NCBI RefSeq assembly: GCF_003412455.1
Contig: NZ_QTJU01000002.1
Coordinates: forward strand, 558,001 to 622,000
Origin: Deminuibacter soli
Lineage (GTDB): Bacteria > Bacteroidota > Bacteroidia > Chitinophagales > Chitinophagaceae
Reading direction: 5' to 3'
DNA length: 64,000 nucleotides
In this document: piece after piece, positions 1-64,000 of the stretch
Numbering within the stretch: the first letter of the stretch is position 1
Layout: each line of letters opens with the position of its first letter
Position numbers and translations under genes: made by a program
The notes under the pieces: model-generated
Seen by the model: the letters and a program-made list of their open reading frames with translations, nothing else
Databases searched by the model: none
Told to the model about the DNA's origin: nothing

Positions 1-235
1 ACAGGTGAATTTAACACAGCTCGATGTAAACCAGCAGGCCGAGATATGCGCGGTGGCCAGCCAGGCCAGGGGCTTGCTCGAATTGCTGAAACATAGCAAT
101 ATCGGCATCGGCACTAAACTCGAAATAAAACGCAGGTTTGGGTTTGACCAATCTGTAGAAATTACCATAAAGAACCAGCAAACAATGATGCTGAGCCACC
201 AGGTGGCACAGGCACTGTTTGTGAAAATTATATAG
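1..235 (+). CDS. C-terminal part of a DtxR/MntR-like metal regulator (FeoA-like domain), 5' truncated
   Basis: The open frame runs to the left edge of the window. The GTG at position 5 is probably an internal valine codon (a CAG codon precedes it in frame), so the true start lies outside. The visible 76 residues form one small SH3-like FeoA domain: a GIGIGTKLEI-type turn followed by beta strands ending SHQVAQALFV. FeoA domains occur alone or as the C-terminal domain of DtxR/MntR regulators. The stop codon lies 3 nt before a manganese/iron Nramp gene, which favours a metal-dependent repressor controlling its own downstream transporter. A stand-alone FeoA protein is the alternative, and the missing N-terminal half would decide it. 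Confidence 0.6.
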   Translation, partial: QVNLTQLDVNQQAEICAVASQARGLLELLKHSNIGIGTKLEIKRRFGFDQSVEITIKNQQTMMLSHQVAQALFVKII

Positions 236-237
236 TT

Positions 238-2118
238 ATGTTACCATCCATGCATAGCAGCCAGTCGCTCGGTGATGTGCACGAAACAATAGATCCTGCG
301 CTGAAAAAGAAGGGCTGGCGCAGGTTCCTGGCCTATATTGGTCCGGCCTACCTGGTAAGCGTTGGTTATATGGATCCCGGCAACTGGGCCACCGATTTGC
401 AGGGTGGCGCACAGTTTGGTTACCAGCTTATCTGGATATTGCTCATGAGCAACCTGATGGCGCTGCTGCTGCAAAGTTTAAGTGCACGCCTGGGCATTGT
501 ACGCCGCCGCGACCTGGCGCAGGCCAACAGGGAAATGTATCCGCCGCTGGTGAACTTTTGCCTGTACCTGCTGGCCGAACTGGCTATTGCAGCCTGCGAC
601 CTGGCCGAGGTGCTGGGTATGGCCATCGGTATACAACTGCTCACCGGTTTGCCCGTGTTATGGGGCGTAACCTTAACCGTGCTCGATACCTTTCTGCTGT
701 TTTACCTGCAACGCCTGGGCATGCGTAAAATGGAGGCATTTATCATTGCGTTGGTCGCCGTGATCGGTATTTCTTTTTTGATAGAAGTAGTAATGGCCAA
801 ACCGCATATGGGCGACGTGGTGAAAGGTTTTATACCTACACGCCTCAATGAAAAAGCCCTGTACATTGCTGTGGGTATTATTGGCGCCACAGTAATGCCG
901 CATAACCTGTACCTGCATTCTGCACTGGTGCAAACACGAAAGATAAAAGGCGACAGTACAAGTATTAAGCAGGCACTGAAGTTTAACGCCATTGACAGTA
1001 CCATTGCACTCAACGTAGCCTTCCTGGTAAATGCGGCAATACTGGTGCTGGCCGCTGCCGTGTTTTTTACCACCGGCAACCAGGATGTGGCCAAGATTGA
1101 AGATGCACACCGCCTGCTGCAACCCATGCTGGGCACCAAACTGGCACCCCTGCTGTTTGCCATTGCATTGATTGCAGCCGGACAAAGCTCTACCGTTACC
1201 GGTACGCTGGCCGGGCAGATTGTGATGGAAGGTTATCTTCGCCTGCGCATTAACCCGCTGCTGCGCAGGCTGCTTACGCGTTTGCTGGCCATTGTGCCGG
1301 CTGTGCTGGTGATCACCATCTGGGGCGAAAGCCATCTCGACGACCTGCTGGTGTTTAGCCAGGTAATACTGAGCCTGCAGCTGGGTTTTGCAATTATACC
1401 ATTGATTCATTTTGTGAGCGATAAAGTAAGCATGGGTGAATTTGCCATACGCATGCACGTGAAAATTACGGCCTGGGTTGTGGCAGCCATACTGGTGTTT
1501 TTAAACGTGCGCCTGGTAATGCAATCCTCTTTTGAAGCCTATGCGCAGCCCGGGCACCTGGGTACCAAAATCGGTATCAGTATTGCATGGCTGGCATTTG
1601 CATGGCTGTTTGCCATGATGACCTTTTTACCGCTGGTACAGAAAAGCCGGCGCCGCTCCAATGCCAGTGTACATAAGGAAGACAAGCCGCTGATAAACCT
1701 GTCTATACAACCGGTATCGGTGATTGCCGTAGCGCTTGATTTTGGCTCGGGCGATGAAAAACTGATTGCCAATGCACTGGCGCAGGGAAAGAAAGAAGCC
1801 GTGTATTATCTGCTGCATATTGTAGAAACCGTATCGGCCAGTTACTTGGGCGATAAAGCCGATGACCATGAAACCCGCGCAGACAACCAGCAGCTGGAAC
1901 TGTATGCAGAACAGCTGCGGTTAATGGGTTACACCGTACATACCCGGTTGGGCTATAAGAGCCGTATACAGGAAATTGTACGCATTGTAAAGGAATCGAA
2001 AGCCGATATGCTGGTGATGGGTGCACACCGCCACAGCGGGCTGAAAGACTGGTTGTACGGCGAAACCGTAAACCAGGTAAGACATAAATTAACCATACCG
2101 ATATTAATTGTGAACTGA
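238..2118 (+). CDS. mntH: Nramp-family Mn2+/Fe2+ transporter with C-terminal universal stress protein domain
   Basis: This is a proton-coupled divalent metal importer of the inner membrane, 626 aa and so longer than a plain MntH (about 410-440 aa). The first ~455 residues are a polytopic Nramp core with the metal-binding DPGN motif at residues 46-49 (TM1) and MPHNLYLHS near residue 220 (TM6). After a basic linker (KSRRRS) comes a universal-stress-protein domain of about 135 residues. It ends with a nucleotide-loop signature around MGAHRHSGLKDWLYGE and the terminal strand IPILIV. The start is 2 nt after the upstream regulator-like stop and the stop overlaps the next gene by 1 nt, so transcriptional and translational coupling is likely. 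The Usp domain may sense ATP or stress and gate transport; that part is inference. Confidence 0.9.
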   Translation: MLPSMHSSQSLGDVHETIDPALKKKGWRRFLAYIGPAYLVSVGYMDPGNWATDLQGGAQFGYQLIWILLMSNLMALLLQSLSARLGIVRRRDLAQANREMYPPLVNFCLYLLAELAIAACDLAEVLGMAIGIQLLTGLPVLWGVTLTVLDTFLLFYLQRLGMRKMEAFIIALVAVIGISFLIEVVMAKPHMGDVVKGFIPTRLNEKALYIAVGIIGATVMPHNLYLHSALVQTRKIKGDSTSIKQALKFNAIDSTIALNVAFLVNAAILVLAAAVFFTTGNQDVAKIEDAHRLLQPMLGTKLAPLLFAIALIAAGQSSTVTGTLAGQIVMEGYLRLRINPLLRRLLTRLLAIVPAVLVITIWGESHLDDLLVFSQVILSLQLGFAIIPLIHFVSDKVSMGEFAIRMHVKITAWVVAAILVFLNVRLVMQSSFEAYAQPGHLGTKIGISIAWLAFAWLFAMMTFLPLVQKSRRRSNASVHKEDKPLINLSIQPVSVIAVALDFGSGDEKLIANALAQGKKEAVYYLLHIVETVSASYLGDKADDHETRADNQQLELYAEQLRLMGYTVHTRLGYKSRIQEIVRIVKESKADMLVMGAHRHSGLKDWLYGETVNQVRHKLTIPILIVN

Positions 2119-2612
2119 TGGCAGGAACATTAACATTAAGAAAGATAGAACAGGCAGATAACAAAGCCATTGCCGCACTGATACGCAGTGTATTGACCGA
2201 GTTTAAGGCCAACAAACCGGGAACGGTGTATTACGATCCGACCACGGACGACCTGTTTCATTTGTTTGAAACACCCGGCGCTTTTTACTGGATTGCTGAA
2301 ATGGATGGTGAGATAGCAGGCGGTGGGGGCGTTTACCCCACACCAGGCTTGCCGGAAGGCTGCTGCGAACTGGTAAAACTGTACCTGCATGCCGGCACAC
2401 GCGGTAAGGGCTGGGGCAAAAAACTGATTGAGCAGTGTTTTGAAACTGCAGCAGAACTGGGTTTTAAGCAGGTGTATCTTGAAACCATGCCCGAACTGCA
2501 CAATGCCATCGGCCTGTACGAAAAATGCGGGTTCACTTACCTTGATGGCCCGCTGGGGCAATCCGGTCACTTTGGTTGTGATATATGGATGCTGAAAGAG
2601 CTTGAAGCATGA
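2118..2612 (+). CDS. GNAT-family N-acetyltransferase
   Basis: This is a 164-aa single-domain acetyl-CoA-dependent acyltransferase. The acetyl-CoA pyrophosphate loop is visible as RGKGWGKKLIEQ in the middle of the protein, preceded by the VKLYLHAGTRG strand and followed by the YLETMPELHNAIGLYEKCGF segment usual for GNAT motif B. The ATG overlaps the last base of the mntH stop codon (TGATG), so the gene is probably translated by termination-reinitiation from the metal-transport operon. The substrate cannot be read from the sequence. The overlap is the only hint of a link with the transporter. Confidence 0.85.
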   Translation: MAGTLTLRKIEQADNKAIAALIRSVLTEFKANKPGTVYYDPTTDDLFHLFETPGAFYWIAEMDGEIAGGGGVYPTPGLPEGCCELVKLYLHAGTRGKGWGKKLIEQCFETAAELGFKQVYLETMPELHNAIGLYEKCGFTYLDGPLGQSGHFGCDIWMLKELEA

Positions 2613-2771
2613 TGGTTCAATGGTTTCCTAGTTCAATTGTTTAATTGTTGCCGGGCAGTAAAGATGCAGGTACAGCCGCTGCAAAAGGGCTGCTAAACAG
2701 GTGCTAAAATGAAACATGCTGTATTTATTGCATATACGGCTGTTTGCGGACAAAATACCTGAATTGTTTTA

Positions 2772-2803
2772 TTGCGGTGCAATTTCACAAACCCCTACAT
2801 TTG
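2772..2803 (+). promoter_or_regulatory. Bacteroidota-type promoter for icd
   Basis: A perfect -7 box TACATTTG (2796-2803, consensus TAnnTTTG) lies 21 nt downstream of a TTG at 2772-2774 that matches the core of the -33 TTTG box. Transcription would begin near 2810, about 25 nt before the ATG at 2835. This rules out the longer in-frame TTG start at 2772, because that codon lies inside the promoter. Confidence 0.75.
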
Positions 2804-2834
2804 TAGCCGTTTTTTAACCAAAATCAAAATTGAA

Positions 2835-4067
2835 ATGGCTGAAAAAATTAAAGTTGCCAATCCCGTGGTGGAACTGGACGGCGATGAAATGACAAGGATC
2901 ATATGGAAATTCATTAAAGACAAACTGATTCTTCCCTACGTTGACGTAGACATTAAATATTTTGACCTTGGCGTTGAATACCGTGACCAGACGAATGACC
3001 AGGTAACCATTGATGCTGCCAATGCGATCAAGCAATATGGCGTAGGTATCAAATGTGCTACCATTACGCCTGATGAAGCACGCGTTACCGAGTTTAACCT
3101 GAAACAGATGTGGAAGAGCCCCAACGGCACTATCCGCAACATTCTCGACGGTACTGTTTTCCGCGAGCCTATTGTATGTTCAAATGTACCACGCCTGGTG
3201 CCCAACTGGACTGCACCTATCTGTATCGGCCGTCACGCATTTGGCGACCAGTACCGCGCTACAGACTTTGTTACCAAAGGCAAGGGTAAACTGACCATTA
3301 AATTTGAAGGTGAAAACGGTGATGTGCAGGAATTTGAAGTGTACAACTTCAAAGGTGATGGCGTAGCATTGGCTATGTACAATACCGACGAAAGCATCAA
3401 AGGCTTTGCGCGCGCTTGTTTTAACCAGGCATTGATTAAAAAATGGCCCCTGTACCTGTCTACCAAAAACACCATCCTCAAAAAATATGATGGCCGTTTC
3501 AAAGACATATTCCAGGACATTTACGAGACTGAGTTCAAAGCGAAATTCGACGCAATCGGTATTGTGTACGAACACCGCCTGATTGATGACATGGTTGCCA
3601 GCGCCCTGAAATGGAATGGTAACTTTGTATGGGCTTGTAAAAACTATGATGGTGATGTGCAGAGCGATACCGTAGCCCAGGGCTTTGGCTCACTCGGCCT
3701 CATGACCTCTACACTGGTTACTCCTGATGGAAAGGTAATGGAAGCAGAAGCTGCACACGGCACTGTTACCCGTCACTACCGCGACCACCAGAAAGGCAAA
3801 CCCACTTCTACCAACCCTATCGCGTCAATCTTCGCGTGGACAAGGGGCCTGGAGTTCCGTGGCAAACTGGATGGCAACCAGCCGCTGATTGACTTCTGTC
3901 ATGCACTGGAAGCTGTTTGCGTTGAAACCGTTGAGAGCGGTAAAATGACAAAAGACCTGGCCGTATGTATTCATGGCAACAAGGTAGAACATGGTAAAGA
4001 TTACCTGTATACCGAAGAGTTCCTGGACGCACTGGATCAGAACCTGAAAGCTAAACTGGCTAAATAG
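2835..4067 (+). CDS. icd: NADP-dependent isocitrate dehydrogenase (eukaryotic-type homodimer)
   Basis: This enzyme oxidatively decarboxylates isocitrate to 2-oxoglutarate with NADP+ in the TCA cycle. The 410-aa protein begins [19 protein letters not shown] and follows the eukaryotic/type II homodimeric family throughout ([15 protein letters not shown], then [24 protein letters not shown] and [11 protein letters not shown]). The metal-binding aspartates sit in the [10 protein letters not shown] region and the NADP-binding segment is [12 protein letters not shown]. The start at 2835 is preferred over an in-frame TTG 63 nt upstream because a good promoter occupies that stretch. A strong terminator follows, so it is transcribed alone. 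Aconitase, the preceding enzyme of the cycle, is in the same window at 51-53 kb. Confidence 0.97.
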
Positions 4068-4100
4068 AAATAGTTCCCCGTTTTATCAAGAGCTTATTCA

Positions 4101-4136
4101 CGGGCCGCACTTGTTGCGGCCCGTTTTTGTTTTTTA
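4101..4136 (+). terminator. Rho-independent terminator of icd
   Basis: A perfect 9-bp GC-rich stem (CGGGCCGCA at 4101-4109 with TGCGGCCCG at 4115-4123) has a 5-nt loop and is followed by a T-rich tail (TTTTTGTTTTTT). Confidence 0.95.
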
Positions 4137-4139
4137 AGA

Positions 4140-4252
4140 AGGTTCAATAGTTCAATGGTTCAATGGGTTCAATAGTTATCGACCGTTGATTCTCGAAAAC
4201 AGCCTCTTTGCGGCCTTTGCGGGCTTTCTCTTTGTGCTCTTTGCGGTAAAAA
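4140..4252. repeat. Intergenic simple-repeat patch (TTCAATGG words, TTTGCGG words, degenerate TCGAGAA word)
   Basis: Three low-complexity pieces follow one another. They are GGTTCAAT-type 8-9 nt words (4140-4175), a degenerate reverse copy of the TCGAGAA/TCGACAG word (about 4178-4197), and 9-nt-spaced TTTGCGG/TTTGTG words (4200-4245). All three recur at other intergenic sites in this window. The TTTGCGG type returns, inverted, at 56291-56342. No reading frame of interest is present. Confidence 0.6.
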
Positions 4253-4308
4253 ATATCACGCACAACTCACGACTGACAACGCACGAATGGGGCTCACGAA
4301 ATTATCCT

Positions 4309-4316
4309 TAGCTTTG
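4309..4316 (+). promoter_or_regulatory. Possible -7 box directly upstream of ypdA
   Basis: TAGCTTTG matches the TAnnTTTG consensus and ends 4 nt before the ATG at 4321. With the usual 5-8 nt to the start site, the transcript would begin at or next to the initiation codon, giving a leaderless mRNA. No convincing -33 TTTG box is seen 19-21 nt upstream, so confidence is moderate. Confidence 0.4.
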
Positions 4317-4320
4317 GAAC

Positions 4321-5298
4321 ATGAGCAAGTATGATATTCTCATCATAGGCGCCGGCCCTATTGGCATGGCCTGTGGTATTGCAGCAAAAGAAGCAGGTTT
4401 AAGTTATGTGATTATAGAAAAGGGAACCCTGGTGAACAGCCTGTTTAATTACCCGGTGTTCATGACATTCTTCTCTACCTCTGAAAGGCTTGAAATAGGC
4501 AACGTGCCGTTTATGAGCCTCAACAATAAACCCAACCGCAATGAGGCAGTTGAGTACTATCGCCGCGTAAAGCAACTGTTCAATTTAAATGTGCATTTGT
4601 TTGAAGAAGTAAAAACTGTATCCCGCAACCAGCAGGCCGCGGAGCGCACTTTTGATATTGAAACAAGCAAAGGTTGGTATACTGCGGGCAATGTGGTTAT
4701 TGCTACGGGGTTTTATGATGTGCCCAATTATATGGGTATACCGGGCGAAGATTTGCCGAAGGTAAAACACTACTATAAAGACCCGCATTTTTATGCGTTT
4801 CAGAAAGTAGTGGTGATTGGTGCAAGCAATTCTGCGGTAGATGTGGCGCTGGAATGTTGGCGCAGGGGAGCAGACGTAACCATGGTAGTGCGGCAGGAAG
4901 TGATTGGTAAAAGTGTGAAATACTGGGTACGACCGGATATTGAAAACCGCATTAAAGAGGGAAGTATCAAAGCTTATTTTCAATCGCATGTTACGGCTGT
5001 GCGTGAGAACGAAGTGGACATACAAACACCGGATGGGCTTGTTACCATTGAGAACGACTGGGTGCTGGCTATGACGGGCTACCGCCCTGATTTCAAGATG
5101 CTGGAACGCTTTGGTATTGTGTTCTCTGAAGATGAAAAACATTGCCCGACTTATAACCCCGAAACCATGGAAACCAACCAGGAAGGCATTTTCCTGGCAG
5201 GCGTGGTTTGCGGTGGTATGGATACGCACAAGCTGTTTATCGAAAACTCGCGCGTACATGCCACGCAGATTATACAACACATCAAGGCACAGCAATAA
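4321..5298 (+). CDS. ypdA: YpdA-type FAD/NADPH pyridine-nucleotide disulfide reductase
   Basis: This is a 325-aa cytosolic flavoprotein of the YpdA (Bdr) family, which in bacillithiol-producing bacteria reduces bacillithiol disulfide. The FAD-binding dinucleotide fold is at the N-terminus (IIGAGPIGMACGIAAKEAG, residues 8-26). The NAD(P)H fold is in the middle (VVVIGASNSAVDVALECWRRG). The C-terminus carries the family GVVCGGMDTHKLFIENSR segment, where the conserved cysteine sits. There is no CxxC redox pair, which separates it from thioredoxin reductase. It is monocistronic, between the icd terminator and a bidirectional terminator shared with the convergent peptidase gene. That this organism makes bacillithiol is inferred from the family and not seen here. 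Confidence 0.9.
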   Translation: MSKYDILIIGAGPIGMACGIAAKEAGLSYVIIEKGTLVNSLFNYPVFMTFFSTSERLEIGNVPFMSLNNKPNRNEAVEYYRRVKQLFNLNVHLFEEVKTVSRNQQAAERTFDIETSKGWYTAGNVVIATGFYDVPNYMGIPGEDLPKVKHYYKDPHFYAFQKVVVIGASNSAVDVALECWRRGADVTMVVRQEVIGKSVKYWVRPDIENRIKEGSIKAYFQSHVTAVRENEVDIQTPDGLVTIENDWVLAMTGYRPDFKMLERFGIVFSEDEKHCPTYNPETMETNQEGIFLAGVVCGGMDTHKLFIENSRVHATQIIQHIKAQQ

Positions 5299-5373
5299 TT
5301 TGAAAATTTGTTCGTAAAACTCCTACGGAGAAAGTGTGCAAATCAGGTAATAGAACCATGGAACCATTGAACG

Positions 5374-5417
5374 AAAAAATGCCCTGCTCCGGCTTACCGG
5401 GACAGGGCATTTTTTTA
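5374..5417. terminator. Bidirectional terminator between ypdA and the M16 peptidase gene
   Basis: ATGCCCTG (5379-5386) pairs with CAGGGCAT (5403-5410), with a second inner CCGG/CCGG stem. A-tract and T-tract flank the hairpin on both sides, so it can stop transcription from both convergent genes. Confidence 0.9.
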
Positions 5418-5434
5418 TGAATTATGGTTGTTGC

Positions 5435-8254
5435 CTATTTTTTCTTCTCAGGATTCAGCACGCCTTCAATCACATTCTTGTTATTGAAGAGCAGGTTGGC
5501 TGTTTGTTTAATGTCATCGATAGTGATGGCGTTTACGCGTTGCTCGTAGGTGAATACGCGTTTGGCATCGTTACCCTGGTAATACATGCTTTGTATAACG
5601 CCCAGCCAGAAGCCGTTTTCTTTCAACTGTACCTTGTATTTCTCAATCCAGGTTTTCTTCACTTTATCGAGGTTTTTCTGCTCAGGCCCCATTGTTTTGA
5701 TACTGTCTAATTCAGCAGCAAAAGCCTGTTGCAGTTTGGTTACATTTTCTGGTCCGCAGGGCAGTTCCAGTACCAGTGAGTAGTTGCTGTACGGGTACTT
5801 GCTAACGCCGCCTGAAATGCTGCCGCCGTAAATGCCGCCCATTTTCTCGCGCAGGTCTTCCGTGATTTTGATATTGAGGATGTCGCACAGGGCCTGTGTT
5901 TTTAAGTCGAGGTCTTCATTAAAAGGAATCTCATCGTTGTAGCAGTTTACGATGAGGCTTTTCTGTTCTGTGCCTTTGTTTATATTCAGCTTAATGTGGC
6001 CTTTGGCCAGGCGTACACCGTTGTCTTTAAATGCAGCCGGTTTGCCGCTTCCGGGCAGGCTGCCGATGTATCTTGCCAACAATGGTATAACGGTGGCTGT
6101 ATCAATATTGCCCACCATAATAAAGGTGAAGTCGGTGGCATCGCCCAGGCGTTCTTTGTAAATTTCAATGGCACGGTCGAGGTTGATGGCATCAAAATCG
6201 TGCGGGCGTGGTACTACGCGTTGTGCCAGCGGATTGTTCTGGTACAGTACCTGGTAGAAAGTATCTACAAATACATTGGAAGGGTTGGCCAGTGCGTATT
6301 GTACAGATGCTTTTTCACTGGCTTTCCAGCCGTTGAACAGGGCTTCGTCTTTGCGGGGCTGTGTTAAATACAGGTATCCCAGCTGCAGCATGGTTTCTAC
6401 GTCTTTCACACTGCTGCTGCCGCTGATGCCGGCAGAGATATTACCGATGCGCGGACTAACACCGGCTACCTTACCGGCAAGTACTTTACGCAAATCAACA
6501 GGGGAGAAATCGCCTACGCCCATGGTTTGCACAATAGTGGCTGCATTGCCTGCCGTCATTACATCGGGTGCATCGTACCAGGATGCGCCGCCTTTGTGGA
6601 AAGAGCTGAGGCTTATTTCATCGTTCTTAAATTCTGTGGGTTTCAGTATCACCTTAGCGCCATTGGCAAATGTTATTTCCGTAGTACCCAGTGCTGCGTC
6701 TTGTTTTTCTGCAGTAATGGTGCCTGGCTCAGGCAATTTTTCCATGAGGCTGGCGGCTACTTTTTTCTCCGTTACCTGCACAGGTTTTTCATGCATCCAT
6801 TTCTGCGTTTGCGCCAGCAACTGTGTACCGGTAGGCAGTTTAAACCCGCTTTTATCAGGGCCCTGCAGGCTGATGAACAGCGGTGCATCCTGTTTAATGG
6901 AGGTATTCAATGCCTGTATTTCGGCAAGGGAAATGCCGGGCAGCAGGTCTTTGTAATAATTGTATTCGCGTGCTATACCGGGCACTGTTTCACCGGTAAG
7001 GAAGTTGCGGATCAGCTCTTCAATAATGGGCGATGATTCTGTTTTACTGCGATCGTTGTACAGCTTTTCCATACCGGCAAGCAATTGTTTCTTTGCCCTG
7101 TCCAGTTCATCTTCACCAAAGCCGTAAACGCGTGCGCGGTTTATTTCACTAAGCATTACGTGCAGGGCTGTATCGGGCCCTTTGCTGCCTGCTGCAGTTG
7201 TAGCGATAAAGCCTTCGTATCCCCTGGCATAACTGTTAAAACCGGTGCCTGCAAAGAGGTAGGGCGGATCGGCCACCTGTGTTTTCTCTGAAAGGCGCTG
7301 GTTCAGCATGGTGGTGAACAGCTGTTTGATAATGGTTTGGCGGTAATCGCCCAGCGTGCTGTCTTCTTTCTCGGGTTTAATGGTATAATCTATCTCGGTG
7401 ATAAAGTTGGTGGCTTCTTTATCGGTCACCACCACGGCTTCGCTTTTTTGCCTGGGCACCAGTGGCGCCAGTACACGCGTTTTGGGTGTAACAGGGTTTT
7501 TCAGTGTATCAAAATACTGGTGTACCAGTGTTGCTGCTTTGGCTACATCGATATCGCCCACAATTAATACGGCCATCAGGTTAGGGCGGTACCAGGTTTT
7601 ATAAAAGCGGCGGGCTGCATCATATTTAAAGGTTTTCAGAATGCTGTCTTTGCCAATGGGCAGTCGCACGGCGTATTTGCTGCCTGCATATTGCCTGGGA
7701 TAAATCTTGCGCATAATGCGATCGTCTGCGCCCTTGCCCATGCGGCTTTCTTCGAGTACAACATTGCGTTCTGCATCTATTTCACTGGCTTCATACGAAA
7801 GGCCGCCGGCCCAGTCCTGCAGCACCTGCATGCCTTTTTCGAGATTGGCGGGATCGCTCAGGGGAACGGGTAAAATATAGATGGTTTCGTCAAAGCTGGT
7901 ATAGGCATTTAAGTCTGCCCCAAATTCAATACCCAGTGTTTGCAGGTAGCTCACCAGTTCATTCTTTTTAAAATGGGTAGAGCCGTTGAATGCCATGTGC
8001 TCGGTAAAGTGTGCCAGGCCCTGCTGGTCATTGTCTTCCAGTATAGAGCCTGCGTTTACGGCGAGGCGCAGTTCTACTTTGTTTTCCGGTCTTTTGTTCT
8101 GTTTAATGTAATAGGTTAGTCCGTTGGCCAGTTTGCCTTTTACCACCGTGCTGTCGAAGGGCAGCTTGTCGGTAAGGCTGGTTTGGGCCTTTGTTATACC
8201 GAAGCATAACGTACTCAATAAAGCCAGGCCAAATAGCTTGCAGGTCGTATTCAT
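5435..8254 (-). CDS. M16-family zinc metallopeptidase (pitrilysin/PqqL-like), exported
   Basis: A 939-aa protein with an N-terminal signal peptide (about residues 1-23, ending ITKAQ) and two tandem M16 halves. The first half carries the inverted zinc motif HFTEH (residues 82-86) with a downstream glutamate in the EIDAERNVVLEESR segment. The second half, from about residue 530, lacks the motif, as is usual for the inactive partner domain of the clamshell. The family degrades small peptides or protein fragments, and the signal peptide places it in the periplasm or envelope. It is transcribed alone on the minus strand. Some Bacteroidota M16 pairs are two separate genes; here both halves are fused. 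Confidence 0.93.
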   Translation of the reverse strand: MNTTCKLFGLALLSTLCFGITKAQTSLTDKLPFDSTVVKGKLANGLTYYIKQNKRPENKVELRLAVNAGSILEDNDQQGLAHFTEHMAFNGSTHFKKNELVSYLQTLGIEFGADLNAYTSFDETIYILPVPLSDPANLEKGMQVLQDWAGGLSYEASEIDAERNVVLEESRMGKGADDRIMRKIYPRQYAGSKYAVRLPIGKDSILKTFKYDAARRFYKTWYRPNLMAVLIVGDIDVAKAATLVHQYFDTLKNPVTPKTRVLAPLVPRQKSEAVVVTDKEATNFITEIDYTIKPEKEDSTLGDYRQTIIKQLFTTMLNQRLSEKTQVADPPYLFAGTGFNSYARGYEGFIATTAAGSKGPDTALHVMLSEINRARVYGFGEDELDRAKKQLLAGMEKLYNDRSKTESSPIIEELIRNFLTGETVPGIAREYNYYKDLLPGISLAEIQALNTSIKQDAPLFISLQGPDKSGFKLPTGTQLLAQTQKWMHEKPVQVTEKKVAASLMEKLPEPGTITAEKQDAALGTTEITFANGAKVILKPTEFKNDEISLSSFHKGGASWYDAPDVMTAGNAATIVQTMGVGDFSPVDLRKVLAGKVAGVSPRIGNISAGISGSSSVKDVETMLQLGYLYLTQPRKDEALFNGWKASEKASVQYALANPSNVFVDTFYQVLYQNNPLAQRVVPRPHDFDAINLDRAIEIYKERLGDATDFTFIMVGNIDTATVIPLLARYIGSLPGSGKPAAFKDNGVRLAKGHIKLNINKGTEQKSLIVNCYNDEIPFNEDLDLKTQALCDILNIKITEDLREKMGGIYGGSISGGVSKYPYSNYSLVLELPCGPENVTKLQQAFAAELDSIKTMGPEQKNLDKVKKTWIEKYKVQLKENGFWLGVIQSMYYQGNDAKRVFTYEQRVNAITIDDIKQTANLLFNNKNVIEGVLNPEKKK

Positions 8255-8439
8255 ATTGTTGCGAATGGTTATGGGGAATGAAAATAATCCTTTTTGATGG
8301 TTCAGGGGCGGTTTAGTGAGTGAACGAAAGCCGGTGAACAGAGAATAGCCAATAGTGAATAAAGCAGCTGCAAGCCTGTTTAATGTAAATCGCCTCCGGC
8401 GACAGTTATAATCGGTTCGCGGTTGTTGCTGGCTCTTCT

Positions 8440-8460
8440 ACTCACGACTGACGATTCACG
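8440..8460. repeat. Heptamer repeat (ACTCACG family)
   Basis: Three successive 7-nt words, ACTCACG, ACTGACG and ATTCACG, lie in the spacer between the M16 and phosphatase genes. The same words recur near 48107, 56250, 56449, 56636 and 58576 in either orientation. Confidence 0.65.
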
Positions 8461-8478
8461 GCATGCCGGAACAAAAAA

Positions 8479-8502
8479 GGCAGCCCGCCGGGCTGCCTTT
8501 TT
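8479..8502. terminator. Terminator of the PafA-type phosphatase gene
   Basis: GGCAGCCC (8479-8486) pairs with GGGCTGCC (8490-8497). An A-run lies on the left and a T-run on the right. On the minus strand it follows the phosphatase stop codon and ends in a T-run. Confidence 0.85.
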
Positions 8503-8517
8503 ATATGCCATAAAACA

Positions 8518-10173
8518 CTATTTGTACACTTCTTCAATTACGTGACCCACACTGCCGTTGGGCATTTGTATGTGTAACAGGGATGAAACGGTGGGGGCGA
8601 TATCTGTCATGTAGGTTTCGCGGTTGGTTTTGCCGTGTTTAATACCCCAGCCATACCACAGCAGGGGAATATGGGCATCGTAGGGGTTCCACAAGCCGTG
8701 CGTGGTGCCGGTGGCGCCACCTTCCACATAGCCAGGTTTCAGCATAAACTGGATGTCGCCGCTGCGGGTTGGGTAGTAGCCATTGGCAAAGCGCTCACGC
8801 AGGGTGTTGTTCATGGGGCTGGTCATGAGTTTTGACAGCTCGAACGCATTGGCTACTGATTCCTGTTTCTTCAGGTAGTTTACCACGAAAGTGCTGATGG
8901 CATCGGTAGATGCATTGGCAGAATCGATGCGTTTGTGGTTCAGGTGTACCTGGTAGTTGTAATCGCCGGTTACCAGGTTGTCTAAGCCGAACGTGGTTTT
9001 CAGTTCGGTGTTCAGGTTTTTAATGATGTCTGCCGTGAACAAACCACCGGGCATGTTGTGCTCTTTCATAAAGCCGGGAACATGGGCTACGCCATGATCG
9101 GCGGTGAGAAATACGGTGTACTGGTTTTTACCAACAGTGGCATCAAGAAATTCGAAGAGTTTACCGATGGTTTCGTCGAGGCGTACATAGTCATCCAGCT
9201 GCTCCCATGAGTTGGGGCCAAAGGTGTGACCCACATAGTCGGGTGAAGAAAAGCTCACTGCCAGGAAATCGGTGCTGGTGCCTTTACCCAGTTGTTCGGC
9301 CAGTACGGCTGCTTTGGCCATTTCGGCGGTAAGCGTGTTGCCGTGGGGGGTAGAAGATATTTTGCTGTAGTCTTTTCCTGCAAAAGCTTCCAGGCTGTAG
9401 GGCATGCTGGTGCTGCTGTTGTTGAAAGGTTTGCCTTCGTAGGCTTTTTCGTCTTCCGTGCTGTATTCGCCGTAAACACTTTTGTTCAGTATGGGGTTCC
9501 AGTTGAGTTTGTACAGGGAATCTACCAGTTTGCGCTGGTTAAACGCCTGCACCCAGGCTGGCAGCTGTTTCATGTAGTAGGTGCTGGTGATAAAGTCACC
9601 GGTTTTACCATCGTACCAGTAAGCGGCATTGGCACCATGACCGGCAGGGAGGATGGCTCCGCGGTCTTTCAATGCAACGCCTATCACCTTGCTTTTGAAG
9701 TTGGTGGCCAGTCGCAGTTCGTCACCCACAGTGTTGGCGAGCATGTTGCGGGGGCTCATTTGTCCCTCGGGGGTATTGCTGCCTACGCCTGTAACGCTTT
9801 TGTCTTCAGCGCAGTACACCACGCGTTGCTGCAGCTGATCGTACCAGTTATTGCCTACGATGCCGTGAATATTGGGAACGCTGCCGGTGTACACGCAGGT
9901 ATGGCCGGCGGCAGTATAAGTGGGTGTATAGGGGATAAACGTATTTTCGCAGGTAAAGCCTTCACCGAGGAAGCGTTTGAAGCCGCCATTGGGTTTGAAG
10001 AGATTATTGTAACGGTACAGGTAATCCCAGCGCATCTGGTCAATTACGATACCTACTACCAATTTGGGCCTGCTGATACTGCCGGCGGCTGCGGTTTTGC
10101 CGGTAGTTGTATTCTGGCTGAATACGGGACTTAAGGCTAGCAGCGCCACCAGGGAAAACACCGTTTTTTTCAT
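8518..10173 (-). CDS. pafA: PafA-type alkaline phosphatase (phosphodiesterase/alkaline phosphatase superfamily)
   Basis: An exported 551-aa phosphatase, with signal peptide at residues 1-20 (MKKTVFSLVALLALSPVFSQ). It starts VVGIVIDQMRWDYLYRY like the PafA enzyme of Elizabethkingia. The residues expected for PafA are visible: nucleophile Thr87 in PTYTAAGHT, Asn108 in GIVGN, and a Lys169/Arg171 pair in ALKDRG. Zinc ligands lie in SSPDYVGHTFG, TADHGVAH and the C-terminal THG segment. These support a phosphate-monoester hydrolase and not a nucleotide diesterase. The ATG at 10173 is chosen over a start 135 nt upstream because it gives a clean signal peptide and a -7 box lies between the two. The likely role is periplasmic phosphate scavenging. 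Confidence 0.9.
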   Translation of the reverse strand: MKKTVFSLVALLALSPVFSQNTTTGKTAAAGSISRPKLVVGIVIDQMRWDYLYRYNNLFKPNGGFKRFLGEGFTCENTFIPYTPTYTAAGHTCVYTGSVPNIHGIVGNNWYDQLQQRVVYCAEDKSVTGVGSNTPEGQMSPRNMLANTVGDELRLATNFKSKVIGVALKDRGAILPAGHGANAAYWYDGKTGDFITSTYYMKQLPAWVQAFNQRKLVDSLYKLNWNPILNKSVYGEYSTEDEKAYEGKPFNNSSTSMPYSLEAFAGKDYSKISSTPHGNTLTAEMAKAAVLAEQLGKGTSTDFLAVSFSSPDYVGHTFGPNSWEQLDDYVRLDETIGKLFEFLDATVGKNQYTVFLTADHGVAHVPGFMKEHNMPGGLFTADIIKNLNTELKTTFGLDNLVTGDYNYQVHLNHKRIDSANASTDAISTFVVNYLKKQESVANAFELSKLMTSPMNNTLRERFANGYYPTRSGDIQFMLKPGYVEGGATGTTHGLWNPYDAHIPLLWYGWGIKHGKTNRETYMTDIAPTVSSLLHIQMPNGSVGHVIEEVYK

Positions 10174-10193
10174 TGCTGATGAATTATTTGGCG

Positions 10194-10201
10194 CAAAAGT
10201 A
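10194..10201 (-). promoter_or_regulatory. -7 box for the phosphatase gene
   Basis: TACTTTTG on the minus strand (TAnnTTTG consensus), 20 nt before the chosen ATG. No clear -33 TTTG is seen at the right distance, so this rests on the -7 box alone. Confidence 0.5.
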
Positions 10202-10266
10202 GGTGTTCGGAGCTTGTTAATTTCGTTAACAAAAGGTGAAGGTGCATACATTGTGTTCATTTTACT

Positions 10267-10297
10267 TTTGCCCGGTTGTGTGAATAGGTTATTTTTG
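10267..10297 (+). promoter_or_regulatory. Promoter for the alpha-oxoamine synthase gene
   Basis: TTTG at 10267-10270 and TATTTTTG at 10290-10297 are separated by 19 nt, a canonical Bacteroidota -33/-7 pair. The leader before the ATG at 10392 would be about 90 nt. Confidence 0.75.
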
Positions 10298-10391
10298 CAA
10301 CAATTCAAGATAAATTAACACAGCCGATTAACCCCCTGCGTTGATATGCAATGACTATCAACGTGTTAACTGGCATTTAAAATCAGCACAC

Positions 10392-11651
10392 ATGGCAGAT
10401 ATCTTTGAAAGATTGATCAAACATTATGGTCCTATTGGTCAGCACCGCGACAGGGCGCATGGTTATTTTGCGTTCCCTAAACTGGAAGGAGAAATCGGCA
10501 GCCGCATGAAATTCCGCGGTAAAGAAATGATTGTATGGAGCCTGAACAACTACCTGGGCCTGGCCAATCACCCGGCTATACGTAAAGTGGATGCTGATGC
10601 TGCAGCTGAATTTGGTATGGCGTTGCCGATGGGTGCGCGCATGATGAGCGGTAACTCTAATTACCACGAGCAACTGGAAAAAGAGCTGGCAGAATTTGAA
10701 GGAAAAGAAGATTCCATCCTGCTGAATTTTGGTTACCAGGGTATTATGAGTGCGATTGACGCCATTTGCGGCCGTCATGATGTAATTGTATACGATGCTG
10801 AAAGCCATGCCTGTATTATTGACGGTTTGCGTTTGCACCCCGGTCACAGGTATGTGTACAAGCACAACGATATAGAAGACCTGGAAAAACAGCTGGAACG
10901 TGCTACTGCCCTTATTGAAAAACAAGGTTCAGGCGGTATCCTGGTAATTACCGAAGGTGTATTTGGTATGGCCGGCGACCAGGGTAAACTGAAAGAAACA
11001 GTAGACCTGAAAAGCAAATACGAATTCCGCCTGCTGGTAGATGATGCGCATGGTTTTGGTACACTGGGTGATACCGGTGCAGGTGCGGGTGAAGCGCAGG
11101 GCTGCCAGGATGGTATTGATCTGTACTTCTCTACTTTCGCCAAATCAATGGCCTCTATCGGTGCGTTTATCGCCGGTCCGCGGGTGATAATTGATTACAT
11201 CCGTTACAACGTACGTTCACAGATATTCGCGAAAAGCCTGCCCATGCCTATCGTGGTAGGTAACCTGAAACGCCTGGACATGCTGCGTACCATGCCCGAA
11301 ATGCGCGCCAAATTATGGGAGAACGCATTGAAACTGCAGCAAGGTTTGAAAGACCGCGGTTTTGACATCGGCAGCACCAACAGCGTAGTTACACCGGTAT
11401 ATATGAAAGGTGGTGTGGAAGAAGCCACAGCAATGGTAATGGACCTGCGCGAAAACTACGGCATCTTCTGTTCTATCGTGGTGTATCCTGTTATTCCGAA
11501 AGGCCACATTATTTACCGTTTGATTCCTACCGCTGCACACAGCGATGAGGATATCCAGCGCACACTCACTGCTTTCAGCGAAACAAAAGCCAAGCTGGAT
11601 GCAGGTGCGTACAAAGTGGAAGCTATTCCTGATATGGCCGAATCACGCTAA
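10392..11651 (+). CDS. Alpha-oxoamine synthase, serine palmitoyltransferase / cysteate acyltransferase-like
   Basis: A 419-aa pyridoxal-phosphate enzyme that condenses an acyl thioester with an amino acid. Visible family features are NNYLGLANHP, the HACIIDG segment that stacks on the cofactor, the aspartate/histidine motif LVDDAHGFGTLG, and the Schiff-base lysine in FSTFAKSMASIG. The family includes serine palmitoyltransferase (sphingolipids), cysteate acyltransferase (sulfonolipids), AONS (biotin) and Kbl (threonine breakdown). There are no biotin genes nearby, and Bacteroidota commonly make sphingo- or sulfonolipids, so a lipid role is preferred. A Kbl role stays possible because an L-threonine-dehydrogenase-like gene lies at 57.6 kb. 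The upstream in-frame TTG start was rejected. Confidence 0.75.
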   Translation: MADIFERLIKHYGPIGQHRDRAHGYFAFPKLEGEIGSRMKFRGKEMIVWSLNNYLGLANHPAIRKVDADAAAEFGMALPMGARMMSGNSNYHEQLEKELAEFEGKEDSILLNFGYQGIMSAIDAICGRHDVIVYDAESHACIIDGLRLHPGHRYVYKHNDIEDLEKQLERATALIEKQGSGGILVITEGVFGMAGDQGKLKETVDLKSKYEFRLLVDDAHGFGTLGDTGAGAGEAQGCQDGIDLYFSTFAKSMASIGAFIAGPRVIIDYIRYNVRSQIFAKSLPMPIVVGNLKRLDMLRTMPEMRAKLWENALKLQQGLKDRGFDIGSTNSVVTPVYMKGGVEEATAMVMDLRENYGIFCSIVVYPVIPKGHIIYRLIPTAAHSDEDIQRTLTAFSETKAKLDAGAYKVEAIPDMAESR

Positions 11652-11675
11652 ATCATTACTGATTACAACATATCT

Positions 11676-11712
11676 AAAGCCTTTCTGTTAGTTACAGAAA
11701 GGCTTTTTAGTT
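11676..11712 (+). terminator. Terminator of the alpha-oxoamine synthase gene
   Basis: A perfect 13-bp stem, AAAGCCTTTCTGT (11676-11688) with ACAGAAAGGCTTT (11694-11706), and a 5-nt loop; the T-run is the descending arm and its tail. Confidence 0.9.
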
Positions 11713-11765
11713 ACACATCCCATGCACAGGTTGGCCGCCGGGCATAACCTTAAACCAAAACGGAT

Positions 11766-14390
11766 ATGAGTATAGAAAAAGAAAGACTGGACGACAAGCA
11801 ATGGAAGAAATGGGGGCCCTATGTATCAGACAGGCAATGGGGCACCGTACGGGAAGATTACAGCGCAAACGGGGAAGCATGGTTGTTTACTACACACGAA
11901 ATGGCACGCAGCAAGGCGTACCGCTGGGGGGAGGAAGGTATAGCCGGTGTTTGTGACGATCACCAGCTGCTGTGTTTTGCGCCTGCTTTCTGGAATGAAA
12001 AAGACCCGATTCTGAAAGAACGCTTTTTTGGACTGAACAACTACGAAGGCAACCACGGGGAAGATGTGAAAGAGCTGTATTATTACCTGGATTCATCGCC
12101 CTCCCACTCGTACATGAAAATGCTGTACAAGTACCCGCAGCAGGCGTTTCCTTATCAACAACTGGTAGAAGAAAACAGGCGGCGCGACCGCACCATGCCC
12201 GAGTATGAACTGATAGATACAGGCATCTTCGAAAACAACGAATACTTCGACATTTTCGTGGAATATGCCAAGGGCAACCCGGAAGATATACTGATTAAAC
12301 TTACCATACACAACCGTGGTGCAGCAGATGCACCCATACATGTATTGCCCACGCTGTGGTTCCGCAATACCTGGGCATGGGGGTATGATGATACCAGGCC
12401 CCTGCTGCAGGCTGCAAGGCATGGCAATGCGGTGGAGTTTCACCACGACCGCATAGGCAATGGCTGGCTGTATACAGAAACAAGGGGTGAACTGCTGTTT
12501 TGTGAAAACGAAACCAATAACAGGCATTTATACGGCAGTGAAAATACTTATGCCTATTGCAAGGATGGCATCAACAACTATGTAACACAGGGCGATCACC
12601 AGGCAGTAAACCCGCAATGGCGTGGCACCAAGGCAGCCGTGCATTACCGGGAAATGGTAAAGGCCGGCGGCTCGGTAACACTGCGTTTCAGGCTTTGTAT
12701 GCTCTCGGAAATGACCACAGATCCCTTCGAGGATTTTGATTTGCTGTTTGGCAAGCGCATTGCAGAAACGGAGGAATTTTATGCAACCCTGCAGTGCGAT
12801 ATCAACGATGCAGATGCCCGCCTGGTACAACGCCAGGCAGTAGCCGGTTTGTTATGGAACAAACAGTATTACTACTACGATGTAATGCAATGGCTGGAAG
12901 GAGATCCTGCACAACCGGTGCCACCGCCGGAACGGCTTAAGGGCCGCAACCACCAGTGGCAGCACCTGAATAATTCAGAAGTGATATCCATGCCCGATAA
13001 ATGGGAGTACCCCTGGTATGCGATATGGGATCTGGCATTTCACTGCGTAACCTTTGCCGTGGTTGATTCAGGCTTTGCAAAGAAGCAGCTGCTGTCGTTG
13101 ACCAAGGAATGGTATATGCATCCCAGCGGTAAACTGCCTGCTTACGAATGGAGCTTTAATGATACCAACCCGCCGGTACAGGCCTGGGCTGCATGGCGGG
13201 TATACCAGATAGATGCCAGCATTAATAAGCGGCAGGATGATCTTGTTTTTCTTGAGACTATCTTCCAGAAAATGCTGCTGAATTTTACCTGGTGGGTGAA
13301 CCGCAAAGACGCGGAAGGCAGCAATATATTTGAAGGCGGTTTCCTTGGTCTTGATAACATTGGCGTGTTCGACCGCAACGCGCCCCTGCCCAGCGGCGTT
13401 ACCTTAGAGCAGGCAGATGCCACGAGCTGGATGGCCATGTATGCATTAAACATGATGCGCATGGCATTGGAGCTGGCACTGCACAACCGCGTGTACGAGG
13501 AAATGGCCACCAAGTTTTTTGAACACTTCCTGTACATAGCCGGTGCGGTAATGAATACATTTGGTGAGTACACCACAGGCTTGTGGGATGAAGAAGATGA
13601 GTTTTTTTACGATCAGCTGCACCTGTCGAACAACAATGTGATCCGCTTAAAAGTACGCAGCCTGGTGGGTTTGATTCCACTGTTTGCAGTAGAAGTAATC
13701 GATGATTCCCTGCTGAAAAAACTGCCGGTGTTTGCGCAGCGCATGCAATGGTTTTTAGACAACAGGCCCGGACTGGCCAAGCTGGTATCGCGCTGGAATG
13801 TAAAAGGATCGGAAGGCAAACACCTGCTGAGTTTGCTGCGCGGGCACCGTGTTAAACGCATACTCAGCCGCATGCTGGATACAACGGAGTTTTTGAGTGA
13901 TTACGGCATCCGCAGCCTGTCGAAGTTTCATGAGCAGAACCCATATGTACTAAGCTCGGGCGGTACAGAATCGCGCATACAGTACAACCCCGGTGAAAGT
14001 GACAGCAATATGTTTGGAGGCAACAGCAACTGGCGCGGGCCTATATGGCTGCCGCTGAATTTTCTGCTGATTGAGAGCCTGCAGCGATTTCACTATTACT
14101 ACAGTGATGATTTCGTGGTGGAGTATCCTACCGGATCGGGCAAGTATTTGTCGCTGAAAGAGATTGGTGATGAACTATCACAACGCCTGCTGCGCCTGTT
14201 TATGAAAGATGAAAACGGCAACAGGCCATACCTTGGTGCAGATAACAAACAGCAGAAAGATCCCTACTTTAAAGACCTGCTGTTGTTTTACGAATACTTT
14301 AATGCAGATACAGGCAGGGGGCTGGGTGCAGCACACCAAACCGGGTGGACGGCCCTTGTAGCCAAACTGATTCAGCCGCGTACGAAATAA
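11766..14390 (+). CDS. GH63-like glucosidase (MGH1-type glycoside hydrolase)
   Basis: An 874-aa protein without a signal peptide, so probably cytosolic. The N-terminal ~350 residues look like a beta-rich domain, and the rest is an (alpha/alpha)6 barrel of the GH63/GH15 clan type. Characteristic pieces are WGTVREDYSANGEAW near the start, WYAIWDLAFHC, YEWSFNDTNPPVQAWAAWR, and a C-terminal WRGPIWLPLNFLLIESL stretch. Families with this architecture hydrolyse alpha-glucosides, including glucosylglycerate-type compatible solutes and oligosaccharide caps. The substrate cannot be chosen here. It is convergent with an APC permease, and a GH13 enzyme follows, suggesting a local sugar or compatible-solute module. 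Confidence 0.85.
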   Translation: MSIEKERLDDKQWKKWGPYVSDRQWGTVREDYSANGEAWLFTTHEMARSKAYRWGEEGIAGVCDDHQLLCFAPAFWNEKDPILKERFFGLNNYEGNHGEDVKELYYYLDSSPSHSYMKMLYKYPQQAFPYQQLVEENRRRDRTMPEYELIDTGIFENNEYFDIFVEYAKGNPEDILIKLTIHNRGAADAPIHVLPTLWFRNTWAWGYDDTRPLLQAARHGNAVEFHHDRIGNGWLYTETRGELLFCENETNNRHLYGSENTYAYCKDGINNYVTQGDHQAVNPQWRGTKAAVHYREMVKAGGSVTLRFRLCMLSEMTTDPFEDFDLLFGKRIAETEEFYATLQCDINDADARLVQRQAVAGLLWNKQYYYYDVMQWLEGDPAQPVPPPERLKGRNHQWQHLNNSEVISMPDKWEYPWYAIWDLAFHCVTFAVVDSGFAKKQLLSLTKEWYMHPSGKLPAYEWSFNDTNPPVQAWAAWRVYQIDASINKRQDDLVFLETIFQKMLLNFTWWVNRKDAEGSNIFEGGFLGLDNIGVFDRNAPLPSGVTLEQADATSWMAMYALNMMRMALELALHNRVYEEMATKFFEHFLYIAGAVMNTFGEYTTGLWDEEDEFFYDQLHLSNNNVIRLKVRSLVGLIPLFAVEVIDDSLLKKLPVFAQRMQWFLDNRPGLAKLVSRWNVKGSEGKHLLSLLRGHRVKRILSRMLDTTEFLSDYGIRSLSKFHEQNPYVLSSGGTESRIQYNPGESDSNMFGGNSNWRGPIWLPLNFLLIESLQRFHYYYSDDFVVEYPTGSGKYLSLKEIGDELSQRLLRLFMKDENGNRPYLGADNKQQKDPYFKDLLLFYEYFNADTGRGLGAAHQTGWTALVAKLIQPRTK

Positions 14391-14412
14391 CAGGTTATAT
14401 ATAGTAGCTTAC

Positions 14413-14456
14413 CGCGCTTTTGTTGTGCAGTTGCATGGCAAAAGCGCGTTTGTTTA
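14413..14456. terminator. Shared hairpin between the glucosidase and APC permease genes
   Basis: A perfect 10-bp stem, CGCGCTTTTG (14413-14422) with CAAAAGCGCG (14439-14448), has a 16-nt loop. T-rich sequence follows on the plus side, into the permease stop codon. Confidence 0.65.
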
Positions 14457-15791
14457 CCTGGGCAGGAAAGGCCACTCCTTGTTGGCTTTTGCCTTTATCA
14501 GGAACACCGTGACACCGGCAATAATTACGAGTAATCCTGATGCAATCATGTGCAAACCGGTGGAACAGAATATCGCGATCCAGATAATGATGGCAACAAT
14601 TACCGGCACAGGAAACCAGGGCATGCGCCACTTAAAGAACGACCTGCCGTTCTTTTTATGCAGCAGCAGCAAACCCACGGCCTGGGCGAGAAACTGTGTT
14701 ACAATACGCACGGCAAGTATGGCATTGATCACGCTTTCTATCCTGAACAACAGGCTGAACACAAATGCCGTTGCGCCCAGCACCAGCAAGGAAACATAGG
14801 GGAAATGCCGTGTAGGATGCACTTTGGCAAACACCTTGAAAAAAGCACCATCCTGTGCGGCAGCAAAAGGCACACGGCTGTACCCAAGCGTAGCCGAAAA
14901 TACTGATGCAAATGCCACCCATAAAATTAATACGGTAACTACTTTGGCAGCCGCTTCACCATGCGTGGTGCGGATAAACTCGCTTACCACAAACTTGCTG
15001 TTTTGTATGGTTGATAAAGGCAATACAGAGGATACGCTGATATTGAGCAACAGGTACAATACAGCGATGCAGGCAATGGAGATAAACATGCTGCGTGGTA
15101 TGTTTTTCTCCGGCTGCGTTATTTCACCACCGAGGTGACAAACATTGTAATAGCCAAGATAACAGTAAACGGTTTTTACACTTGCAAAACCAAGTGTTGC
15201 AGCAAATGCGTGGTTGAAATGCAGCCCTGTATTCATATTGGCAACAGGTGCCATGAAATGGCCGTACCCAATGCCGGATGCAATGATCCATACCATGGTA
15301 ATAATTACACCTGCCCACAGCAGTACGCTGATTTTACCAATGGTTTCAATTTTGCGGAACAGCAGTACTATAATCAACACCACTACACCACCGCTTACAC
15401 ACTTGCCTGCAATGGTGCTCATCGGGAAAATATACCCGGCATACTGTGCAAAACCAATGGCTGCCGATGCAATTACCAGCGGCGCCTGTATCAGCGTTTG
15501 CCATACATAGAGAAAACTGGTGAGTTTGCCCCAGCGTGGTCCGTAACTTTCTTTCAGGAAATTGTAACTGCCGCCGGCGAGCGGATAAGTGGCGCCCAGT
15601 TCGCTCCAGATCATAGCATCGGTAAAAGAAAGAAAAGCGCCTGCCAGCCATGCGTATAAAAACCAGGGGCCCTGCATCAGCTGTGCTACAACACTCAGTA
15701 CAACAAAGGGGCCAATGCCCACCATATCAATCATGTTGATGGCTGTTGCCTGTAATAATCCTATTCTTCGGGTAAGCGGCGGTTGGTTCAT
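14454..15791 (-). CDS. APC-superfamily amino-acid/polyamine permease
   Basis: A 445-aa inner-membrane transporter with about twelve hydrophobic segments. The APC signature is at the N-terminus: GLLQATAINMIDMVGIGPFV (unwound TM1) followed by LAGAFLSFTDAMIWSELGA. Other typical segments are YPLAGGSYNFLKESYGPRWG and SVKTVYCYLGYYNVCHLGGE. The family moves amino acids, amines or their derivatives by proton symport or exchange, and the substrate is not readable. The gene is divergent from the GH13 gene (99 nt between starts) and convergent with the GH63-like gene. The three may form one functional unit; this is inference from position. Confidence 0.9.
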   Translation of the reverse strand: MNQPPLTRRIGLLQATAINMIDMVGIGPFVVLSVVAQLMQGPWFLYAWLAGAFLSFTDAMIWSELGATYPLAGGSYNFLKESYGPRWGKLTSFLYVWQTLIQAPLVIASAAIGFAQYAGYIFPMSTIAGKCVSGGVVVLIIVLLFRKIETIGKISVLLWAGVIITMVWIIASGIGYGHFMAPVANMNTGLHFNHAFAATLGFASVKTVYCYLGYYNVCHLGGEITQPEKNIPRSMFISIACIAVLYLLLNISVSSVLPLSTIQNSKFVVSEFIRTTHGEAAAKVVTVLILWVAFASVFSATLGYSRVPFAAAQDGAFFKVFAKVHPTRHFPYVSLLVLGATAFVFSLLFRIESVINAILAVRIVTQFLAQAVGLLLLHKKNGRSFFKWRMPWFPVPVIVAIIIWIAIFCSTGLHMIASGLLVIIAGVTVFLIKAKANKEWPFLPR

Positions 15792-15890
15792 GTGCGCAAC
15801 AAAAATAGGTAGTTATTGTTGTGTTTACGCAAAGCAGCAGATTGTAGTAATTTACAGGGCAGAAACAAGCAAGCACTAAAGGAAATTGTT

Positions 15891-17159
15891 ATGAGCAAGT
15901 TATATACCACGGTAGAATGGGCCAATGGTGCCAATATTTATGAGGTCAACGTACGGCAGTACACGCAGGAAGGTACTTTTAAGGCTTTTGCTGCACACCT
16001 GCCACGACTTCGGGATATGGGCGTGGAAATAGTATGGCTGATGCCCATAACACCCATCAGCAGGGAAAAAAGACTGGGTACCATGGGCAGCTATTATGCC
16101 TGCAGCAGTTATACCGGCATTAACCCCGAATTCGGCACACCCGATGATTTTAAACAACTGGTACAACAGGTGCACAGCCTGGGTATGAAAATCATTATCG
16201 ACTGGGTGGCCAACCACACGGGTTATGATCATGAATGGACAAAGCTGCACCCGGACTGGTTTGTGCAGGATGCGGCCGGCAATTTTGTGGAGATCAATGG
16301 CTGGAATGATGTGATTGACCTCGATTACAAAAATGAAGACATGCGCCGCGAAATGATCCGCTGTATGCAATACTGGGTCACCGAATGCGGTATCGATGGT
16401 TTTCGCTGCGATATGGCCCACCTGGTACCGCTCGATTTCTGGAAGGCAGCGCGCATTGCCTGCGATGCAGTAACACCACTGTTCTGGCTGGCAGAATGTG
16501 ATGTAATTGACTACGCGGATGTATTCGATGTAAACTACGCGTGGGACTGGATGCATAAAACAGAAGCTTACTTCAAACAAAAGATATCGTTGCAGGACTG
16601 TGTTAAATCGCTCGACACCTATTTCAATTATCCCAAAGGCAGCGCCAAACTGCTGTTTACCACCAACCATGATGAAAACAGCTGGAACGGAACGGAATAC
16701 GAAAAATACAACGGCGGCGCACGTGCCCTGGCTGTACTGAGCTGTACCTGGCCGGGCATTCCCCTGGTATACAGTGGCCAGGAAATACCGAATCTTGTGC
16801 GATTGCCTTTTTTTGAAAAAGGTGCGCTGCAATGGAACGGAACGCCGCTGCTGCATGGCTTTTACCAGGTTCTGTTGCAGGAGCGCAGGTTAAATAAGGC
16901 TTTGCAGAATGGCAGCAATTTTATCCGGCTCGATGTGCCGCATGACAAAGTGCTGGCATGGCTGCAGGTAAAAGATAACCAGAAGCTGCTGGTGGCGCTT
17001 AATCTCTCGGCAACAGACCGGCTGCGCTTCCAGTTAAAACATGATCAGCTGCCGGGAACTTACCGCAATATCTTTTCCGGTCTTGAGCAAAAAATGGATG
17101 GCGTAAGAGAAATAGAGCTGCAGGCCTGGGAATATATTGTGTATAGCTGCAGGAACTGA
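15891..17159 (+). CDS. GH13 alpha-amylase-family glycoside hydrolase
   Basis: A 422-aa (beta/alpha)8 enzyme without a signal peptide. The GH13 catalytic triad is intact: nucleophile Asp174 in GIDGFRCDMAH, acid/base Glu202 in WLAECD, and Asp261 in TTNHDEN. Conserved region I is IIIDWVANHTGYDHEW. A short C-terminal beta domain follows (from about residue 345). The ATG at 15891 has an AAAGGAAA stretch upstream, and the longer in-frame start at 15816 adds unrelated residues. Possible activities include cytosolic maltogenic amylase, trehalose/sucrose-type hydrolase or transglycosylase. The intracellular location and the neighbouring glucosidase suggest turnover of an internal or imported alpha-glucan or glucoside. 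Confidence 0.88.
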   Translation: MSKLYTTVEWANGANIYEVNVRQYTQEGTFKAFAAHLPRLRDMGVEIVWLMPITPISREKRLGTMGSYYACSSYTGINPEFGTPDDFKQLVQQVHSLGMKIIIDWVANHTGYDHEWTKLHPDWFVQDAAGNFVEINGWNDVIDLDYKNEDMRREMIRCMQYWVTECGIDGFRCDMAHLVPLDFWKAARIACDAVTPLFWLAECDVIDYADVFDVNYAWDWMHKTEAYFKQKISLQDCVKSLDTYFNYPKGSAKLLFTTNHDENSWNGTEYEKYNGGARALAVLSCTWPGIPLVYSGQEIPNLVRLPFFEKGALQWNGTPLLHGFYQVLLQERRLNKALQNGSNFIRLDVPHDKVLAWLQVKDNQKLLVALNLSATDRLRFQLKHDQLPGTYRNIFSGLEQKMDGVREIELQAWEYIVYSCRN

Positions 17160-17170
17160 AAGCCGAAAGC

Positions 17171-17291
17171 CATCGAGAATTGAGAGGCGACAGTCGAGAC
17201 CATCTTAGCGAGTATTATACCTTCATGATGCCTGTTCCGGTGTCCGCACCGACATGTATGTTTAGTGTGGTGGCTGTGGGGACACAGCCAC
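17171..17291. repeat. Composite intergenic repeat: degenerate TCGAGAA heptamers plus two 4-nt-loop hairpins
   Basis: A degenerate TCGAGAA/TCGACAG/TCGAGAC heptamer block with the downstream ATCTTAGCGA tail (17173-17212) is followed by two hairpins. The first is an imperfect CCGGTG/CACCG stem with loop TCCG (about 17233-17256). The second is a perfect 9-bp stem, GTGGCTGTG (17270-17278) with CACAGCCAC (17283-17291), loop GGGA. The same block-plus-hairpin order is found near 23.3, 33.0, 40.0, 48.0, 56.2 and 58.7 kb. Confidence 0.7.
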
Positions 17292-17310
17292 AGGCAGCTA
17301 TTAAAAGAAG

Positions 17311-17343
17311 AAACGCCGGAGAGGATTGCTCCTTCCGGCGTTT
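17311..17343 (-). terminator. Terminator of the HtrA-like gene
   Basis: AAACGCCGGA (17311-17320) pairs with TCCGGCGTTT (17334-17343). On the minus strand the tail reads TTTCTTCTTTT, 36 nt downstream of the protease stop codon. Confidence 0.8.
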
Positions 17344-17378
17344 GTATTCTTTGTACTCGTAACAAAACTTGCTTGTGC

Positions 17379-18911
17379 TTATTGGTCGTCACCGGGGGCA
17401 TCGCTTCCGCCGCCATCCAGTACCAGGGGATAAGCATAGGTACCTTCATAGCCCGGGTAAACACCACCGAGCCTTACCTGGCCACTGGCATTTTTCAGTG
17501 CGTTTTTCAGGTCATCGAGTGATTTGATTTCCTGGCCATTCACATCTGTAATCACAAAACCGTCCTGCATGCGTGTGCTTTTCAGTGCACCTGTACCTAC
17601 TTTTTTCACCAGCACGCCACCGGCGATATTGTTTTTCTGTGCAGTGGCTTTATCAATGGTTACCAGCTCACCACCCAGCTTGTCTATTGCTGATTCGCTT
17701 TTAACAACAGTAGTAGTGCCTACCTTGTTTTTCAGTACCAGCGGTGTGGTATATTCTTTACCATTCCTGGTATAGGTTACGTTTATTTTATCGCCTGGTT
17801 TGTAACGGGCAATCTGTTCCTGCAACTGTGAGCCTGATTCAATGGGGCTGCCTTCAATTTTAGTGATGAAGTCACCTTTCAGGATACCGGCTGCTTTGGC
17901 AGAACCGTCGGGCATAACATCGGTTACATATACACCGTCTCCATCTTTAATGCCTGCGAGTTTACGCTGTTCATCACTCAGGTTATCCGGGCCATATTTA
18001 ATACCAATGTAACCACGCTGTACGGCACCGAATTTAATGAGGTCGTTCACCATTTTCTTTACAATGTTCACAGGTATTGCATAAGAATAACCTGCATAGG
18101 AACCTGTAGGAGAGGCGATGGCTGAATTAATACCGATGAGTTCACCGCTGGTGTTGATTAATGCACCACCGCTGTTACCCGGGTTAACGGCTGCATCGGT
18201 TTGAATGAACGATTCAATAGGGGTATCGCCTTTATTGATACCGATAGCCCTTGATTTGGCGCTGATGATACCCGCAGTAACGGTTACATCGAGGTTAAGG
18301 GGATAACCTACAGCCAGTACCCATTGACCCAGTTTGGCGTCGTCGCTGTTGCCGTATACAAGATAGGGGAAGTGGCTGCCTTCAATTTTAATTACTGCAA
18401 GGTCGCTGTTAGGATCGGTACCGATAACAGTGGCCTTGTAAGTCTTTTTATTGGCAAGTGTAATATTCAGCTCGTCTGCGCCTTCTACTACGTGGTTATT
18501 GGTAACAATATAACCGTCTTCGCTGATCAGCACACCGCTGCCGCTGGCGCGTTGTTCAGGAATGGTAGACACACGTGGTCCACCAAAGAAGTCGGAAAAC
18601 GGATCATCATCACCGCCGAAGAAATCGGAGAACGGATTTTTTCTTTTAGGCAGGTTGTTGGTTACCTGGCGTGCTTTTGTTCTTGTTTTAATGTGCACTA
18701 CTGCTGGTGTGGCAGAAGTGGCTGCGGAGGTGAAATCAACCGGTCCGGCAGGCGCATTTTTATCAAAGAAACGGGCATAGTTAACAGGTAATTTGCCTGG
18801 GTCCTGGGTGCCTGCATACTGGTGCTGCATCCATTTGCCATAACCCCAAACACTCAAAACTGCTGTGGAAGCACTGATGGCAACTACCAGTAAAATACTT
18901 TTGAGTTTCAT
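17379..18911 (-). CDS. degP: HtrA/DegP-like serine endoprotease
   Basis: A 510-aa periplasmic quality-control protease anchored or exported by an N-terminal hydrophobic segment (residues 4-24). The trypsin-like domain has its complete triad: His140 in TNNHVVEG, Asp170 in SDLAVIK and Ser247 in GNSGGA. Two PDZ domains follow (about residues 295-390 and 410-490). The LA-loop region has a short internal duplication, NPFSDFFGG then DPFSDFFGG at residues 92-111, where a single copy is usual. It is transcribed alone with its own terminator. The C-terminus ends in an acidic tail. A plausible job is degradation or refolding of misfolded envelope proteins. Confidence 0.94.
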   Translation of the reverse strand: MKLKSILLVVAISASTAVLSVWGYGKWMQHQYAGTQDPGKLPVNYARFFDKNAPAGPVDFTSAATSATPAVVHIKTRTKARQVTNNLPKRKNPFSDFFGGDDDPFSDFFGGPRVSTIPEQRASGSGVLISEDGYIVTNNHVVEGADELNITLANKKTYKATVIGTDPNSDLAVIKIEGSHFPYLVYGNSDDAKLGQWVLAVGYPLNLDVTVTAGIISAKSRAIGINKGDTPIESFIQTDAAVNPGNSGGALINTSGELIGINSAIASPTGSYAGYSYAIPVNIVKKMVNDLIKFGAVQRGYIGIKYGPDNLSDEQRKLAGIKDGDGVYVTDVMPDGSAKAAGILKGDFITKIEGSPIESGSQLQEQIARYKPGDKINVTYTRNGKEYTTPLVLKNKVGTTTVVKSESAIDKLGGELVTIDKATAQKNNIAGGVLVKKVGTGALKSTRMQDGFVITDVNGQEIKSLDDLKNALKNASGQVRLGGVYPGYEGTYAYPLVLDGGGSDAPGDDQ

Positions 18912-19223
18912 CTTTCGTTTAAGTTTTTAATTGTTCAAATTCTCTTAGGTGAAGGGTCAAAATACATGCCCTTTTGATAGCAAATAAACGAACCTGTTTA
19001 ATCGTCAGATCAGCCTGATTTCCTTTTAACAAATAATTGACGAAAGGTGTCGTAGATGCAAAAGGATCGTGAAACCAGCTGTCAAATAAACAGTGTTCTG
19101 CTAAGTTACTTACAAAACGGCAGCTGAAGAAGATGGTTTAATGATTTGATGGTTGAATGGTTCGATGGCTTTATTGCTGGTTCTGCAACCATCAAACAAT
19201 CAAGCCATCAAACTATCAAACAA
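18912..19223. other. Gene-free spacer between degP and the acyl-CoA reductase gene
   Basis: About 310 nt. The degP-proximal part is AT-rich and should hold its minus-strand promoter; a TTTG and a TATTTTG box are present but their spacing is off consensus. The distal part (19139-19225) is a patch of 7-9 nt words of the ATGGTTGA / CATCAAAC type, the two halves being rough reverse complements of each other. No credible small gene was seen. Confidence 0.5.
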
Positions 19224-20222
19224 TTAAATTTCCACCAGGAACGCCATGGTATCCACACCATCAGCATAATCGGTGAGGCTGGGGTGCTGGGCCTGGCCGA
19301 AGGGAATAAAGTGGTGGCCTGTCACGCACTGGATGTCGGTGTTGCCATGCAGGGTTGCGGCGAGTGTTTCGCGGTTGGTGTAGTATTCAAAATGCACCTG
19401 GCTTACGGGTGAAAAGGGCGCCTGGTGTTCGGTGAGTACCAGGTTGCCGTTGTTCATGTAATACTTGCTGTTCATTAGCAGCAGGGCCAGGTGATAATCG
19501 TAATTGTGTTTGTATTTGTGGTTCTCGAGCAGGTAATCGTATTTTTTCAGCGCATCGAGCAGGGGCAGAAAATCATAATCTTTCGGTACATACAGTTTGG
19601 TTACGTTGCGGCAGCCCAAACCAAAGTACAGTTGTATGTCATCAGCCAGTAAAGAAAGTTCGTTTTGTGTTTCCAGTCCGTCGAGCACGGCTACCGAAGT
19701 ACGGTTGCGGCGGATGATATGGGGAAAACGCCCGAAATAATAATCGAAATAACGGCCTGTATTGTTGCTGCCGGTAGCAATGTAGGCATCGCAACCCTTC
19801 AGCAGGTCGGCAAACTGAATGGATTCGCTGATCGAATGATCCCAGGATGCGAGTTGCTGTACCAGGTGTTTCAGCAGGATATCATCTTTAGAAGAAGGTT
19901 TGATAACGGCATAATGCCCGGTTATAAACACGGCGAGCAAATCATGAAAACCTACCAGCGGTATATTGCCGGCCATTACAATGCCCACTTTTTTGGGGTG
20001 TGCCTGCTGTACGGGAACGCCATAGGCGGCGGCCCATGCCGTAAGCTTATCCTGCTGCAGAAAAGCAGTGCAGAGCTGGTTTACAGCGAGGTTAATAAAT
20101 TCAGGCGTAAACCAGGCATTTTCGCGCGAAGCCCTTTCTTTCACCAGCTCCCATGCATCGGAAGGTTGTTGCATATAGTGCCCCAGACGCACCAGCAGAT
20201 CAATTCTTTGTTGTACGGTCAT
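19224..20222 (-). CDS. LuxC-like acyl-CoA reductase
   Basis: A 332-aa protein resembling the acyl-CoA reductase (LuxC) branch of the aldehyde dehydrogenase superfamily. The visible features are a nucleotide-binding stretch VGIVMAGNIPLVGFHDLL, the ATGSNNTGRYFDYYF segment, and a candidate catalytic cysteine, Cys204 in GLGCRNVTKLYVP. LuxC enzymes reduce fatty acyl-CoA to aldehyde. The gene is divergent from a two-cluster ferredoxin gene (141 nt apart). The pairing suggests that electrons from the ferredoxin, or a shared lipid pathway, link the two; that is inference. The product length (332 aa) is shorter than classical LuxC (about 480 aa). Confidence 0.78.
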   Translation of the reverse strand: MTVQQRIDLLVRLGHYMQQPSDAWELVKERASRENAWFTPEFINLAVNQLCTAFLQQDKLTAWAAAYGVPVQQAHPKKVGIVMAGNIPLVGFHDLLAVFITGHYAVIKPSSKDDILLKHLVQQLASWDHSISESIQFADLLKGCDAYIATGSNNTGRYFDYYFGRFPHIIRRNRTSVAVLDGLETQNELSLLADDIQLYFGLGCRNVTKLYVPKDYDFLPLLDALKKYDYLLENHKYKHNYDYHLALLLMNSKYYMNNGNLVLTEHQAPFSPVSQVHFEYYTNRETLAATLHGNTDIQCVTGHHFIPFGQAQHPSLTDYADGVDTMAFLVEI

Positions 20223-20292
20223 GCCGCGAAGTTACTGGATATGACCAATGCATTCAAGGGTTTACCCCGAAAACAAGCAGGGTTAAACTGAT

Positions 20293-20300
20293 CAAATTTA
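20293..20300 (-). promoter_or_regulatory. -7 box for the acyl-CoA reductase gene
   Basis: TAAATTTG on the minus strand fits TAnnTTTG exactly, about 70 nt before the ATG. No matching TTTG at -33 is seen. A GCGTA-TTTT-TACGC palindrome lies next to it (20310-20323) within the divergent spacer and could be an operator. Confidence 0.45.
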
Positions 20301-20363
20301 CCCGCGATTGCGTATTTTTACGCCCGAATAAGCAATTCATTAAATTTCAACAACCCGATTAAT

Positions 20364-20711
20364 ATGGCGATCAAGATTACTGAAGAATGTATCAATTGCG
20401 GAGCCTGCGAACCTGAATGCCCCAATAATGCGATTTATGAAGGCGGTGTGGAATGGGCTATTACAGATGGCACTTCCGTAAAAGGCTCGTTTGTGCTGAT
20501 GGATGGTACCGTGGTAAGCAGTGAAGAACGTTTTGCACCCATTAGTGTAGATACCTACTATATCACACCCAACAAATGCACCGAATGCCAGGGTTTTCAT
20601 GAAGAACCACAGTGTGCGGCGGTTTGCCCGGTAGACTGCTGTGTGCCTGACGAAATGTACCAGGAAACAGTAGAAGAACTGATGGCCAAAAAGGATAAAC
20701 TGCACGTGTAA
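20364..20711 (+). CDS. 2[4Fe-4S] ferredoxin
   Basis: A 115-aa cytosolic electron carrier. The first cluster motif is Cys9-x2-Cys12-x2-Cys15-x3-Cys19-Pro. The second is an expanded motif in TPNKCTECQGFHEEPQC followed by AAVCPVDCC, with a longer spacer between the second and third cysteines, as in the YfhL/Alvin-type ferredoxins. The region between the clusters (about residues 25-60) is an insertion of about 35 residues that is not part of a minimal ferredoxin. It is divergent from the LuxC-like reductase gene, its likely functional neighbour. Confidence 0.9.
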   Translation: MAIKITEECINCGACEPECPNNAIYEGGVEWAITDGTSVKGSFVLMDGTVVSSEERFAPISVDTYYITPNKCTECQGFHEEPQCAAVCPVDCCVPDEMYQETVEELMAKKDKLHV

Positions 20712-21032
20712 AAACAGGCAGGTGTATACCGGCATTTGTGGTGCTGTACCGGCACAAAAAGAATAATTGCAAATGCCCGGGAAACATTTTACCTTTAAGC
20801 TAATAATGATTGTTACCGTATGGTGACAAAAGTAACGGCGGGTGATATTTCCCGTCACAGAGAGGTGGAGGATGTAGCGTCCTTCACCTTTTTTTGTGCG
20901 TTTGGGCAACGAATGTTTTGTTAATTGCCTATAAAACAGGCACAAATCTGATATTTTCTATTTCTTTGCTGCCATTAGCCGGGTTCCGGCGGCAGACATC
21001 ATTCCATACACTTTCAATAACAGAGAAACCAG
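20712..21032. other. Spacer between ferredoxin and ddl
   Basis: About 320 nt without a gene. It holds one good hairpin-plus-T-run at 20863-20895 (listed separately) and a second short inverted repeat just upstream, ACGGCGGG with CCCGTCAC around 20835-20857. No known riboswitch motif was recognised. An unannotated small RNA ending at the hairpin is possible. Confidence 0.35.
20863..20895 (+). terminator. Rho-independent terminator downstream of the ferredoxin gene
   Basis: AGGTGGAGGA (20863-20872) pairs with TCCTTCACCT (20880-20889, one G-T pair) around a 7-nt loop, followed by seven T. It is 150 nt after the ferredoxin stop, so the transcript has a long 3' UTR or a separate small RNA ends here. 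Confidence 0.8.
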
Positions 21033-22016
21033 ATGAAAAAAAGAATTGCTTTGGTAACCGGCGGATATAGCGGTGAAGCTGAAATAAGCTATAAAAGCGT
21101 GGTTACGGTACAGAAAAACATTAACCGCGATCTGTTTGATGTATACACCATCGATATTAACCCGCAGGGCTGGTTTTACCTGCCTGAAGGCGGCGAAAAA
21201 GTACCGGTGAACAAAAGCAATTTCACCATTGAAGCAGGCGGACAAACCATCAGTTTTGATGCAGTGCTGATGTGCATGCACGGCACACCCGGTGAAGACG
21301 GCAAGCTGCAGGGCTATTTTGATATGCTGAAACTGCCCTACACCAGCTGCGATGCCGCAACCTCGGCCCTTACTTTCAATAAAAGATATACCGTAGCCGT
21401 TGCTGCGTTCAGCGGCATTCATGTGGCCCGTTCGGTACTGCTGATCAAAGACCGTTTTACCAATGCAGATGAAATTGTAAGCAACCTGAAATTTCCCGTA
21501 TTTGTTAAGCCCAACAACGGCGGCTCAAGCATCGGTATGTCTAAAGTGAACAGTGCTTCGGAAGAATTGGGTACTGCCATTGAAAAAGCATTTAAGGAAG
21601 ACGACCAGGTGCTGGTAGAAGAATACATCAAAGGCCGTGAGTTTACCATTGGCGTATTCCGTAAAAAAGGAGAGATCATCACCCTGCCGATTACCGAAGT
21701 AATTACACAAAAAGAGTTTTTCGATTTCGAAGCCAAATACCTGGGTAAAAGCGAAGAAATTACACCTGCCCAGGTAGATGAAAGCATTGCCGAAAAAGTA
21801 CGCCATACAGCTGCACGTATTTACCAGGTGCTGAACTGCCGCGGTATTGTGCGTATTGACTTTATTTATAACGAAGCCGTGGGCGAACCGTTTATGCTGG
21901 AAGTAAATACTGTGCCCGGACAAAGTGAAGCCAGTATTGTGCCGCAGCAGGTGAAGGCCATGGGGTGGACGTTGATGGACTTCTATACAGCCGTTATTGA
22001 AGAAGCCTTATCTTAG
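21033..22016 (+). CDS. ddl: D-alanine--D-alanine ligase
   Basis: This ATP-grasp ligase makes D-Ala-D-Ala for peptidoglycan in the cytosol. It is 327 aa, normal for the family. Motifs in order: N-terminal VTGGYSGEAEISYKS (the substrate-binding glutamate is in this loop), MHGTPGEDGKLQGYFDML, the ATP-grasp FVKPNNGGSSIGMSKV, the grasp loop VEEYIKGREFTIGVF, and the metal-binding RIDFIYNE / MLEVNTVPGQSEASIVPQQ at the C-terminus. It heads an apparent operon with a PASTA membrane protein and a rhodanese (35- and 25-nt gaps), all linked to cell-wall growth except possibly the rhodanese. Confidence 0.96.
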   Translation: MKKRIALVTGGYSGEAEISYKSVVTVQKNINRDLFDVYTIDINPQGWFYLPEGGEKVPVNKSNFTIEAGGQTISFDAVLMCMHGTPGEDGKLQGYFDMLKLPYTSCDAATSALTFNKRYTVAVAAFSGIHVARSVLLIKDRFTNADEIVSNLKFPVFVKPNNGGSSIGMSKVNSASEELGTAIEKAFKEDDQVLVEEYIKGREFTIGVFRKKGEIITLPITEVITQKEFFDFEAKYLGKSEEITPAQVDESIAEKVRHTAARIYQVLNCRGIVRIDFIYNEAVGEPFMLEVNTVPGQSEASIVPQQVKAMGWTLMDFYTAVIEEALS

Positions 22017-22051
22017 CGTTCGTTCATTTAAAAAGATCCAAAATTCAACCT

Positions 22052-22876
22052 GTGTTTAAATTCATAACCAAAAAACCATTCTGGGTAAACCTGCTGGTGA
22101 TTGTGGGAATAGTGCTGGTGTTGCTGTTGTTGTTCTTCAGTTCGCTGGGCATTTTAACGCGTCACAACAAAAACGAGAAAGTACCCTATGTAGTAGGTAA
22201 AAACGTGGAAGAAGCCAGGAAAATACTGGAAGCAAGGGGCTTTGAAGTAGAGTTGCAGGATTCCGTATACATTGATACCACTGCCAGGCTTTCGGTAATA
22301 CGCCAGGCCCCGGAAGGGGATGCGCTGGTAAAAGCCAACAGAACCATTTATCTTACCATTAACAGGGCTGTGGCCCCGCTGGTAGATATGCCAGACCTGA
22401 AAGGGTTTTCGTACATGAGCGCCAAGCTGTACCTGCAAAGCCTGGGTTTAAAACTGGGCGATACCTCGTACACACCCGATATTGCGAAAAACGCAGTGCG
22501 CGACCAGCTGATTGCCGGTAAAACCATTGCGCCCGGTACCAAGGTGAATATGGGTACCGCGGTTGACCTGGTGCTGGGCAGCGGGGTAGGCGATACAGAA
22601 GGCAATGTGCCCGACCTGATAGGTATGACGCTGGCGCAGGCCAGGGATTACCTCAGCAACCTGAATGTGAGCATCAGTACGGTAATACCCATGGGGGCAG
22701 TAACCGATACTACCAATGCCTTTATTGTAAAACAAGGCCCTATGCCATTTACAGTACAGGCTGATGGTACACAAACGCCGAACAAAATACGCTCAGGCCA
22801 GTTAATTGATATATGGATCAGCGCTACACCGCCGGCAAAAGATTCTGCCGCCGCAACGCCTGCCACCAATCCGTAA
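22052..22876 (+). CDS. Membrane-anchored PASTA-domain protein
   Basis: A 274-aa protein with a short cytosolic N-terminus, one transmembrane helix (about residues 12-33), and three extracytoplasmic PASTA repeats (about 40-108, 112-178 and 185-255). Each repeat has the VPxVxGxxxxxAxxxLxxxG pattern. PASTA domains bind peptidoglycan stem peptides or muropeptides. There is no kinase domain, so it is a kinase-free PASTA protein. A GTG start at 22052 follows ddl by 35 nt and is the only start that gives the basic residues before the helix. The position directly after ddl argues for a role in peptidoglycan synthesis or septation. Confidence 0.88.
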   Translation: MFKFITKKPFWVNLLVIVGIVLVLLLLFFSSLGILTRHNKNEKVPYVVGKNVEEARKILEARGFEVELQDSVYIDTTARLSVIRQAPEGDALVKANRTIYLTINRAVAPLVDMPDLKGFSYMSAKLYLQSLGLKLGDTSYTPDIAKNAVRDQLIAGKTIAPGTKVNMGTAVDLVLGSGVGDTEGNVPDLIGMTLAQARDYLSNLNVSISTVIPMGAVTDTTNAFIVKQGPMPFTVQADGTQTPNKIRSGQLIDIWISATPPAKDSAAATPATNP

Positions 22877-22901
22877 TCTGTACATTTTAAAACTGTTTTA
22901 T

Positions 22902-23210
22902 ATGAACACCATCACTGTTGAAGAACTGAAAAAAAGGCTGGATGCAGGAGAAAAAATAAACCTGCTCGATGTACGCGAACCATCCGAACGTGCTGAATAC
23001 AATATCGGTGGTACACACCTGCCGCTGGCGCAGGTACAGGCCATGCAGACAGACGCCATTGACGACTGGAAAGACCAGGAAGTTGTGGTGTACTGCCGCA
23101 GCGGCAACCGCAGCGGTATTGCCAGCCTGGTGCTGGAACAGCTGGGTTTCAAAAACGTCAACAATCTCACAGGCGGCATGCTTGCCTGGCAGCAACGCAT
23201 CGACAACTGA
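22902..23210 (+). CDS. Single-domain rhodanese-like sulfurtransferase
   Basis: A 102-aa cytosolic protein with the rhodanese fold. The active-site loop is CRSGNRS with Cys65, and the terminal GGMLAWQQ helix is typical. Such proteins carry a persulfide sulfur for transfer to thiols or cyanide. The ATG at 22902 (25 nt after the PASTA gene) replaces a longer in-frame start overlapping that gene. It is the last gene of the ddl operon and is followed by a strong terminator. Confidence 0.92.
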   Translation: MNTITVEELKKRLDAGEKINLLDVREPSERAEYNIGGTHLPLAQVQAMQTDAIDDWKDQEVVVYCRSGNRSGIASLVLEQLGFKNVNNLTGGMLAWQQRIDN

Positions 23211-23229
23211 GTTGTGTGATGGTACATTA

Positions 23230-23266
23230 AAAAGGTTGATATGGGTAAACATATCAACCTTTTTTA
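23230..23266 (+). terminator. Terminator of the ddl-PASTA-rhodanese operon
   Basis: A 14-bp perfect stem, AAAAGGTTGATATG (23230-23243) with its complement at 23250-23264, a 6-nt loop, and a T-run in the descending arm. Confidence 0.92.
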
Positions 23267-23300
23267 TGTACCTACTTGCCGTGAGCCGTCAGTGGAAAAG

Positions 23301-23368
23301 CCATCGAGAATCGAGAATCGACAGTCGAGATGATCGGAGCGAATGTTGCCGGTGGGGACACCGGCAAC
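23301..23368. repeat. Composite intergenic repeat: TCGAGAA heptamers plus hairpin
   Basis: The words TCGAGAA (twice), TCGACAG and TCGAGAT are followed by a GCGAATG tail and a perfect 10-bp hairpin, GTTGCCGGTG (23345-23354) with CACCGGCAAC (23359-23368), loop GGGA. This is one of the best-preserved copies of the dispersed element. Heptamer-like TCACTATTCACC words follow (23390-23420). Confidence 0.8.
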
Positions 23369-23419
23369 GGCGGCTGTTTTATTCACTATTCACCGGCTTT
23401 CTTCACTCACCGCTCACTA

Positions 23420-25798
23420 TCAGAACTTCACATTTAGCGCCACCATAAAATTGGTGCCGGCCATCGGGAAATAGGAGATGCCATTGAAGGTTTCGCCGCC
23501 TGATATATATGGGTAGGCAGAGCCGCTGGATTCGTATTTCCGGTTGAAGATATTGTTTACCTGTGCAATGATATTCCACTCGCTGAACAGGAGATTGTGA
23601 ATGGTATAGGCTGCACGGAAATCCTGTGTGTAGTAATCTGCAATGCTTCTTGCCTTGTTCTGCGTATTATCCAGGTATTGCCTGCTTACTTCCTTGCCAA
23701 TAAAACTCAGCTGCACATCTTTCTGCGGAATAAAATTAACGGTTGCGCCTGCCACGATGGCGGGTGAAAACGCAATGTTTATATGGTTGTGGGTAATGGA
23801 ATCCTGTGTGCCGTTGTCATAGTTGTCTACGTATTCTTTAAACGCTTTTATCTTGTTGCGGCTGAAAGCAATGTTGGCAGCTACATTCATCCATGGGGTA
23901 ATTATTGCGCCAGCCTGCAATTCCAGGCCCAGGCGATAGCTGTTTTTCACATTAACGCGTGTGTAAGCGCCTACATCATTGTATTTACCGGTTTGTACCA
24001 GCTGGTTGTTGTACAGCATGTAATATACAGTTGCGCCCCAGCTATAACGACTGGTTTTCTTTTCAGCGCCCAGTTCAAAATCGTGCAGGGTTTCATACTT
24101 CGGCTGTTGCTGCTGGTTGGCCTGGAAATCGTCGCGGTTGGGTTCTTTGTTGGCCAGTGCATAACTCAGGTACACCTGCATACCGTTGCGGTTATAGCTG
24201 ATGCCTGCCTTCGGGTTTACAAAGTTGAAACTGCGTTTGATAAACAGGTCGGGATTGCCGTCAAATCCATCCATGCGATGCATTACATGCCTGTATTGCA
24301 CATCGCCAAATATATTCCAGTATTGCGCCAGCTGGTGCATCCATTTTGCGTAAATGTTGATATCACTTTTCAGCGCAGGGTAATTGGTGTAGCGGTAATC
24401 TTTCGGTACGCCTGCCTGTCCCCAGATAAGCGTGTTGTAATGTTTGCCGTCATACACATTCCAGCCACCGCCTACGGTAAATTCATCGGTGGTTGTTTTG
24501 TGTTGGAATGACAGTACCTGGCCATAGAAATAATTATCCAGCCACAGCTGGCGCACCAGGTCTGTGGTATCAATCTGCAGGTCGTTTATTTTAACAGGGG
24601 GGAGGCCATAATTGCTCAGCGCCTGTTGTGCCTTGTATTCTTCATAATACCCTTTGCCGCGTGTTAAAAAGCTGGCAATGTTCATGCTCCATTTGTCGTT
24701 AAATGTATGGTTCACGAACAGCTGGTAATGGGTTTGCCAGTAGTTATCCGTTTCGTTGTTATAGGGATCGCCGGGTTTTTCGGTGCCTGCCGGGTTGTAT
24801 TTGCGGTTGGTGAAATAAATATCCTGCGGTACACCATACCAGGCCTGGTAGGTTTTTTCCTTGCCGGTAATAAGATTAAAACGCACCGATGTTTTTTTGC
24901 TGAGCCATGCGGTTGATAAGTACAAAGACTGCAGGTTGGTACTGGCGCGGTCAATAAAACCGTCGCTGCTTATTTTGCTTAAACGTGCGTCGATGGTGAA
25001 ATGATCGTTGATTAAACCGCTGCCTGCTTTTAGCGTGTTTTTCCAGGTATTGAACGAGCCGAAGCTGTTGTTGGATTCAGCATATGGCTTATCAATCACT
25101 TCATTGGTACTCACATTAATGGTTGCACCGAATGCGCCTGCACCATTCGTAGAAGTGCCTACGCCGCGTTGTATCTGAATGCTGTTGGCAGAAGAAGCGA
25201 GGTCGGGTATGTCTACAAAATAAGAACCCTGGCTTTCTGCATCATTATACGGTATGCCATTCATGGTAACATTGATGCGTGACGCATCAGAGCCGCGTAT
25301 GCGCAGGGCAGTATAGCCTACGCCATTACCTGCATCAGACGATACGATGGCAGATGGCGTTTGGCTGAGAATAAACGGTAGATCCTGTCCCAGGTTTGCC
25401 TTGGCAATATCCGCTTTGCTGATATTGGTTTTGGTAAAAGGCGCTTTGTCTGCCGCACGAACGGCGCGTACTTCCAATGGTTCGAGCAGGTAGTTAACAT
25501 CGTTTAATGTTGTATTGAAGCTATTGCTGCCATTGGTTGCTTCAATGGTTTGCGTGCTGCTTTTTTTGCCTACATGCTGTACGGTTAACTGGTAGCTGCC
25601 GGGTTGTTTGAGTGTGAAATGATACCTGCCCTCACCGGTGGTAAGCTGGTTCCATTTTTTAGTGCCTGATGTGATGATCACATTGGCACCTTCAACGGGC
25701 TGCTGATGAATGTCGGTCACGATGCCTTGCACAATAACTTGTGCGTGTGTAATAACAGCAAGGAATAGAGCTGTAAATGTTCCCAAAAATTTGCGCAT
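23420..25798 (-). CDS. TonB-dependent receptor, predicted thiamin (or precursor) transporter
   Basis: A 792-aa outer-membrane receptor. Signal peptide is at residues 1-20 (MRKFLGTFTALFLAVITHAQ). A carboxypeptidase-regulatory-like beta-sandwich domain follows (about 22-108), then a plug domain with QTPSAIVSSDAGNGVGYTALRIRGSDASRI-type sequence around residues 145-260. A 22-strand barrel follows, ending in an aromatic C-terminal Phe. The leader carries a TPP riboswitch (25878-25959), so expression should fall when thiamin pyrophosphate is abundant. That makes thiamin, its phosphates or a pyrimidine/thiazole precursor the likely cargo. The ATG at 25798 gives the signal peptide; a longer in-frame start overlaps the leader. 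Confidence 0.92.
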   Translation of the reverse strand: MRKFLGTFTALFLAVITHAQVIVQGIVTDIHQQPVEGANVIITSGTKKWNQLTTGEGRYHFTLKQPGSYQLTVQHVGKKSSTQTIEATNGSNSFNTTLNDVNYLLEPLEVRAVRAADKAPFTKTNISKADIAKANLGQDLPFILSQTPSAIVSSDAGNGVGYTALRIRGSDASRINVTMNGIPYNDAESQGSYFVDIPDLASSANSIQIQRGVGTSTNGAGAFGATINVSTNEVIDKPYAESNNSFGSFNTWKNTLKAGSGLINDHFTIDARLSKISSDGFIDRASTNLQSLYLSTAWLSKKTSVRFNLITGKEKTYQAWYGVPQDIYFTNRKYNPAGTEKPGDPYNNETDNYWQTHYQLFVNHTFNDKWSMNIASFLTRGKGYYEEYKAQQALSNYGLPPVKINDLQIDTTDLVRQLWLDNYFYGQVLSFQHKTTTDEFTVGGGWNVYDGKHYNTLIWGQAGVPKDYRYTNYPALKSDINIYAKWMHQLAQYWNIFGDVQYRHVMHRMDGFDGNPDLFIKRSFNFVNPKAGISYNRNGMQVYLSYALANKEPNRDDFQANQQQQPKYETLHDFELGAEKKTSRYSWGATVYYMLYNNQLVQTGKYNDVGAYTRVNVKNSYRLGLELQAGAIITPWMNVAANIAFSRNKIKAFKEYVDNYDNGTQDSITHNHINIAFSPAIVAGATVNFIPQKDVQLSFIGKEVSRQYLDNTQNKARSIADYYTQDFRAAYTIHNLLFSEWNIIAQVNNIFNRKYESSGSAYPYISGGETFNGISYFPMAGTNFMVALNVKF

Positions 25799-25877
25799 TG
25801 TCGCTTTTTTTAAACAGTTCAATAATTGGGAACAGGGAAATGTGCTTGCAGGAGAGGACAATAGCAAAAACTGGTCG

Positions 25878-25959
25878 CCTTCCCTTCGCAGGAATTACCC
25901 TGTTCAGGTTCAACGGGTGTAATCTCAGCCTCCGTTTTACGGGAAGCACCCCGAGGAAA
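25878..25959 (-). promoter_or_regulatory. TPP riboswitch (THI element)
   Basis: Read on the minus strand, all conserved THI-box blocks are present in order. They are CGGGGTGC (25953-25946), CTGAGATTACACCCG in the middle (about 25927-25913), GAACCTGA, then a GGGTAATTCC stretch and the closing GCGAAGGGA (25889-25881). The outer helix CCT/AGG closes the aptamer. About 80 nt separate it from the receptor start codon. No strong terminator hairpin with a T-run lies between. A segment ATTGTC just below the aptamer could pair with GACAAT overlapping the start codon, so control may be translational (inference). Confidence 0.95.
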
Positions 25960-26177
25960 TAGAAAAACCGATGGTTGAATGGAGTAATGGTTTTATGGTT
26001 AAAAGCCATTGAGCCATCGAACAAATTAACTATTGCCGGTTAGAAATATTCAGTCCGGCGTGCCTGGCCAGGCAGTATTGTTCAGATCGGTTATTTTGCA
26101 AAGTAAACGCAGAAATTTTAGAATAACTGTAACATTTTTAACAAAACGCCGTTTCACCAACACAAACAGTAGAATGT
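25960..26177. other. Spacer upstream of the TPP riboswitch and of the GIN-domain gene
   Basis: The stretch 25968-26032 is another patch of ATGGTTGA / CCATTGAG words. The rest should hold divergent promoters: the minus-strand one for the receptor and the plus-strand one for the GIN-domain gene. Only partial -7 boxes (TATTTTG, TAATTTG) were seen. Confidence 0.4.
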
Positions 26178-26900
26178 ATGAAACAAATAATGCTGCTTTT
26201 GAGCTGCTTTTTTTTACTGACAGGTTCATTTGTTAAGGCCCAGAATGTAGTGTACGATGCCAATGCAGAAGTACGCAAAGTGGGCGATTTTAATGGGGTG
26301 GAGGTATCGGGCGGCATCAGCCTGTATTTGTCGCAGGGCAACCAGCAGGCGGTGGCGGTAAGCGCGAGTGAAGAAAAGTATATCAGCCGTATAAAAACCG
26401 AAGTACGCGGCGGGGTGCTGAAAATTTTTATAGAACCGGGCGCATGGAACAGCTGGAACTGGGGCAACAAGAAAATAAAAGCCTATGTTACGGTAACTGC
26501 ATTGAAGAGTTTGCATGCAGGTGGCGCTTCATCGATAAAAGTAACAGGCGATCTGCATTCAGACGACCTGGATGTAGATGTATCGGGTTCCAGCTCATTG
26601 CAGGCTGCCATCCAGGGCAAAAACCTGAAAATAGATATCAGCGGGGCATCGGCTGCCAACCTGAGCGGCTTGGTTGAAACCATGAAGCTGGAGGTATCCG
26701 GCGCCAGTTCGCTGAAAGCTATCGACCTTATTACAGTAAGTTGCAAAGCAGAAGTTTCAGGTGCATCGGTGGCAAATATTACGGTGAACAAAGAACTTGA
26801 TGCAGAGGCAAGCGGTGCCAGCAGCATCGGCTATCACGGTGATGCGGTAATAAAAAGAGTGGATGTAAGCGGTGCTTCTTCCATTAAGAAAAAAGATTAA
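26178..26900 (+). CDS. Secreted GIN-domain (DUF2807) beta-solenoid protein
   Basis: A 240-aa exported protein with signal peptide (about residues 1-21, ending FVKAQ). From about residue 33 it is the head-GIN domain, with FNGVEVSGGISLYLSQG near the start. A run of short VSGASSxxA-type repeats follows (VSGSSSLQA, ISGASAANL, VSGASSLKA, VSGASVANI, ASGASSIGY, VSGASSIKK). These describe a right-handed parallel beta-helix with ladders of Ser/Ala. The family is abundant in Bacteroidota; its role is not established, though surface adhesion is often proposed. It is monocistronic, with a terminator 12 nt after the stop. Confidence 0.9.
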   Translation: MKQIMLLLSCFFLLTGSFVKAQNVVYDANAEVRKVGDFNGVEVSGGISLYLSQGNQQAVAVSASEEKYISRIKTEVRGGVLKIFIEPGAWNSWNWGNKKIKAYVTVTALKSLHAGGASSIKVTGDLHSDDLDVDVSGSSSLQAAIQGKNLKIDISGASAANLSGLVETMKLEVSGASSLKAIDLITVSCKAEVSGASVANITVNKELDAEASGASSIGYHGDAVIKRVDVSGASSIKKKD

Positions 26901-26911
26901 CAGAATACAAT

Positions 26912-26948
26912 ACAGCTGCGGGTTTCAGGCCCGCAGCTGTTTATTTTT
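26912..26948 (+). terminator. Terminator of the GIN-domain gene
   Basis: An 11-bp perfect stem, ACAGCTGCGGG (26912-26922) with CCCGCAGCTGT (26930-26940), followed by TTATTTTT. Confidence 0.92.
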
Positions 26949-27002
26949 CAAGGTGTTGTAAGGGTAGTTTGAAAAAGTTTTTTTCGTTTTTTCTTAAAAA
27001 TA

Positions 27003-27034
27003 TTTGGAGCGTGTAGTATACATCCCTACTTTTG
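27003..27034 (+). promoter_or_regulatory. Promoter of the initiator tRNA gene
   Basis: TTTG (27003-27006) and TACTTTTG (27027-27034) are separated by 20 nt, a perfect consensus pair. The predicted transcript begins near 27041, about 8 nt before the mature tRNA. Confidence 0.85.
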
Positions 27035-27048
27035 CACTCCAATCAAAT

Positions 27049-27120
<72 letters not shown>

Positions 27121-27130
27121 CTAAAAAAAG

Positions 27131-27158
27131 AAAGGCCTCTCCGGGGCCTTAATTTTTT
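27131..27158 (+). terminator. Terminator after tRNA-fMet
   Basis: AAGGCC (27132-27137) pairs with GGCCTT (27145-27150), followed by AATTTTTT. The T-run abuts the ATG of the GIY-YIG ORF at 27159. Confidence 0.8.
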
Positions 27159-27407
27159 ATGTTTATAGTGTATGTATTATACTCTGAACGGTTTGACAAG
27201 ATATACATCGGCTATACATCCAATTTGCCTGAACGTTTGCGTTCGCACAATGAGTTAGGCAAAAAAGGGTGGACAATCCGATATAGACCGTGGCTGTTAA
27301 TTCATACAGAGACTTTTGAAACTAAACAGGAAGCTCTTTCGAGGGAAAAGGAACTTAAGAATGCGAAATGGCGTGCATGGATAAGAGACGCATTAATACC
27401 GCGTTAA
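27159..27407 (+). CDS. Small GIY-YIG endonuclease-domain protein
   Basis: An 82-aa protein that is just one GIY-YIG nuclease domain, like the YhbQ/UPF0213 group. The strands VYVLYSERFDKIYIGYTSN carry the (V)YV...YIG pair. An LPERLRSHN helix has the conserved arginine and histidine, and the family EALSREKELKNAKWRAWI follows, with the catalytic glutamate. The ATG lies at the very end of the tRNA terminator T-run, so the source of transcription is unclear: read-through of the tRNA terminator would be needed. It lies between att copies 1 and 2, so it may have arrived as its own integration unit. Domain assignment is firm, the biological role is not. Confidence 0.85.
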   Translation: MFIVYVLYSERFDKIYIGYTSNLPERLRSHNELGKKGWTIRYRPWLLIHTETFETKQEALSREKELKNAKWRAWIRDALIPR

Positions 27408-27414
27408 CCATGCA

Positions 27415-27468
27415 GTCGGGCTCATATCCGCCACGGGCGGACGGAGGTTCGATCCCTCCCTTCGCAAC
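27415..27468 (+). pseudogene. Partial tRNA-Met 3' half with altered variable region (att copy 2)
   Basis: GTCGGGCTCATA of the anticodon arm (27415-27426) and the whole T arm and acceptor 3' strand (27442-27468) match the tRNA at 27049. The 3' anticodon strand and variable region are replaced by a small palindrome, TCCGCC-ACG-GGCGGA (27427-27441). No 5' half exists, so it is not a functional tRNA. It contains the second 21-nt att copy (27448-27468). Confidence 0.8.
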
Positions 27469-27523
27469 TAAAAAGGCTGAAAGCCTTATCAGGTCTAAGT
27501 TTACGCAGGCGCTTCCCTTAACT

Positions 27524-27542
27524 GGGAATAAAAGTGGGAATA
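27524..27542 (+). repeat. Left copy of a 19-nt GTGGGAATA-containing element
   Basis: GGGAATAAAAGTGGGAATA contains two GGGAATA heptamers. It recurs with one change at 30154-30172, near the opposite end of the island. Position and direct-repeat form suggest integrase arm-type binding sites (inference). Confidence 0.6.
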
Positions 27543-27561
27543 ACTTTTAAAGCGCAATACG

Positions 27562-27705
27562 ATGACCGAAACAAATTACACTATACCACATATCATGCGG
27601 TGCGCCGATGGTAAGTGGTATATTTTTTTTGAGTACTACCATGACAGGAAAATGGTGCCTGTCAAACGCTCCGAACAACTTAATCGCATATCGGAGTGCA
27701 GCTGA
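27562..27705 (+). pseudogene. Truncated tyrosine-recombinase integrase (N-terminal arm-binding part only)
   Basis: A 47-codon frame starting MTETNYTIPHIMRCADGKWY and continuing IFFEYYHDRKMV, ending after LNRISE with a TGA. The pattern KWY-x-F/Y-F-x-Y-x-H/R followed by an LNRI motif matches the N-terminal beta-sheet region of Bacteroidota phage-type integrases. The SAM-like and catalytic domains, including the R-H-R-Y residues, are absent, and unrelated sequence follows. It begins about 95 nt downstream of att copy 2, the usual place for the integrase of a tRNA-targeting element. Confidence 0.65.
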
Positions 27706-27845
27706 TAGAACCAGAAGATCCTTTTACTCTGTTCAATAGTGGATATATTCTGATTGTCCATACCAAAATATTCTTATAGATAGTCTGGTGCTTGCAGCTA
27801 TCCACATCGAAATTGCTTATTAAGCACTTGGTCACCCCAGACCGC

Positions 27846-28493
27846 CTATTCCAAGACAACAAACGGGTAATGATATGGATTAGGCAAGAAAAGATATTCG
27901 TAAATCGAGTAACTTTTTCGATCTGCATCGTACTCTTCCTTAAAAGGAATACCTCCGGTCACTTGATAATTAAACAGAATATTGTGCGGCACAAAGGTGT
28001 GATTGGGGAAATGCCTAATTACTATATCATGTACATCGGAGATTATCTGTTTTATTTGTAAACTATCGGTAGACTTATTAAAAAGGAAAAACGTATGATG
28101 CGGGCGGCTAGGACTGTTGTATTTTGTATAAATGTGGTCATCCTCTATGTAGATCGTGAAATAGTCTACAAGCAAAGAGATGTTTAGAACTAAGGTAGTC
28201 GTAGTCGTGACGCCGTTTTGATTGAGTGATGATAGTGTGAGATTGAGTATGTAGCAAGGGAATTGATAGTATGCCCGATCAATCAACTCATAGGAGCGAT
28301 GCAAATTGTTCACCTCAGCAAACAGGTGTTCCCATGCGCCCTCAATATGTTCGATTTGTTCTTTTATTTTTTTGGCTGTCAGGTCGGAAATGCGTTCATA
28401 GCCAGGATAATTATTGGCGTAATGCGGTGCGCCAATTGGATAAAAGTTGTGTATTTTTTCTAACAGAAGGATAACAATCGCCGGAACTGGCAT
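27846..28493 (-). CDS. Unrecognised 215-aa protein of the tRNA island
   Basis: I do not recognise this protein. It has no signal peptide or clear membrane helix. It contains an early hydrophobic stretch (VPAIVILLLEKIHNFYP), a helical segment LTAKKIKEQIEHIEGAWEHLF, and many Tyr, His and Asn residues in the second half. The ATG at 28493 is chosen because the upstream GTG (28532) sits in the loop of a 15-bp hairpin. It follows the lipoprotein gene on the same strand with 69 nt between, so the two probably share a transcript. Its AT-richness and isolation from core genes fit acquired cargo. Confidence 0.6.
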   Translation of the reverse strand: MPVPAIVILLLEKIHNFYPIGAPHYANNYPGYERISDLTAKKIKEQIEHIEGAWEHLFAEVNNLHRSYELIDRAYYQFPCYILNLTLSSLNQNGVTTTTTLVLNISLLVDYFTIYIEDDHIYTKYNSPSRPHHTFFLFNKSTDSLQIKQIISDVHDIVIRHFPNHTFVPHNILFNYQVTGGIPFKEEYDADRKSYSIYEYLFLPNPYHYPFVVLE

Positions 28494-28510
28494 AAGATCG
28501 GTTTTATTTG

Positions 28511-28546
28511 GGGCAAATTTATAGGCGTGCACCTATAAATTTGCCC
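28511..28546 (-). other. Perfect 15-bp inverted repeat between the two island cargo genes
   Basis: GGGCAAATTTATAGG (28511-28525) and CCTATAAATTTGCCC (28532-28546) are exact reverse complements around a 6-nt centre CGTGCA. It lies 16 nt after the lipoprotein stop and 17 nt before the chosen ATG of the next gene. There is no T-run in either direction, so a simple terminator is unlikely. It may stabilise the upstream message, tune expression of the second gene, or bind a protein as DNA. Confidence 0.8.
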
Positions 28547-28562
28547 TGGAGGTTTTAAAAGT

Positions 28563-29813
28563 TTACATTGACGTCGGGGGAGCTCCATCACAGAGTTTGG
28601 CTACAGAGAATGGTATGTTTCCCGCACAGGCACTTGATTGAAATGCAGATCCAGCTGGTAGATTTTGCAGGATTAGCCTTTTCATCGTTGGCCTAGGATC
28701 CTGAAATGGCTGTAGAAGCCCTTCGGAATACATGCCAGCGATCGATCCTGCTGCGTCATTCCAGGCTTTATTGAAAATGTCTGAAAGCTGATGGTTTTGA
28801 TTAGATATGCTTTTTGGAATAGTCAAGCATGAGATTTCCCAACGAATTTCTGACCATGCTGTGTTATCATCCCTTATCCAAATTACATACAGGTTGGTAA
28901 TCTCAACAGTCATACCGTTTGTTCCATTATCTACGAAATTATAAGGACCGCACAGGTGTTTACCTGGTCTCCCGGCAGCATCGGTTGTGGGCTCTGCTGT
29001 TGTGGGCGGCGTATAGCCAGCAATTGGAAATGGTGGCGTATCTGTTCCCCAATTATTATTTTCTTCCTCTCCAACACCAGTCCAACAGACACTAATACTT
29101 TGTGTTTGGGGCTGATATAAGGCCACAAAACCTGTTTCCATTGTGCCTGTTACCGTGATAATATAATAGGTTGAAGTAAATGTAGTACAGTCTGGTAGGT
29201 GCATTCCAGGCGTGGATGCAGTACCGGTATTTACGATATCGACCGCTTCCTTGTGCTTATCATTGATGAATTTATATGACTGCTGCAAATTCCCGTTAAG
29301 ATCGAATTGCATTTCGATCCCAACAACTCCATCATCCTTTTTGCAAAATGAAATGTTGGGAAGTGTCTTTAGCTGCTCTTTACTTTTGACCCCTAGAAGA
29401 ACGGACTCTACGATACGTGCAACCACGTCTCCGCTACCATTTTTTTTAAAGAACGTTAGTGAAAAAGTCGACGGAGACGTTAAGTTGTCTTTTGTTAATA
29501 GGTAGCGAGTTTCGCTGGAAAGCGTGTTAGAAAACTTTAGTGGTACTTCAATTACTACACCACTATCGCTAAATAGCTGTCTATAGTATTTCCAGTCTAT
29601 GATAGCTGTACTAATTATATTGCCGTTTATTCCAAACACTTTCAGCGTGTCTGACTTGTAATTGCTTTCTCGTAATTTAAGTTTTGCGTCATCAAGGGTT
29701 AAGTAAACCTTACCAGGTTCCTGTGGCTTTTTCTGCGTCGAATTTTTGCGGCAATTAATAAGAGTAATTACAATGCAGCCTAACAGTAGGTATAGCAACA
29801 ATGTTCTTTTCAT
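28563..29813 (-). CDS. Unrecognised 416-aa lipoprotein of the tRNA island
   Basis: The N-terminus is a lipoprotein signal: MKRTLLLYLLLGCIVITLINC with the lipidated Cys at residue 21, followed by a Ser/Thr/Lys linker. The rest is soluble and likely extracytoplasmic. The first ~170 residues contain beta-rich segments. A Pro/Thr-rich stretch, PPFPIAGYTPPTTAEPTTD, lies around residues 262-280. The C-terminal third has NLYVIWIRDDNTAWSEIRW and several cysteines (CGPY, SCLT, SSACAG, LCDG) that could form disulfides. I do not recognise the family. It leads a two-gene unit with the soluble protein downstream. A surface or secreted effector with a partner is possible but unsupported. Confidence 0.65.
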   Translation of the reverse strand: MKRTLLLYLLLGCIVITLINCRKNSTQKKPQEPGKVYLTLDDAKLKLRESNYKSDTLKVFGINGNIISTAIIDWKYYRQLFSDSGVVIEVPLKFSNTLSSETRYLLTKDNLTSPSTFSLTFFKKNGSGDVVARIVESVLLGVKSKEQLKTLPNISFCKKDDGVVGIEMQFDLNGNLQQSYKFINDKHKEAVDIVNTGTASTPGMHLPDCTTFTSTYYIITVTGTMETGFVALYQPQTQSISVCWTGVGEEENNNWGTDTPPFPIAGYTPPTTAEPTTDAAGRPGKHLCGPYNFVDNGTNGMTVEITNLYVIWIRDDNTAWSEIRWEISCLTIPKSISNQNHQLSDIFNKAWNDAAGSIAGMYSEGLLQPFQDPRPTMKRLILQNLPAGSAFQSSACAGNIPFSVAKLCDGAPPTSM

Positions 29814-30258
29814 AAGCTGTTTATTTGCGACTAAGATAGAAACAATAGGGTATTTTTTTAATCGTTAAAACACCAATCCAAATACCGTCCTTTTCTCACC
29901 CAAATACAGGTTTTTGTGAATATCTGCCGTTTATAGATTTTTGAACGGGTTCCCGCATTCCACTGAGCTATAATTTGGTCGGAGACACAATCGTGGAAAA
30001 AGAAATTATTCCGTAACTAAAATAACAAAACCAGTACAAGAGCTGCCTTGCTGTTAAACATATTTCTGATCTTGTGTTCATGCACAAGCGCATTATAAAT
30101 CATGTTTTTTCTGCGAATCTGCTACGATAGCCATATATTTGCCGCCTGAAACCGGGAATAGAAGTGGGAATACAGCTATAAAATAGCTAATTTATAATTA
30201 TTTTTAGTTTGCGTAACTCATTGGTAAACAGCTTTTCTTTTTCGCGTTGGAGAATCTT
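29814..30258. other. Gene-free right part of the island
   Basis: About 445 AT-rich nt upstream of the lipoprotein gene. It should hold that gene's promoter on the minus strand; only a weak TATCTTAG box near 29835 was seen. It also holds the right copy of the GTGGGAATA element. No gene was found. A short tRNA-like D-arm resemblance near 29955 was considered and rejected. Confidence 0.4.
30154..30172 (+). repeat. Right copy of the 19-nt GTGGGAATA-containing element
   Basis: GGGAATAGAAGTGGGAATA differs from the left copy at 27524-27542 by one base and has the same orientation. It lies about 90 nt inside the right att copy. Confidence 0.6.
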
Positions 30259-30279
30259 TTCGATCCCTCCCTTCGCAAC
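30259..30279 (+). repeat. Attachment-site repeat 3 (attR)
   Basis: The 21-nt tRNA 3' end (TTCGATCCCTCCC plus TTCGCAAC) occurs here without any 5' tRNA sequence. It is followed by CGAAGAAAAG and a terminator hairpin that mirrors what should follow a tRNA gene. It marks the right end of the integrated DNA. Confidence 0.85.
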
Positions 30280-30288
30280 GAAGAAAAG

Positions 30289-30318
30289 AAAGCTCCTAAC
30301 GGGAGCTTTTGTTTTTTA
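30289..30318 (+). terminator. Probable ancestral tRNA-fMet terminator, displaced by the island
   Basis: AAAGCTCC (30289-30296) pairs with GGAGCTTT (30302-30309), followed by TGTTTTTT. It sits 10 nt after attR, the same relation as the terminator that follows the intact tRNA at 27131. Confidence 0.85.
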
Positions 30319-30376
30319 AAGCCATTAGTGTTTTCACGTATTCCGCGCGTTACGTGGGAAATGCTCAGATATGCGT

Positions 30377-30384
30377 TATTTTTG
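30377..30384 (+). promoter_or_regulatory. -7 box for era-der
   Basis: TATTTTTG fits TAnnTTTG. It is 62 nt before the era ATG. The -33 box is not clear. Confidence 0.5.
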
Positions 30385-30446
30385 CTGCCTGTTAAGGTTG
30401 CCCGGCGTCGAGAGCGATGCCGTTTTTATTTCAGAGAAACAATACA

Positions 30447-31319
30447 ATGAAAGCTGGTTTTGTAAACATATTCGGTAAGCCCAATGCGGGCAAAAGCACT
30501 TTGCTCAACGCTTTGCTGGGCGAAAAGCTGGCTATTGTATCCTCCAAGGTGCAAACTACCCGCCACCGTATCAAGGGCTTTTTAACAGAACCGGGCGAAT
30601 ACCAGGTTATCTTTTCCGACACACCGGGTATCATTGAACCCAAATACAAACTGCACGAACGCATGATGCAGGCTGTAAAAAGCGCACTGGAAGATGCTGA
30701 TCTTGCGCTGCTGCTCGCCGACATCAACGACAGCCTTGAAGAAAACAACGAACTTTTTACTGCACTTAAACTGAAAGTACCGGCTATTGTGGTGCTCAAT
30801 AAGGCTGACAAGGCTTCAAAGGGGCGTATTGCAGAGGCTGAAACGTTTTATGCAAAACAGCCTTACGCAAAAAAAGTACTCGTTATTTCAGCCTTAAAAT
30901 CGCAGCAGATAGATCTGCTCAAACAAACCATCATCGGTTTGCTGCCCGAGAATGATCCTTTTTACAGCGAAGATGATTTAACCGATTTGCCTACCAAGTT
31001 TTTTGTAGGTGAAATGGTGCGCGAAAAAATATACGAACTGCTGGGCGACGAAATTCCTTACCATGCCACTGTAATGGTGAATGAGTTCAAGGAAAAAGAA
31101 ACCCTTATTAAAATACAGGCCGATATAGTGGTGCAGCGTGAATCACAGAAAGCCATTCTTATCGGCGCCAAGGGCAGCATGATTAAACAGATCGGTTCCC
31201 TGGCACGTACAGACATCGAACAATTTTTACAACAGAAAGTATTTCTTGAACTGCACATCAAGGTAAGGCCCAAGTGGCGCGACAATGATCTGCACCTGAA
31301 AGAATACGGGTATTTCTAA
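30447..31319 (+). CDS. era: GTPase Era (16S rRNA/30S maturation)
   Basis: A 290-aa essential GTPase that binds the 3' end of 16S rRNA during small-subunit assembly. G1 is GKPNAGKST, G3 is DTPG and G4 is NKAD. The C-terminal KH domain includes ILIGAKGSMIKQIGSLAR and ends KVRPKWRDN. The ATG at 30447 begins MKAGFVNIFGKPNAGKS, directly before G1; the upstream start adds ten unrelated residues. It is followed 90 nt later by der, so two ribosome-assembly GTPases are adjacent and likely co-transcribed. Confidence 0.97.
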   Translation: MKAGFVNIFGKPNAGKSTLLNALLGEKLAIVSSKVQTTRHRIKGFLTEPGEYQVIFSDTPGIIEPKYKLHERMMQAVKSALEDADLALLLADINDSLEENNELFTALKLKVPAIVVLNKADKASKGRIAEAETFYAKQPYAKKVLVISALKSQQIDLLKQTIIGLLPENDPFYSEDDLTDLPTKFFVGEMVREKIYELLGDEIPYHATVMVNEFKEKETLIKIQADIVVQRESQKAILIGAKGSMIKQIGSLARTDIEQFLQQKVFLELHIKVRPKWRDNDLHLKEYGYF

Positions 31320-31409
31320 CAGCAATGCAGCAGGCTGCAGCACATGCACCTGCCGCGCGATATAAACCGGGTGAAATCCTGTGTTTCATTCCATTCAAAA
31401 GAAAGTGTT

Positions 31410-32723
31410 ATGAGTTTTACTGTAGCCATTGTAGGCAGACCCAATGTGGGCAAAAGCACATTTTTTAACCGTATGCTCGAAACGCGCAAGGCCATCGTTG
31501 ACGACGAAAGCGGCGTTACGCGCGACAGGCAGTATGGTGTGGCCGACTGGTGCGGTAAAAACTTCAACGTGATTGATACAGGCGGTTTTGTGCCCGATAC
31601 GGCCGATGTGTTTGAAACAGAGATCAGGAAACAGGTGCGTATTGCCATTGATGAAGCCGATGCGCTGATATTTATGACCGATGCGGCTACCGGCATTACT
31701 GACCTCGACGATTCGATGGCCGACCTGCTGCGCAGAACCACCAAACCTGTTTTCCTGGTGGTGAACAAAGTAGACAATGGCGACAGGCTGCTGGAAGCCA
31801 CCGAGTTTTACAGCCTGGGTTTTGACAGGGTATTTTTCATCAGCAGCATGAGCGGCAGCGGCACCGGCGAATTGCTTGATGCCATTACCGAGCTTATCTC
31901 CGAAGACCAATCCGGCGAAGTACTCAGAACCGATGCGCTGCCTAAGTTTGCCATCATCGGTCAGCCCAACGTGGGCAAATCATCCCTGCTGAATGCGCTG
32001 GTAGGGCAGGAGCGTACCATTGTAAGCGATATTGCCGGCACCACGCGCGATACCATTCACACGCACTACAACATGTTCCAGAAAGAGTTTGTGCTGATTG
32101 ATACGGCAGGCATCCGTAAAAAAAGCAAGGAGAAAGACGACCTGGAATTTTACTCTATCATCCGCGCCATCAAAGCCATGGATGAGGCAGATGTTTGTAT
32201 GCTGGTACTCGATGCCGAAAAAGGCATTACTGCACAGGATATCAGCATTTACTCACTTGCAGCCCGCAAGGGTAAGGGGCTGGTGGTGCTGGTAAACAAA
32301 TGGGACCTGGTTGAAAAAGAAACCAATACTGCCCGCGACTACGAAAAAATGCTGAAACAGCGCCTTGCGCCGTTCAACGATATTCCCATTATTTTTATCT
32401 CTGCGAAAGACAAGACCCGTATTTTCAAAGGCATTGAAAAAGCACTGGAAGTATATGAAAACAGGCAGCGCAAAATACCAACCAGCGAGCTGAATGAAGT
32501 GATGCTGAAAGCGATTGAATCGTATCATGCGCCGGTTGTGCGTGGCCACTCCATCAAAATCAAATACGTAACCCAGCTGCCTACACAGGTAACGGCCTTT
32601 GCGTTTTTCTGTAATTTCCCTGATGATATTAAGATGCCTTACCGCAACTATCTCGAAAACCAGTTGCGTACGCATTTCAATTTCAGCGGTGTGCCGGTAC
32701 GTATTTTTTTCAGGAAAAAATAA
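31410..32723 (+). CDS. der: GTPase Der/EngA (50S assembly), double G domain
   Basis: A 437-aa protein with two tandem GTPase domains and a C-terminal KH-like domain. Domain 1 shows GRPNVGKST, DTGG and NKVD. Domain 2 shows GQPNVGKSS, DTAG and NKWD. The last ~110 residues start near RKIPTSELNEVMLKAIE and end with the basic PVRIFFRKK. Der assists 50S subunit assembly in the cytosol. The ATG at 31410 is preferred over an in-frame start 66 nt upstream because MSFTVAIVGRPNVGKS is the canonical N-terminus. The next gene, a small lipoprotein, starts 15 nt after the stop. Confidence 0.97.
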   Translation: MSFTVAIVGRPNVGKSTFFNRMLETRKAIVDDESGVTRDRQYGVADWCGKNFNVIDTGGFVPDTADVFETEIRKQVRIAIDEADALIFMTDAATGITDLDDSMADLLRRTTKPVFLVVNKVDNGDRLLEATEFYSLGFDRVFFISSMSGSGTGELLDAITELISEDQSGEVLRTDALPKFAIIGQPNVGKSSLLNALVGQERTIVSDIAGTTRDTIHTHYNMFQKEFVLIDTAGIRKKSKEKDDLEFYSIIRAIKAMDEADVCMLVLDAEKGITAQDISIYSLAARKGKGLVVLVNKWDLVEKETNTARDYEKMLKQRLAPFNDIPIIFISAKDKTRIFKGIEKALEVYENRQRKIPTSELNEVMLKAIESYHAPVVRGHSIKIKYVTQLPTQVTAFAFFCNFPDDIKMPYRNYLENQLRTHFNFSGVPVRIFFRKK

Positions 32724-32738
32724 ACCCAGATAAACTTG

Positions 32739-32966
32739 ATGAAACAGCTTTTAACAGCAACTGCTATAACCCTTGTGCTCGCAGCCTGCAGCAATGGTGC
32801 CAATAAAGCCAATACTGCTGATTCTGCCACGACAGACAGAAAAGTAGCCGCAGCCGATACTGTAAAAACTCCGGACAGCAGCGCCGCCATGCAGCCTACT
32901 GCACGCAAAATGTTGGACACGGTGAATACGAACCTGAGCGCAGTACCGATGGATTCGGTGAAATAG
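32739..32966 (+). CDS. Small Ser/Thr/Ala-rich lipoprotein
   Basis: A 75-aa protein with a lipoprotein signal (MKQLLTATAITLVLAACSNG; lipidated Cys at residue 17). A polar, probably disordered chain rich in Ala, Thr, Asp and Lys follows. It starts 15 nt after der and is likely on the same transcript. No family is recognised. Proteins like this are often envelope spacers or cleaved peptides. Confidence 0.7.
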   Translation: MKQLLTATAITLVLAACSNGANKANTADSATTDRKVAAADTVKTPDSSAAMQPTARKMLDTVNTNLSAVPMDSVK

Positions 32967-32986
32967 TGAGTGGGAGCGTGTGCTTG

Positions 32987-33027
32987 TCGAGAATCGAGAA
33001 TCGACAGTCGAGACGATCTTAGCGAAT
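32987..33027. repeat. TCGAGAA heptamer repeat
   Basis: Exact 7-nt phasing: TCGAGAA at 32987 and 32994, TCGACAG at 33001, TCGAGAC at 33008, then the ATCTTAGCGAA tail. It lies between the lipoprotein stop and its terminator. Confidence 0.8.
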
Positions 33028-33034
33028 CGATATG

Positions 33035-33068
33035 AACTAAAAGAGCGCATCGCGCTCTTTTAGTTTTA
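33035..33068. terminator. Bidirectional terminator between the der operon and DUF4954
   Basis: A 14-bp perfect stem, AACTAAAAGAGCGC (33035-33048) with GCGCTCTTTTAGTT (33052-33065), and a 3-nt loop. It has A/T-rich arms on both sides, suitable for both convergent units. Confidence 0.9.
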
Positions 33069-33076
33069 TGGAGGCC

Positions 33077-33103
33077 GAAGCCGGTGTCCTCACCGGCGCT
33101 TCT
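33077..33103. repeat. Dispersed 4-nt-loop hairpin
   Basis: GAAG-CCGGTG pairs with CACCGG-CGCTTC around loop TCCT. It is the same hairpin family as at 23345, 40084, 48013, 56160 and 58719, with different bases at the foot of the stem. Confidence 0.65.
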
Positions 33104-33141
33104 TGTTGACCATCTGGCAATACATCCATTCAACTATTTCT

Positions 33142-35361
33142 TCAGAGCTGCCACCGCAGCTTTAAAGCGGCGATTTTTTCTTTGAACAGGCGCAGTTCTT
33201 TTTTCTGCTGCAGGATGAAACTGTTGTCTTCCAGTTTGCCCATTACCTTGTCCATTTCTTCCTGGGTGTCGAACACCATTTTTCGGAAGGGGTTGTTGTA
33301 GTCTTTTGCCCGGGCATTGTAAATACCTTCTGTCATCCATTCTTTTGTGGCTATCGCGGTATCGAGCAGCCTGGCGAAAGTAGGTGCATCAATTTTTTTG
33401 ATGGGCAGTTTCAGTTGCTTGATATCTGCCAGCGAAGCCAGTGCGTGCCTGCGTTTCAGCTGCATGTATTTGGCGCCCTGTTCTTCGTAAAAGGCATGCA
33501 CGCTATCCCATGATTTTATTTTGCCCTCTTTGATTCTAGTTTTCAGCATGGCCACTGTTTCATCGGGCATCAGCTGTCCGCCAATGTTAAGCCATGCACC
33601 GCGAACCGGTGCGCCGGTTAACTGCTGCTGCAGCGATTCAAGGCTGGGCACATCGTGCTCGGCAATAAACTCCAGCAACTGGTTGGTGCCATAAAAACTG
33701 ATGAGTTCTTCAAACAGGGTGTATGCCTGCTGCACTTTCAATACTGTAATGGGGCGTTTGCTGTTTTCAAAACCTGTGGCTTCAATATGCAGGTCCTTTA
33801 CAATGGGGTCGCGCTGCGTAAGCAATTTACGGCCTGTTTGTATGGCCTGTTCCTCTGTGGCCGGTACCTGCATATGTTGGTGCCAGGCACGGCCTGTAAA
33901 CAGCTCTAACAGGCGCAGGGAGGTGAACATTTCGTTTACGGTATCCGGCGCAAGGTAATCGTACTCCAGCAGCTGGGTACGGGCAACACGTTTATCCCTG
34001 TCGGTGTATTTCCAGGAATTACGGGCAAGCGCGTACATATTGTACATGAACCAGTAACCCGGCATAATCACCAGTTTGTTATTGGTTACATCGTTGCTCA
34101 CCAGCGAAAAGGGGATGGGGATGTGCAGTTCTGCAGGGTAATCGCCCTTGGCCAATATGGTGTAGCTCGCAAACATGGAATTGTGTTTGAGACTTACACA
34201 CAGCCCGGGCCAAAACCCGCGGCCTGCAATGATTTCACCGTCTGGTCCGCGGGAGTTGTGGTTAGAGCCGATGGTGGCACCGGCAGCAATATTACTCTGC
34301 CCCATGATTAACGCTGCACACAAAAACGAGTTGTTGTGGTGCTGTTCATGCGCGGGAAATATCAGTGAATTCAATACCTCGCAGCAGGAGATGGTGGCGT
34401 TGTTGCCGAGGTATGAGTTAATCAGCCTGGCGCCATACTTCAGCTGCGAATGCGAAGCCATGATAAAACGCACGGCCTTTACGCCATAAAACAAACGGCA
34501 GCCCGGGCCAATTATCCCATTCACAATTTCGCAACCTTCACCAATCTGCGTTTTGCCTTCAGGGCCTGAATTGATGGTGAGGTTTTTGAGTTTGTTGGCA
34601 CCCTTGATATAGGCATCAGAACCAATATAACAATCCTTGATAATAGCGCTGTTCTTGATCACCGTACGGTCGCCTATTTTGCCGTAATAACCGCGTTCGG
34701 GTTTAAACTGCTGCTCAGTAAAGGTTTTGAATTTGGAAAGCAACTCATCGTCGTCGCGGTATTTGGACCACAAATGGGCATCGCCGGGCAACATGCCGTT
34801 GAAGGGAATTACGCTTCGGTTGCCGTTTTCATTGCATATCTCCATCCATATACGGATGCTTTCGGGTTCACCTTCTTTGAGAATGCCGTTTCCAAACTTG
34901 GCGTGATCGGTTGTAGTAAGTTCGTTTACATTTACGATGATCACTTCACTGCCGATGATATAATGCGAGAGATAGTTCACATTGTCGATCACCACATTGT
35001 CGCCTAGATCGCAACTGATGATGGTGGAATTATACAGTCCTACCGGCACTTTCAGATCGCTGAATTCAAGGCAGTACGGCTCCAGCTTTCCAATGCGCAC
35101 CAACCCGTAAAACTTGCAGTTTTTTACCAGCTCGGGATTGAAGGCTTCTGATACCAGGATGTTGTTCCAGTCGTCACTGCTGTTGCGGTTGCGCACCAGC
35201 ATTTCAATTTCATAAGCATTCAGCCGGCGGTAAGCGATACCGCTTTTGTTCTGCAGGTTACGCAGGTAATATTCGTTCTTGCCCTTGGGTAAAAATTCTT
35301 TTTTAATAAAATCATACCCAATAGAAGCAGCACTGCTTTTGCGGATGATGTTTTGTGACAT
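33142..35361 (-). CDS. DUF4954 family protein (left-handed beta-helix / hexapeptide-repeat type)
   Basis: A 739-aa cytosolic protein typical of Bacteroidota. After a ~120-residue N-terminal region (from MSQNIIRKSS), the stretch of about residues 100-370 has spaced hexapeptide-like turns (VGLYNSTIISCDLGDNVVI, IKDCYIGSDAYIKGA, IINSYLGNNATI), as in left-handed beta-helix transferases. A helical C-terminal half follows. Some relatives are annotated as sugar-phosphate nucleotidylyltransferase-like. It is 95 nt downstream of glmS on the same strand. This could reflect a role in amino-sugar or nucleotide-sugar metabolism; that link is positional only. The ATG at 35361 is used, and the longer frame runs into low-complexity spacer. 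Confidence 0.85.
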   Translation of the reverse strand: MSQNIIRKSSAASIGYDFIKKEFLPKGKNEYYLRNLQNKSGIAYRRLNAYEIEMLVRNRNSSDDWNNILVSEAFNPELVKNCKFYGLVRIGKLEPYCLEFSDLKVPVGLYNSTIISCDLGDNVVIDNVNYLSHYIIGSEVIIVNVNELTTTDHAKFGNGILKEGEPESIRIWMEICNENGNRSVIPFNGMLPGDAHLWSKYRDDDELLSKFKTFTEQQFKPERGYYGKIGDRTVIKNSAIIKDCYIGSDAYIKGANKLKNLTINSGPEGKTQIGEGCEIVNGIIGPGCRLFYGVKAVRFIMASHSQLKYGARLINSYLGNNATISCCEVLNSLIFPAHEQHHNNSFLCAALIMGQSNIAAGATIGSNHNSRGPDGEIIAGRGFWPGLCVSLKHNSMFASYTILAKGDYPAELHIPIPFSLVSNDVTNNKLVIMPGYWFMYNMYALARNSWKYTDRDKRVARTQLLEYDYLAPDTVNEMFTSLRLLELFTGRAWHQHMQVPATEEQAIQTGRKLLTQRDPIVKDLHIEATGFENSKRPITVLKVQQAYTLFEELISFYGTNQLLEFIAEHDVPSLESLQQQLTGAPVRGAWLNIGGQLMPDETVAMLKTRIKEGKIKSWDSVHAFYEEQGAKYMQLKRRHALASLADIKQLKLPIKKIDAPTFARLLDTAIATKEWMTEGIYNARAKDYNNPFRKMVFDTQEEMDKVMGKLEDNSFILQQKKELRLFKEKIAALKLRWQL

Positions 35362-35369
35362 GGCATTGA

Positions 35370-35450
35370 TGGTTAGATGGCCTGATGGCCCGATGGCTGA
35401 ATAGTTATTGAATACAACAACCATTGAACCATTGAGCCATATAGCCATTT
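35370..35450. repeat. Intergenic patch of ATGGCC / CCATTGAAC words
   Basis: About 80 nt between DUF4954 and glmS made of repeated 8-9 nt words, with the two halves roughly inverted relative to each other (GATGGCCxGATGG and ACCATTGAACCATTGAG). It resembles the patches at 4140, 19139 and 25968. Confidence 0.55.
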
Positions 35451-35456
35451 TTCAGA

Positions 35457-37292
35457 TTATTCAACGGTTACACTCTTCGCCAGGTTGCGGGGTTTGTCAA
35501 CGTCGAGACCTTTGGCTACACCGATGTGGTAGGCGAGCAGTTGTAAAGGGATAACATTTAAGATGGGGGCTATCATTTCGTCGGCCTGTGGTATTACGAT
35601 AATATCATCGGCCAGTGTGGGGGTAATGGTATCGCCTTCGGTGATAACTGCGATAACCTTGCCTTTACGGGCTTTGATCTCCTGGATATTGCTCACCACT
35701 TTTTCGTGGTACGAATCTTTGGTGGCAACAAACACTACAGGCAGTTCTTCATCTACCAGTGCAATAGGGCCATGCTTCATTTCAGCAGCAGGATAACCTT
35801 CTGCATGTATGTAGCTGATCTCTTTCAGCTTCAGTGCGCCTTCCAGCGCTACAGGGAAATTATAACCCCTGCCCAGGTACAGGAAGTCGCGGGCATCTTT
35901 GTATTTTTCTGCCAGTGCTTTTATCTGTGCATCGGCTTTCAGCAACAGCTCTGCTTTTTCAGGAACAGCTGCCAGCTCTTTACACAACAGTAAATACCTG
36001 TCACGGCTGATGCTGCCTTTTTCTGCAGCGAGTTTTAATGCCGTCATCAGCAATACCACAAGTTGTGCGGTAAATGCCTTGGTGCTGGCTACGCCAATTT
36101 CAGGGCCTGCGTGTGTATACGCACCTGCATCTGAAATGCGGGCGATAGAAGAGCCTACCACGTTTACCACTCCAAGAATAATGGCACCTTTTTCTTTAGC
36201 GGTTTCAATGGCTACCAGGGTATCGGCTGTTTCGCCGCTTTGTGAAATGGCGAGTATTACATCGCCCTTGTTGATGATGGGATTGCGGTACCTGAACTCT
36301 GATGCATATTCTACTTCAACCGGTATGCGGCACAGTTCTTCAATAATGTATTCGGCCACCAAACCCGCATGCCAGCTGGTTCCGCAGGCGATGATGAGTA
36401 TGCGCTGCGCAGCAAGAATTTGTGCGGCATGTTTTTCAATACCACTCATGGTAATGGTGCCTGCATCTGCATCCAGGCGGCCGCGCAAACAGTCGTGTAT
36501 GGTTTGCGGTTGCTCAAATATTTCTTTCAGCATAAAATGGTCGTAACCGCCTTTTTCAATGGCAGCCAGTTCCATATCAAGCTTGGTAATGAATGGTGTT
36601 TGCTTATCGTTACCGAGGTTTTTCAGTATCAGTTCATCGGGACGTACAATTGCAATTTCATAATCGTTTACATACACTACTTCTTTGGTGTATTCGATAA
36701 TGGGTGAGGCGTCTGATGCAAGAAAATGTTCGCCCTTGCCAATGCCAATTACCAGCGGACTACCTTTTCTTGCAGCAATAATGGTTTCAGGATCATCTTT
36801 ATGAATCAGCAGAATGCAGTAGGCGCCTACAATGCGACGTAAGGCAATACGCACGGCTTCTTCGAGGTTGCAGTCGTTATTGCGTTTAATGTCTTCAATA
36901 AAGTTGAGCAGTACTTCTGTATCGGTATCACTTTTAAACAAGTAACCTTTGGCAACCAGGTCCTGTTTAATCTGTGCATAGTTTTCAATAATGCCATTGT
37001 GTATCATGGCTATTTCACCGCTTTGCGATAAATGCGGATGTGCATTGCGGTCGTTCGGTTCGCCATGCGTGGCCCAGCGTGTGTGGCCGATAGCGATATG
37101 CGAATGCACATCTTTACCAACAACAGATTCTTCCATTTCGGCAACCTTGCCTTTTTTCTTATACACTTTAAGGCCGCCGTTCAGCAAGGCAACACCACTG
37201 CTGTCATAACCCCTGTATTCAAGTCTTTTCAAGCCTTTTAGCACAATGGGATAAGCTTCCCTGGGACCTGTATAGCCAACTATTCCACACAT
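35457..37292 (-). CDS. glmS: Glutamine--fructose-6-phosphate aminotransferase (isomerizing)
   Basis: This makes glucosamine-6-phosphate from fructose-6-phosphate and glutamine, the first step towards UDP-GlcNAc. It is 611 aa, normal length. The N-terminal Ntn glutaminase starts MCGIVGYTG with catalytic Cys at position 2 after Met removal, and includes GHTRWATHG. Two SIS isomerase domains follow (about 290-430 and 460-600) with SQSGETADT and the C-terminal KSVTVE, both typical of GlmS. The ATG at 37292 is forced by the need for Cys2. DUF4954 follows on the same strand. I see no glmS ribozyme upstream. Confidence 0.97.
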   Translation of the reverse strand: MCGIVGYTGPREAYPIVLKGLKRLEYRGYDSSGVALLNGGLKVYKKKGKVAEMEESVVGKDVHSHIAIGHTRWATHGEPNDRNAHPHLSQSGEIAMIHNGIIENYAQIKQDLVAKGYLFKSDTDTEVLLNFIEDIKRNNDCNLEEAVRIALRRIVGAYCILLIHKDDPETIIAARKGSPLVIGIGKGEHFLASDASPIIEYTKEVVYVNDYEIAIVRPDELILKNLGNDKQTPFITKLDMELAAIEKGGYDHFMLKEIFEQPQTIHDCLRGRLDADAGTITMSGIEKHAAQILAAQRILIIACGTSWHAGLVAEYIIEELCRIPVEVEYASEFRYRNPIINKGDVILAISQSGETADTLVAIETAKEKGAIILGVVNVVGSSIARISDAGAYTHAGPEIGVASTKAFTAQLVVLLMTALKLAAEKGSISRDRYLLLCKELAAVPEKAELLLKADAQIKALAEKYKDARDFLYLGRGYNFPVALEGALKLKEISYIHAEGYPAAEMKHGPIALVDEELPVVFVATKDSYHEKVVSNIQEIKARKGKVIAVITEGDTITPTLADDIIVIPQADEMIAPILNVIPLQLLAYHIGVAKGLDVDKPRNLAKSVTVE

Positions 37293-37384
37293 GAGTTTTA
37301 TATGATTTAAGTGCGCAATATGACATATTTTGCTCAATCTCTTATCTTTAAGTATTTAAATTTTGCCTTAAAAATCCTGCATCC

Positions 37385-37990
37385 ATGACAGCCGATTTTA
37401 ATTTTACAACGAATTATATTCTGGAAGATGATTGCGTGAAACTGCGGCCTTTGCAGCTTGAAGACATGCATACTTTAACGCATTTTGCCCTTACGGAGCC
37501 GGAGTTGTGGCGGTTCTCCCTTGTGAGCGCAGCAGGTGAAAAAGGAATGGAGGCATACATTCACCATGCGGTGCGTGCACGGCTTGAGCAAAAAGAATAT
37601 CCATTTATTGTGTACGATAAACGCAGCAAACAGTATGCAGGCTGCACACGTTTTTATGATATGCAGCTAAGCAATAAAACATTGCAGCTGGGTTACACCT
37701 GGTATGGCAAAGCCTTTCAGGGAACGGGTTTAAACAGGCACTGCAAATTTTTGCTGTTACAGTTTGCATTTGAACAGCTGGGGATGGAACGTGTTGAATT
37801 CAGGGCAGATGCCAACAATGCACGCAGTATTGCTGCGATGAAAGCCATTGGTTGCACACCTGAAGGAATATTGCGTAACCACATGCCACTGGCCAGTGGC
37901 GGCAGGCGCGATTCTATTGTGTTAAGCATCCTGAGAAATGAATGGCTGGAAGGCGGCGTAAAACAGCAACTGCAGGCGAAGTTGGTGTAA
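37385..37990 (+). CDS. GNAT-family N-acetyltransferase (RimJ/RimL-like)
   Basis: A 201-aa cytosolic acetyltransferase. It starts with a substrate region VKLRPLQLEDMHTLTHFAL and has a central beta strand LGYTWYGKAFQGTGLNRHCK. The VEFRADANNARSIAAMKAIG segment corresponds to the acetyl-CoA-binding and helix regions of the RimJ/RimL branch, followed by GILRNHM. The branch modifies N-terminal amines of ribosomal proteins or small-molecule amines; the substrate is unknown here. It is monocistronic, between the divergent glmS gene and the mgtE terminator. Confidence 0.85.
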   Translation: MTADFNFTTNYILEDDCVKLRPLQLEDMHTLTHFALTEPELWRFSLVSAAGEKGMEAYIHHAVRARLEQKEYPFIVYDKRSKQYAGCTRFYDMQLSNKTLQLGYTWYGKAFQGTGLNRHCKFLLLQFAFEQLGMERVEFRADANNARSIAAMKAIGCTPEGILRNHMPLASGGRRDSIVLSILRNEWLEGGVKQQLQAKLV

Positions 37991-38030
37991 AGCCGCAAAA
38001 AGCTGCAATGTAACGTGCCTGTAATCACAT

Positions 38031-38066
38031 AAAAAAAGGTGGACAGAATTTTTTTCTGCCCACCTG
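38031..38066. terminator. Terminator between the GNAT gene and mgtE
   Basis: AGGTGGACAGAA pairs with TTCTGCCCACCT (one A-C mismatch) around a T-rich loop. A-run on the left gives a T-run on the minus strand, ~45 nt after the mgtE stop. Confidence 0.75.
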
Positions 38067-38110
38067 TAAATAATTGTTATTGTGCAATTTACCCCGGCAT
38101 TAAATGCAGG

Positions 38111-39520
38111 TTACAGTAATATACCTCTCAGGAACATATAAGCCACACTGAAGTAAATGATTAACCCGGTTACGTCTACCAGGGTAGCTACAAACGGGGC
38201 AGAAGATACAGCCGGGTCGGCGCCGAGTTTTTTCAATATCATCGGCAACATAGAACCCGATAAAGTACCCCACAATACTACACCTACCAGCGACAGGCCA
38301 ACGGTAAAGCCAATCAGCATCCATTGTTCGCCATACAAGTCCTGGATAACGCCGTGGTGCATCAGGAAATGCCAAATGCAGATACGCAGGAAACCAATTA
38401 CGCCCAGTATACCACCCAGCCACAGGCCGCTGAATATTTCACGACGCATTACCCGCCACCAGTCCTGCAGGTGAATTTCGCCCATGGCCATGGCCTGGAT
38501 AATAAGGGTGGAAGCCTGTGAGCCGCTGTTACCGCCACTTGACATGATCAGGGGTACAAAAATAGACAGCACCACGGCCTTCTGTATTTCATCGGCAAAA
38601 TAAGCCATCGCTGTTGCGGTGAGCATTTCACTTAAAAACAATACAATGAGCCAACCCACACGTTTCTTGATTAAACGGAAGAAAGATATTTCAAGGTACG
38701 GCTCGTCGAGGGCCTCGGTACCACCTATTTTCTGGATGTCTTCGCTGTACTCTTCGTTGGCTACCCACAGCATGTCATCGATGGTAACAATGCCCAGCAA
38801 TATGTTGTTGTTATCGGTAACAGGGAGGGCCACGCGGTTGTTCATTTTAAACACCTGGCTGGCATGTTCCTGGTCGTCGGTGGCATGCAGGGCAATTACC
38901 CGTCCATCCAACAGATCGCTGATACGCTTATCGGGTGCGGCGAGAATTACATCACGTATCCGTATATCGTCTACCAGTTCACCGGTGGCTTCGTCTATGA
39001 TGTAAATAACGTCTACCGTTTCACTGCTTTTGGCAAATTTGCGGATGGTAGAAAATACTTCTTCCACGGTATTGTGTGCATACACGTACACATAATCGGG
39101 TGTCATCAGCCTGCCTACGCTGTCTTCCGGGTAACCCAGCAGCGATAGCGTTACCTTTCGCTCATCGGGATCAATGAGTTTAATGAGGTCGCGCAGTACT
39201 TCTTTGGGCAGCTCTTCCAGAAAGTCGGTACGGTCATCCGCGGGCAGCTCGTTGAGCAGCTCGGCCGTTTTAAAGGAAGGCAGTTCCCTGATAATACGCT
39301 TCTGCGCAGAGAGGTCCAGGATCTTGAACACACTCGACGCCCGGTGTATTGCCATATTGGCAACGATCTGGGCTTCAAAATCGGGGTATTCATTAATCAG
39401 GTCGGCCACGTCGCTGATCTTCTGATCGTTCAGAAAATCGCGGATCTGCAGCTTATCCTCCGTTGCAATGATGCGTTCGAACTGTTCGTACAATCCTTCT
39501 TGTTCCAGTTGTAGGCTCAT
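38111..39520 (-). CDS. mgtE: MgtE-type Mg2+ channel/transporter
   Basis: A 469-aa inner-membrane magnesium channel. The N domain (residues 1-125) is a helical superhelix with the family LLNELPADDRTDFLEELP stretch. A CBS pair follows (about 130-255, including DSVGRLMTPDYV and IVTIDDMLWVANEE). The C-terminal ~190 residues hold five membrane helices with the signature SSGGNSGSQASTLIIQ and the conserved aspartate late in TM5 (VDVTGLIIYF). CBS and N domains sense cytosolic Mg2+ in the family. It is transcribed alone. Known relatives also carry Co2+ or other divalents. Confidence 0.95.
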   Translation of the reverse strand: MSLQLEQEGLYEQFERIIATEDKLQIRDFLNDQKISDVADLINEYPDFEAQIVANMAIHRASSVFKILDLSAQKRIIRELPSFKTAELLNELPADDRTDFLEELPKEVLRDLIKLIDPDERKVTLSLLGYPEDSVGRLMTPDYVYVYAHNTVEEVFSTIRKFAKSSETVDVIYIIDEATGELVDDIRIRDVILAAPDKRISDLLDGRVIALHATDDQEHASQVFKMNNRVALPVTDNNNILLGIVTIDDMLWVANEEYSEDIQKIGGTEALDEPYLEISFFRLIKKRVGWLIVLFLSEMLTATAMAYFADEIQKAVVLSIFVPLIMSSGGNSGSQASTLIIQAMAMGEIHLQDWWRVMRREIFSGLWLGGILGVIGFLRICIWHFLMHHGVIQDLYGEQWMLIGFTVGLSLVGVVLWGTLSGSMLPMILKKLGADPAVSSAPFVATLVDVTGLIIYFSVAYMFLRGILL

Positions 39521-39607
39521 GGTGCAAATTAATTACTAGATATCATGGAAAACAAACGGAAAGGAATTACTTTTCATTAATTTTCGCCTTTTAACCGATT
39601 TTACGAT

Positions 39608-39988
39608 ATGATATTACCCTTTTTGTTCGTTGCCCCTTCAGAAAAAGGGGGCAGAGGTGTGTTTACTTCCAAAAAAATACCTGTGGGCACGGTGCTCGAA
39701 ATTTCACCAGTGCTCGTACTAACCGCCAAAGAACGTGCTACCATTGAAGACACCAAGCTCTACAATTACATTTTCGAATGGGGCGATAACCGCAAACAGG
39801 CCGGCCTGGCACTGGGCTATATTTCTATGTACAACCACGACTACAAAGCGAACTGCGTGTACGAAATGGATTACGAAAATGCCCTGATGACCATCAAAAC
39901 CGTAAAACCCATTGCCAAGGGTGATGAACTCTGCATTAACTATAACGCTGATCCGGATGATGAAACGCTGGTTTGGTTTCACCAGTAG
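39608..39988 (+). CDS. SET-domain protein (putative lysine methyltransferase)
   Basis: A 126-aa protein consisting only of a minimal SET fold. The N-terminal strand GGRGVFTSKKIPVGTVLE corresponds to the SAM-contacting GxG loop. YISMYNHDYKANC is the NHxxxxN motif. The C-terminal DELCINYNADPDDE contains the GDE-x3-Y element. SET domains methylate protein lysines using S-adenosylmethionine. It lacks the pre- and post-SET zinc regions, like other short bacterial SET proteins. Its substrate is unknown. It is monocistronic, and the repeat-rich spacer begins a few bases after its stop. Confidence 0.88.
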   Translation: MILPFLFVAPSEKGGRGVFTSKKIPVGTVLEISPVLVLTAKERATIEDTKLYNYIFEWGDNRKQAGLALGYISMYNHDYKANCVYEMDYENALMTIKTVKPIAKGDELCINYNADPDDETLVWFHQ

Positions 39989-40019
39989 TGTGAGTGGTGA
40001 GTGATCTGGGCGGGTACCG

Positions 40020-40108
40020 CTCGGGAATCGGGACATCGACAGTCGAGATGATCATAGCGAATGCACTGTTTGGGGCGGAGATAGTTGCCGGTGAGGACAC
40101 CGGGCAAC
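40020..40108. repeat. Composite intergenic repeat with hairpin
   Basis: A variant of the TCGACAG / TCGAGAT heptamer block (around 40021-40062) with its ATCATAGCGAATG tail is followed by the hairpin GTTGCCGGTG (40084-40093) with CACCGGGCAAC (40098-40108), loop AGGA and one bulged G. Confidence 0.75.
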
Positions 40109-40141
40109 AGCGCACTGGCAGCGGCATCATGGGAGAACTAT

Positions 40142-40180
40142 ACAAAAAAAGACCGCCCTTTGTAAGACTACACGGGCGGC
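40142..40180 (-). terminator. Terminator of the efflux operon
   Basis: CCGCCC (40153-40158) pairs with GGGCGG (40174-40179). On the minus strand the hairpin ends in TCTTTTTTT, about 65 nt after the TolC-like stop. Confidence 0.8.
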
Positions 40181-40242
40181 ATATCACCAAAACCTACTGT
40201 AAAAATTAATGGCTGCTTTTATTGCAGGCCTGTAGCACGCGG

Positions 40243-41544
40243 CTACCAATATTTATAACCCATCAGGCGGGCCAGTTCAACCTTGGCCAGGCACAGCTGG
40301 TACTGGTACTGTAACTGTGTATACAATGCACGCTGGTAATTGGCGCTGGCATTGGTAAGATCGAGGTTGGTGCCTGCACCATTCATAAAACGGCTGGCGG
40401 CAATTTGCTCGGCTACTTTTGTCTGCTCAATTTGCGTGTAGGTGTTTTTAATGCTCTCCTGGTTGGTGCTGATGTCTGTCAGCGCCTGCTGAATGTCTTT
40501 GCGGTACGTATTGCTCATGGTTTCAATGGCCAGCTGGTTCTGGCGAACTATGTTCTGCTGCAACTTTACCTGTTTGCGCATGCGGTCGCCATTGTAGATG
40601 GGGATGTTCAGGCTTATACCGGCTGCATAGTTCAGCTTCACTTCATTAACGGCAGGTACATAACCATTTTTAGCACCGCCGCTGGCATGAATATCCACCG
40701 AAGGTTTATCTGCCAGGCTGGCTACTTTCACATCGCTCTCTGCCTGCTTTATTTTATCGTTGGCCAGTACAAAGTCAAGGTTCGAAGCCTGGGCTTCACG
40801 CAGTGCAGCTTCTGCATCGCGCTGGGCCAGGTCAAAATCAAAAGCAGTATCCTGCGTTTGTTGCGTACCTGTGGTGTAGGTTAACAGGTTAAACTGTTTC
40901 TGCAACTGGTTCTGCAGGTTTATTTTGGTGTTTTGTTCTGCATCAATATTGGCCTGTATGTTCAGCAGGTCTATTTTAATGGCATCACCATTTTTCAGTT
41001 TGCTTTCCACCACACGTTTGTTCTCGTTTAAAAAGCTCAGCACACTATCCTGTATGCTGATGGCTTTTTGAAAATACACGATGTTGTAGTAAATGTTAGA
41101 TACCTGGTAAGCCAGCTGTGTGCGTACGTACTCCACATTGTGTTTGGCGTACTGCAAATCGGTTTTTGCCTTTTCTACATTGCTTTTGATGCGACCGAAA
41201 TCGAGCAGCTCGTAACCCGCATTTACACCGGCTTTTACGTTGTGTATAGGTGCAAACAAAAAGTTGGTGAGCTCACCGTTAGGGCCGAATGGCAAGGGTA
41301 ATTCAATTTTAGGTTTTACATAATCATACCCGCCTGATGCAGAGATATCCGGCATGCGTATGCCTGCGATATCTACACGCTGTTCAGCCGTGATCACATT
41401 GTTTTCGGCTTCTTTTATGCGGGGAAAATAACTGAACGATTGATTGATCAGTCCTTTCAGTTCACCGTTTGCCTGTACCTGCTGCTGGCCTATAGAGGCT
41501 TTGGCAAATAATACAGTGGCCGATATAAAAATTAATTTTTTCAT
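40243..41544 (-). CDS. TolC-family outer-membrane efflux protein
   Basis: A 433-aa outer-membrane channel. Signal peptide is at residues 1-19 (MKKLIFISATVLFAKASIG). The protein is dominated by long amphipathic helices in two repeats (about residues 25-220 and 235-430), with family segments such as YELLDFGRIKSNVEKAKTDL and LNIPIYNGDRMRKQVKLQQN. It is the last gene of a TetR-HlyD-DHA2-TolC operon, 46 nt after the permease gene. With its partners it would form a tripartite pump across both membranes. Confidence 0.93.
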   Translation of the reverse strand: MKKLIFISATVLFAKASIGQQQVQANGELKGLINQSFSYFPRIKEAENNVITAEQRVDIAGIRMPDISASGGYDYVKPKIELPLPFGPNGELTNFLFAPIHNVKAGVNAGYELLDFGRIKSNVEKAKTDLQYAKHNVEYVRTQLAYQVSNIYYNIVYFQKAISIQDSVLSFLNENKRVVESKLKNGDAIKIDLLNIQANIDAEQNTKINLQNQLQKQFNLLTYTTGTQQTQDTAFDFDLAQRDAEAALREAQASNLDFVLANDKIKQAESDVKVASLADKPSVDIHASGGAKNGYVPAVNEVKLNYAAGISLNIPIYNGDRMRKQVKLQQNIVRQNQLAIETMSNTYRKDIQQALTDISTNQESIKNTYTQIEQTKVAEQIAASRFMNGAGTNLDLTNASANYQRALYTQLQYQYQLCLAKVELARLMGYKYW

Positions 41545-41590
41545 GGTATCTGTTGGTTACAGTCTTTTAATCATTGTTGCCTGCACTGTT

Positions 41591-43174
41591 CTAGTGCGCT
41601 TCCTGCATAGCCTTGGCCGCTGCAGCCTGGTCTGTTGGTGATGTTTTCCTGGTTCTTAAAAATGCCACCAGCGGTATTACCAGTATAAAGAACAGGGCCA
41701 CCAGCCTGAATGTATCCAGGTAACTGAGGTAGTACGCCTGCTTGTCTATATTGGCGCTGATGATGGCCTGTGCCGTATGCGTGGCAGAAGTAATATCCGC
41801 ACCTGTTCTCGCCACCAGCCCCTGCGCAATGGCATTGGTTTGATTGGTGAAATTGGCTGCACCCTGTGCTGCATTCGCCACCAGGTCGCTCCGGTGCTGT
41901 GCATAGGTGTGTGCGATATAGGTATTGGACATGGCGATGCCAAACGCACCACCCAGCTGCCTGATCATGTTATTGAGGGCGATGCCTGCAGGATAATCTT
42001 TTGGCTGCAAACCCGCCACTGCCTGGTTAATCAGCGGCAGCTGCACCATGGATATACCAAAGGCACGCAGCGCAAGCGGGAAAAAGAAATCCCAGCGGCC
42101 TACATCCGGACTAACTTTTGCACTTAGCCAGGCATAAGCGCCGAACAGGAAAAAGCCGGCGATCACAAAGGGAATGGCCGATACGCCTTTGGCCATAATA
42201 CGCCCTACAACCGGGAACATGATTACCCCGATGAGTGTGGGCGGCAGCAGGGAAAGACCTGTTTCATAGGCCGAGAACCCCAGCACGCGCTGCGCCAGTA
42301 CCGGGTATACAAATACCGAAGTATATAACCCCAGGCCTACCACGAAGGTGAAAATGGTGGTAAATACAAGGTTGCGGTTGCCGAGCACCCGCAGGTTTAC
42401 CGCAGGGTTTTTCACACGCAGTTCATATGCAATGAAACCGATAAGTCCAACAGCAGCGAGTACCGAACATACTTTAATGGCATCGTTGCTAAACCAGTCA
42501 TCACTCTGGCCGCGCTCCAGCACGTATTGTAAACAGCCAATGCCTACGGCCAGCAGGCCAATGCCCGTATAGTCGATGTGTATGTTGGCTTTGTTCTTGC
42601 CCTCTCCCGGCTTTTTATCGATATAGGTAAAGGTGAGGATGGTGGCTACGATACCAATGGGCAGGTTGATCATGAATATCAGCGGCCAGCTGAAGTTTTC
42701 AATGATATAACCGCCAATGGTTGGTCCCAGCGTAGGGCCCAGTACCAGTCCCATACCAAACAAACCAGAGGCAATAGGCCGGTCTTTCACTTCAAACGCA
42801 TCGAACAAAATGGCCTGTGAGGTGCTTAGCAGGGCACCTCCGCCCACACCTTGTACAAAGCGCCAGATAATTATCTCAATAAGGCTGTTCGATTCGGCAC
42901 ACATGTACGATGCGAGCGTGAATATGATCATCGAAACGATGTAATAATTCTTTCGCCCGAAATATTCTGCCAAAAAGCCGGTTAACGGGATAATGATTAC
43001 GTTGGCGATAGCGTAGGAGGTAATTACCCAGCTGATATCTTCAATGCTAACGCCCAGGCTGCCTGCCATATCACTCAACGCAACGTTTACGATAGATGTA
43101 TCCACCAGTTCCATTACCGCTGCCGAAACAGTGGTAAGAACGATGATAAATTTGGTAAATCCTTTTGCAGCCAT
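41591..43174 (-). CDS. DHA2-family MFS drug exporter (EmrB/QacA-like)
   Basis: A 527-aa inner-membrane proton antiporter with 14 predicted helices, the DHA2 number. The N-terminal ELVDTSIVNVALSDMAGSLG is the family's D1 motif. GFLAEYFGRKNYYIVSMI is motif A, and GLVLGPTLGPTIGGYI is motif C of drug antiporters. It starts 14 nt after the HlyD-type adaptor gene and is followed by the TolC-like gene. Substrates are probably hydrophobic toxic compounds, not identifiable from sequence. Confidence 0.94.
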   Translation of the reverse strand: MAAKGFTKFIIVLTTVSAAVMELVDTSIVNVALSDMAGSLGVSIEDISWVITSYAIANVIIIPLTGFLAEYFGRKNYYIVSMIIFTLASYMCAESNSLIEIIIWRFVQGVGGGALLSTSQAILFDAFEVKDRPIASGLFGMGLVLGPTLGPTIGGYIIENFSWPLIFMINLPIGIVATILTFTYIDKKPGEGKNKANIHIDYTGIGLLAVGIGCLQYVLERGQSDDWFSNDAIKVCSVLAAVGLIGFIAYELRVKNPAVNLRVLGNRNLVFTTIFTFVVGLGLYTSVFVYPVLAQRVLGFSAYETGLSLLPPTLIGVIMFPVVGRIMAKGVSAIPFVIAGFFLFGAYAWLSAKVSPDVGRWDFFFPLALRAFGISMVQLPLINQAVAGLQPKDYPAGIALNNMIRQLGGAFGIAMSNTYIAHTYAQHRSDLVANAAQGAANFTNQTNAIAQGLVARTGADITSATHTAQAIISANIDKQAYYLSYLDTFRLVALFFILVIPLVAFLRTRKTSPTDQAAAAKAMQEAH

Positions 43175-43188
43175 AAACAGTCAGTTTA

Positions 43189-44238
43189 TTATTTGATAGG
43201 AACGCTTACATACACGCTCAAACCTGAACGGAGTATGTTGCGGTACTGCGCCACATCTTTAATGGCAATTTTCACGGGCACACGCTGTGTTACTTTAACG
43301 AAGTTGCCGCTGGCGTTGTCGGGTGGTAACAGCGAGAAACGTGCACCGGTTGCTTCACTTAAGCTGGAAATGGTACCGGTTATTTTCTCACCGGGAAATG
43401 CGTCGAGTTCCAGTTCTACATCCATGCCTTCATGAAACTTCTTAATCTGTGTTTCCTTGAAATTGGCTACTACCCAGTAGGTAGTGTCGTTTACAATAGA
43501 AAACAGCGGAGTGCCTGCCTGTACAAACTGGCCGGCTGTTACATTCCTTTTACCAATTTTACCCGACATGGGTGCATATACTTTGGTATAGGAGATTTTC
43601 AGTTTCTGCTGTTCAATGGCTGCTTTCTTGGCATCTACTGCAGCTTCTGTTTTGGCAATCGTTGCTTTCTGAACAGAGATATGGCTTTGGGCAGAGCCGA
43701 GATCGGTTTGACTGTTCTTTGCCTGCTGCACTGCCTGCTCGTAAGCAAAGCGGCTGTCATCCAGTTGTTTTTTGGTAATAGCCTGGTCTGCAAAAAGATT
43801 CTTGTTGCGGTTGTAATCTTCTTCTGCCTGCTGCACTTTTACATTGTCCAGACTAATGCTGCCCCTGTTTACATCGAGCGATACAACTGTGCTGTTTAAA
43901 CCGGCTTTGGCATTGGCAATATCTGCTTCAGAAGCCTTAAGGTCGGCTTCCATTTGCAGCAGCTGTGTTTGCAGTTCATCTGCATCGAGCTCTACCACGA
44001 GCTGGCCTGTTTTAACGCTGTCGTAATCGTTCACTGCAATGTTTTTCACATAGCCTGAAACCCTTGGCAGCACAGGCGAAATCTGCGTTTCAATCTGGGC
44101 GTTATCTGTTGTTTCGTGTGCAAGTGCATACGAGATTTTTTTGAAGCCGTAAATACCCGCTACAATTACAATGATCAGAATGATGATAAGCCGCACTGGC
44201 GATTTTTTCTTTTTTTCCGGAGTTGCTTGATTTTCCAT
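43189..44238 (-). CDS. HlyD-family membrane-fusion (adaptor) protein, EmrA-like
   Basis: A 349-aa periplasmic adaptor anchored by one N-terminal helix (about residues 14-32, after a basic KKKKSPVR stretch). A biotinyl-lipoyl-like hairpin is split by a long coiled coil (residues ~85-205, rich in Ala, Asp, Lys and Gln), closed by YTKVYAPMSGKIGKRNVTAGQFVQAG. A beta-barrel domain follows (VVANFKETQIKKFHEG). It joins the DHA2 permease to the TolC channel. The gene is 20 nt after tetR and 14 nt before the permease gene. Confidence 0.94.
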   Translation of the reverse strand: MENQATPEKKKKSPVRLIIILIIVIVAGIYGFKKISYALAHETTDNAQIETQISPVLPRVSGYVKNIAVNDYDSVKTGQLVVELDADELQTQLLQMEADLKASEADIANAKAGLNSTVVSLDVNRGSISLDNVKVQQAEEDYNRNKNLFADQAITKKQLDDSRFAYEQAVQQAKNSQTDLGSAQSHISVQKATIAKTEAAVDAKKAAIEQQKLKISYTKVYAPMSGKIGKRNVTAGQFVQAGTPLFSIVNDTTYWVVANFKETQIKKFHEGMDVELELDAFPGEKITGTISSLSEATGARFSLLPPDNASGNFVKVTQRVPVKIAIKDVAQYRNILRSGLSVYVSVPIK

Positions 44239-44258
44239 AACGCGTAGTATTGAGAGTG

Positions 44259-44885
44259 TTATTTTGGTTGGTGTACAAGGTGGATGTGCAGCACAGCTTT
44301 TAGATGTGTTTTAACCCTGGTTTTAAATTCTTCGTCTTCGTAAGGCACGTAAGTCTCTGTTTCGTCGAGTATTTTTAAACAGAATTTCTTTGATTGCAGC
44401 AGGTAGTTGATGGTGCCGATGAGCGTAGCTACCGTAAGCTCTACATCTACCTTGTTAAATTCGCCGCTGGCAATACCGTCGAGCAGTATCTGTTTAATCA
44501 GCTGGCTGTTCGGATACAGGATGTTTACAATCATATCCTGCATGGCCTGCCTGTCGCCCAGCATCAGCTCCTGGTGTATTACGCGGTGAAAATGCCTGTT
44601 GCGAAACAGGCGTTCTACAAAGCCTTCCACAATGCGGTCAATTTTACCTGCCGCATTCAGCGAAGTATTGCTCATTATTTCGGTCAGCTCAATGCGGGTG
44701 TAAGCTGCTTTTTCCTCTACCATGCTTTCAAACAGCTTCTCCTTCGATCCGAAATAATAATTAATCATCGCAATATTTACCCCTGCTGCCGCAGCCAGGT
44801 CACGGATGGAAGTGCCCTCGAACCCTTTGACCGCAAAAAGCTCGATCGCTGTATTGATGATGTGTTCTTTTTTGTCAGTACCCAT
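44259..44885 (-). CDS. TetR/AcrR-family repressor of the efflux operon
   Basis: A 208-aa DNA-binding regulator. The N-terminal helix-turn-helix is typical: ELFAVKGFEGTSIRDLAAAAGVNIAMINYYFGSKEKLFESM (residues ~15-56). The rest is a helical ligand-binding and dimer domain. It is the first gene of the efflux operon. A palindrome overlapping the promoter (44921-44941) is the likely operator, implying autorepression lifted by a drug ligand. Ligand identity is unknown. Confidence 0.94.
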   Translation of the reverse strand: MGTDKKEHIINTAIELFAVKGFEGTSIRDLAAAAGVNIAMINYYFGSKEKLFESMVEEKAAYTRIELTEIMSNTSLNAAGKIDRIVEGFVERLFRNRHFHRVIHQELMLGDRQAMQDMIVNILYPNSQLIKQILLDGIASGEFNKVDVELTVATLIGTINYLLQSKKFCLKILDETETYVPYEDEEFKTRVKTHLKAVLHIHLVHQPK

Positions 44886-44907
44886 TAGAAAAAGCAGATT
44901 GTAACCG

Positions 44908-44941
44908 CGAAGTTAAACACTTGTTTGAAACTAAACAAACG
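44908..44941 (-). promoter_or_regulatory. Efflux operon promoter overlapped by a candidate TetR operator
   Basis: On the minus strand, TTTG (44939-44936) and TAACTTCG (44915-44908, a near-consensus -7) are 20 nt apart. The inverted repeat GTTTG / CAAAC with an 8-nt spacer (44923-44940) covers the -33 box and spacer. Repressor binding there would block polymerase. Confidence 0.65.
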
Positions 44942-45037
44942 TTTAATTAAAACACTTGGGATTTTAAGGTGGAGCGGGTAAAAAGCCAGCTGAGCGAACA
45001 AAAGGGTAGGACGAACGGGAGGGAAAAATTCATCCCA

Positions 45038-45922
45038 TCACCCGAGGATTTCCCCTATATGTTTCTGGATATTGACAGCGATCTGCTGCATGGGCAGGTC
45101 ATTGGCATCGGAGCCAAAGGGGTCTTCAATTTCTTCTGCGATGATTTCCAGGCTCGCCATCACATAAAATATAAAGGCGATCACAGGTATGCACAGGTAG
45201 CTTAAACTAATGGCATAACCGAAGGGCAGGGTCATGATATAAAAGAAGATGAATTTTTTGATAAATGCGCTGTAAGAATAGGGGATGGGTGTGTTTTTGA
45301 TGCGCTCGCAGGCACCGCAGATATCCATGAACGATTGCAGCTCGGCATTGAGTACAATCAGCTGGTCGCCCGTGATTTTTTCCTGTTTGTACAGCAGGTT
45401 GGTTTTATTGATCATGAGTGAGGCTACCTGTATGGGAATATGTTTGTTTCTGTTGAAGTCGGGTATTTCGGGATGTGGTTTTGTATCCAGTGCAAGGCGT
45501 GTGTTTTCGCTCATCAGGTGTGCCCGCAATTCAAAAGCAAAACGTGGAATGAGTACATGGAAGAAATGGCGGGAATCATAATCATCATGCGGTAGAAAGC
45601 TGTTGATTTTAATGGCGAGGTTGCGGCTGTTGTTTACCAGGGCGCCCCATAATTTGCGCCCTTCCCACCAGCGGTCGTAGGCCGTGTTGGTGCGGAACAC
45701 GAGCAGCAGTGAAATCACAAACCCCAGCAGGCTATGCATCTGCGGGATATTGCGTATCGCTGCATTGTTTTTGGTAAAGGGAAAATAATGCAGTTCGAGA
45801 AAGCAAATGAAAGCAGCATATGCGGCAATAACCAGGATCAGCGGAAACAGGCGGCGAAGTGTTTCCGCCTTATGAAACCGGAATATGAAAGTTAACCAGT
45901 CCTTGGGATTGTAGCTGATCAT
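45038..45922 (-). CDS. Bestrophin-family channel protein (YneE-like)
   Basis: A 294-aa inner-membrane protein. Four hydrophobic segments are visible (about residues 22-45, 60-80, 210-228 and 234-255). The family motif is FRTNTAYDRWWEGRKLWGAL after the second helix, and conserved SYLCIPVIAFIFYVMASLE precedes the acidic C-terminal IAEEIEDPFGSDANDLPMQ. Bacterial bestrophins form pentameric anion or cation channels. Its function in this organism is unknown. It is convergent neither with tetR nor the next plus-strand gene and appears monocistronic. Confidence 0.92.
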   Translation of the reverse strand: MISYNPKDWLTFIFRFHKAETLRRLFPLILVIAAYAAFICFLELHYFPFTKNNAAIRNIPQMHSLLGFVISLLLVFRTNTAYDRWWEGRKLWGALVNNSRNLAIKINSFLPHDDYDSRHFFHVLIPRFAFELRAHLMSENTRLALDTKPHPEIPDFNRNKHIPIQVASLMINKTNLLYKQEKITGDQLIVLNAELQSFMDICGACERIKNTPIPYSYSAFIKKFIFFYIMTLPFGYAISLSYLCIPVIAFIFYVMASLEIIAEEIEDPFGSDANDLPMQQIAVNIQKHIGEILG

Positions 45923-46259
45923 AGCAGAATTGTTATCGTAAATATAAGGAAGAGCTGTTAGCTGATAGCGGTTAGCTGTTAGCCTTTTTTTAGCTGCGAG
46001 CTTTGAGCAGCGAGCTGGCCGATTACTTCATGCAGCAAAATGCAACCTGCAACTCTAAACATTAAACCTTCAAACTTTAAACTCCTTTTGTCCGCTTGTG
46101 AACAGGAAACTGTTCGCCTGCGGACAATTTGTTTTTCTTAACAGTTTACAGTTCGATTCATTCTCAGTGAGTTACGGCTGGCACAACCACATGGCACCGG
46201 TTTGGCATTATACCTAACATCAAACGCAAACAATAAAAAAACTTATAAAAACTACGTTT
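45923..46259. other. Spacer rich in AGCTGTT heptamers
   Basis: About 335 nt. The segment 45953-46019 consists of 7-nt words (AGCTGTT, AGCTGAT, AGCGGTT, AGCTGTT and later AGCTGCG, AGCTTTG, AGCAGCG, AGCTGGC). A patch of TCTAAAC / ATTAAAC / TTTAAAC words lies at 46057-46083. The region nearest 46260 is AT-rich and should contain the promoter of the next gene. No gene found. Confidence 0.55.
45953..46019. repeat. AGCTGTT-type heptamer repeat
   Basis: Perfect 7-nt phasing of AGC words at 45953, 45960, 45967 and 45974, interrupted by a T-run, then again at 45992, 45999, 46006 and 46013. The same family occurs at 46703-46730, 46741-46761, 46840-46867 and 56464-56498. Confidence 0.75.
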
Positions 46260-46694
46260 ATGAAAAAGATTATCCTCGCCGCCATCATCGCTATCAGCCT
46301 TACTGCAACTGCATTTGCTGGTACTACTAACGACAAAGTAAGCACTACATTTAAAAAAGCATGGCCTGCCGCCAGCATCACCAGCTGGAAAGTAAACGGC
46401 ATGATCACTACCATCAGCTTTACTGTTGATAACCTGAACATGCAGGCTTTCTACGACGAAGAAGGCAACTTCATGGGCACCAGCCGCCCGGTACAGCTGA
46501 CTGAATTACCTGCTGCTGCACAAACCACCATCAAAGACAAATACCAGGATTATACAGCTACTGAAGCCATTGAAATGAACTCTACCACTGCAGGCTTCAA
46601 CTACTATGTATCACTGGAAAAAGATACGCAGAAACTGATTCTGCAGGTTGCACAGGATGGCAGCGTAAAAACATTTAAGAAGCTGAGGAAATAG
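46260..46694 (+). CDS. Small secreted PepSY-like protein
   Basis: A 144-aa exported protein with signal peptide at residues 1-20 (MKKIILAAIIAISLTATAFA). The mature part has two alpha/beta units resembling PepSY-like folds: FKKAWPAASITSWKVNGMITTISFTVDN near the start, and IKDKYQDYTATEAIEMNSTTAGFNYYVSLE later. It ends in a basic KTFKKLRK. Such proteins are common in Bacteroidota as secreted or periplasmic proteins of unknown role, and the family assignment is by pattern only. It is monocistronic. Confidence 0.75.
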   Translation: MKKIILAAIIAISLTATAFAGTTNDKVSTTFKKAWPAASITSWKVNGMITTISFTVDNLNMQAFYDEEGNFMGTSRPVQLTELPAAAQTTIKDKYQDYTATEAIEMNSTTAGFNYYVSLEKDTQKLILQVAQDGSVKTFKKLRK

Positions 46695-46702
46695 CAGAAG
46701 AA

Positions 46703-46867
46703 AGCTGTAAGCTGATAGCTGTTAGCGCTTAGCCTTTTTTAGCTGCGAGCTACGAGCTTTTAAGACAAACAATATTATAACGGAGCGTCTTTGCAATGAG
46801 TAATACCTGCGAAGGCGCTCTTTTTTATTGCTCGCGGAAGCTAATCGCTAAAAGCTACCAGCTATTG
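46703..46867. repeat. AGCTGTT-type heptamer repeats
   Basis: Three blocks of 7-nt words: AGCTGTA, AGCTGAT, AGCTGTT, AGCGCTT (46703-46730); AGCTGCG, AGCTACG, AGCTTTT (46741-46761); and GCTAATC, GCTAAAA, GCTACCA, GCTATTG (46840-46867). They lie between two convergent genes. The stretch AGGCGCTCTTTTTT near 46812 may contribute to termination. Confidence 0.7.
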
Positions 46868-46873
46868 GCTTCC

Positions 46874-47911
46874 TCAGAATTTGATCTCCACATCGCCATC
46901 AACAGGAAAGCTTTGGCAGGTGAGTATGCGACCTTGTGCTATTTCTTCGTTTACCAGTATTTCGTTGTAAGCCATCCATATTTTACCGCTGGTGCAGGTG
47001 GCAATACAACTGCCGCAACGGCCGGCTTCGCAGCTGTAAGGCAATTCAATGCCTTTTGCTTTGGCTGCTGCCAGTATGGAATGCGGGTACTGTACCATTA
47101 CCTCATGGGTATGATGGTGTAGGTGTATGGTGGCTTTGTGCGCGCCTGTATCTGGCGGTGCCGGTTTTTTGGCGGGGGGTATGCTGCTGAAGTTTTCTTT
47201 GCGGATATGCAGTGCAGGCACGCCTTCGGCAAGTAAGGTAATGCCGATGGTTTGCATGTATTCAAATGGTCCGCACATATAAAAAAGGCATTTGGTAATG
47301 GGCACGGTAACCAGTTCTTGCAGCAGTTGCAACAGCAGCCAGTTGCTGAGCCTGCTTTTACGCACATGCGCTATATCGCTGAATAGAAATTCAATATGCA
47401 ATCTGCCTGCAAAGGTTTGTTGCAGCAGCTGCAGTTCGTTATAAAATATCGCATCTGCAGCAGAGCGGTTGCTGAATACCAGTATTACCGGCAATTGCGT
47501 GGTATGCAATGCTGTTTTAAGCAAGGCAAATACCGGCACAATGCCACTGCCTGCTGCAAGAAAAAACAATTGTTGTGTTTGCTGTAATGCAGTGCCTTCA
47601 GGTAATTGAAACAAACCTGAAATACCTGCTGTGGTAAGTATATCGCCTGTTTTGGAATGATCCAGCAGTTGCCTGGAATATTCGCCGTTTACTACGCGTT
47701 TAATGGTAATGCGCATTGGCTCGCCCAGCAAAGGTGCTGAGGAAAAGGAGTAAGAGCGGCGGCGTTCTGTTCCGTTTTTACTGAACACCAATGTGAGAAA
47801 TTGACCCGCTGTATATTGCGGCTCCCATTTATCCAACGGTTGAAGCTCGAAGGTTTTGCAAACAGGTGTTTCTTCATGAATAGCCGTGATCTGTAAACGC
47901 TGGTAAGTCAT
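46874..47911 (-). CDS. PaaE-like FAD/[2Fe-2S] NAD(P)H oxidoreductase
   Basis: A 345-aa cytosolic reductase with three modules. They are an FAD-binding barrel (residues 1-95, with RRRSYSFSSAP for flavin contact), an NAD(P)H-binding Rossmann domain (about 100-230, FFLAAGSGIVPVFALLK and YMCGPFEYMQ), and a C-terminal plant-type ferredoxin domain. The last binds a 2Fe-2S cluster by CEAGRCGSC plus a later TCQS cysteine. The layout matches the PaaE/ring-hydroxylating-oxygenase reductase group, which passes electrons from NAD(P)H to an oxygenase or desaturase. No oxygenase is nearby, so the partner is unknown. Start at the ATG encoding MTYQRLQ. Confidence 0.9.
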   Translation of the reverse strand: MTYQRLQITAIHEETPVCKTFELQPLDKWEPQYTAGQFLTLVFSKNGTERRRSYSFSSAPLLGEPMRITIKRVVNGEYSRQLLDHSKTGDILTTAGISGLFQLPEGTALQQTQQLFFLAAGSGIVPVFALLKTALHTTQLPVILVFSNRSAADAIFYNELQLLQQTFAGRLHIEFLFSDIAHVRKSRLSNWLLLQLLQELVTVPITKCLFYMCGPFEYMQTIGITLLAEGVPALHIRKENFSSIPPAKKPAPPDTGAHKATIHLHHHTHEVMVQYPHSILAAAKAKGIELPYSCEAGRCGSCIATCTSGKIWMAYNEILVNEEIAQGRILTCQSFPVDGDVEIKF

Positions 47912-48012
47912 GGTATAACATTCTGCCACCAAGGTACGGATTAACGTGCAGGCACAATGGCTTTAAGCAGCAAGCTACGAGTTGCAAGCGTTGGTTGATT
48001 GCTGTAAAAGAA

Positions 48013-48112
48013 CATGCCGGTGAGGACACCGGCATGGGCAATATATTTTAAATTCATTAAGATCATCTCGACTGTCGATGTCTCGTCTCCCGACGGCTTT
48101 CCCACTCACGAC
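48013..48112. repeat. Composite intergenic repeat in reverse order (hairpin plus heptamers)
   Basis: A perfect 10-bp hairpin, CATGCCGGTG (48013-48022) with CACCGGCATG (48027-48036), loop AGGA. Further on come the reverse-oriented TCGACTGTCGA words (about 48067-48090) and the CTCACGA/CTGACG words (48106-48120). The stem foot reads CAT/ATG here, where other copies have GTT/AAC. Confidence 0.75.
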
Positions 48113-48134
48113 TGACGTCTCACGATTGCCGCCC

Positions 48135-49256
48135 TCAAGGCTTCTTCTCCCAGGCTTGTTTTGTTGCATCAATCACATCCAGCAGGCCGCCGCTTTCCTT
48201 GTCTTCGCCCAATTGCCAGAACATAATGCCGTTAAGCCGCTTGTCAATTACGTATTGTGTTTTGAGTTTGATGGAAGCAGGATCGTCAAAGCTGGCAAAC
48301 TGCCTGCGGGAATAGTTATAACGGAAGGGGGCATTGGCTTCATCATCCCAGCGGTATACAAAACCGGCAGTATCGGCCAGGTCACGGTCGAAGTTTTTAT
48401 ATGGCGTGCCTTTGGTGAACACAGCAGGGCGGTTGATGGTATAGTTCAGTGTATCGTTGGTGGTAAAAATGCGTGCATAAAAGGCGGCCCCGATCGCTAT
48501 TTTGCCACGTGGTACGCCAATGGAATCGAGCCATCGTACGGCATGATCTACCGATTCAGGATAATTGCCGTTAGGGTACAGCGGACTGTGATGCCCGCTG
48601 ATGGTGCTGAAACCGCTTACCAGGTCGTAGCTCATCAGGTTAATGCGGTTTACATAGGGAGTTAGTTTTTTCCAGTCCACCGCATCACGCAGGTATTCAG
48701 TGAAGCCGCCTGCCGCAAAACTGATCTCATATTTTTTGCCGAGTGTTTTACGCAGCTCTTTCACCAGCAGGGTAAAATTGTCTTTGTCGGCCGGGGAGTA
48801 GGGGTGCCCGGGAAATCCCTTGATGGTGGGATATTCCCAGTCCAGGTCAATACCGTCTGCATTAAAATCAACCAGGGTTTGTTTTACAGACCGGGCGAAT
48901 GCCTTGCGGCCGGTATCGCTCGAAAATACGGGGGAGCAGGTAGCGCAGCCGCCCCAGCCACCGATGGAAATCATCACTTTCATAGCCGGGTTGCGTTGTT
49001 TCAGGGCTACCATATTGTGCAGCAGAATGGTATCGCCTTTTTTAAACAGGTGCAGGTCATTGCCCTGCAGGTGCGCAAAACTAAACAGCAGGTGGGTGAG
49101 TTTTTCAACGGGGTAGTTGTTGATTTTCACGGAATCGCCGGCATAGTAGGCGATCACGGCCGGACTGTATTTCTTCTTCTGCGCCATCACCGGGAGGGCC
49201 ATCAGCAGTAAACACACAGGTAGCAACGGGCGTAACAGCAAACGCAGATATCTCAT
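48135..49256 (-). CDS. GH18-family glycoside hydrolase (chitinase-like)
   Basis: A 373-aa exported enzyme with signal peptide at about residues 1-25 (ending LPVMAQ). The (beta/alpha)8 barrel carries the GH18 SxGG strand (MISIGGWGG, 96-103) and the catalytic DGIDLDWEYP with proton donor Glu141. Late barrel segments are LMSYDL and the terminal GIMFWQLGEDKE. It is a single-domain enzyme without a carbohydrate-binding module or T9SS tail. Activity on chitin, chitooligosaccharides or peptidoglycan-type GlcNAc polymers is likely. The ATG at 49256 is chosen for the signal peptide. Confidence 0.92.
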   Translation of the reverse strand: MRYLRLLLRPLLPVCLLLMALPVMAQKKKYSPAVIAYYAGDSVKINNYPVEKLTHLLFSFAHLQGNDLHLFKKGDTILLHNMVALKQRNPAMKVMISIGGWGGCATCSPVFSSDTGRKAFARSVKQTLVDFNADGIDLDWEYPTIKGFPGHPYSPADKDNFTLLVKELRKTLGKKYEISFAAGGFTEYLRDAVDWKKLTPYVNRINLMSYDLVSGFSTISGHHSPLYPNGNYPESVDHAVRWLDSIGVPRGKIAIGAAFYARIFTTNDTLNYTINRPAVFTKGTPYKNFDRDLADTAGFVYRWDDEANAPFRYNYSRRQFASFDDPASIKLKTQYVIDKRLNGIMFWQLGEDKESGGLLDVIDATKQAWEKKP

Positions 49257-51111
49257 AAACGGGAAGTTTGAACCAGTAATTATAATACTTGTGTCGCCAT
49301 CTGTGTTTTTGTAACGATGCCAGGGCGTGAATCGTGAGGCGTGAGTGATCTGAGGCAATTCGAGAATCGAGAATCGACAGTCGAGACTACCTTAGCGGGT
49401 CTGATCGTGTGCTGTGATCAAGGTCATTTAGTTAAGTCACTGTTACACCGCTGCTTTTTCTCTTAGGAAAAAATTGAATATTGAAACAATTGAACTATTT
49501 GAACCCCTCCGGTCCAACTTTACACTTCAAACGTTAAACCTTCAACCAGCGTACAACACTATTGAGCTAAACTAAACAACATTGAGTTTCAGTGGTGAGT
49601 GAGTTGAGCAGGGCAATTCCCGAGAATCGAGAATCGACAGTCGAGACTATCTTAGCGGGTCTGATCGTGTGCTGTGATCAATGTCATTTAGTTAAATCAC
49701 TGTTACACCGCTGCTTTTTCTCTGTAAAGTGCCTTAGGAAAAAATTGAACATTGAAACAATTGAACTATTTGAACCCCTCCGGTCCAACTTTAAACTTCA
49801 AACGTTAAACCTTAAACCAGCGTACAACACTATTGAGCTAAACTAAACAACATTGAGTTGTCAGTTGTGAGTGAGTTGAGCGGGGGCAATTCGAGAATCG
49901 AGAATCGACAGTCGAGACTACCTTAGCGGGTCTGATCGTGTGCTGTGATCAATGTCATTTAGTTAAATCACTGTTACACCGCTGCTTTTTCTCTTAGGAA
50001 AAAATTGAACATTGAAACAATTGAACTATTTGAACCCCTCCGGTCCAACTTTACACTTCAAACGTTAAACCTTCAACCAGCGTACAACACTATTGAGCTA
50101 AACTAAACAACATTGAGTTGTCAGTCGTGAGTGATCTGAGCGGGGGCAATTTCGAGAATCGACAGTCGAGACTACCTTAGCGGGTCTGATCGTGTGCTGT
50201 GATCAATGTCATTTAGTTAAGTCACTGTTACACCGCTGCTTTTTCTCTGTAAAGTGTCTTAGGAAAAAATTGAACATTGAAACAATTGAACTATTTGAAC
50301 CCCTCCGATCCAACTTTAAACTTCAAACGTTAAACTTTAAACCAACGTACAACACTATTGAGCTAAACTAAACGACATTGAGTTATCAGTTGTGAGTGAG
50401 TTGAGCGGGGGCAATTCGAGAATCGAGAATCGACAGTCGAGACTATCTTAGCGGGTCTGATCGTGTGCTGTGATCAAGGTCATTTAGTTAAATCACTGTT
50501 ACACCGCTGCTTTTTCTCTTAGGAAAAAATTGAACATTGAAACAATTGAACTATTTGAACCCCTCCGATCCAACTTTACACTTCAAACGTTAAACCTTAA
50601 ACCAGCGTACAACGCTATTGAGCTAAACTAAACAACATTGAATTGTCAGTCGTGAGTGATCTGAGCGGAGGCAATTCGAGAATCGAGAATCGACAGTCGA
50701 GACTACCTTAAGCGGGTCTGATCGTGTGCTGTGATCAATGTCATTTAGTTAAATCACTGTTACACCGCTGCTTTTTCTCTGTAAAGTGCCTTAGGAAAAA
50801 ATTGAACATTGAAACAATTGAACTATTTGAACCCCTCCGGTCCAACTTTACACTTCAAACGTTAAACCTTAAACCAGCGTACAACACTATTGAGCTAAAC
50901 TAAACGACATTGAGTTGTCAGTGTTGAGTGAGTTGAGCGGGGGCAATTTCGAGAATCGACAGCCGAGATGACCGAAGCGAGTAATATAACTGCCGCCGGG
51001 GGCAACTTACACCCAACAGGCTGGCAGCCCGTAGCCTGAAGCTTGCTGCTAAAAAAAGACCTGCCCCCATTACAGAGGCAGGCCATATTTGAACATATCT
51101 ACGTTGGCGGA
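49257..51111. other. 1.85-kb intergenic region dominated by a tandem array
   Basis: The space between the GH18 and aconitase genes has no supported coding sequence. The longest frames in it are short and composed of the repeat words. It contains the array at 49341-50966 and, next to aconitase, a CCTGCC/GGCAGG hairpin (about 51060-51085) that may terminate the aconitase transcript on the minus strand. Confidence 0.7.
49341..50966. repeat. Tandem array of six 254-271-nt units with alternating short and long forms
   Basis: The marker GAATCGACAG starts at 49371, 49631, 49902, 50156, 50427, 50687 and 50953, giving spacings of 260, 271, 254, 271, 260 and 266 nt. Units 1, 3 and 5 lack, and units 2, 4 and 6 contain, an 11-nt insertion (GTAAAGTGCCT or a close variant) after TTTTTCTCT. 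The real period is therefore a short-plus-long dimer of about 525-531 nt, present three times. Each unit contains TCGAGAA heptamers, a CAATGTCATTTAGTT / AACTAAACAACATTG inverted pair, and TTTAAAC-type heptamers. Copies are nearly identical, so the amplification looks recent. Confidence 0.95.
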
Positions 51112-53382
51112 TTAGGCGGTAGCTACCTGTTTGCGGATGATGTTCAAGGCACCACCGGCTTTGAACCATTCAATCTGCTGTGTATTGTAGCTATGGTTAA
51201 CCTGGAAAGTATCGGTAGAGCCATCTTTATGGTGCAGTACCATTTGCAGCGGCTGACCGGGTGCAAAGGTGGTTAAACCATCGATGTCAATTACATCATC
51301 TTCCTGGATTTTATCGTAGTCTGCTTTATCGGCAAAAGTCAGTGCCAGCATACCCTGTTTTTTCAGGTTGGTTTCGTGGATACGGGCAAATGATTTCACC
51401 AGTACCGCGCGAACGCCGAGGTGACGGGGCTCCATGGCTGCATGCTCACGTGAGCTGCCTTCACCATAGTTTTCATCACCAATTACCACTGAACCCAAAC
51501 CAGCTGCTTTGTAGGCACGCTGTGTGGCAGGTACAGGACCGTATTCACCGGTCAGCACGTTTTTCACGTTGTCGGTTTTCTCGTTGTAATAGTTTACAGC
51601 GCCGATCAGCATGTTGTTAGAGATATTGTCGAGGTGACCGCGGAATTTCAGCCAGGGACCAGCCATAGAGATATGGTCGGTGGTACATTTACCTTTGGCT
51701 TTAATCAGCAGTTTCAGTCCTTTCAGGTCAACACCTTCCCAGGCTGCAAACGGATCGAGCAGCTGCAGGCGGTTGCTGGTAGGCGATACTTCTACTTTTA
51801 CCTGGCTACCGTCTGCGGCTGGTGCCTGGTAACCTGGATCGTCTACTGCAAAACCTTTTGCAGGCAGTTCATCGCCGCTTGGCGGGTCGAGTTTTACTTT
51901 TTCACCTTTTTCATTCACCAAAAAGTCGGTTTCAGGGTTAAAGGTGAGGTCGCCTGCAATGGCCAGGGCTGTTACCAGCTCAGGAGAACCTACAAAGGCG
52001 AATGTATTGGGGTTACCATCCGCACGTTTCGCGAAGTTGCGGTTAAAGCTGTGTACGATGGTGTTTTTTTCTTGTTTTTCAGCACCTACGCGCTCCCACA
52101 TACCAATACAGGGGCCGCAGGCGTTGGCGAATACCTTGGCGCCGATGGTGTCGAATACATTGAGGAAGCCGTCGCGCTCAATGGTATAACGTACCTGCTC
52201 AGAACCAGGGGTAATGGTAAATTCAGCCTTGGTTTTCAAGCCTTTGGCTGCTACCTGTTTGGCCAGGCTCACGGCACGGCTGATGTCTTCGTAAGAAGAG
52301 TTGGTACAGCTGCCGATCAAACCTACTTCTACTTTGGTAGGCCAGCCGTTGGCTGCAGCGGTTTCTTTCATTTTAGAGAGTGGCGTAGCCAGGTCTGGTG
52401 TGAAAGGTCCGTTCAGGTGTGGTTCCAGTTCGCTCAGGTTGATTTCAATTACCTGGTCGAAATATTTTTCGGGGTTGGCATATACTTCTGCATCGGCAGT
52501 AAGGTGTTCTTTCACACCGTTGGCCAGTTCAGCAACATCGGCGCGGCCGGTTGCTTTCAGGTAACGGGCCATGCTGTCGTCGTAACCAAAAGTAGACGTA
52601 GTGGCACCAATTTCAGCACCCATGTTACAGATGGTGCCTTTACCGGTACAACTCATGTTAATGGCGCCTTCGCCAAAGTATTCAACAATAGCGCCTGTAC
52701 CACCTTTTACGGTAAGGATACCGGCAACTTTCAGGATAACATCTTTCGGGGCTGTCCAGCCGCTGAGTTTACCGGTGAGTTTCACACCGATCAGTTTAGG
52801 CCATTTCAGTTCCCAGGGCAAACCAGCCATTACGTCGCAGGCGTCTGCACCACCTACACCAATGGCAATCATACCCAAACCACCGGCGTTTACGGTGTGC
52901 GAATCGGTACCAATCATCATACCGCCGGGGAAGGCGTAGTTTTCGAGTACCACCTGGTGAATAATACCGGCGCCTGGTTTCCAGAAGCCGATACCATATT
53001 TATTGGAAACAGATGCGAGAAAATCATATACTTCCTTGCTTTCGCTGTTGGCGATGGCAAGATCCTGGTCAGCGCCTGTTTTGGCGGTAATCAGGTGATC
53101 GCAGTGTACGGTAGAAGGAACGGCTACCTTGGGGCGGCCTGCCTGCATAAACTGCAGCAGCGCCATTTGTGCGGTAGCATCCTGCATGGCTACGCGGTCT
53201 GGTGCAAAATCAACATAGCTCTTGCCCCGGTCAAAATTCTGTAGCTGCTGGTCGCCGTGCAGGTGGGCAAATAAAATTTTCTCTGCTAACGTTAAAGGTC
53301 TTCCCAGTGCTTTGCGGGCTGCTTCTACCTTGCCGGGCAGCGCTGCATACACACGCTTGATCATTTCAATATCAAATGCCAT
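51112..53382 (-). CDS. acn: Aconitate hydratase (mitochondrial/AcnA-type)
   Basis: This converts citrate to isocitrate in the TCA cycle with a [4Fe-4S] cluster. It is 756 aa, the length of the mitochondrial-type enzyme. The N-terminal domains include [18 protein letters not shown], then [20 protein letters not shown]. Cluster cysteines are in [10 protein letters not shown] and [11 protein letters not shown]. The C-terminal swivelling domain has [23 protein letters not shown]. It is divergent from pspC and transcribed alone. A TAAATTCG box at about 53423-53430 on the minus strand may be its -7 element. It works directly upstream of the isocitrate dehydrogenase encoded at 2.8 kb. Confidence 0.97.
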
Positions 53383-53753
53383 GACTGTTCATTTAATGAA
53401 GGTGAGCTAAAAAGTGGTGCGAATTTACATGAAATTCGTGTCTAAACCACCTAAAAACTGCCGGCACGTCGCTCATAGGAGCCATAAAACAGCCTGAAAC
53501 ACAGTCCCTGTTTGTTTGTGCGGGAACAGGCAAATTTTTATCACAACGTGATAATCATATACCGGTACCATCGATGTTGCAACAGCACTGTTATGGGGAA
53601 GCGGTTATTGATCTTTTAAGATATAATCATTCCGGATTATAACTTACATTAATAAAAATTAACATGCTAATAAAACGCTGATCGGTGTTTTTGAACGACT
53701 TTCGGATTGTTTTTTGTTACAATTATATCCAAAGAGTTTTTTAAATTGCAATT
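53383..53753. other. Divergent spacer between acn and pspC with a perfect 7-bp palindrome
   Basis: About 370 nt, AT-rich in the pspC-proximal half. TTATCAC (53538-53544) and GTGATAA (53548-53554) form a perfect inverted repeat with a 3-nt centre, AAC, a shape typical of a dimeric regulator site. A second, CCTGTTT with AACAGG, lies at about 53503-53530. Which neighbour they control is unknown. Confidence 0.5.
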
Positions 53754-53975
53754 ATGAACAAGTTGAGACATTTCATCGAATGGCAGGCATTTGGTGTGTG
53801 CTCAGCCATCGGAGCCAAACTGGGGATAGCCACGTCACGGATACGTATGTGGTTCATCTACATATCCTTCCTCACTATGGGTTCACCCATTGTTGTGTAT
53901 ATGGTAATGGCTTTCTGGCTAAACATGAAAAACTATATATTGTCGGCCAAACGAAACCCGCTGAAATACCTGTAA
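53754..53975 (+). CDS. PspC-domain small membrane protein
   Basis: A 73-aa protein that is a single PspC domain. FGVCSAIGAKLGIATSRIRMWFIYISF resembles the PspC (V)GVCxGLAxxxGxxxxxVR(L)xF pattern, and one hydrophobic helix covers about residues 34-55 (FIYISFLTMGSPIVVYMVMAFWL). PspC proteins take part in envelope-stress sensing (phage-shock response). It starts a three-gene row with two AraC-family regulators; the next frame begins 3 nt after the stop. An overlapping 95-aa frame (53714-54001) was rejected. Confidence 0.82.
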   Translation: MNKLRHFIEWQAFGVCSAIGAKLGIATSRIRMWFIYISFLTMGSPIVVYMVMAFWLNMKNYILSAKRNPLKYL

Positions 53976-53978
53976 CCT

Positions 53979-54986
53979 TTGAAGTTAGACGAAGTTTTTA
54001 AAATTGAATACAGTCATACAGACTACGACGACCTGCTGGAGTACTATGCCCGTGTTTTTCAAACTCGCTACCGCAACGGGGTATTGGAAATGCCGCCGGC
54101 TTATGGCCAGGGCGTTATGCGTTTGCTGTTACTGCCCAACGGGCTGCAATGTTTAATCAGTGACTATTCCGTTAAGCAGGATATGGTGTTTCAGCGCCGC
54201 AAATCCAGCAAAAATTATTACATCCTTCGTTTTGATGAACTGAGTACCGATAGCGGTCAGGCTTCTTCACTTGCTTCCAAATCGGCTGTGTGTTTAACCA
54301 CCACCAATTTCGACTGGCTGTTTTTTGAAACCTGCGGCGCCTGTATCCGCAGCCTCAACATTTCTTTCAGTGAAGAATGGCTGATGCATTTTTTGCAGCG
54401 CGAACCCAATGCCGACAACATTCTCAAATACCTTGCACAAAAAATAAGCGCCTTCAGTTATGAGCCGATGGACACTGAATACAAACAATTATTGGGTGAA
54501 GTGCTGCACCCTTCCTGCGATGAACCTTTTACCTTACTGCACCAGTACAACCGCGTAATGCTGCTGCTGGAACTGTATTTTGAAAGGCTCGCGAAAAAAA
54601 GTACAGCCGAAATAAGCAACCAGGCTTCCCGTGTGGCACCCGAAGATGCAGAACGTTTGAAAGAAGTGGAGCAATTGTTGCTGAAAGATTTCTCTATGCC
54701 GCCCGGTATTGCCAAACTGGCCAGGGTAGCGGCCATGAGCGAATCGAAACTCAAAAGCTGTTTTAAAGAACAGTACGGTGTTTCTATTTACCAGTACTTC
54801 CAGAAACACCGCATGCAAAAGGCCAAAGCCATGATCGTTTCGAGGAAATATAAACTGAGCCAGATAAGCATGGAGCTGGGATACGAGAACACAAGCAGCT
54901 TTAAAAAAGCATTTATGAAAGTGTTTGACCAGCTGCCCGGCGAAGTAGTTAGTGAAACCGTAAGCGAAAACGAAAACCATTCATAA
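53979..54986 (+). CDS. AraC-family transcriptional regulator (first of a tandem pair)
   Basis: A 335-aa regulator with a ~235-residue N-terminal sensor-like region without recognised motifs and a C-terminal AraC double helix-turn-helix (about 235-330). The latter holds GIAKLARVAAMSESKLKSCFKEQYG, YFQKHRMQKAKAMI and YENTSSFKKAFMKVF. The start is a TTG at 53979, 3 nt after the pspC stop; there is no ATG in frame for about 40 codons. The next gene has the same architecture and a clearly related C-terminus, so the pair arose by duplication. Ligand and targets are unknown, and linkage to PspC hints at envelope stress. Confidence 0.85.
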   Translation: MKLDEVFKIEYSHTDYDDLLEYYARVFQTRYRNGVLEMPPAYGQGVMRLLLLPNGLQCLISDYSVKQDMVFQRRKSSKNYYILRFDELSTDSGQASSLASKSAVCLTTTNFDWLFFETCGACIRSLNISFSEEWLMHFLQREPNADNILKYLAQKISAFSYEPMDTEYKQLLGEVLHPSCDEPFTLLHQYNRVMLLLELYFERLAKKSTAEISNQASRVAPEDAERLKEVEQLLLKDFSMPPGIAKLARVAAMSESKLKSCFKEQYGVSIYQYFQKHRMQKAKAMIVSRKYKLSQISMELGYENTSSFKKAFMKVFDQLPGEVVSETVSENENHS

Positions 54987-55005
54987 TTTAACCTTAACCG
55001 CAGCT

Positions 55006-56016
55006 GTGGAAATAGCATTCAACAAAGGCAGTTACATCGACCTGCAGAATCTCCTGGATAACCTGAAGGACGATGTTATCTTCGACCGTATACAGCTGCA
55101 GCCCGAACAGGGGAAAGGTTTTATCTGCGCCCTTAACATGGGCGACGGCATGTGCGCACTGCTTGCCGATGTTACCTGCAAACAGGACATCCTGTTTAAA
55201 CAACTCACCGGCGGCGGGCAATTCTATATTTTCCAGTTCAACGAATCTATGGGCGGCCGCATTCACTTCGATAACGAACCCATTCAGCACGAGCAGGTGT
55301 ACAACATGCAGCAGAATGTAGTACTGCTCACCAACAGCCAGATGCCTGCGAGTTACATTATTCAGTCGGGCATTCACATACGCACCATCAAAATTATCCT
55401 CGAGAAAAAACACCTGCTGCAATACCTCGACAGCGAAACGGTAGAAGCCTTTCTCAGTACCTATTTCTCGCAATGGGTTAAAACAGGCAATGTAGAACCC
55501 ATTGATGTGGAATACCGCAAACTGATTGACAGCATTCTCAAATACAAATACGATCACCCGCTTACGTACACGTTTGCCATCAACCGCTGTATGCTGTTGC
55601 TGGAGCGTTTTATTACCCGTTTTATGAAAAGGGCAAGGATCAAAAAACCTTCCCTCCGCATTAAAGATGATGATATCACACGCCTTATGCGGGTAGAAGC
55701 CCTGCTCATTAAATCCTATATCGATCCGCCGCCCACTATCAATGTGTTGGCGAAGGAAGCAGCGATGAGCCCTACCAAACTCAAAAAAGATTTCAAAGAA
55801 TTATACGGTGTGCCCATTTACGAATACTTCCAGATGAACCGCATGAACTATGCCCGCACCCTAATGCAGGAAGGCCGTTACGCTATTAAAGAAGTAGGCA
55901 AGATGGTAGGGTATACCAACCTCAGCCATTTCGCCGGCAGCTTTAAAAAAGAATTCGGCGTGCTGCCCAGCGAGTTTAATGCACGCGATGAAGCGCTGCA
56001 GGTGGTGAGGTATTGA
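55006..56016 (+). CDS. AraC-family transcriptional regulator (second of a tandem pair)
   Basis: A 336-aa paralogue of the upstream regulator, 19 nt after its stop. The N-terminal ~240 residues are divergent but share the pattern of a hydrophilic sensor region ending in a YTFAINRCMLLLERFITRF helix (compare LLHQYNRVMLLLELYFERL upstream). The C-terminal HTH pair includes INVLAKEAAMSPTKLKKDFKELYG and YTNLSHFAGSFKKEFG. It begins with GTG; no better ATG is near. Two non-ATG starts in a row suggest weak or coupled translation. A strong terminator ends the unit. Confidence 0.86.
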   Translation: MEIAFNKGSYIDLQNLLDNLKDDVIFDRIQLQPEQGKGFICALNMGDGMCALLADVTCKQDILFKQLTGGGQFYIFQFNESMGGRIHFDNEPIQHEQVYNMQQNVVLLTNSQMPASYIIQSGIHIRTIKIILEKKHLLQYLDSETVEAFLSTYFSQWVKTGNVEPIDVEYRKLIDSILKYKYDHPLTYTFAINRCMLLLERFITRFMKRARIKKPSLRIKDDDITRLMRVEALLIKSYIDPPPTINVLAKEAAMSPTKLKKDFKELYGVPIYEYFQMNRMNYARTLMQEGRYAIKEVGKMVGYTNLSHFAGSFKKEFGVLPSEFNARDEALQVVRY

Positions 56017-56099
56017 GGAGATGGTTTAAAGGTTTAATGTTTGATGGTTAAGGTTCAAGAGGTTTAAGACGTTCAAATGTTCAATTGATCAGAGCGGAT

Positions 56100-56144
56100 A
56101 AAATACAAAAGCGTCCCGGGAAGCCGGGACGTTTTTGTATTTTA
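56100..56144 (+). terminator. Terminator of the pspC-araC-araC unit
   Basis: A near-perfect ~20-bp hairpin (AAAATACAAAAGCGTCCCGG at 56100-56119 with its complement at 56124-56143; one G-T pair) with an AAG-type loop and a T-rich descending arm. Confidence 0.92.
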
Positions 56145-56159
56145 TATTTTCTAGTGCCA

Positions 56160-56240
56160 TTGCCGGTGTCCTCACCGGCAACATTCGCTCATCCATAGTC
56201 TCGCTGCAATCATCTCTACTGTCGATTCTCGATTCCCGAA
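56160..56240. repeat. Composite intergenic repeat in reverse order
   Basis: A 9-bp hairpin, TTGCCGGTG (56160-56168) with CACCGGCAA (56173-56181), loop TCCT, is followed by CATTCGCT and the reverse heptamer block TCTACTG, TCGATTC, TCGATTC (to about 56236). Order and spacing mirror the plus-oriented copies at 23.3 and 58.7 kb. Confidence 0.78.
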
Positions 56241-56265
56241 ATCTAAATCACTCACGACTGATGAT

Positions 56266-56366
56266 TCAATGTCGTTTAGTTAAGCGTGAGTGATATTTTT
56301 ACCGCAAAGAACGCAAAGGGAAAACCCGCAAAGTTCACAAAGAAGCTGTTAACTAAACGACATTGA
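56266..56366. repeat. 101-nt element with 18-bp perfect terminal inverted repeats (MITE-like)
   Basis: TCAATGTCGTTTAGTTAA (56266-56283) and its exact reverse complement TTAACTAAACGACATTGA (56349-56366) flank 65 nt containing CGCAAAG words with ~9-nt spacing. Almost the same ends (CAATGTCATTTAGTTAA and AACTAAACAACATTG) occur inside every unit of the array at 49.3-50.9 kb. Inverted ends of this size on a short non-coding body suggest a non-autonomous transposon derivative. Confidence 0.65.
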
Positions 56367-56388
56367 CTGACGATTCAGGAAGTGAACT

Positions 56389-56620
56389 CGCCAAGATAGT
56401 CTCGACTGTCGATTCTCGATTCTCGAAATTGGCACTCGCTAAGATCACTCACGACTGAAAAACAGCTGCAAGCTTCAAGCTATCAGCTGCAAGCTTGTTC
56501 AGTATTTATCACCTCCGGCGAAAGTTATGATACTCGCTAAGATAGTGTCGACGTGTCGATTCTCGAAAATGGTACTCGCTCAGATCATCTCGACTGTCGA
56601 TGTCTCGATTCTCGAAAATG
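56389..56620. repeat. Reverse-oriented TCGAGAA blocks and AGCTGCA heptamers
   Basis: Reverse TCGACTG / TCGATTC words with the CGCTAAGAT lead occur at 56389-56430, 56529-56570 and 56576-56620. Between them, AGCTGCA, AGCTTCA, AGCTATC, AGCTGCA and AGCTTGT are phased by exactly 7 nt from 56464. ACTCACG words follow the blocks at 56449 and 56636. Confidence 0.7.
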
Positions 56621-56657
56621 GTACCCGCTACGATCACTCACGATTGACGTCTCACGA

Positions 56658-57482
56658 TTATATCACCGCTTTGCGCAGTTTCACCAGCTGCTCCAGCAGG
56701 CCTTCCAGCAGGTCGAGGCGCAGCATATTGGCACCGTCGCTTTTGGCTACTGCGGGGTTGGGATGTGTTTCAATAAACAGCCCGTCTGCACCGGCTGCAA
56801 TAGCTGCTTTGGCAATGGTGCCAATGAGCTGCGGGTTGCCGCCTGTTACACCGCTGGTTTGGTTGGGCTGCTGTAACGAGTGGGTGCAATCCATTACCAC
56901 AGGTACGCCATGCGCCTGCATCCAGGGAATATTGCGGTAGTCAACCACCAGGTCCTGGTAGCCGAATGTAGTGCCGCGTTCAGTGAGTATGATTTTATCG
57001 TTGCCTGCTTTTTTAATCTTGTCTACTGCAAACTGCATGGAAGGGCCATTGAGGAACTGCCCTTTTTTAACGTTCACAATTTTGCCTGTTTCTGCTGCAG
57101 CTACCAGCAAATCTGTCTGGCGGCAGAGAAAGGCGGGAATCTGCAGAATGTCTGCAAACGCAGCAGCAGGAGCTGCTTCATCGTGTGCATGTATATCGGA
57201 TGTAACCGGCAGGTGGTATTTATCGCCTGTTTTGCGCAGCAGGTGCAGGGCTTTGTCGTCGCCTATACCGGTGAATGAGCCGGCGCTGGTGCGGTTGGCC
57301 TTGCGGTAGCTGGATTTGAATACATACGGTATTTCAAGGCGTTTGCAGATTGCTGATACCTTACCGGCCACTTCATCCAGCAGTTCTTCACTTTCAATAA
57401 CACAGGGCCCGGCGATCAGGAAAAAATTGTCTGGGTTGTACGACTGGTTCCTGAAAAGATCTGCTAAAAAAGATGGTATCAT
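56658..57482 (-). CDS. kdsA: 3-deoxy-8-phosphooctulonate (KDO-8-P) synthase
   Basis: This condenses phosphoenolpyruvate with arabinose-5-phosphate to make KDO-8-phosphate, for lipopolysaccharide inner core. It is 274 aa, the family length. Motifs: FFLIAGPCVIES at the N-terminus, YVFKSSYRKANRTS for phosphate binding, VTSDIHAHDEAAPAA, QIPAFLCRQTDLL, KKGQFLNGPSM, TERGTTFGYQDLVVD, DCTHSLQQPN and IETHPNP. The cysteine in the AGPCVIE segment fits a metal-dependent class, though some members lack the metal. It is transcribed alone, divergent from the SDR gene. Its presence shows the cell has a KDO-containing outer membrane. Confidence 0.96.
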   Translation of the reverse strand: MIPSFLADLFRNQSYNPDNFFLIAGPCVIESEELLDEVAGKVSAICKRLEIPYVFKSSYRKANRTSAGSFTGIGDDKALHLLRKTGDKYHLPVTSDIHAHDEAAPAAAFADILQIPAFLCRQTDLLVAAAETGKIVNVKKGQFLNGPSMQFAVDKIKKAGNDKIILTERGTTFGYQDLVVDYRNIPWMQAHGVPVVMDCTHSLQQPNQTSGVTGGNPQLIGTIAKAAIAAGADGLFIETHPNPAVAKSDGANMLRLDLLEGLLEQLVKLRKAVI

Positions 57483-57602
57483 AACAATTGTTTATAATTG
57501 AACTGCGAACTTACTGCAAACTTTGTTTTCTTTGCACCGATTCTCCAAACCCCGGGACAATAATTGAACGCGTTTATTCACTACAAAAAACAACATTAAC
57601 AA

Positions 57603-58571
57603 ATGTCAACTGTTCGGGAAAAAGTACTGGTTATCGGTGCCAGCGGGCAAATTGGTGTAGAGCTCACACTGGCTTTAAGAAAAATTTATGGCAATAACAA
57701 TGTGGTCGCCACCGATCTGCGTGAAGAAAACGAATTATTGAAGGGTACCGGCCCGTATGTAAGCCTGGATGTAATGAACAAGGAAATGCTGCACGTACTG
57801 GTGCTGCGCCAGAACATTACACAGATATACCTGCTGGCAGCCATTCTTTCGGCTACCGGCGAAAAAAATCCCAACCTGGCCTGGAACCTCAATATGCAGG
57901 GCCTGCTGAACGTGCTGGATATTGCACGTGAAGAAAAACTGCACAAAGTGTACTGGCCCAGCAGCATCGCTGTATTTGGCCCCACTTCACCCAAACAGGA
58001 TTGTCCGCAGCAAACCATTATTGAGCCTACCACGGTGTACGGCATCAGCAAATATGCCGGTGAATTCTGGTGTCACTATTTCAACAACCGCTATGGTGTT
58101 GATGTGCGCAGCATCCGCTACCCCGGCCTGATCAGCTATAAATCAGCACCAGGCGGCGGTACCACCGACTACGCAGTAGAAATTTACCATGATGCGCTGA
58201 GCGATAAGCATTACGACTGCTTCCTGCGGGAAGACACGTACCTGCCCATGATGTACATGCCCGACGCGATCCGTGCCACCATTGAACTGATGGAAGCGCC
58301 GGCCGAGAAAATCAAGGTGCGTACTTCGTATAATGTATCGGGTATGAGTTTTTCACCCAAAGAAATCAGCGCTGCCATACAGCAACATATCCCTGATTTT
58401 ACCATCCGCTACGAGCCGGATTACCGCCAGGCCATTGCAGACAGCTGGCCGCAGAGCATCGACGATTCCACCGCCCGCAGCGATTGGGGCTGGAAACCGG
58501 AATATGATCTCAATGCCATGACCAAAGACATGCTCGACAACCTGAAAAACGAAATAGGAGAGCACCAGTAG
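57603..58571 (+). CDS. SDR-family L-threonine 3-dehydrogenase-like enzyme
   Basis: A 322-aa extended short-chain dehydrogenase/reductase. The NAD-binding motif is GASGQIG (residues 13-19) and the catalytic pair is in YGISKYAGEF (YxxxK). PGLISYKSAPGGGTTDYAVEIYHDAL matches the substrate-loop signature of SDR-type threonine dehydrogenases, better than UDP-sugar epimerases. The reaction would be L-threonine to 2-amino-3-ketobutyrate with NAD+. The usual partner, 2-amino-3-ketobutyrate CoA ligase, is not adjacent, although an alpha-oxoamine synthase lies at 10.4 kb. The downstream spacer carries a heptamer microsatellite and a strong terminator. Confidence 0.85.
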   Translation: MSTVREKVLVIGASGQIGVELTLALRKIYGNNNVVATDLREENELLKGTGPYVSLDVMNKEMLHVLVLRQNITQIYLLAAILSATGEKNPNLAWNLNMQGLLNVLDIAREEKLHKVYWPSSIAVFGPTSPKQDCPQQTIIEPTTVYGISKYAGEFWCHYFNNRYGVDVRSIRYPGLISYKSAPGGGTTDYAVEIYHDALSDKHYDCFLREDTYLPMMYMPDAIRATIELMEAPAEKIKVRTSYNVSGMSFSPKEISAAIQQHIPDFTIRYEPDYRQAIADSWPQSIDDSTARSDWGWKPEYDLNAMTKDMLDNLKNEIGEHQ

Positions 58572-58592
58572 CATGAGCGTGAATCGTCAGTT

Positions 58593-58655
58593 GTGAGTGG
58601 TGAGTGGTGAGTGGTGAGTTGTGAGTGGTGAGTGGTGAGTGGTGAGTGGTGAGTG
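58593..58655. repeat. GTGAGTG heptamer microsatellite (nine units)
   Basis: Nine head-to-tail 7-mers; eight are GTGAGTG and the fourth is GTGAGTT. They are followed at once by TC-ATTCGAGAA heptamers. The reverse complement CACTCAC is found as a shorter run at 58849-58876. Confidence 0.95.
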
Positions 58656-58658
58656 TCA

Positions 58659-58742
58659 TTCGAGAATCGAGAATCGACAGTCGAGACGATCGCAGCGAGA
58701 CCATAGATGGAAGCGAACGTTGCCGGTGAGGACACCGGCAAC
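58659..58742. repeat. Composite intergenic repeat with hairpin
   Basis: TCGAGAA (twice), TCGACAG, TCGAGAC and a GCAGCGA tail (58660-58701) are followed by a perfect 10-bp hairpin, GTTGCCGGTG (58719-58728) with CACCGGCAAC (58733-58742), loop AGGA. Confidence 0.82.
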
Positions 58743-58755
58743 GGCAGTATAAAAG

Positions 58756-58798
58756 AAAGCCCCCGCTCCCGGCTTAGCCGGAAGCGGGGGCTTTTTTA
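58756..58798 (+). terminator. Terminator of the SDR gene
   Basis: AAAGCCCCCGCT pairs with AGCGGGGGCTTT (58757-58793) with an inner CCGGC/GCCGG stem, followed by TTTTATT. Confidence 0.92.
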
Positions 58799-58801
58799 TT
58801 C

Positions 58802-58876
58802 ACTATTGACTATTCACTATTGACTATTCACCAATGATCCCCTTCGCCTACTCACCACTCACCACTCACCACTCAC
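58802..58876. repeat. ACTATTG and CACTCAC heptamers
   Basis: ACTATTG, ACTATTC, ACTATTG, ACTATTC are phased by 7 nt (58802-58829). After a short gap, three perfect CACTCAC units and one imperfect one follow (58849-58876), running into the next terminator. Confidence 0.82.
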
Positions 58877-58913
58877 AAAAAACGCCCCCGGCTAAACCGG
58901 GGGCGTTTTTTTA
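58877..58913 (-). terminator. Terminator of the Rrf2 gene
   Basis: A near-perfect ~15-bp stem, AAAAAACGCCCCCGG (58877-58891) with its complement ending 58912. It abuts the Rrf2 stop codon, which lies in the ascending arm on the minus strand. Confidence 0.9.
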
Positions 58914-59321
58914 TCTCGCTGCAATGTCTGCTACTGTCCGCTGTTCCAGTATCGACAGGGAGGCATCGCGCACATCGCACATAATGTGGTTGAGGCCGCA
59001 GTACTTTTCATCGCAGTTTTTACATTTCTGGTAAAAATTGAGGCTCACACAAGGCAGCAGGGCAATGGGGCCTTCCAGTAAACGCATCACTTTAGCCAGG
59101 TACACTTTGGAAGGATCTTCTGCAAAAAAATAGCCGCCGCCTTTTCCCTTTTTACTCTCCAGGATACCGCCTTTCTTTAATTCAAGCAAAATATTTTCCA
59201 GGAATTTGAGAGGTATCTTCTTCTTCTTTGCGATCTCGGCAATCAATACCGGGCCGTCGTCTTTGTGCTGGGCCAGGTACATCAGGGCTTTGAAAGCATA
59301 CTGCGTCTTTTTTGAAAGCAT
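58911..59321 (-). CDS. Rrf2-family transcriptional regulator
   Basis: A 136-aa winged-helix regulator. The N-terminus MLSKKTQYAFKALMYLAQH and the recognition segment KKKKIPLKFLENILLELKKGGILESKKGKGGGYF are characteristic. Five cysteines lie in the C-terminal part (LLPC, QKCKNC, EKYC, IMC), more than the three of IscR, so iron-sulfur or redox sensing is plausible but not proven. Two ACTAAAAT direct repeats at 59328-59354 just upstream could be its own operator. Its targets cannot be read here. It is transcribed alone. Confidence 0.92.
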   Translation of the reverse strand: MLSKKTQYAFKALMYLAQHKDDGPVLIAEIAKKKKIPLKFLENILLELKKGGILESKKGKGGGYFFAEDPSKVYLAKVMRLLEGPIALLPCVSLNFYQKCKNCDEKYCGLNHIMCDVRDASLSILEQRTVADIAAR

Positions 59322-59431
59322 GGTTGAACTAAAATATTTTTCGCACTAAAATTAGTAAAAGATGTTGGTACATAGGGTAAAGCAGTAAACACATTAACAT
59401 ATACAGCATCCATTGATTACCAGTGGATTGT

Positions 59432-59462
59432 TTTGGTGTTAATGTTTTTTGCTGTAGGTTTG
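59432..59462 (+). promoter_or_regulatory. Promoter of the beta-barrel protein gene
   Basis: TTTG (59432-59435) and TAGGTTTG (59455-59462) are separated by 19 nt, a perfect consensus pair. The transcript would start near 59469, about 15 nt before the ATG. Confidence 0.82.
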
Positions 59463-59483
59463 AATAATTATAAAATGTAATTT

Positions 59484-60032
59484 ATGAAAAAGCTTCTTGC
59501 AAAGGCTGCGTTTTGTATGGTTTTGCTGGCCGGTTTTCAGTCGGCACATGCACAGCGTTTGTTCACCATTTTTGTTAATCCTATGTACAATGCACCGTCT
59601 GGCGATAAATTCTCGGGTGCCTACAACGCTGGTTTTGGTATTGAAGGCGGCGCCGGCATTGGCTGGGGGCGTACATTTTTAACCGGTACACTGGGTTATA
59701 ACTGGTTTAATGCAACCGGCAAGTATAAAAACTTCGGTTTGCCAGGCACTAAACCGGGCAACCTTACCGCAACGCCGATAAAAGTGGGTATCCGCCAGTA
59801 TTTGTTTGGCCGTATGCTGTACGCCAAGGTCGACGGCGGTGTTGCTTTCACCAATAACAAACACGACAAGGGTTCCAAATTTATTGCAGACGCGGGTGTG
59901 GGTGTTAAACTGGCCGGTTTTAACCTCGGCATAGATGTAAACACACTCAACTTTGGCCTGGGCGAACCTTATACCAGCGGTAAATGGGTTAACTGGGTAT
60001 CTTTTAAAGCGGGCTGGAGTTTTGGGTTATAA
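59484..60032 (+). CDS. Small outer-membrane beta-barrel protein
   Basis: A 182-aa exported protein with signal peptide at about residues 1-24 (MKKLLAKAAFCMVLLAGFQSAHAQ). Alternating hydrophobic/polar strands follow (GIEGGAGIGWGRTFLTGTLGYNW, YAKVDGGVAFTNN, KLAGFNLGIDVNTLNFG, WVSFKAGWSF). A terminal aromatic segment (GWSFGL) fits an eight-strand-type barrel. Function is unknown. It is convergent with dapB, and the two stop codons overlap in the sequence TTATAA at 60027-60032. Confidence 0.82.
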   Translation: MKKLLAKAAFCMVLLAGFQSAHAQRLFTIFVNPMYNAPSGDKFSGAYNAGFGIEGGAGIGWGRTFLTGTLGYNWFNATGKYKNFGLPGTKPGNLTATPIKVGIRQYLFGRMLYAKVDGGVAFTNNKHDKGSKFIADAGVGVKLAGFNLGIDVNTLNFGLGEPYTSGKWVNWVSFKAGWSFGL

Positions 60033-60746
60033 TCCCAAAACTTCCTTCATGCTGTAAATGCCTTTTTTCCCTTTCATAAATTCTGCAGCCAGTACAGCGC
60101 CGCCTGCAAAACCTTTGCGGTTATGGGCTGTGTGAATAATCTCGATATCGTCGATGGCTGAATGATATTTTATTTTGTGTGTGCCCGGTGCAGGGTCAAT
60201 GCGTTCGCTGATAATTTCCAGTTCTGCCGCATTATCGCTGATATGGTTTACCCATTGCTTTTTGCCGGTGATATGCTGCAGCACCTGTTCAGCCAGTGTA
60301 ATGGCCGTGCCGCTGGGCGCATCTTTTTTCTGGGTATGATGAATTTCTTCCAGCGACACATCGTAGGTGTCCTGGTGATGTTCCATCAGTTTGGCCAGGT
60401 AGCTGTTGAGTTCAAAAAACAGGTTTACGCCAATACTGAAATTGCTGGCATACAATAAAGCACCGTTTTTCTCTTTGCAATAAGCCTGTACCTGGTCCCA
60501 TTCTGCCAGCCAGCCGGTAGAGCCGCAAATAACGGGCACGCCGGCATCAATACATTTCTTTACATTTTCCACTGCGCTGTGCGGGTTGGTAAACTCAATG
60601 GCTGCATCAGCCTGCTGCAGGTTTTCGGTAGTGAGGTCTTCTACGTTTTCGGTAGAAATGGCCAGTACAATTTCATGTCCTTTCTGCAGGGCAATTTCTT
60701 CAATGGCTTTTCCCATTTTACCGTAACCAATTAATGCCAGTTTCAT
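60027..60746 (-). CDS. dapB: 4-hydroxy-tetrahydrodipicolinate reductase
   Basis: This is the second step of the diaminopimelate/lysine pathway, NAD(P)H-dependent, in the cytosol. It is 239 aa. GYGKMGKAIEE at the N-terminus is the nucleotide fold, GSTGW follows the ISTENVED region, and EEIHHTQKKDAPSGTA holds the catalytic His/Lys and the substrate-binding DAPSGTA loop. It is the last visible gene of the operon hydrolase-parA-parB-DUF5683-dapB, 15 nt after DUF5683. This order is common in Bacteroidota. Its stop codon overlaps the convergent barrel gene. Confidence 0.96.
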   Translation of the reverse strand: MKLALIGYGKMGKAIEEIALQKGHEIVLAISTENVEDLTTENLQQADAAIEFTNPHSAVENVKKCIDAGVPVICGSTGWLAEWDQVQAYCKEKNGALLYASNFSIGVNLFFELNSYLAKLMEHHQDTYDVSLEEIHHTQKKDAPSGTAITLAEQVLQHITGKKQWVNHISDNAAELEIISERIDPAPGTHKIKYHSAIDDIEIIHTAHNRKGFAGGAVLAAEFMKGKKGIYSMKEVLGL

Positions 60747-60761
60747 ATATCAACGTTTGCG

Positions 60762-61517
60762 TTAGTAGTAAACAGGTTGTTTGGCAGCGGGCTGCGCTGT
60801 TTTCTTCGCGTTTTTAAGGCTGAACACCACGGTGAGGCCGGGCATATTCAGGGTGGGGTTGTAGGTAGGCTGTACATGCATACTCAGGTCGTTGCTCACA
60901 TCAAAATCTTTCAGGTGACCGAATACAGTTGCATCCACTACGTTAATGCCCCAGAGAATAAAAAACCACAGCACAGAAAAATCCCTGTCCTGCCTGAATT
61001 GGTTGCGGTAGCCCTGCAGGGTTCTGGCATCATAGGGCTCCCTGGGGTTGCTGCCTTTGTAAAACAGCCTGGGGTCTATTTCGCTGTAGTGCGAGGTATC
61101 GGGCGTTGAAAGCGGTGTGCCATCGGGCGCAAAGCCAGACTGGTACACGATGTTATAAGCTTTTTTAGTGCGTTTATACCAGGCATTGTTGTAAAAGAAA
61201 GTTACCGCAGGAATGGCCAGTGCACCGTAAACAATGGGAATTTTCCAGTATTCACGGTTATAAGCCTGGCCCCAGCCTGGTATAATGGCACTGCGTATGG
61301 TAGCCTTGCGCGGATCGTGTTTCTTTTTAAACACGATACTGTCTTTATGCGGAGCTGCCGTTTTAAGGGTGTCACCTTTAACAGGCGCCGGTGCTGCCTG
61401 ATGCGTGGAATCGGTATGAAGCAGGGATTTTTCTGCCAGCTTTTGTTTGTCCTGTGCGCGCACGGATAACACACCGGCAGTTCCCAGCAATAATAATATC
61501 AGGTATTTCACTTGCAT
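60762..61517 (-). CDS. DUF5683 membrane protein
   Basis: A 251-aa protein with a signal peptide or anchor (MQVKYLILLLLGTAGVLSVRAQ). A Lys/Thr/Pro-rich linker lies at about 25-70, and the DUF5683 core starts with KATIRSAIIPGWGQAYNREYWKIPIVYGALA, a PGWGQxYNxxxxK motif next to a hydrophobic helix. A second hydrophobic segment, FSVLWFFILWGINVVDATVFGHL, follows near residue 195. The family is found in the chromosome-partition operon of Bacteroidota; its function is not established. The start is 7 nt past the parB stop. Confidence 0.9.
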   Translation of the reverse strand: MQVKYLILLLLGTAGVLSVRAQDKQKLAEKSLLHTDSTHQAAPAPVKGDTLKTAAPHKDSIVFKKKHDPRKATIRSAIIPGWGQAYNREYWKIPIVYGALAIPAVTFFYNNAWYKRTKKAYNIVYQSGFAPDGTPLSTPDTSHYSEIDPRLFYKGSNPREPYDARTLQGYRNQFRQDRDFSVLWFFILWGINVVDATVFGHLKDFDVSNDLSMHVQPTYNPTLNMPGLTVVFSLKNAKKTAQPAAKQPVYY

Positions 61518-61524
61518 GCATGCT

Positions 61525-62451
61525 TTAGCTCGCCTGTACATTCATTTGTTCCAGCAATTTGTTCAGTTCCTGGAGCGAATAGTATTCGATGGTGATGCTA
61601 CCGTAACCTTTTTTGTTATGAGCCAGTTTCACTTTGGTAGCAAAATGCGATGCTAAGTTATCCTCAATGCGTTTATACGCAGGTGGTATATCGTTTTTTG
61701 CAGCAACTTTAACTTCACCCTTTTCGTTCTTGAAGAGGTTGCGCACCAGGTCTTCCGTTTGGCGAACGCTGAGGCCTTTGTTCTTGATTTCATTGTACAC
61801 AAACAGCTGTCTGTCGATGGTGTCAATGTTTACCAGTGCACGCGCATGCCCCATGCTGATGGCATTGCTGCGTACTGCGAGCTGAATATCGGGTGGCAGT
61901 TTCAGCAGGCGGATGTAGTTGGTAACCGTGCTGCGTTCTTTACCCATACGTTCGGCTACCTGCTCCTGTGTGTAGGAGAGTTCATCCATCATGCGTTTGT
62001 AGCTGAGGCCAATTTCAATGGCGTTCAGGTCTTCACGCTGTAAGTTTTCCAGCAACGCCAGTTCCAGCAATTCCTGGTCGTTGGCCTGGCGCACATACAC
62101 CGGCACATCTTTCAATCCTGCGATCTTGGATGCGCGGAAACGGCGCTCACCGGCAATCAGCTGGAATTTGCCGCTGGCCATTTTGCTCACCGTGAGCGGC
62201 TGAATAATATCGTGCAGTTTGATAGAAGCTGCCAGCTCATTCAAAGCTGTTTCGTCAAAATCCCTTCTCGGGTTTTTGGGATTTATTTCTATCTGGTCAA
62301 TCGCTATGCGCGTAGTGCCTGTAGCCTGTTCAACCACATTACTCTTCAGGTTGCCGGTTGCTGTTTTTAAATCAGAATCGATGTTCTGTAACAGCGAGCG
62401 GATACCTTTTCCCAGCGCTTCTTTGTTGTTTTGTTGTTTAGGCGTACTCAT
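61525..62451 (-). CDS. parB: Chromosome-partitioning protein ParB
   Basis: A 308-aa CTP-dependent DNA clamp that loads at parS. The N-terminal ParB/Sulfiredoxin domain has TRIAIDQIEINPKNPRRDFDE and the CTP-binding LIAGERRFRASK motif. The central helix-turn-helix is RMGKERSTVTNYIRLL. The C-terminal dimerisation helix ends in LNKLLEQMNVQ. It lies 91 nt after parA on the same strand and precedes DUF5683. The start at 62451 (MSTPKQQNN) is preferred; an earlier in-frame codon (62463) adds four residues. Confidence 0.96.
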   Translation of the reverse strand: MSTPKQQNNKEALGKGIRSLLQNIDSDLKTATGNLKSNVVEQATGTTRIAIDQIEINPKNPRRDFDETALNELAASIKLHDIIQPLTVSKMASGKFQLIAGERRFRASKIAGLKDVPVYVRQANDQELLELALLENLQREDLNAIEIGLSYKRMMDELSYTQEQVAERMGKERSTVTNYIRLLKLPPDIQLAVRSNAISMGHARALVNIDTIDRQLFVYNEIKNKGLSVRQTEDLVRNLFKNEKGEVKVAAKNDIPPAYKRIEDNLASHFATKVKLAHNKKGYGSITIEYYSLQELNKLLEQMNVQAS

Positions 62452-62542
62452 GTTTTGTTGCATGTTACAAGTTACAAGTTTCGTGTTGCAGGGTGGCAGA
62501 TAGTAATGTTGCAGGCCTGCAACACTATAGCTGTAACCTTAA

Positions 62543-63355
62543 CTATTCTTCGTCTATGTTCAGAATTCTTTCTTCGTTGGTCATTTTGGTTAAGCCGTTT
62601 TTCTGCAGCACTTCTTTAGCCAGGTTCAGGTAATTCACTGTTCCCTTGCTTTCTGCATCAAACAAAATAACCGGCTTGCCCACGCTCGGTGCTTCACTCA
62701 GGCGGGTATTGCGGTGAATAATGGTGCTGAACACCAGTTCATCAAAATGCCTGCGCACTTCGCTTACCACCTGGTTACACAAACGAAGGCGGCCATCGTA
62801 CATGGTCATTAAAATACCTTCAATCTGCAATTCAGTGTTTAAACGGCTTTGTACAATCTTAATGGTGTTTAACAGTTTACCCAAACCTTCCAGGGCAAAA
62901 AACTCGCACTGCACCGGCACCATTACACTGTTGGCTGCAACCAGCGCATTAACAGTAATAAGGCCCAGTGAAGGGGAGCAGTCAATCACAATAAAATCGT
63001 ACTTGTCTTTTACGGGGTCGAGTATGCCCTTCATCACCATCTCCCTGTTGGGATAGTTGATCATTTCAATTTCGGCACCTACCAGGTCAATGTGGGAAGG
63101 GATGATGTCGAGATTGGGGATATCACTTTTTAGTATCACTTCTTCAGCAGAAGCGTTGTTCACCATGCAATCGTACAGGCTGCTGGTAATATTATGCAGG
63201 TCAAACCCCACACCGGTGGTGCTGTTGGCCTGCGGATCGGCATCGACCAGCAAAGTTTTGTATTCGAGCACTGCAAAACTTGCTGCCAGGTTGATCGCTG
63301 TTGTGGTTTTACCAACGCCGCCCTTCTGATTTGCTATACCAATGATTCTGCCCAT
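62543..63355 (-). CDS. parA: Chromosome-partitioning ATPase ParA (Soj-like)
   Basis: A 270-aa MinD/ParA-type ATPase. The deviant Walker A is QKGGVGKTT (residues 9-17), [10 protein letters not shown] carries the A' aspartate, and the Walker B-like strand is [14 protein letters not shown]. It drives ParB-parS complexes on the nucleoid. It is 13 nt after the upstream hydrolase gene and 91 nt before parB on the same strand. No parS-like palindrome was found in the window. Confidence 0.97.
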
Positions 63356-63368
63356 GTATGGATGTTAA

Positions 63369-64000
63369 TTAAATATCAATTGTTTCGCCAACGCCCGGTA
63401 ATATCAGTGTTTTTCCAGCAGCAGCAAAATCTGCTTTTGCTTTTTCCACATCAATGCCGATAATACCCCAGGTATTGTAATGAATGCCTACCACTTTGCC
63501 GCATTTTACAAAATCTGCCGCAATAATGGCTTCACCCGCATCCATGGTGAAGTTGCCGCCGATAGGCATTACAGAAAAATCAAGCTTCGCCCACAAAGGT
63601 ATCAGCTGCATATCCATGGTCAATGCCGTATCGCCCGAAATGTAAAAACTGTTTTCATCCGTCACAAATACAAAACCCATGGGGTTGCCTGCATACCTGC
63701 CATCGTTGAACGAAGAAGAGTGAATGGCATTTACGCCCTTTACTTTTCCGAATTCAAAGCTGATAAATGCACCATGGTTCATCGGATGCACTTTTTCCAC
63801 GCCCTGTGTTTGCAGCCAGTCGGTAATTTCAATCGCTGCCACCACCGTAGCCCCCGTGTGTTTGGCTATCGCTACCAGGTCGCTGGTATGATCGCCATGA
63901 CCATGTGTTACAAAAATGTAGTCTGCCGCAATATCATTGATGTCAATTCCTTCCGCCAAAGGGTTGCCCGAGAAGAAGGGATCAAACAATATCTTTTTCC
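63369..64000 (-). CDS. Metal-dependent hydrolase, UPF0173/UlaG-like (metallo-beta-lactamase fold), 5' truncated by window edge
   Basis: The 206 residues visible from the TTG at 63989 are the C-terminal ~90% of the protein. The frame continues upstream with codons reading K-K-I before LFDPFFSGNP, so the real start lies beyond the window. The metallo-beta-lactamase motif THGHGDHTSD is intact. Further metal ligands are in PMNHGAFISF and the SGDTAL and IHYNTWG segments. The UPF0173 group is a set of MBL-fold hydrolases of unknown substrate. It leads or precedes the parA-parB-DUF5683-dapB operon. Confidence 0.9.
   Translation of the reverse strand, partial: KKILFDPFFSGNPLAEGIDINDIAADYIFVTHGHGDHTSDLVAIAKHTGATVVAAIEITDWLQTQGVEKVHPMNHGAFISFEFGKVKGVNAIHSSSFNDGRYAGNPMGFVFVTDENSFYISGDTALTMDMQLIPLWAKLDFSVMPIGGNFTMDAGEAIIAADFVKCGKVVGIHYNTWGIIGIDVEKAKADFAAAGKTLILPGVGETIDI

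Follow-up and report, generated by a model that had tools for sequence, protein, structure and literature searches.

Hairpins of a new REP family, of an already known type, within convergent heptamer arms in the intergenic spacers of Deminuibacter soli

At 23.3 kb in a 64,000-nucleotide stretch of the Deminuibacter soli genome (the window; C17:558001-622000 of a 5.83-Mb genome in 24 contigs, 99.8% complete), a block of heptamer repeats, a short tail and a GC-rich hairpin stand side by side, which raises the question of whether these parts form one mobile unit or are separate elements that share a site. The sequence-only reading of this DNA had placed block and hairpin together at seven loci, and both are present at all seven (17.2, 23.3, 33.0, 40.0, 48.0, 56.2 and 58.7 kb), with the hairpin on the tail side of the block in each case and a degenerate tail at 48.0 kb. 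That list was incomplete, as blocks lacking a hairpin also occur at 49.36-50.98 kb and 56.39-56.65 kb. The answer that we consider quite probable is that two kinds of dispersed DNA share one spacer architecture, namely the REP hairpins of the host's own RAYT and convergent arms made of heptads. The features of the window are listed below.

23304-23330, plus strand: TCGAGAA-type heptamer block (family B), TCGAGAATCGAGAATCGACAGTCGAGA, four heptads
23332-23342, plus strand: tail, GATCGGAGCGA
23345-23371, plus strand: REP hairpin GTTGCCGGTG-GGGA-CACCGGCAAC (23345-23368) with the 3' tag GGC
23381-23393, minus strand: GTGAATA-type heptad array, which closes the inverted arm of the 23.3-kb copy
17173-17211, plus strand: degenerate B block and tail CATCTTAGCGA
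17238-17291: inverted pair of REP hairpins of two stem types (17238-17251 minus, 17270-17291 plus)
32987-33025, plus strand: B block and tail
33080-33097, minus strand: REP hairpin
39990-40060, plus strand: GTGAGTG array, B block and tail
40088-40103, plus strand: REP hairpin, with a one-base bulge further out in the stem
48013-48036, plus strand: REP hairpin
48052-48116, minus strand: degenerate tail, B block and GTCAGTC array, reading toward the REP
49354-50983, plus strand: six-fold tandem composite with a unit of about 260 bp, B blocks and tails, no REP
56160-56239, minus strand: REP hairpin (56160-56181), tail (56201-56211) and B block (56213-56239)
56388-56648, minus strand: B blocks, tails and a GTCAATC array, no REP
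58579-58876: the fullest composite, with a GTGAGTG array (plus), B block and tail (plus), REP (58718-58743) and inverted GTGAATA and GTGAGTG arrays (minus)

The composite at 58579-58876 folds as a single long hairpin (z -15.6), and the 23.3-kb copy has a fold z of -3.8. The six-fold tandem (repeat units at 49354-50959), which carries a heptamer block in each unit, adjoins a chitinase-like gene. The composite at 56370-56657 is nearly identical (91-95%) to C17:671143-672336, 57 kb away, and this second site holds several tandem copies of the heptamer composite. Other features of the window include a tRNA-Met gene followed by a small ORF that by eye resembles a GIY-YIG endonuclease and then by a copy of the tRNA 3' end (27049-27480); the tRNA-Met 3' end recurs at 30259-30279, and the whole may constitute a small tRNA-linked integrated element. 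A TPP riboswitch lies at 25864-25963, upstream of a TonB-dependent receptor gene. In the host genome, a TonB-dependent receptor gene that includes a carboxypeptidase-like domain, taken with the type of RAYT, points to Bacteroidota.

With a sequence of its own, the hairpin belongs among REP/BIME-type elements, as it is tagged, forms inverted dimers, is extragenic and flanks a resident RAYT gene in the same form; the likeness to REP/BIME elements drawn from the letters alone therefore stands for the hairpin. Exact hairpin cores number 157 genome-wide and fall into two types (76 and 81), with a perfect stem, typically of 9-11 bp, that comes in two covarying versions below an NGGA loop. As the apex GTG-NGGA-CAC was the search pattern for copies, its invariance is no evidence, and the identity of the hairpin is supported instead by its stem covariation and its tag. 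In 61 distinct copies the outer stem pairs covary at pair 4 (GC in 33, TA in 28) and at pair 6 (CG in 33, GC in 28), and an unpaired GGCR tag occurs at one side only of the foot (G 0.87, G 0.95, C 0.92, A/G 0.88), its bases not pairing with the opposite side of the hairpin. Inverted dimers of the BIME/REPIN kind are frequent and mix the stem types, as in the pair at 17238 (minus) and 17270 (plus). A GTAG-type tag is absent from the host REP, where the tag is GGCR/YGCC, and an Rfam search over the elements matched no family. REPs of the GGCTGTG type also occur in regular tandem clusters at C18:349078-349862 (seven copies) and C24:154902-155216 (five copies).

The resident RAYT is encoded at C11:59283-59765 (171 aa) and was found with a RAYT protein query. 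Arrays of the host hairpin flank the gene, with six copies to one side of it and four to the opposite side, and no heptamers were seen at this locus. The earlier statement that the window holds no RAYT is right but misleading, as the gene lies on contig C11 between arrays of the same hairpin. The protein carries the motifs NHLH, FWQ and YIHENP and matches NF047646 (REP-associated tyrosine transposase) with an E value of 9.8e-21 and 74.2 bits against a cut-off of 80, and it falls just under the curated NCBIfam and Pfam cut-offs; its best PDB match, a weak one, is TnpAREP 4er8. Its motifs are close to those of the Bacteroidetes TnpAREP subclass 2.6 (RAYT group 5), matching NH[LIV]H and WQ and differing at one place from YIH[QN]NP. 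A search with Y1_Tnp (PF01797) missed the true RAYT and returned a lone IS200-like ORF in an aro gene cluster, without flanking hairpins. The single IS200-like Y1 gene among aromatic-amino-acid pathway genes (L089, C17:415449-415784) is perhaps domesticated.

The pairing of hairpin and RAYT extends to relatives of the host. The exact CCGG-type core is found in just two of 146 other relatives (G104 and G118) and adjoins a RAYT gene in both. Among the 22 RAYT loci of relatives with full flanks, 19 have TCY-loop hairpins within 400 bp, at a density of 2.96/kb versus 0.014/kb in control DNA of other relatives, and the nearest hairpin pairs are inverted in 13 of 16. These hairpins share the design of the host REP. 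By analogy with studied RAYTs, the host protein (TnpAREP, an HUH nuclease) would bind the hairpin in single-stranded form by recognising it together with its one-sided YGCC/GGCR tag, cut next to it and join it to DNA at another site, and copies would survive in spacers away from promoters and genes. Mobility of the REP through the RAYT is supported by this anatomy, from which we infer both cleavage and movement.

Quentin et al. 2018 (PMC6006769) report that subclass 2.6 comes mostly from Bacteroidetes and is bordered by 'atypical secondary structures' that recur at other sites of the genome. The host system has in common with it the HUH motif NHLH, WQ and YIHxNP, and a hairpin-flanked gene with further hairpin copies in the genome; whereas the main text of that paper leaves the subclass 2.6 hairpins at the phrase just quoted, those of the host have a defined apex, two covarying stems and an unpaired tag. 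GTAG defines the canonical groups, and subclass 2.6, with which the host RAYT is compared, is described as atypical. The host REP appears to be an element of the kind that Quentin et al. describe, for which a form is now defined. With the REP/BIME elements and REPINs of E. coli it shares GC-rich tagged hairpins, inverted dimers, an extragenic location and a resident RAYT, but it has no GTAG tag, its stem and loop are different and it has heptad arms in addition. The consensus GGGGWSAS of TIRYT-associated inverted repeats (Di Nocera et al. 2013, PMC3733652) fits the host apex GGGGACAC, although TIRYT repeats belong mostly to subclass 2.1 according to Quentin et al. and the host protein has motifs like those of 2.6. 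The host therefore has a new REP family of a known kind, lying within convergent heptamer arms.

The heptamer block is one of several families of 7-nt-periodic arrays and forms a class separate from the hairpin. Spacer and gene statistics come from 1.587 Mb of the host genome, in which 1218 genes were called from ORFs and codon use (85% coding). The lag-7 score is 49.9 per 10 kb of spacer, compared with 0.2 in shuffled sequence and 0.3 in genes; the lag-8 score is 10.5, and other lags are near zero except near-multiples. The families in host spacers are TCGAGAA, GTGAGTG/GTGAATA/GTCAATA, AGCTGCA and AAACGTT. Among 11-mers, words taken from the block are the most frequent in spacers, with TCGAGAATCGA counted 115 times in 0.23 Mb of spacers versus three times in 1.34 Mb of genes, and the 114 matches to TCGAGANTCGAGA genome-wide are nearly all intergenic where sampled. 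A tail follows within 20 nt downstream of 120 of the 150 intergenic blocks, and a GATCTTAGCGA-type tail also trails several heptad families. Through shared repeats, 162 of the 730 sampled spacers are linked to one another. Spacer repeats of 8-nt period, GTTCAATA and GATGGTTT, occur in the window at 4138-4177, 19132-19221 and 35368-35440, and inverted 55-bp repeats of 9-nt period (CTTTGCGGC-type) at 4198-4252 and 56296-56350 are 85% complementary.

Two expectations of the sequence-only reading, that copies lie in spacers and seldom in genes and that they concentrate at gene 3' ends, are borne out in the sampled DNA. Of 157 blocks, 150 are intergenic, as are 61 of 63 hairpins, and, against all spacers, blocks are found in 28 of 119 convergent, 37 of 318 tandem and only 4 of 157 divergent spacers, the avoidance of divergent spacers being significant (p 8e-6). 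Coding DNA is occasionally involved in relatives: the gcvP genes of G007 and G013 carry an in-frame heptad array at the same loop, a segment of 61 residues in G013 versus 31-40 in the other relatives read, so arrays can arise in or insert into coding DNA if no stop codon results. The distribution across genomes is uneven. The exact heptamer core was not found in 98 other relatives, the core with its tail had no match in the genome_contigs collection (from which the host's own genome may be left out), the GTGAATA family is patchy (18 of 59 genomes searched), and the 7-nt signal is present in G003 and G021 and absent in G004 and G018. Heptamers and RAYT co-occur weakly across genomes (16/18 versus 24/41, p 0.03), and a RAYT origin of the heptads is therefore rejected.

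Block and hairpin are nevertheless associated in an ordered way. As about 0.39 Mb of the 1.59-Mb sample had been chosen for motif matches, the association tests were rerun on the 1.2 Mb that had not. In this part a block lies near 10 of 24 hairpin clusters versus 2.6 +/- 1.5 expected (maximum 7 in 500 draws), which upholds the proposed proximity above chance, and arrays of the two main families lie near 13 and 10 of the 24 REP clusters versus 2.8 and 2.6 expected. These arrays read toward the REP cluster 24:1 and 21:0 over the whole sample (45:1 together) and 15:0 and 10:0 in the unpicked part. The parts are not always together, since for 46 of 56 intergenic blocks in the unpicked DNA no REP lies within the 150 nt beyond the tail, and about half of the REP clusters lack a block. 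This makes the composite an ordered association rather than a single mobile unit. Of the fixed unit of block, tail and hairpin envisaged earlier, order and orientation hold, but the block belongs to a general class of 7-nt arrays that occurs without the hairpin in the host and in other phyla.

When arrays are oriented by their purine content, those paired within 400 bp have the purine-rich member before the pyrimidine-rich one in 18:3 cases in the host, 8:0 in G003 and 16:0 in G021 (42:3 together over these three related genera), several loci per genome being included, so that these and the following polarity counts are not fully independent. Pairs in tandem spacers show the same order 17:1, so the polarity does not simply follow from the direction of the genes. 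Rehm et al. 2015 (PMC4692102) described intergenic GGGAATC heptads in Xanthomonas, studied for G-quadruplex formation, with 70-75 close convergent pairs per genome and fewer repeats between divergent than convergent genes; the heptamer differs from those of the host and no REP core is reported. At loci chosen by this one heptamer, pairs within 300 bp are ordered purine-then-pyrimidine in 31:0 cases for Cyanobacteria and in 16:0 for Xanthomonadaceae with their relatives, the latter obtained by the same approach as the 18:3 of the host. A hairpin lies between the convergent arms in 0/31 and 0/16 of these pairs, which rejects an enclosed hairpin as a universal rule and indicates that the heptads are not accounted for by the RAYT; the cores between the arms of G021 vary, and some of them are hairpin pairs. 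Intergenic heptamer arrays are also shared with the TAACTGA repeats (MacGregor 2015, PMC4679880) and cyanobacterial heptanucleotide repeats, known from Cyanobacteria and some Bacteroidetes; in the parts of that account available to us, TAACTGA stands mostly before start codons in a Beggiatoaceae genome, and convergent pairing or a REP is not described. A tentative and rather speculative generalization is that convergent heptad arrays form one widespread fold-back class in at least three phyla, with fixed purine-to-pyrimidine polarity whatever the heptamer. They would spread through a mechanism not described so far, on which REPs and other cores would be carried along or into which they would insert.

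The TCGAGAA block and tail would accordingly make up a single arm where two arrays of 7-nt period converge. As the left arm is purine-rich and the right arm pyrimidine-rich, the arms can fold back with a REP or another core between them. Layout and fold are directly observed; the arrays sit mainly downstream of genes and probably grow through slippage and whole-block duplication, and their mode of spread and any role, for example in stopping transcription between convergent genes, are inferred. That the parts instead form one MITE-like composite, with the heptamer arms as terminal inverted repeats and the REP as core, all moved together by the RAYT, is unlikely: nearly invariant order and orientation, near-identical composites at distant loci (e.g., 93% over 292 bp) and the different cores flanked by arms in G021 speak for it, against blocks and REPs that often stand alone, arms that lack any hairpin in other phyla and a resident RAYT locus free of heptamers. 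Equating the hairpins with ordinary intrinsic terminators accounts for their GC-richness and position at gene 3' ends, but it is highly improbable given that no T run follows them, that several copies have a separate terminator downstream, and that they bear a one-sided tag and flank RAYT genes.

For the arms themselves, selection as bidirectional transcription stops, in which a transcript from either gene meets a purine-rich array, the hairpin and then a pyrimidine-rich, often G-poor array, is rather doubtful. It would fit their enrichment between convergent genes and rarity at divergent ones, the strong fold, the intrinsic terminator inside some copies and the array nearest the gene in convergent spacers, purine-rich on the sense strand of that gene 49:9; tandem spacers, however, show the same polarity, some such spacers have separate terminators, and other arrays are T-rich rather than C-rich. 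Neutral slippage, with heptads as simple-sequence expansions tolerated in spacers and inverted pairs arising from fold-back copying at replication forks, is conceivable without being favored, as degenerate units, variable copy number, patchiness among genera and the arrays in one gcvP loop agree with it, while identical GTGAATA words across different genera, conserved tails and a strict polarity across unrelated heptamers, for which there is no simple neutral reason, do not. The two-part reading is preferred over these, with the REP well explained as RAYT-associated and the arms as a polarised fold-back architecture.

Taken together, a poorly described Bacteroidetes RAYT group gains a concrete REP substrate, with hairpin apex, stem rule and tag, that is ready for cleavage assays. 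Scattered reports of heptamer repeats become one testable rule, by which paired arrays converge with the purine-rich one first in unrelated bacteria. Should this polarity rule hold, much of the spacer DNA would be shaped by a process or constraint yet to be described.

Follow-up and report, generated by a model that had tools for sequence, protein, structure and literature searches.

The genome to which this DNA belongs (Bacteroidota, 5.83 Mb in 24 contigs) carries hundreds of short degenerate heptamer arrays between its genes, and most of them read outward from the nearest gene. The 7-nt period was confirmed to be real and confined to spacers. Lag-7 tests were performed on three scopes: the whole stretch of 64 kb analysed here, referred to as the window, 864 kb, and 1.264 Mb including 158 kb of spacer DNA. 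For the array counts 1.26 of the 5.83 Mb were read, and genes were called with a simple caller of our own rather than taken from a curated annotation. Protein comparison placed the relatives mostly in Chitinophagaceae (Flavihumibacter, Terrimonas, Niabella), at 46-58% identity.

In the spacers of the window the identity was 0.308 at lag 7, compared with 0.247 at lag 6 and 0.265 at lag 8, and in the coding DNA of the window the lag-7 identity of 0.2425 equalled background. Exact runs 8 nt or longer in the spacers of the 864 kb numbered 29 at lag 7, 1 at lag 6 and 9 at lag 8, and dinucleotide shuffles of these spacers gave no such run at lag 7. Coding DNA of the 864 kb demonstrated no lag-7 excess, with 6 exact runs against 15 in shuffles. 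An excess at lag 7 over lags 6 and 8 in spacers and not in genes had been predicted in an earlier note on this DNA, and autocorrelation, run counts and word-fixed counts all bear the prediction out; the outcomes named there as contrary, no lag-7 excess or an equal one in genes, did not occur.

Degenerate arrays in the 1.264 Mb were distributed by period as follows: 2 at period 4, 0 at 5, 1 at 6, 65 at 7, 23 at 8, 3 at 9 and 1 at 10, with harmonics at 14, 16 and 21. Genome-wide, AGCT was found three times at 7-nt spacing (AGCT-N3-AGCT-N3-AGCT) in 178 places, compared with one for N4 spacing and one for N2, and three TCGA words were found 176 times at 7-nt, 26 times at 8-nt and never at 6-nt spacing. 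In this dominant tandem period of 7 nt the spacers agree with the heptanucleotide LSSR/STRR class. A typical array has about 3-6 units; a few are perfect (GTGAGTG, AGCTATC) and the majority are degenerate by column. The strict 7-nt rule of the earlier note proved too narrow: period 7 is dominant and not exclusive, an 8-nt class being present alongside (19132-19221 and 4142-4177 in the window) and TCGA occurring also with 8-nt spacings.

The period-8 degenerate arrays (GTTCAATN, CATCAAAC, GATGGTTT), found additionally at 35419-35440, often form inverted pairs, and with a mean z of -1.6 they have more structure than those of period 7. The CTTTGCGG-type 8/9-nt arrays (TTTGCGGTAAAAA) at 4200-4250 and 56290-56340 are a further style of short degenerate repeat. 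The features of the window are collected in Table 1.

Table 1. Arrays, repeats and genes in the 64-kb window
Position	Strand	Feature	Remark
8440-8460	+	AYTSACN-family array ACTCACG ACTGACG ATTCACG	
19132-19221		Inverted pair of period-8 arrays (GATGGTTT.. / AACCATCA..)	Exception to the 7-nt rule
23303-23330	+	TCGA-family array	In a convergent spacer
25864-25963	-	TPP riboswitch	Ordinary
27049-27120		tRNA gene	Ordinary
32987-33013	+	TCGA-family array TCGAGAA TCGAGAA TCGACAG TCGAGA	Followed by GATCTTAGCG
33080-33097, 56162-56179, 58722-58739		18-mer GCCGGTGAGGACACCGGC	Also in other spacers of the genome
45953-45983	+	AGC-family array AGCTGTT AGCTGAT AGCGGTT AGCTGTT AGC	
45992-46017	+	Second AGC-family array AGCTGCG AGCTTTG AGCAGCG AGCT	3' of a T7 tract
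46051-46083	+	AACNTYR-family array	Left edge of duplicated block
46260-46694	+	144-aa gene, no Pfam match	Duplicated with flanking arrays
46702-46733	+	AGC-family array	8 nt past stop codon of 46260-46694 gene
46741-46758	+	AGCTGCG AGCTACG AGCT	Duplicate copy has exactly two extra heptamers
46839-46872	-	AGC-family array, inverted	Near stop of 46874-47929 gene
49354-50959	none	260-bp composite unit, six in tandem	With TCGA, AAC and ACT arrays
49787-49818	+	AACNTYR-family array AACTTTA AACTTCA AACGTTA AACCTTA AACC	
56402-56426	-	TCGA-family array	
56464-56496	+	AGCT-N3 array	In dispersed element (GAAAAC[AGCTNNN]4 .. CTGTTYAGTRTAAATCGCC)
58589-58655	-	AYTSACN family, read as GTGAGTG x9	Sense strand right after stop of 57603-58571
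58660-58686	+	TCGA-family array	
58797-58831	+	AYTSACN family (TATTCACTATTGAC)n	
58850-58876	+	AYTSACN family, ACTCACC x3.9	Pairs in inverted orientation with 58589-58655 (27 nt exactly complementary)

Four degenerate units, AGCTNNN, TCGANNN, AACNTYR and AYTSACN, accommodate all 65 period-7 arrays, by an assignment that takes the best phase and strand and is therefore generous. Every word listed in the earlier note was found at its position, and the GTGAGTG array from 58593, given there as nine copies, is present with eight exact units plus one GTGAGTT. The words had been described as unrelated-looking, which was not supported, since they fall into the four families and ACTCACG, ACTGACG, ATTCACG, ACTATTG/C and GTGAGTG all belong to AYTSACN. 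Nor are the listed arrays all independent of each other: TCGAGAA-TCGAGAA-TCGACAG-TCGAGA is one near-fixed sequence with several copies in the 260-bp tandem repeat.

The columns of a unit are conserved to very different degrees. In AACNTYR the mismatch between neighbouring units is 0.76 at column 4, which is the random level, and 0.03, 0, 0.12 and 0.12 at columns 1, 2, 3 and 5, respectively. Column 4 of AYTSACN is nearly always C or G, with a mismatch of 0.49 beside 0.02-0.07 in the constant columns, and the pattern is seen again in G004, a genome of a different genus (0.56 at column 4, 0-0.06 in constant columns). In AGCT arrays the core recurs and the N3 identity of adjacent units is 0.38, compared with 0.31 for shuffled pairing. 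A word-free test of column clustering, based on fewer arrays, was weakly positive (p=0.04 in this genome, p=0.36 in relatives). Since free columns stand beside near-invariant ones, tandem copying followed by uniform decay does not give the observed pattern. A palindromic core was rejected as the key feature, as it fits AGCT and TCGA and not AYTSACN.

The arrays favour gene 3' ends, often directly past the stop codon, and have a fixed polarity. Their density in the 1.264 Mb was 1.04 per kb in convergent spacers, falling to 0.32 per kb in co-directional and 0.25 per kb in divergent ones, and AYTSACN arrays beginning at most 10 nt from the stop codon made up 12 of the 33 at 3' edges, versus 2 of the 15 at 5' edges. 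With one polarity per family relative to the nearest gene edge, agreement was obtained for 59/70 arrays near 3' ends, 23/27 near 5' ends and 12/15 in divergent spacers; because the polarity sign of each family was fitted to these very arrays, the test is fairer near 5' ends and in divergent spacers. The first two figures correspond to the geometry of the Rehm type, with the sense strand past stops and the antisense strand before starts. The 3'-end polarity was replicated in one other genus, the arrays abutting gene 3' ends in G004 holding the family polarity. In a word-free test on relatives G exceeded C in the outward direction in 27 of 37 arrays lying at most 60 nt from a gene edge (p=0.004), and only the 3' part of this result is informative because the background at 5' edges is already skewed (0.70).

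The genes followed by arrays also avoid TAA. This stop codon was used by 6 of 24 genes with a sense-strand array at up to 14 nt and by 6 of 22 with one at 15-60 nt, compared with 66% of array-free convergent and 72% of array-free co-directional genes (Fisher 2e-4 and 4e-6, respectively, for the 14-nt class). GC3, higher in array genes, does not account for the deficit. TGA terminates each of the seven genes abutted by arrays in G004, against a high background of 13 TGA to 7 TAA which includes those seven. Back-up stops, newly formed gene ends and weak constraint are all candidate causes of TAA avoidance.

The number of units changes by whole heptamers, via slippage or unequal exchange. A near-identical paralogue of the gene at 46260-46694 is present in the same genome (C11:127954-128388), the result of a recent duplication that included the spacers. 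When the 3' spacers of the two paralogues were aligned, a gap of 14 nt, i.e. two heptamers, was found in the AGC array at 46741, and shorter gaps that are not heptad-sized were found further along; close homology of the duplicated block stops at arrays on both sides. In orthologous spacers of two species of the genus g75, AGCTATC arrays are one unit apart and other arrays vary within the 7-nt register. Copying in 7-nt steps, for which a comparison of orthologous spacers had been proposed as a check, is thus upheld for unit number by the duplicated spacer as well as by the sister species.

Composite dispersed repeats, with modules in an inverted-symmetric order, include TCGA arrays and many of the AGCT arrays. 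The nested order ACT< TCGA> CCGG <TCGA ACT> occurs in many spacers of this genome with the 18-mer GCCGGTGAGGACACCGGC at the centre, and this 18-mer was found in 18 places in 1.26 Mb, often mid-spacer among arrays. The AGCT element has conserved flanks common to several spacers, and the 260-bp units occupy a single 1.9-kb spacer. Pairing of arms was not supported: arms taken from one spacer were scarcely more similar to each other than arms taken across spacers (9.6 vs 7.9; for AGC 6.1 vs 7.1), and the longest exact complement to the partner array in the same spacer was significant in 18% only. Mobilisation by RAYT/Y1 transposases (PF01797) was rejected as array number does not track the transposase: this genome (G000) has one Y1 gene, other genomes have Y1 and lack arrays, and the array-rich G004 and G020 gave weak matches only.

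The period-7 arrays of this genome folded with a z of -0.65, compared with -3.0 in array-free convergent controls, and thus do not behave as intrinsic-terminator hairpins. A hairpin or terminator role in this genome was rejected on this comparison and on the analysis of arm pairing. In the genus g75 (L187-L191, L195, L197, L198), unlike in the genome of the window, AGCT-N3 arrays form the arms or loops of strong hairpins.

The families are unevenly spread among relatives, and three of the four, AGCT, ACT and AAC, are shared with many other Bacteroidota. In other genera of the family AGCT-N3 arrays numbered 166, 69, 42, 17, 11 and 9 per genome, with none in many, and across the phylum their distribution is patchy (31/118 genomes). 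Three AYTSACN units were found 718+633 times in G004, 280+224 times in G003 and 127+115 times in G022, with 0-8 in reversed controls. AACNTYR occurs in several genera, spelled locally, and the TCGA pattern is nearly restricted to this genome within the family, with 5-15 occurrences in a few other genomes of the phylum. In sampled regions of family members period 7 was found 20 times, versus 1-5 times for each other period from 4 to 13, and these period-7 arrays are often built of other words. A long perfect GAGTTCT heptad array, broken by an assembly gap of N, was observed in G092 (L194:5756-6020). Viral contigs with AGCT heptads were seen among the matches listed, their enrichment over chance not being established, and plasmid similarity to the 58572-58910 spacer was dismissed as a single, chance-like match of 44 nt.

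The joint explanation that we tentatively prefer is that of degenerate heptad arrays shaped by whole-unit slippage together with a 7-nt recognition register. The spacers carry a class of arrays in which each unit is a 7-nt word with near-fixed and near-free columns. Slippage or unequal exchange alters the unit number one or more entire heptamers at a time, as shown, and the conserved columns would be held against decay, most likely with each heptamer serving as one site for a putative nucleic-acid-binding factor with a 7-nt register. It is chiefly at gene 3' ends that arrays are tolerated or retained, abutting stops in a fixed polarity, and some arrays of this genome have also spread as modules of composite dispersed repeats; the heptads of Xanthomonas and Nostoc, with other words and the same geometry, are taken as the same kind. 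For the fixed columns we infer a putative binding factor as the best cause. A binding protein with 7-nt spacing had been suggested in the earlier note, and the suggestion is favoured by free columns beside near-fixed ones, which slippage alone does not explain; as a candidate the RNA-binding protein RbpB was set aside because its top published motif is 41 nt long and no heptad link was found. Against the preferred explanation, the factor is putative, several families in one genome would need several factors or one flexible factor, and perfect arrays such as (AGCTATC)n resemble plain slippage.

Plain slippage, in which the polymerase duplicates or deletes 7-nt (sometimes 8-nt) units that persist where no gene or promoter is harmed, follows the idea of Mrazek et al. 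for heptanucleotide repeats, as far as it is reported in PMC4692102 and PMC4679880. The one-unit difference between perfect (AGCTATC)n arrays of sister species, the exact 14-nt difference in the duplicated spacer and the depletion of arrays from divergent spacers and coding DNA agree with it, but it does not explain polarity towards gene edges, the recurrence of few families genome-wide and in distant genera, or column-specific degeneracy, where a random level stands beside near zero and C/G toggling is seen in two genera. Slippage as the sole cause is considered unlikely. Rather doubtful, too, is the proposal of a composite repeat of the BIME/MITE kind, inverted-symmetric and moved by an enzyme, whose arms the arrays would form, so that the period reflects the structure of its ends. 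The nested ACT/TCGA/CCGG order recurring in many spacers, the conserved flanks of AGCT arrays in several spacers and the 260-bp tandem units speak for such an element, whereas AGCT arrays in G020, G008 and G022 have no shared flanks, the arms of one spacer hardly resemble each other more than arms across spacers, Y1 copy number does not follow array number, and period 7 is found elsewhere with other words.

The remaining explanations appear much less probable. Array-derived tails could close reading frames, as 7 equals 1 modulo 3 and a stop-bearing heptad closes all three frames within about 21 nt, and could be selected as a back-up behind weak TGA or TAG codons. TAA is indeed used by only 12/46 genes with a sense array at up to 60 nt versus 66-72% elsewhere, all three frames are closed by a median of 48 nt versus 92-113 nt, and ACT arrays contain, per 35 nt, 4.35 stops on the sense strand versus 0.96 on the opposite strand. 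However, TCGA and AGCT-NCN arrays have few stops, AAC and AGCt arrays have about equal numbers on the other strand, in-frame back-up stops (0.61) are not significantly more frequent than behind other TAG/TGA genes (0.52, p=0.33), and arrays near 5' ends and the fixed columns are left unexplained. Similarly improbable is a role in terminating transcription between convergent genes, with the arrays as arms or loops in long hairpins: convergent spacers are enriched in arrays and the AGCT arrays of g75 have good folds, with a mean z of -2.8 and several perfect inverted repeats, but period-7 arrays here are no more structured than array-free spacers, paired arms lack complementarity in their free columns, and separate GC-rich terminators adjoin the arrays (58572-58910). 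A long shot is a DNA-level process shared by several phyla that builds heptads outward from gene edges, e.g. a telomerase-like extension of free 3' ends at breaks in 7-nt steps or templated end repair. If it exists, it would have left as scars the outward arrays, the inverted pairs and the arrays that border duplicated blocks, and it would unify the heptads of Chitinophagaceae, Xanthomonas and Nostoc regardless of word.

The kind of repeat is known; the degenerate grammar, the number of families and the shared geometry without G-quadruplexes appear to be new. The earlier note knew of no general rule of this sort, yet PMC4679880 and PMC4692102 cite Mrazek (2007) for heptanucleotides being the most abundant class of long repeats in most bacterial genomes. 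To the extent that these citations describe them, the long simple sequence repeats of Mrazek are likewise most commonly heptanucleotide, with polymerase slippage proposed, but the arrays found here are column-degenerate, so most would escape a survey of exact repeats. Rehm et al. (2015; PMC4692102) described GGGAATC/(GGGANTN)n in Xanthomonas and GGGGA(C/T)T in Nostoc and discussed G-quadruplexes. Unit length, degenerate positions and the preferred strand (sense close to stops, antisense close to starts) are common to their arrays and ours, as are unit number and inverted pairs in the case of Xanthomonas; the differences are that several word families per genome, an accompanying period-8 class and arrays within composite elements are found here. 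A fixed GGG is present in none of the consensus words AGCTNNN, TCGANNN, AACNTYR and AYTSACN on either strand, and as the geometry is nevertheless shared, quadruplexes cannot be the common cause.

MacGregor (2015; PMC4679880) reported intergenic TAACTGA direct repeats, some of them in Bacteroidetes, that are oriented relative to genes. In one Bacteroidetes species their orientation is forward ahead of start codons and reversed behind a stop codon, which is the same geometry in few cases, but they consist of one fixed word located mostly just upstream of start codons, unlike the arrays described here, and TAACTGA was the unit of 0/65 period-7 arrays. BrickBuilt of Porphyromonas gingivalis (PMC4596501) is likewise a tandem repeat within a dispersed intergenic element of Bacteroidota, although this MITE minisatellite has a 23-nt unit and terminal inverted repeats and lacks a heptad register.

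That heptamers dominate among bacterial repeats was remarked on in 2007 and has awaited an explanation since. In the present work the period is found with column-degenerate words that are not G-rich, in many genera, and its whole-unit steps are seen directly. In cultivable Bacteroidota that carry such arrays, slippage, a factor with a 7-nt register and outward extension of ends are separable from each other.
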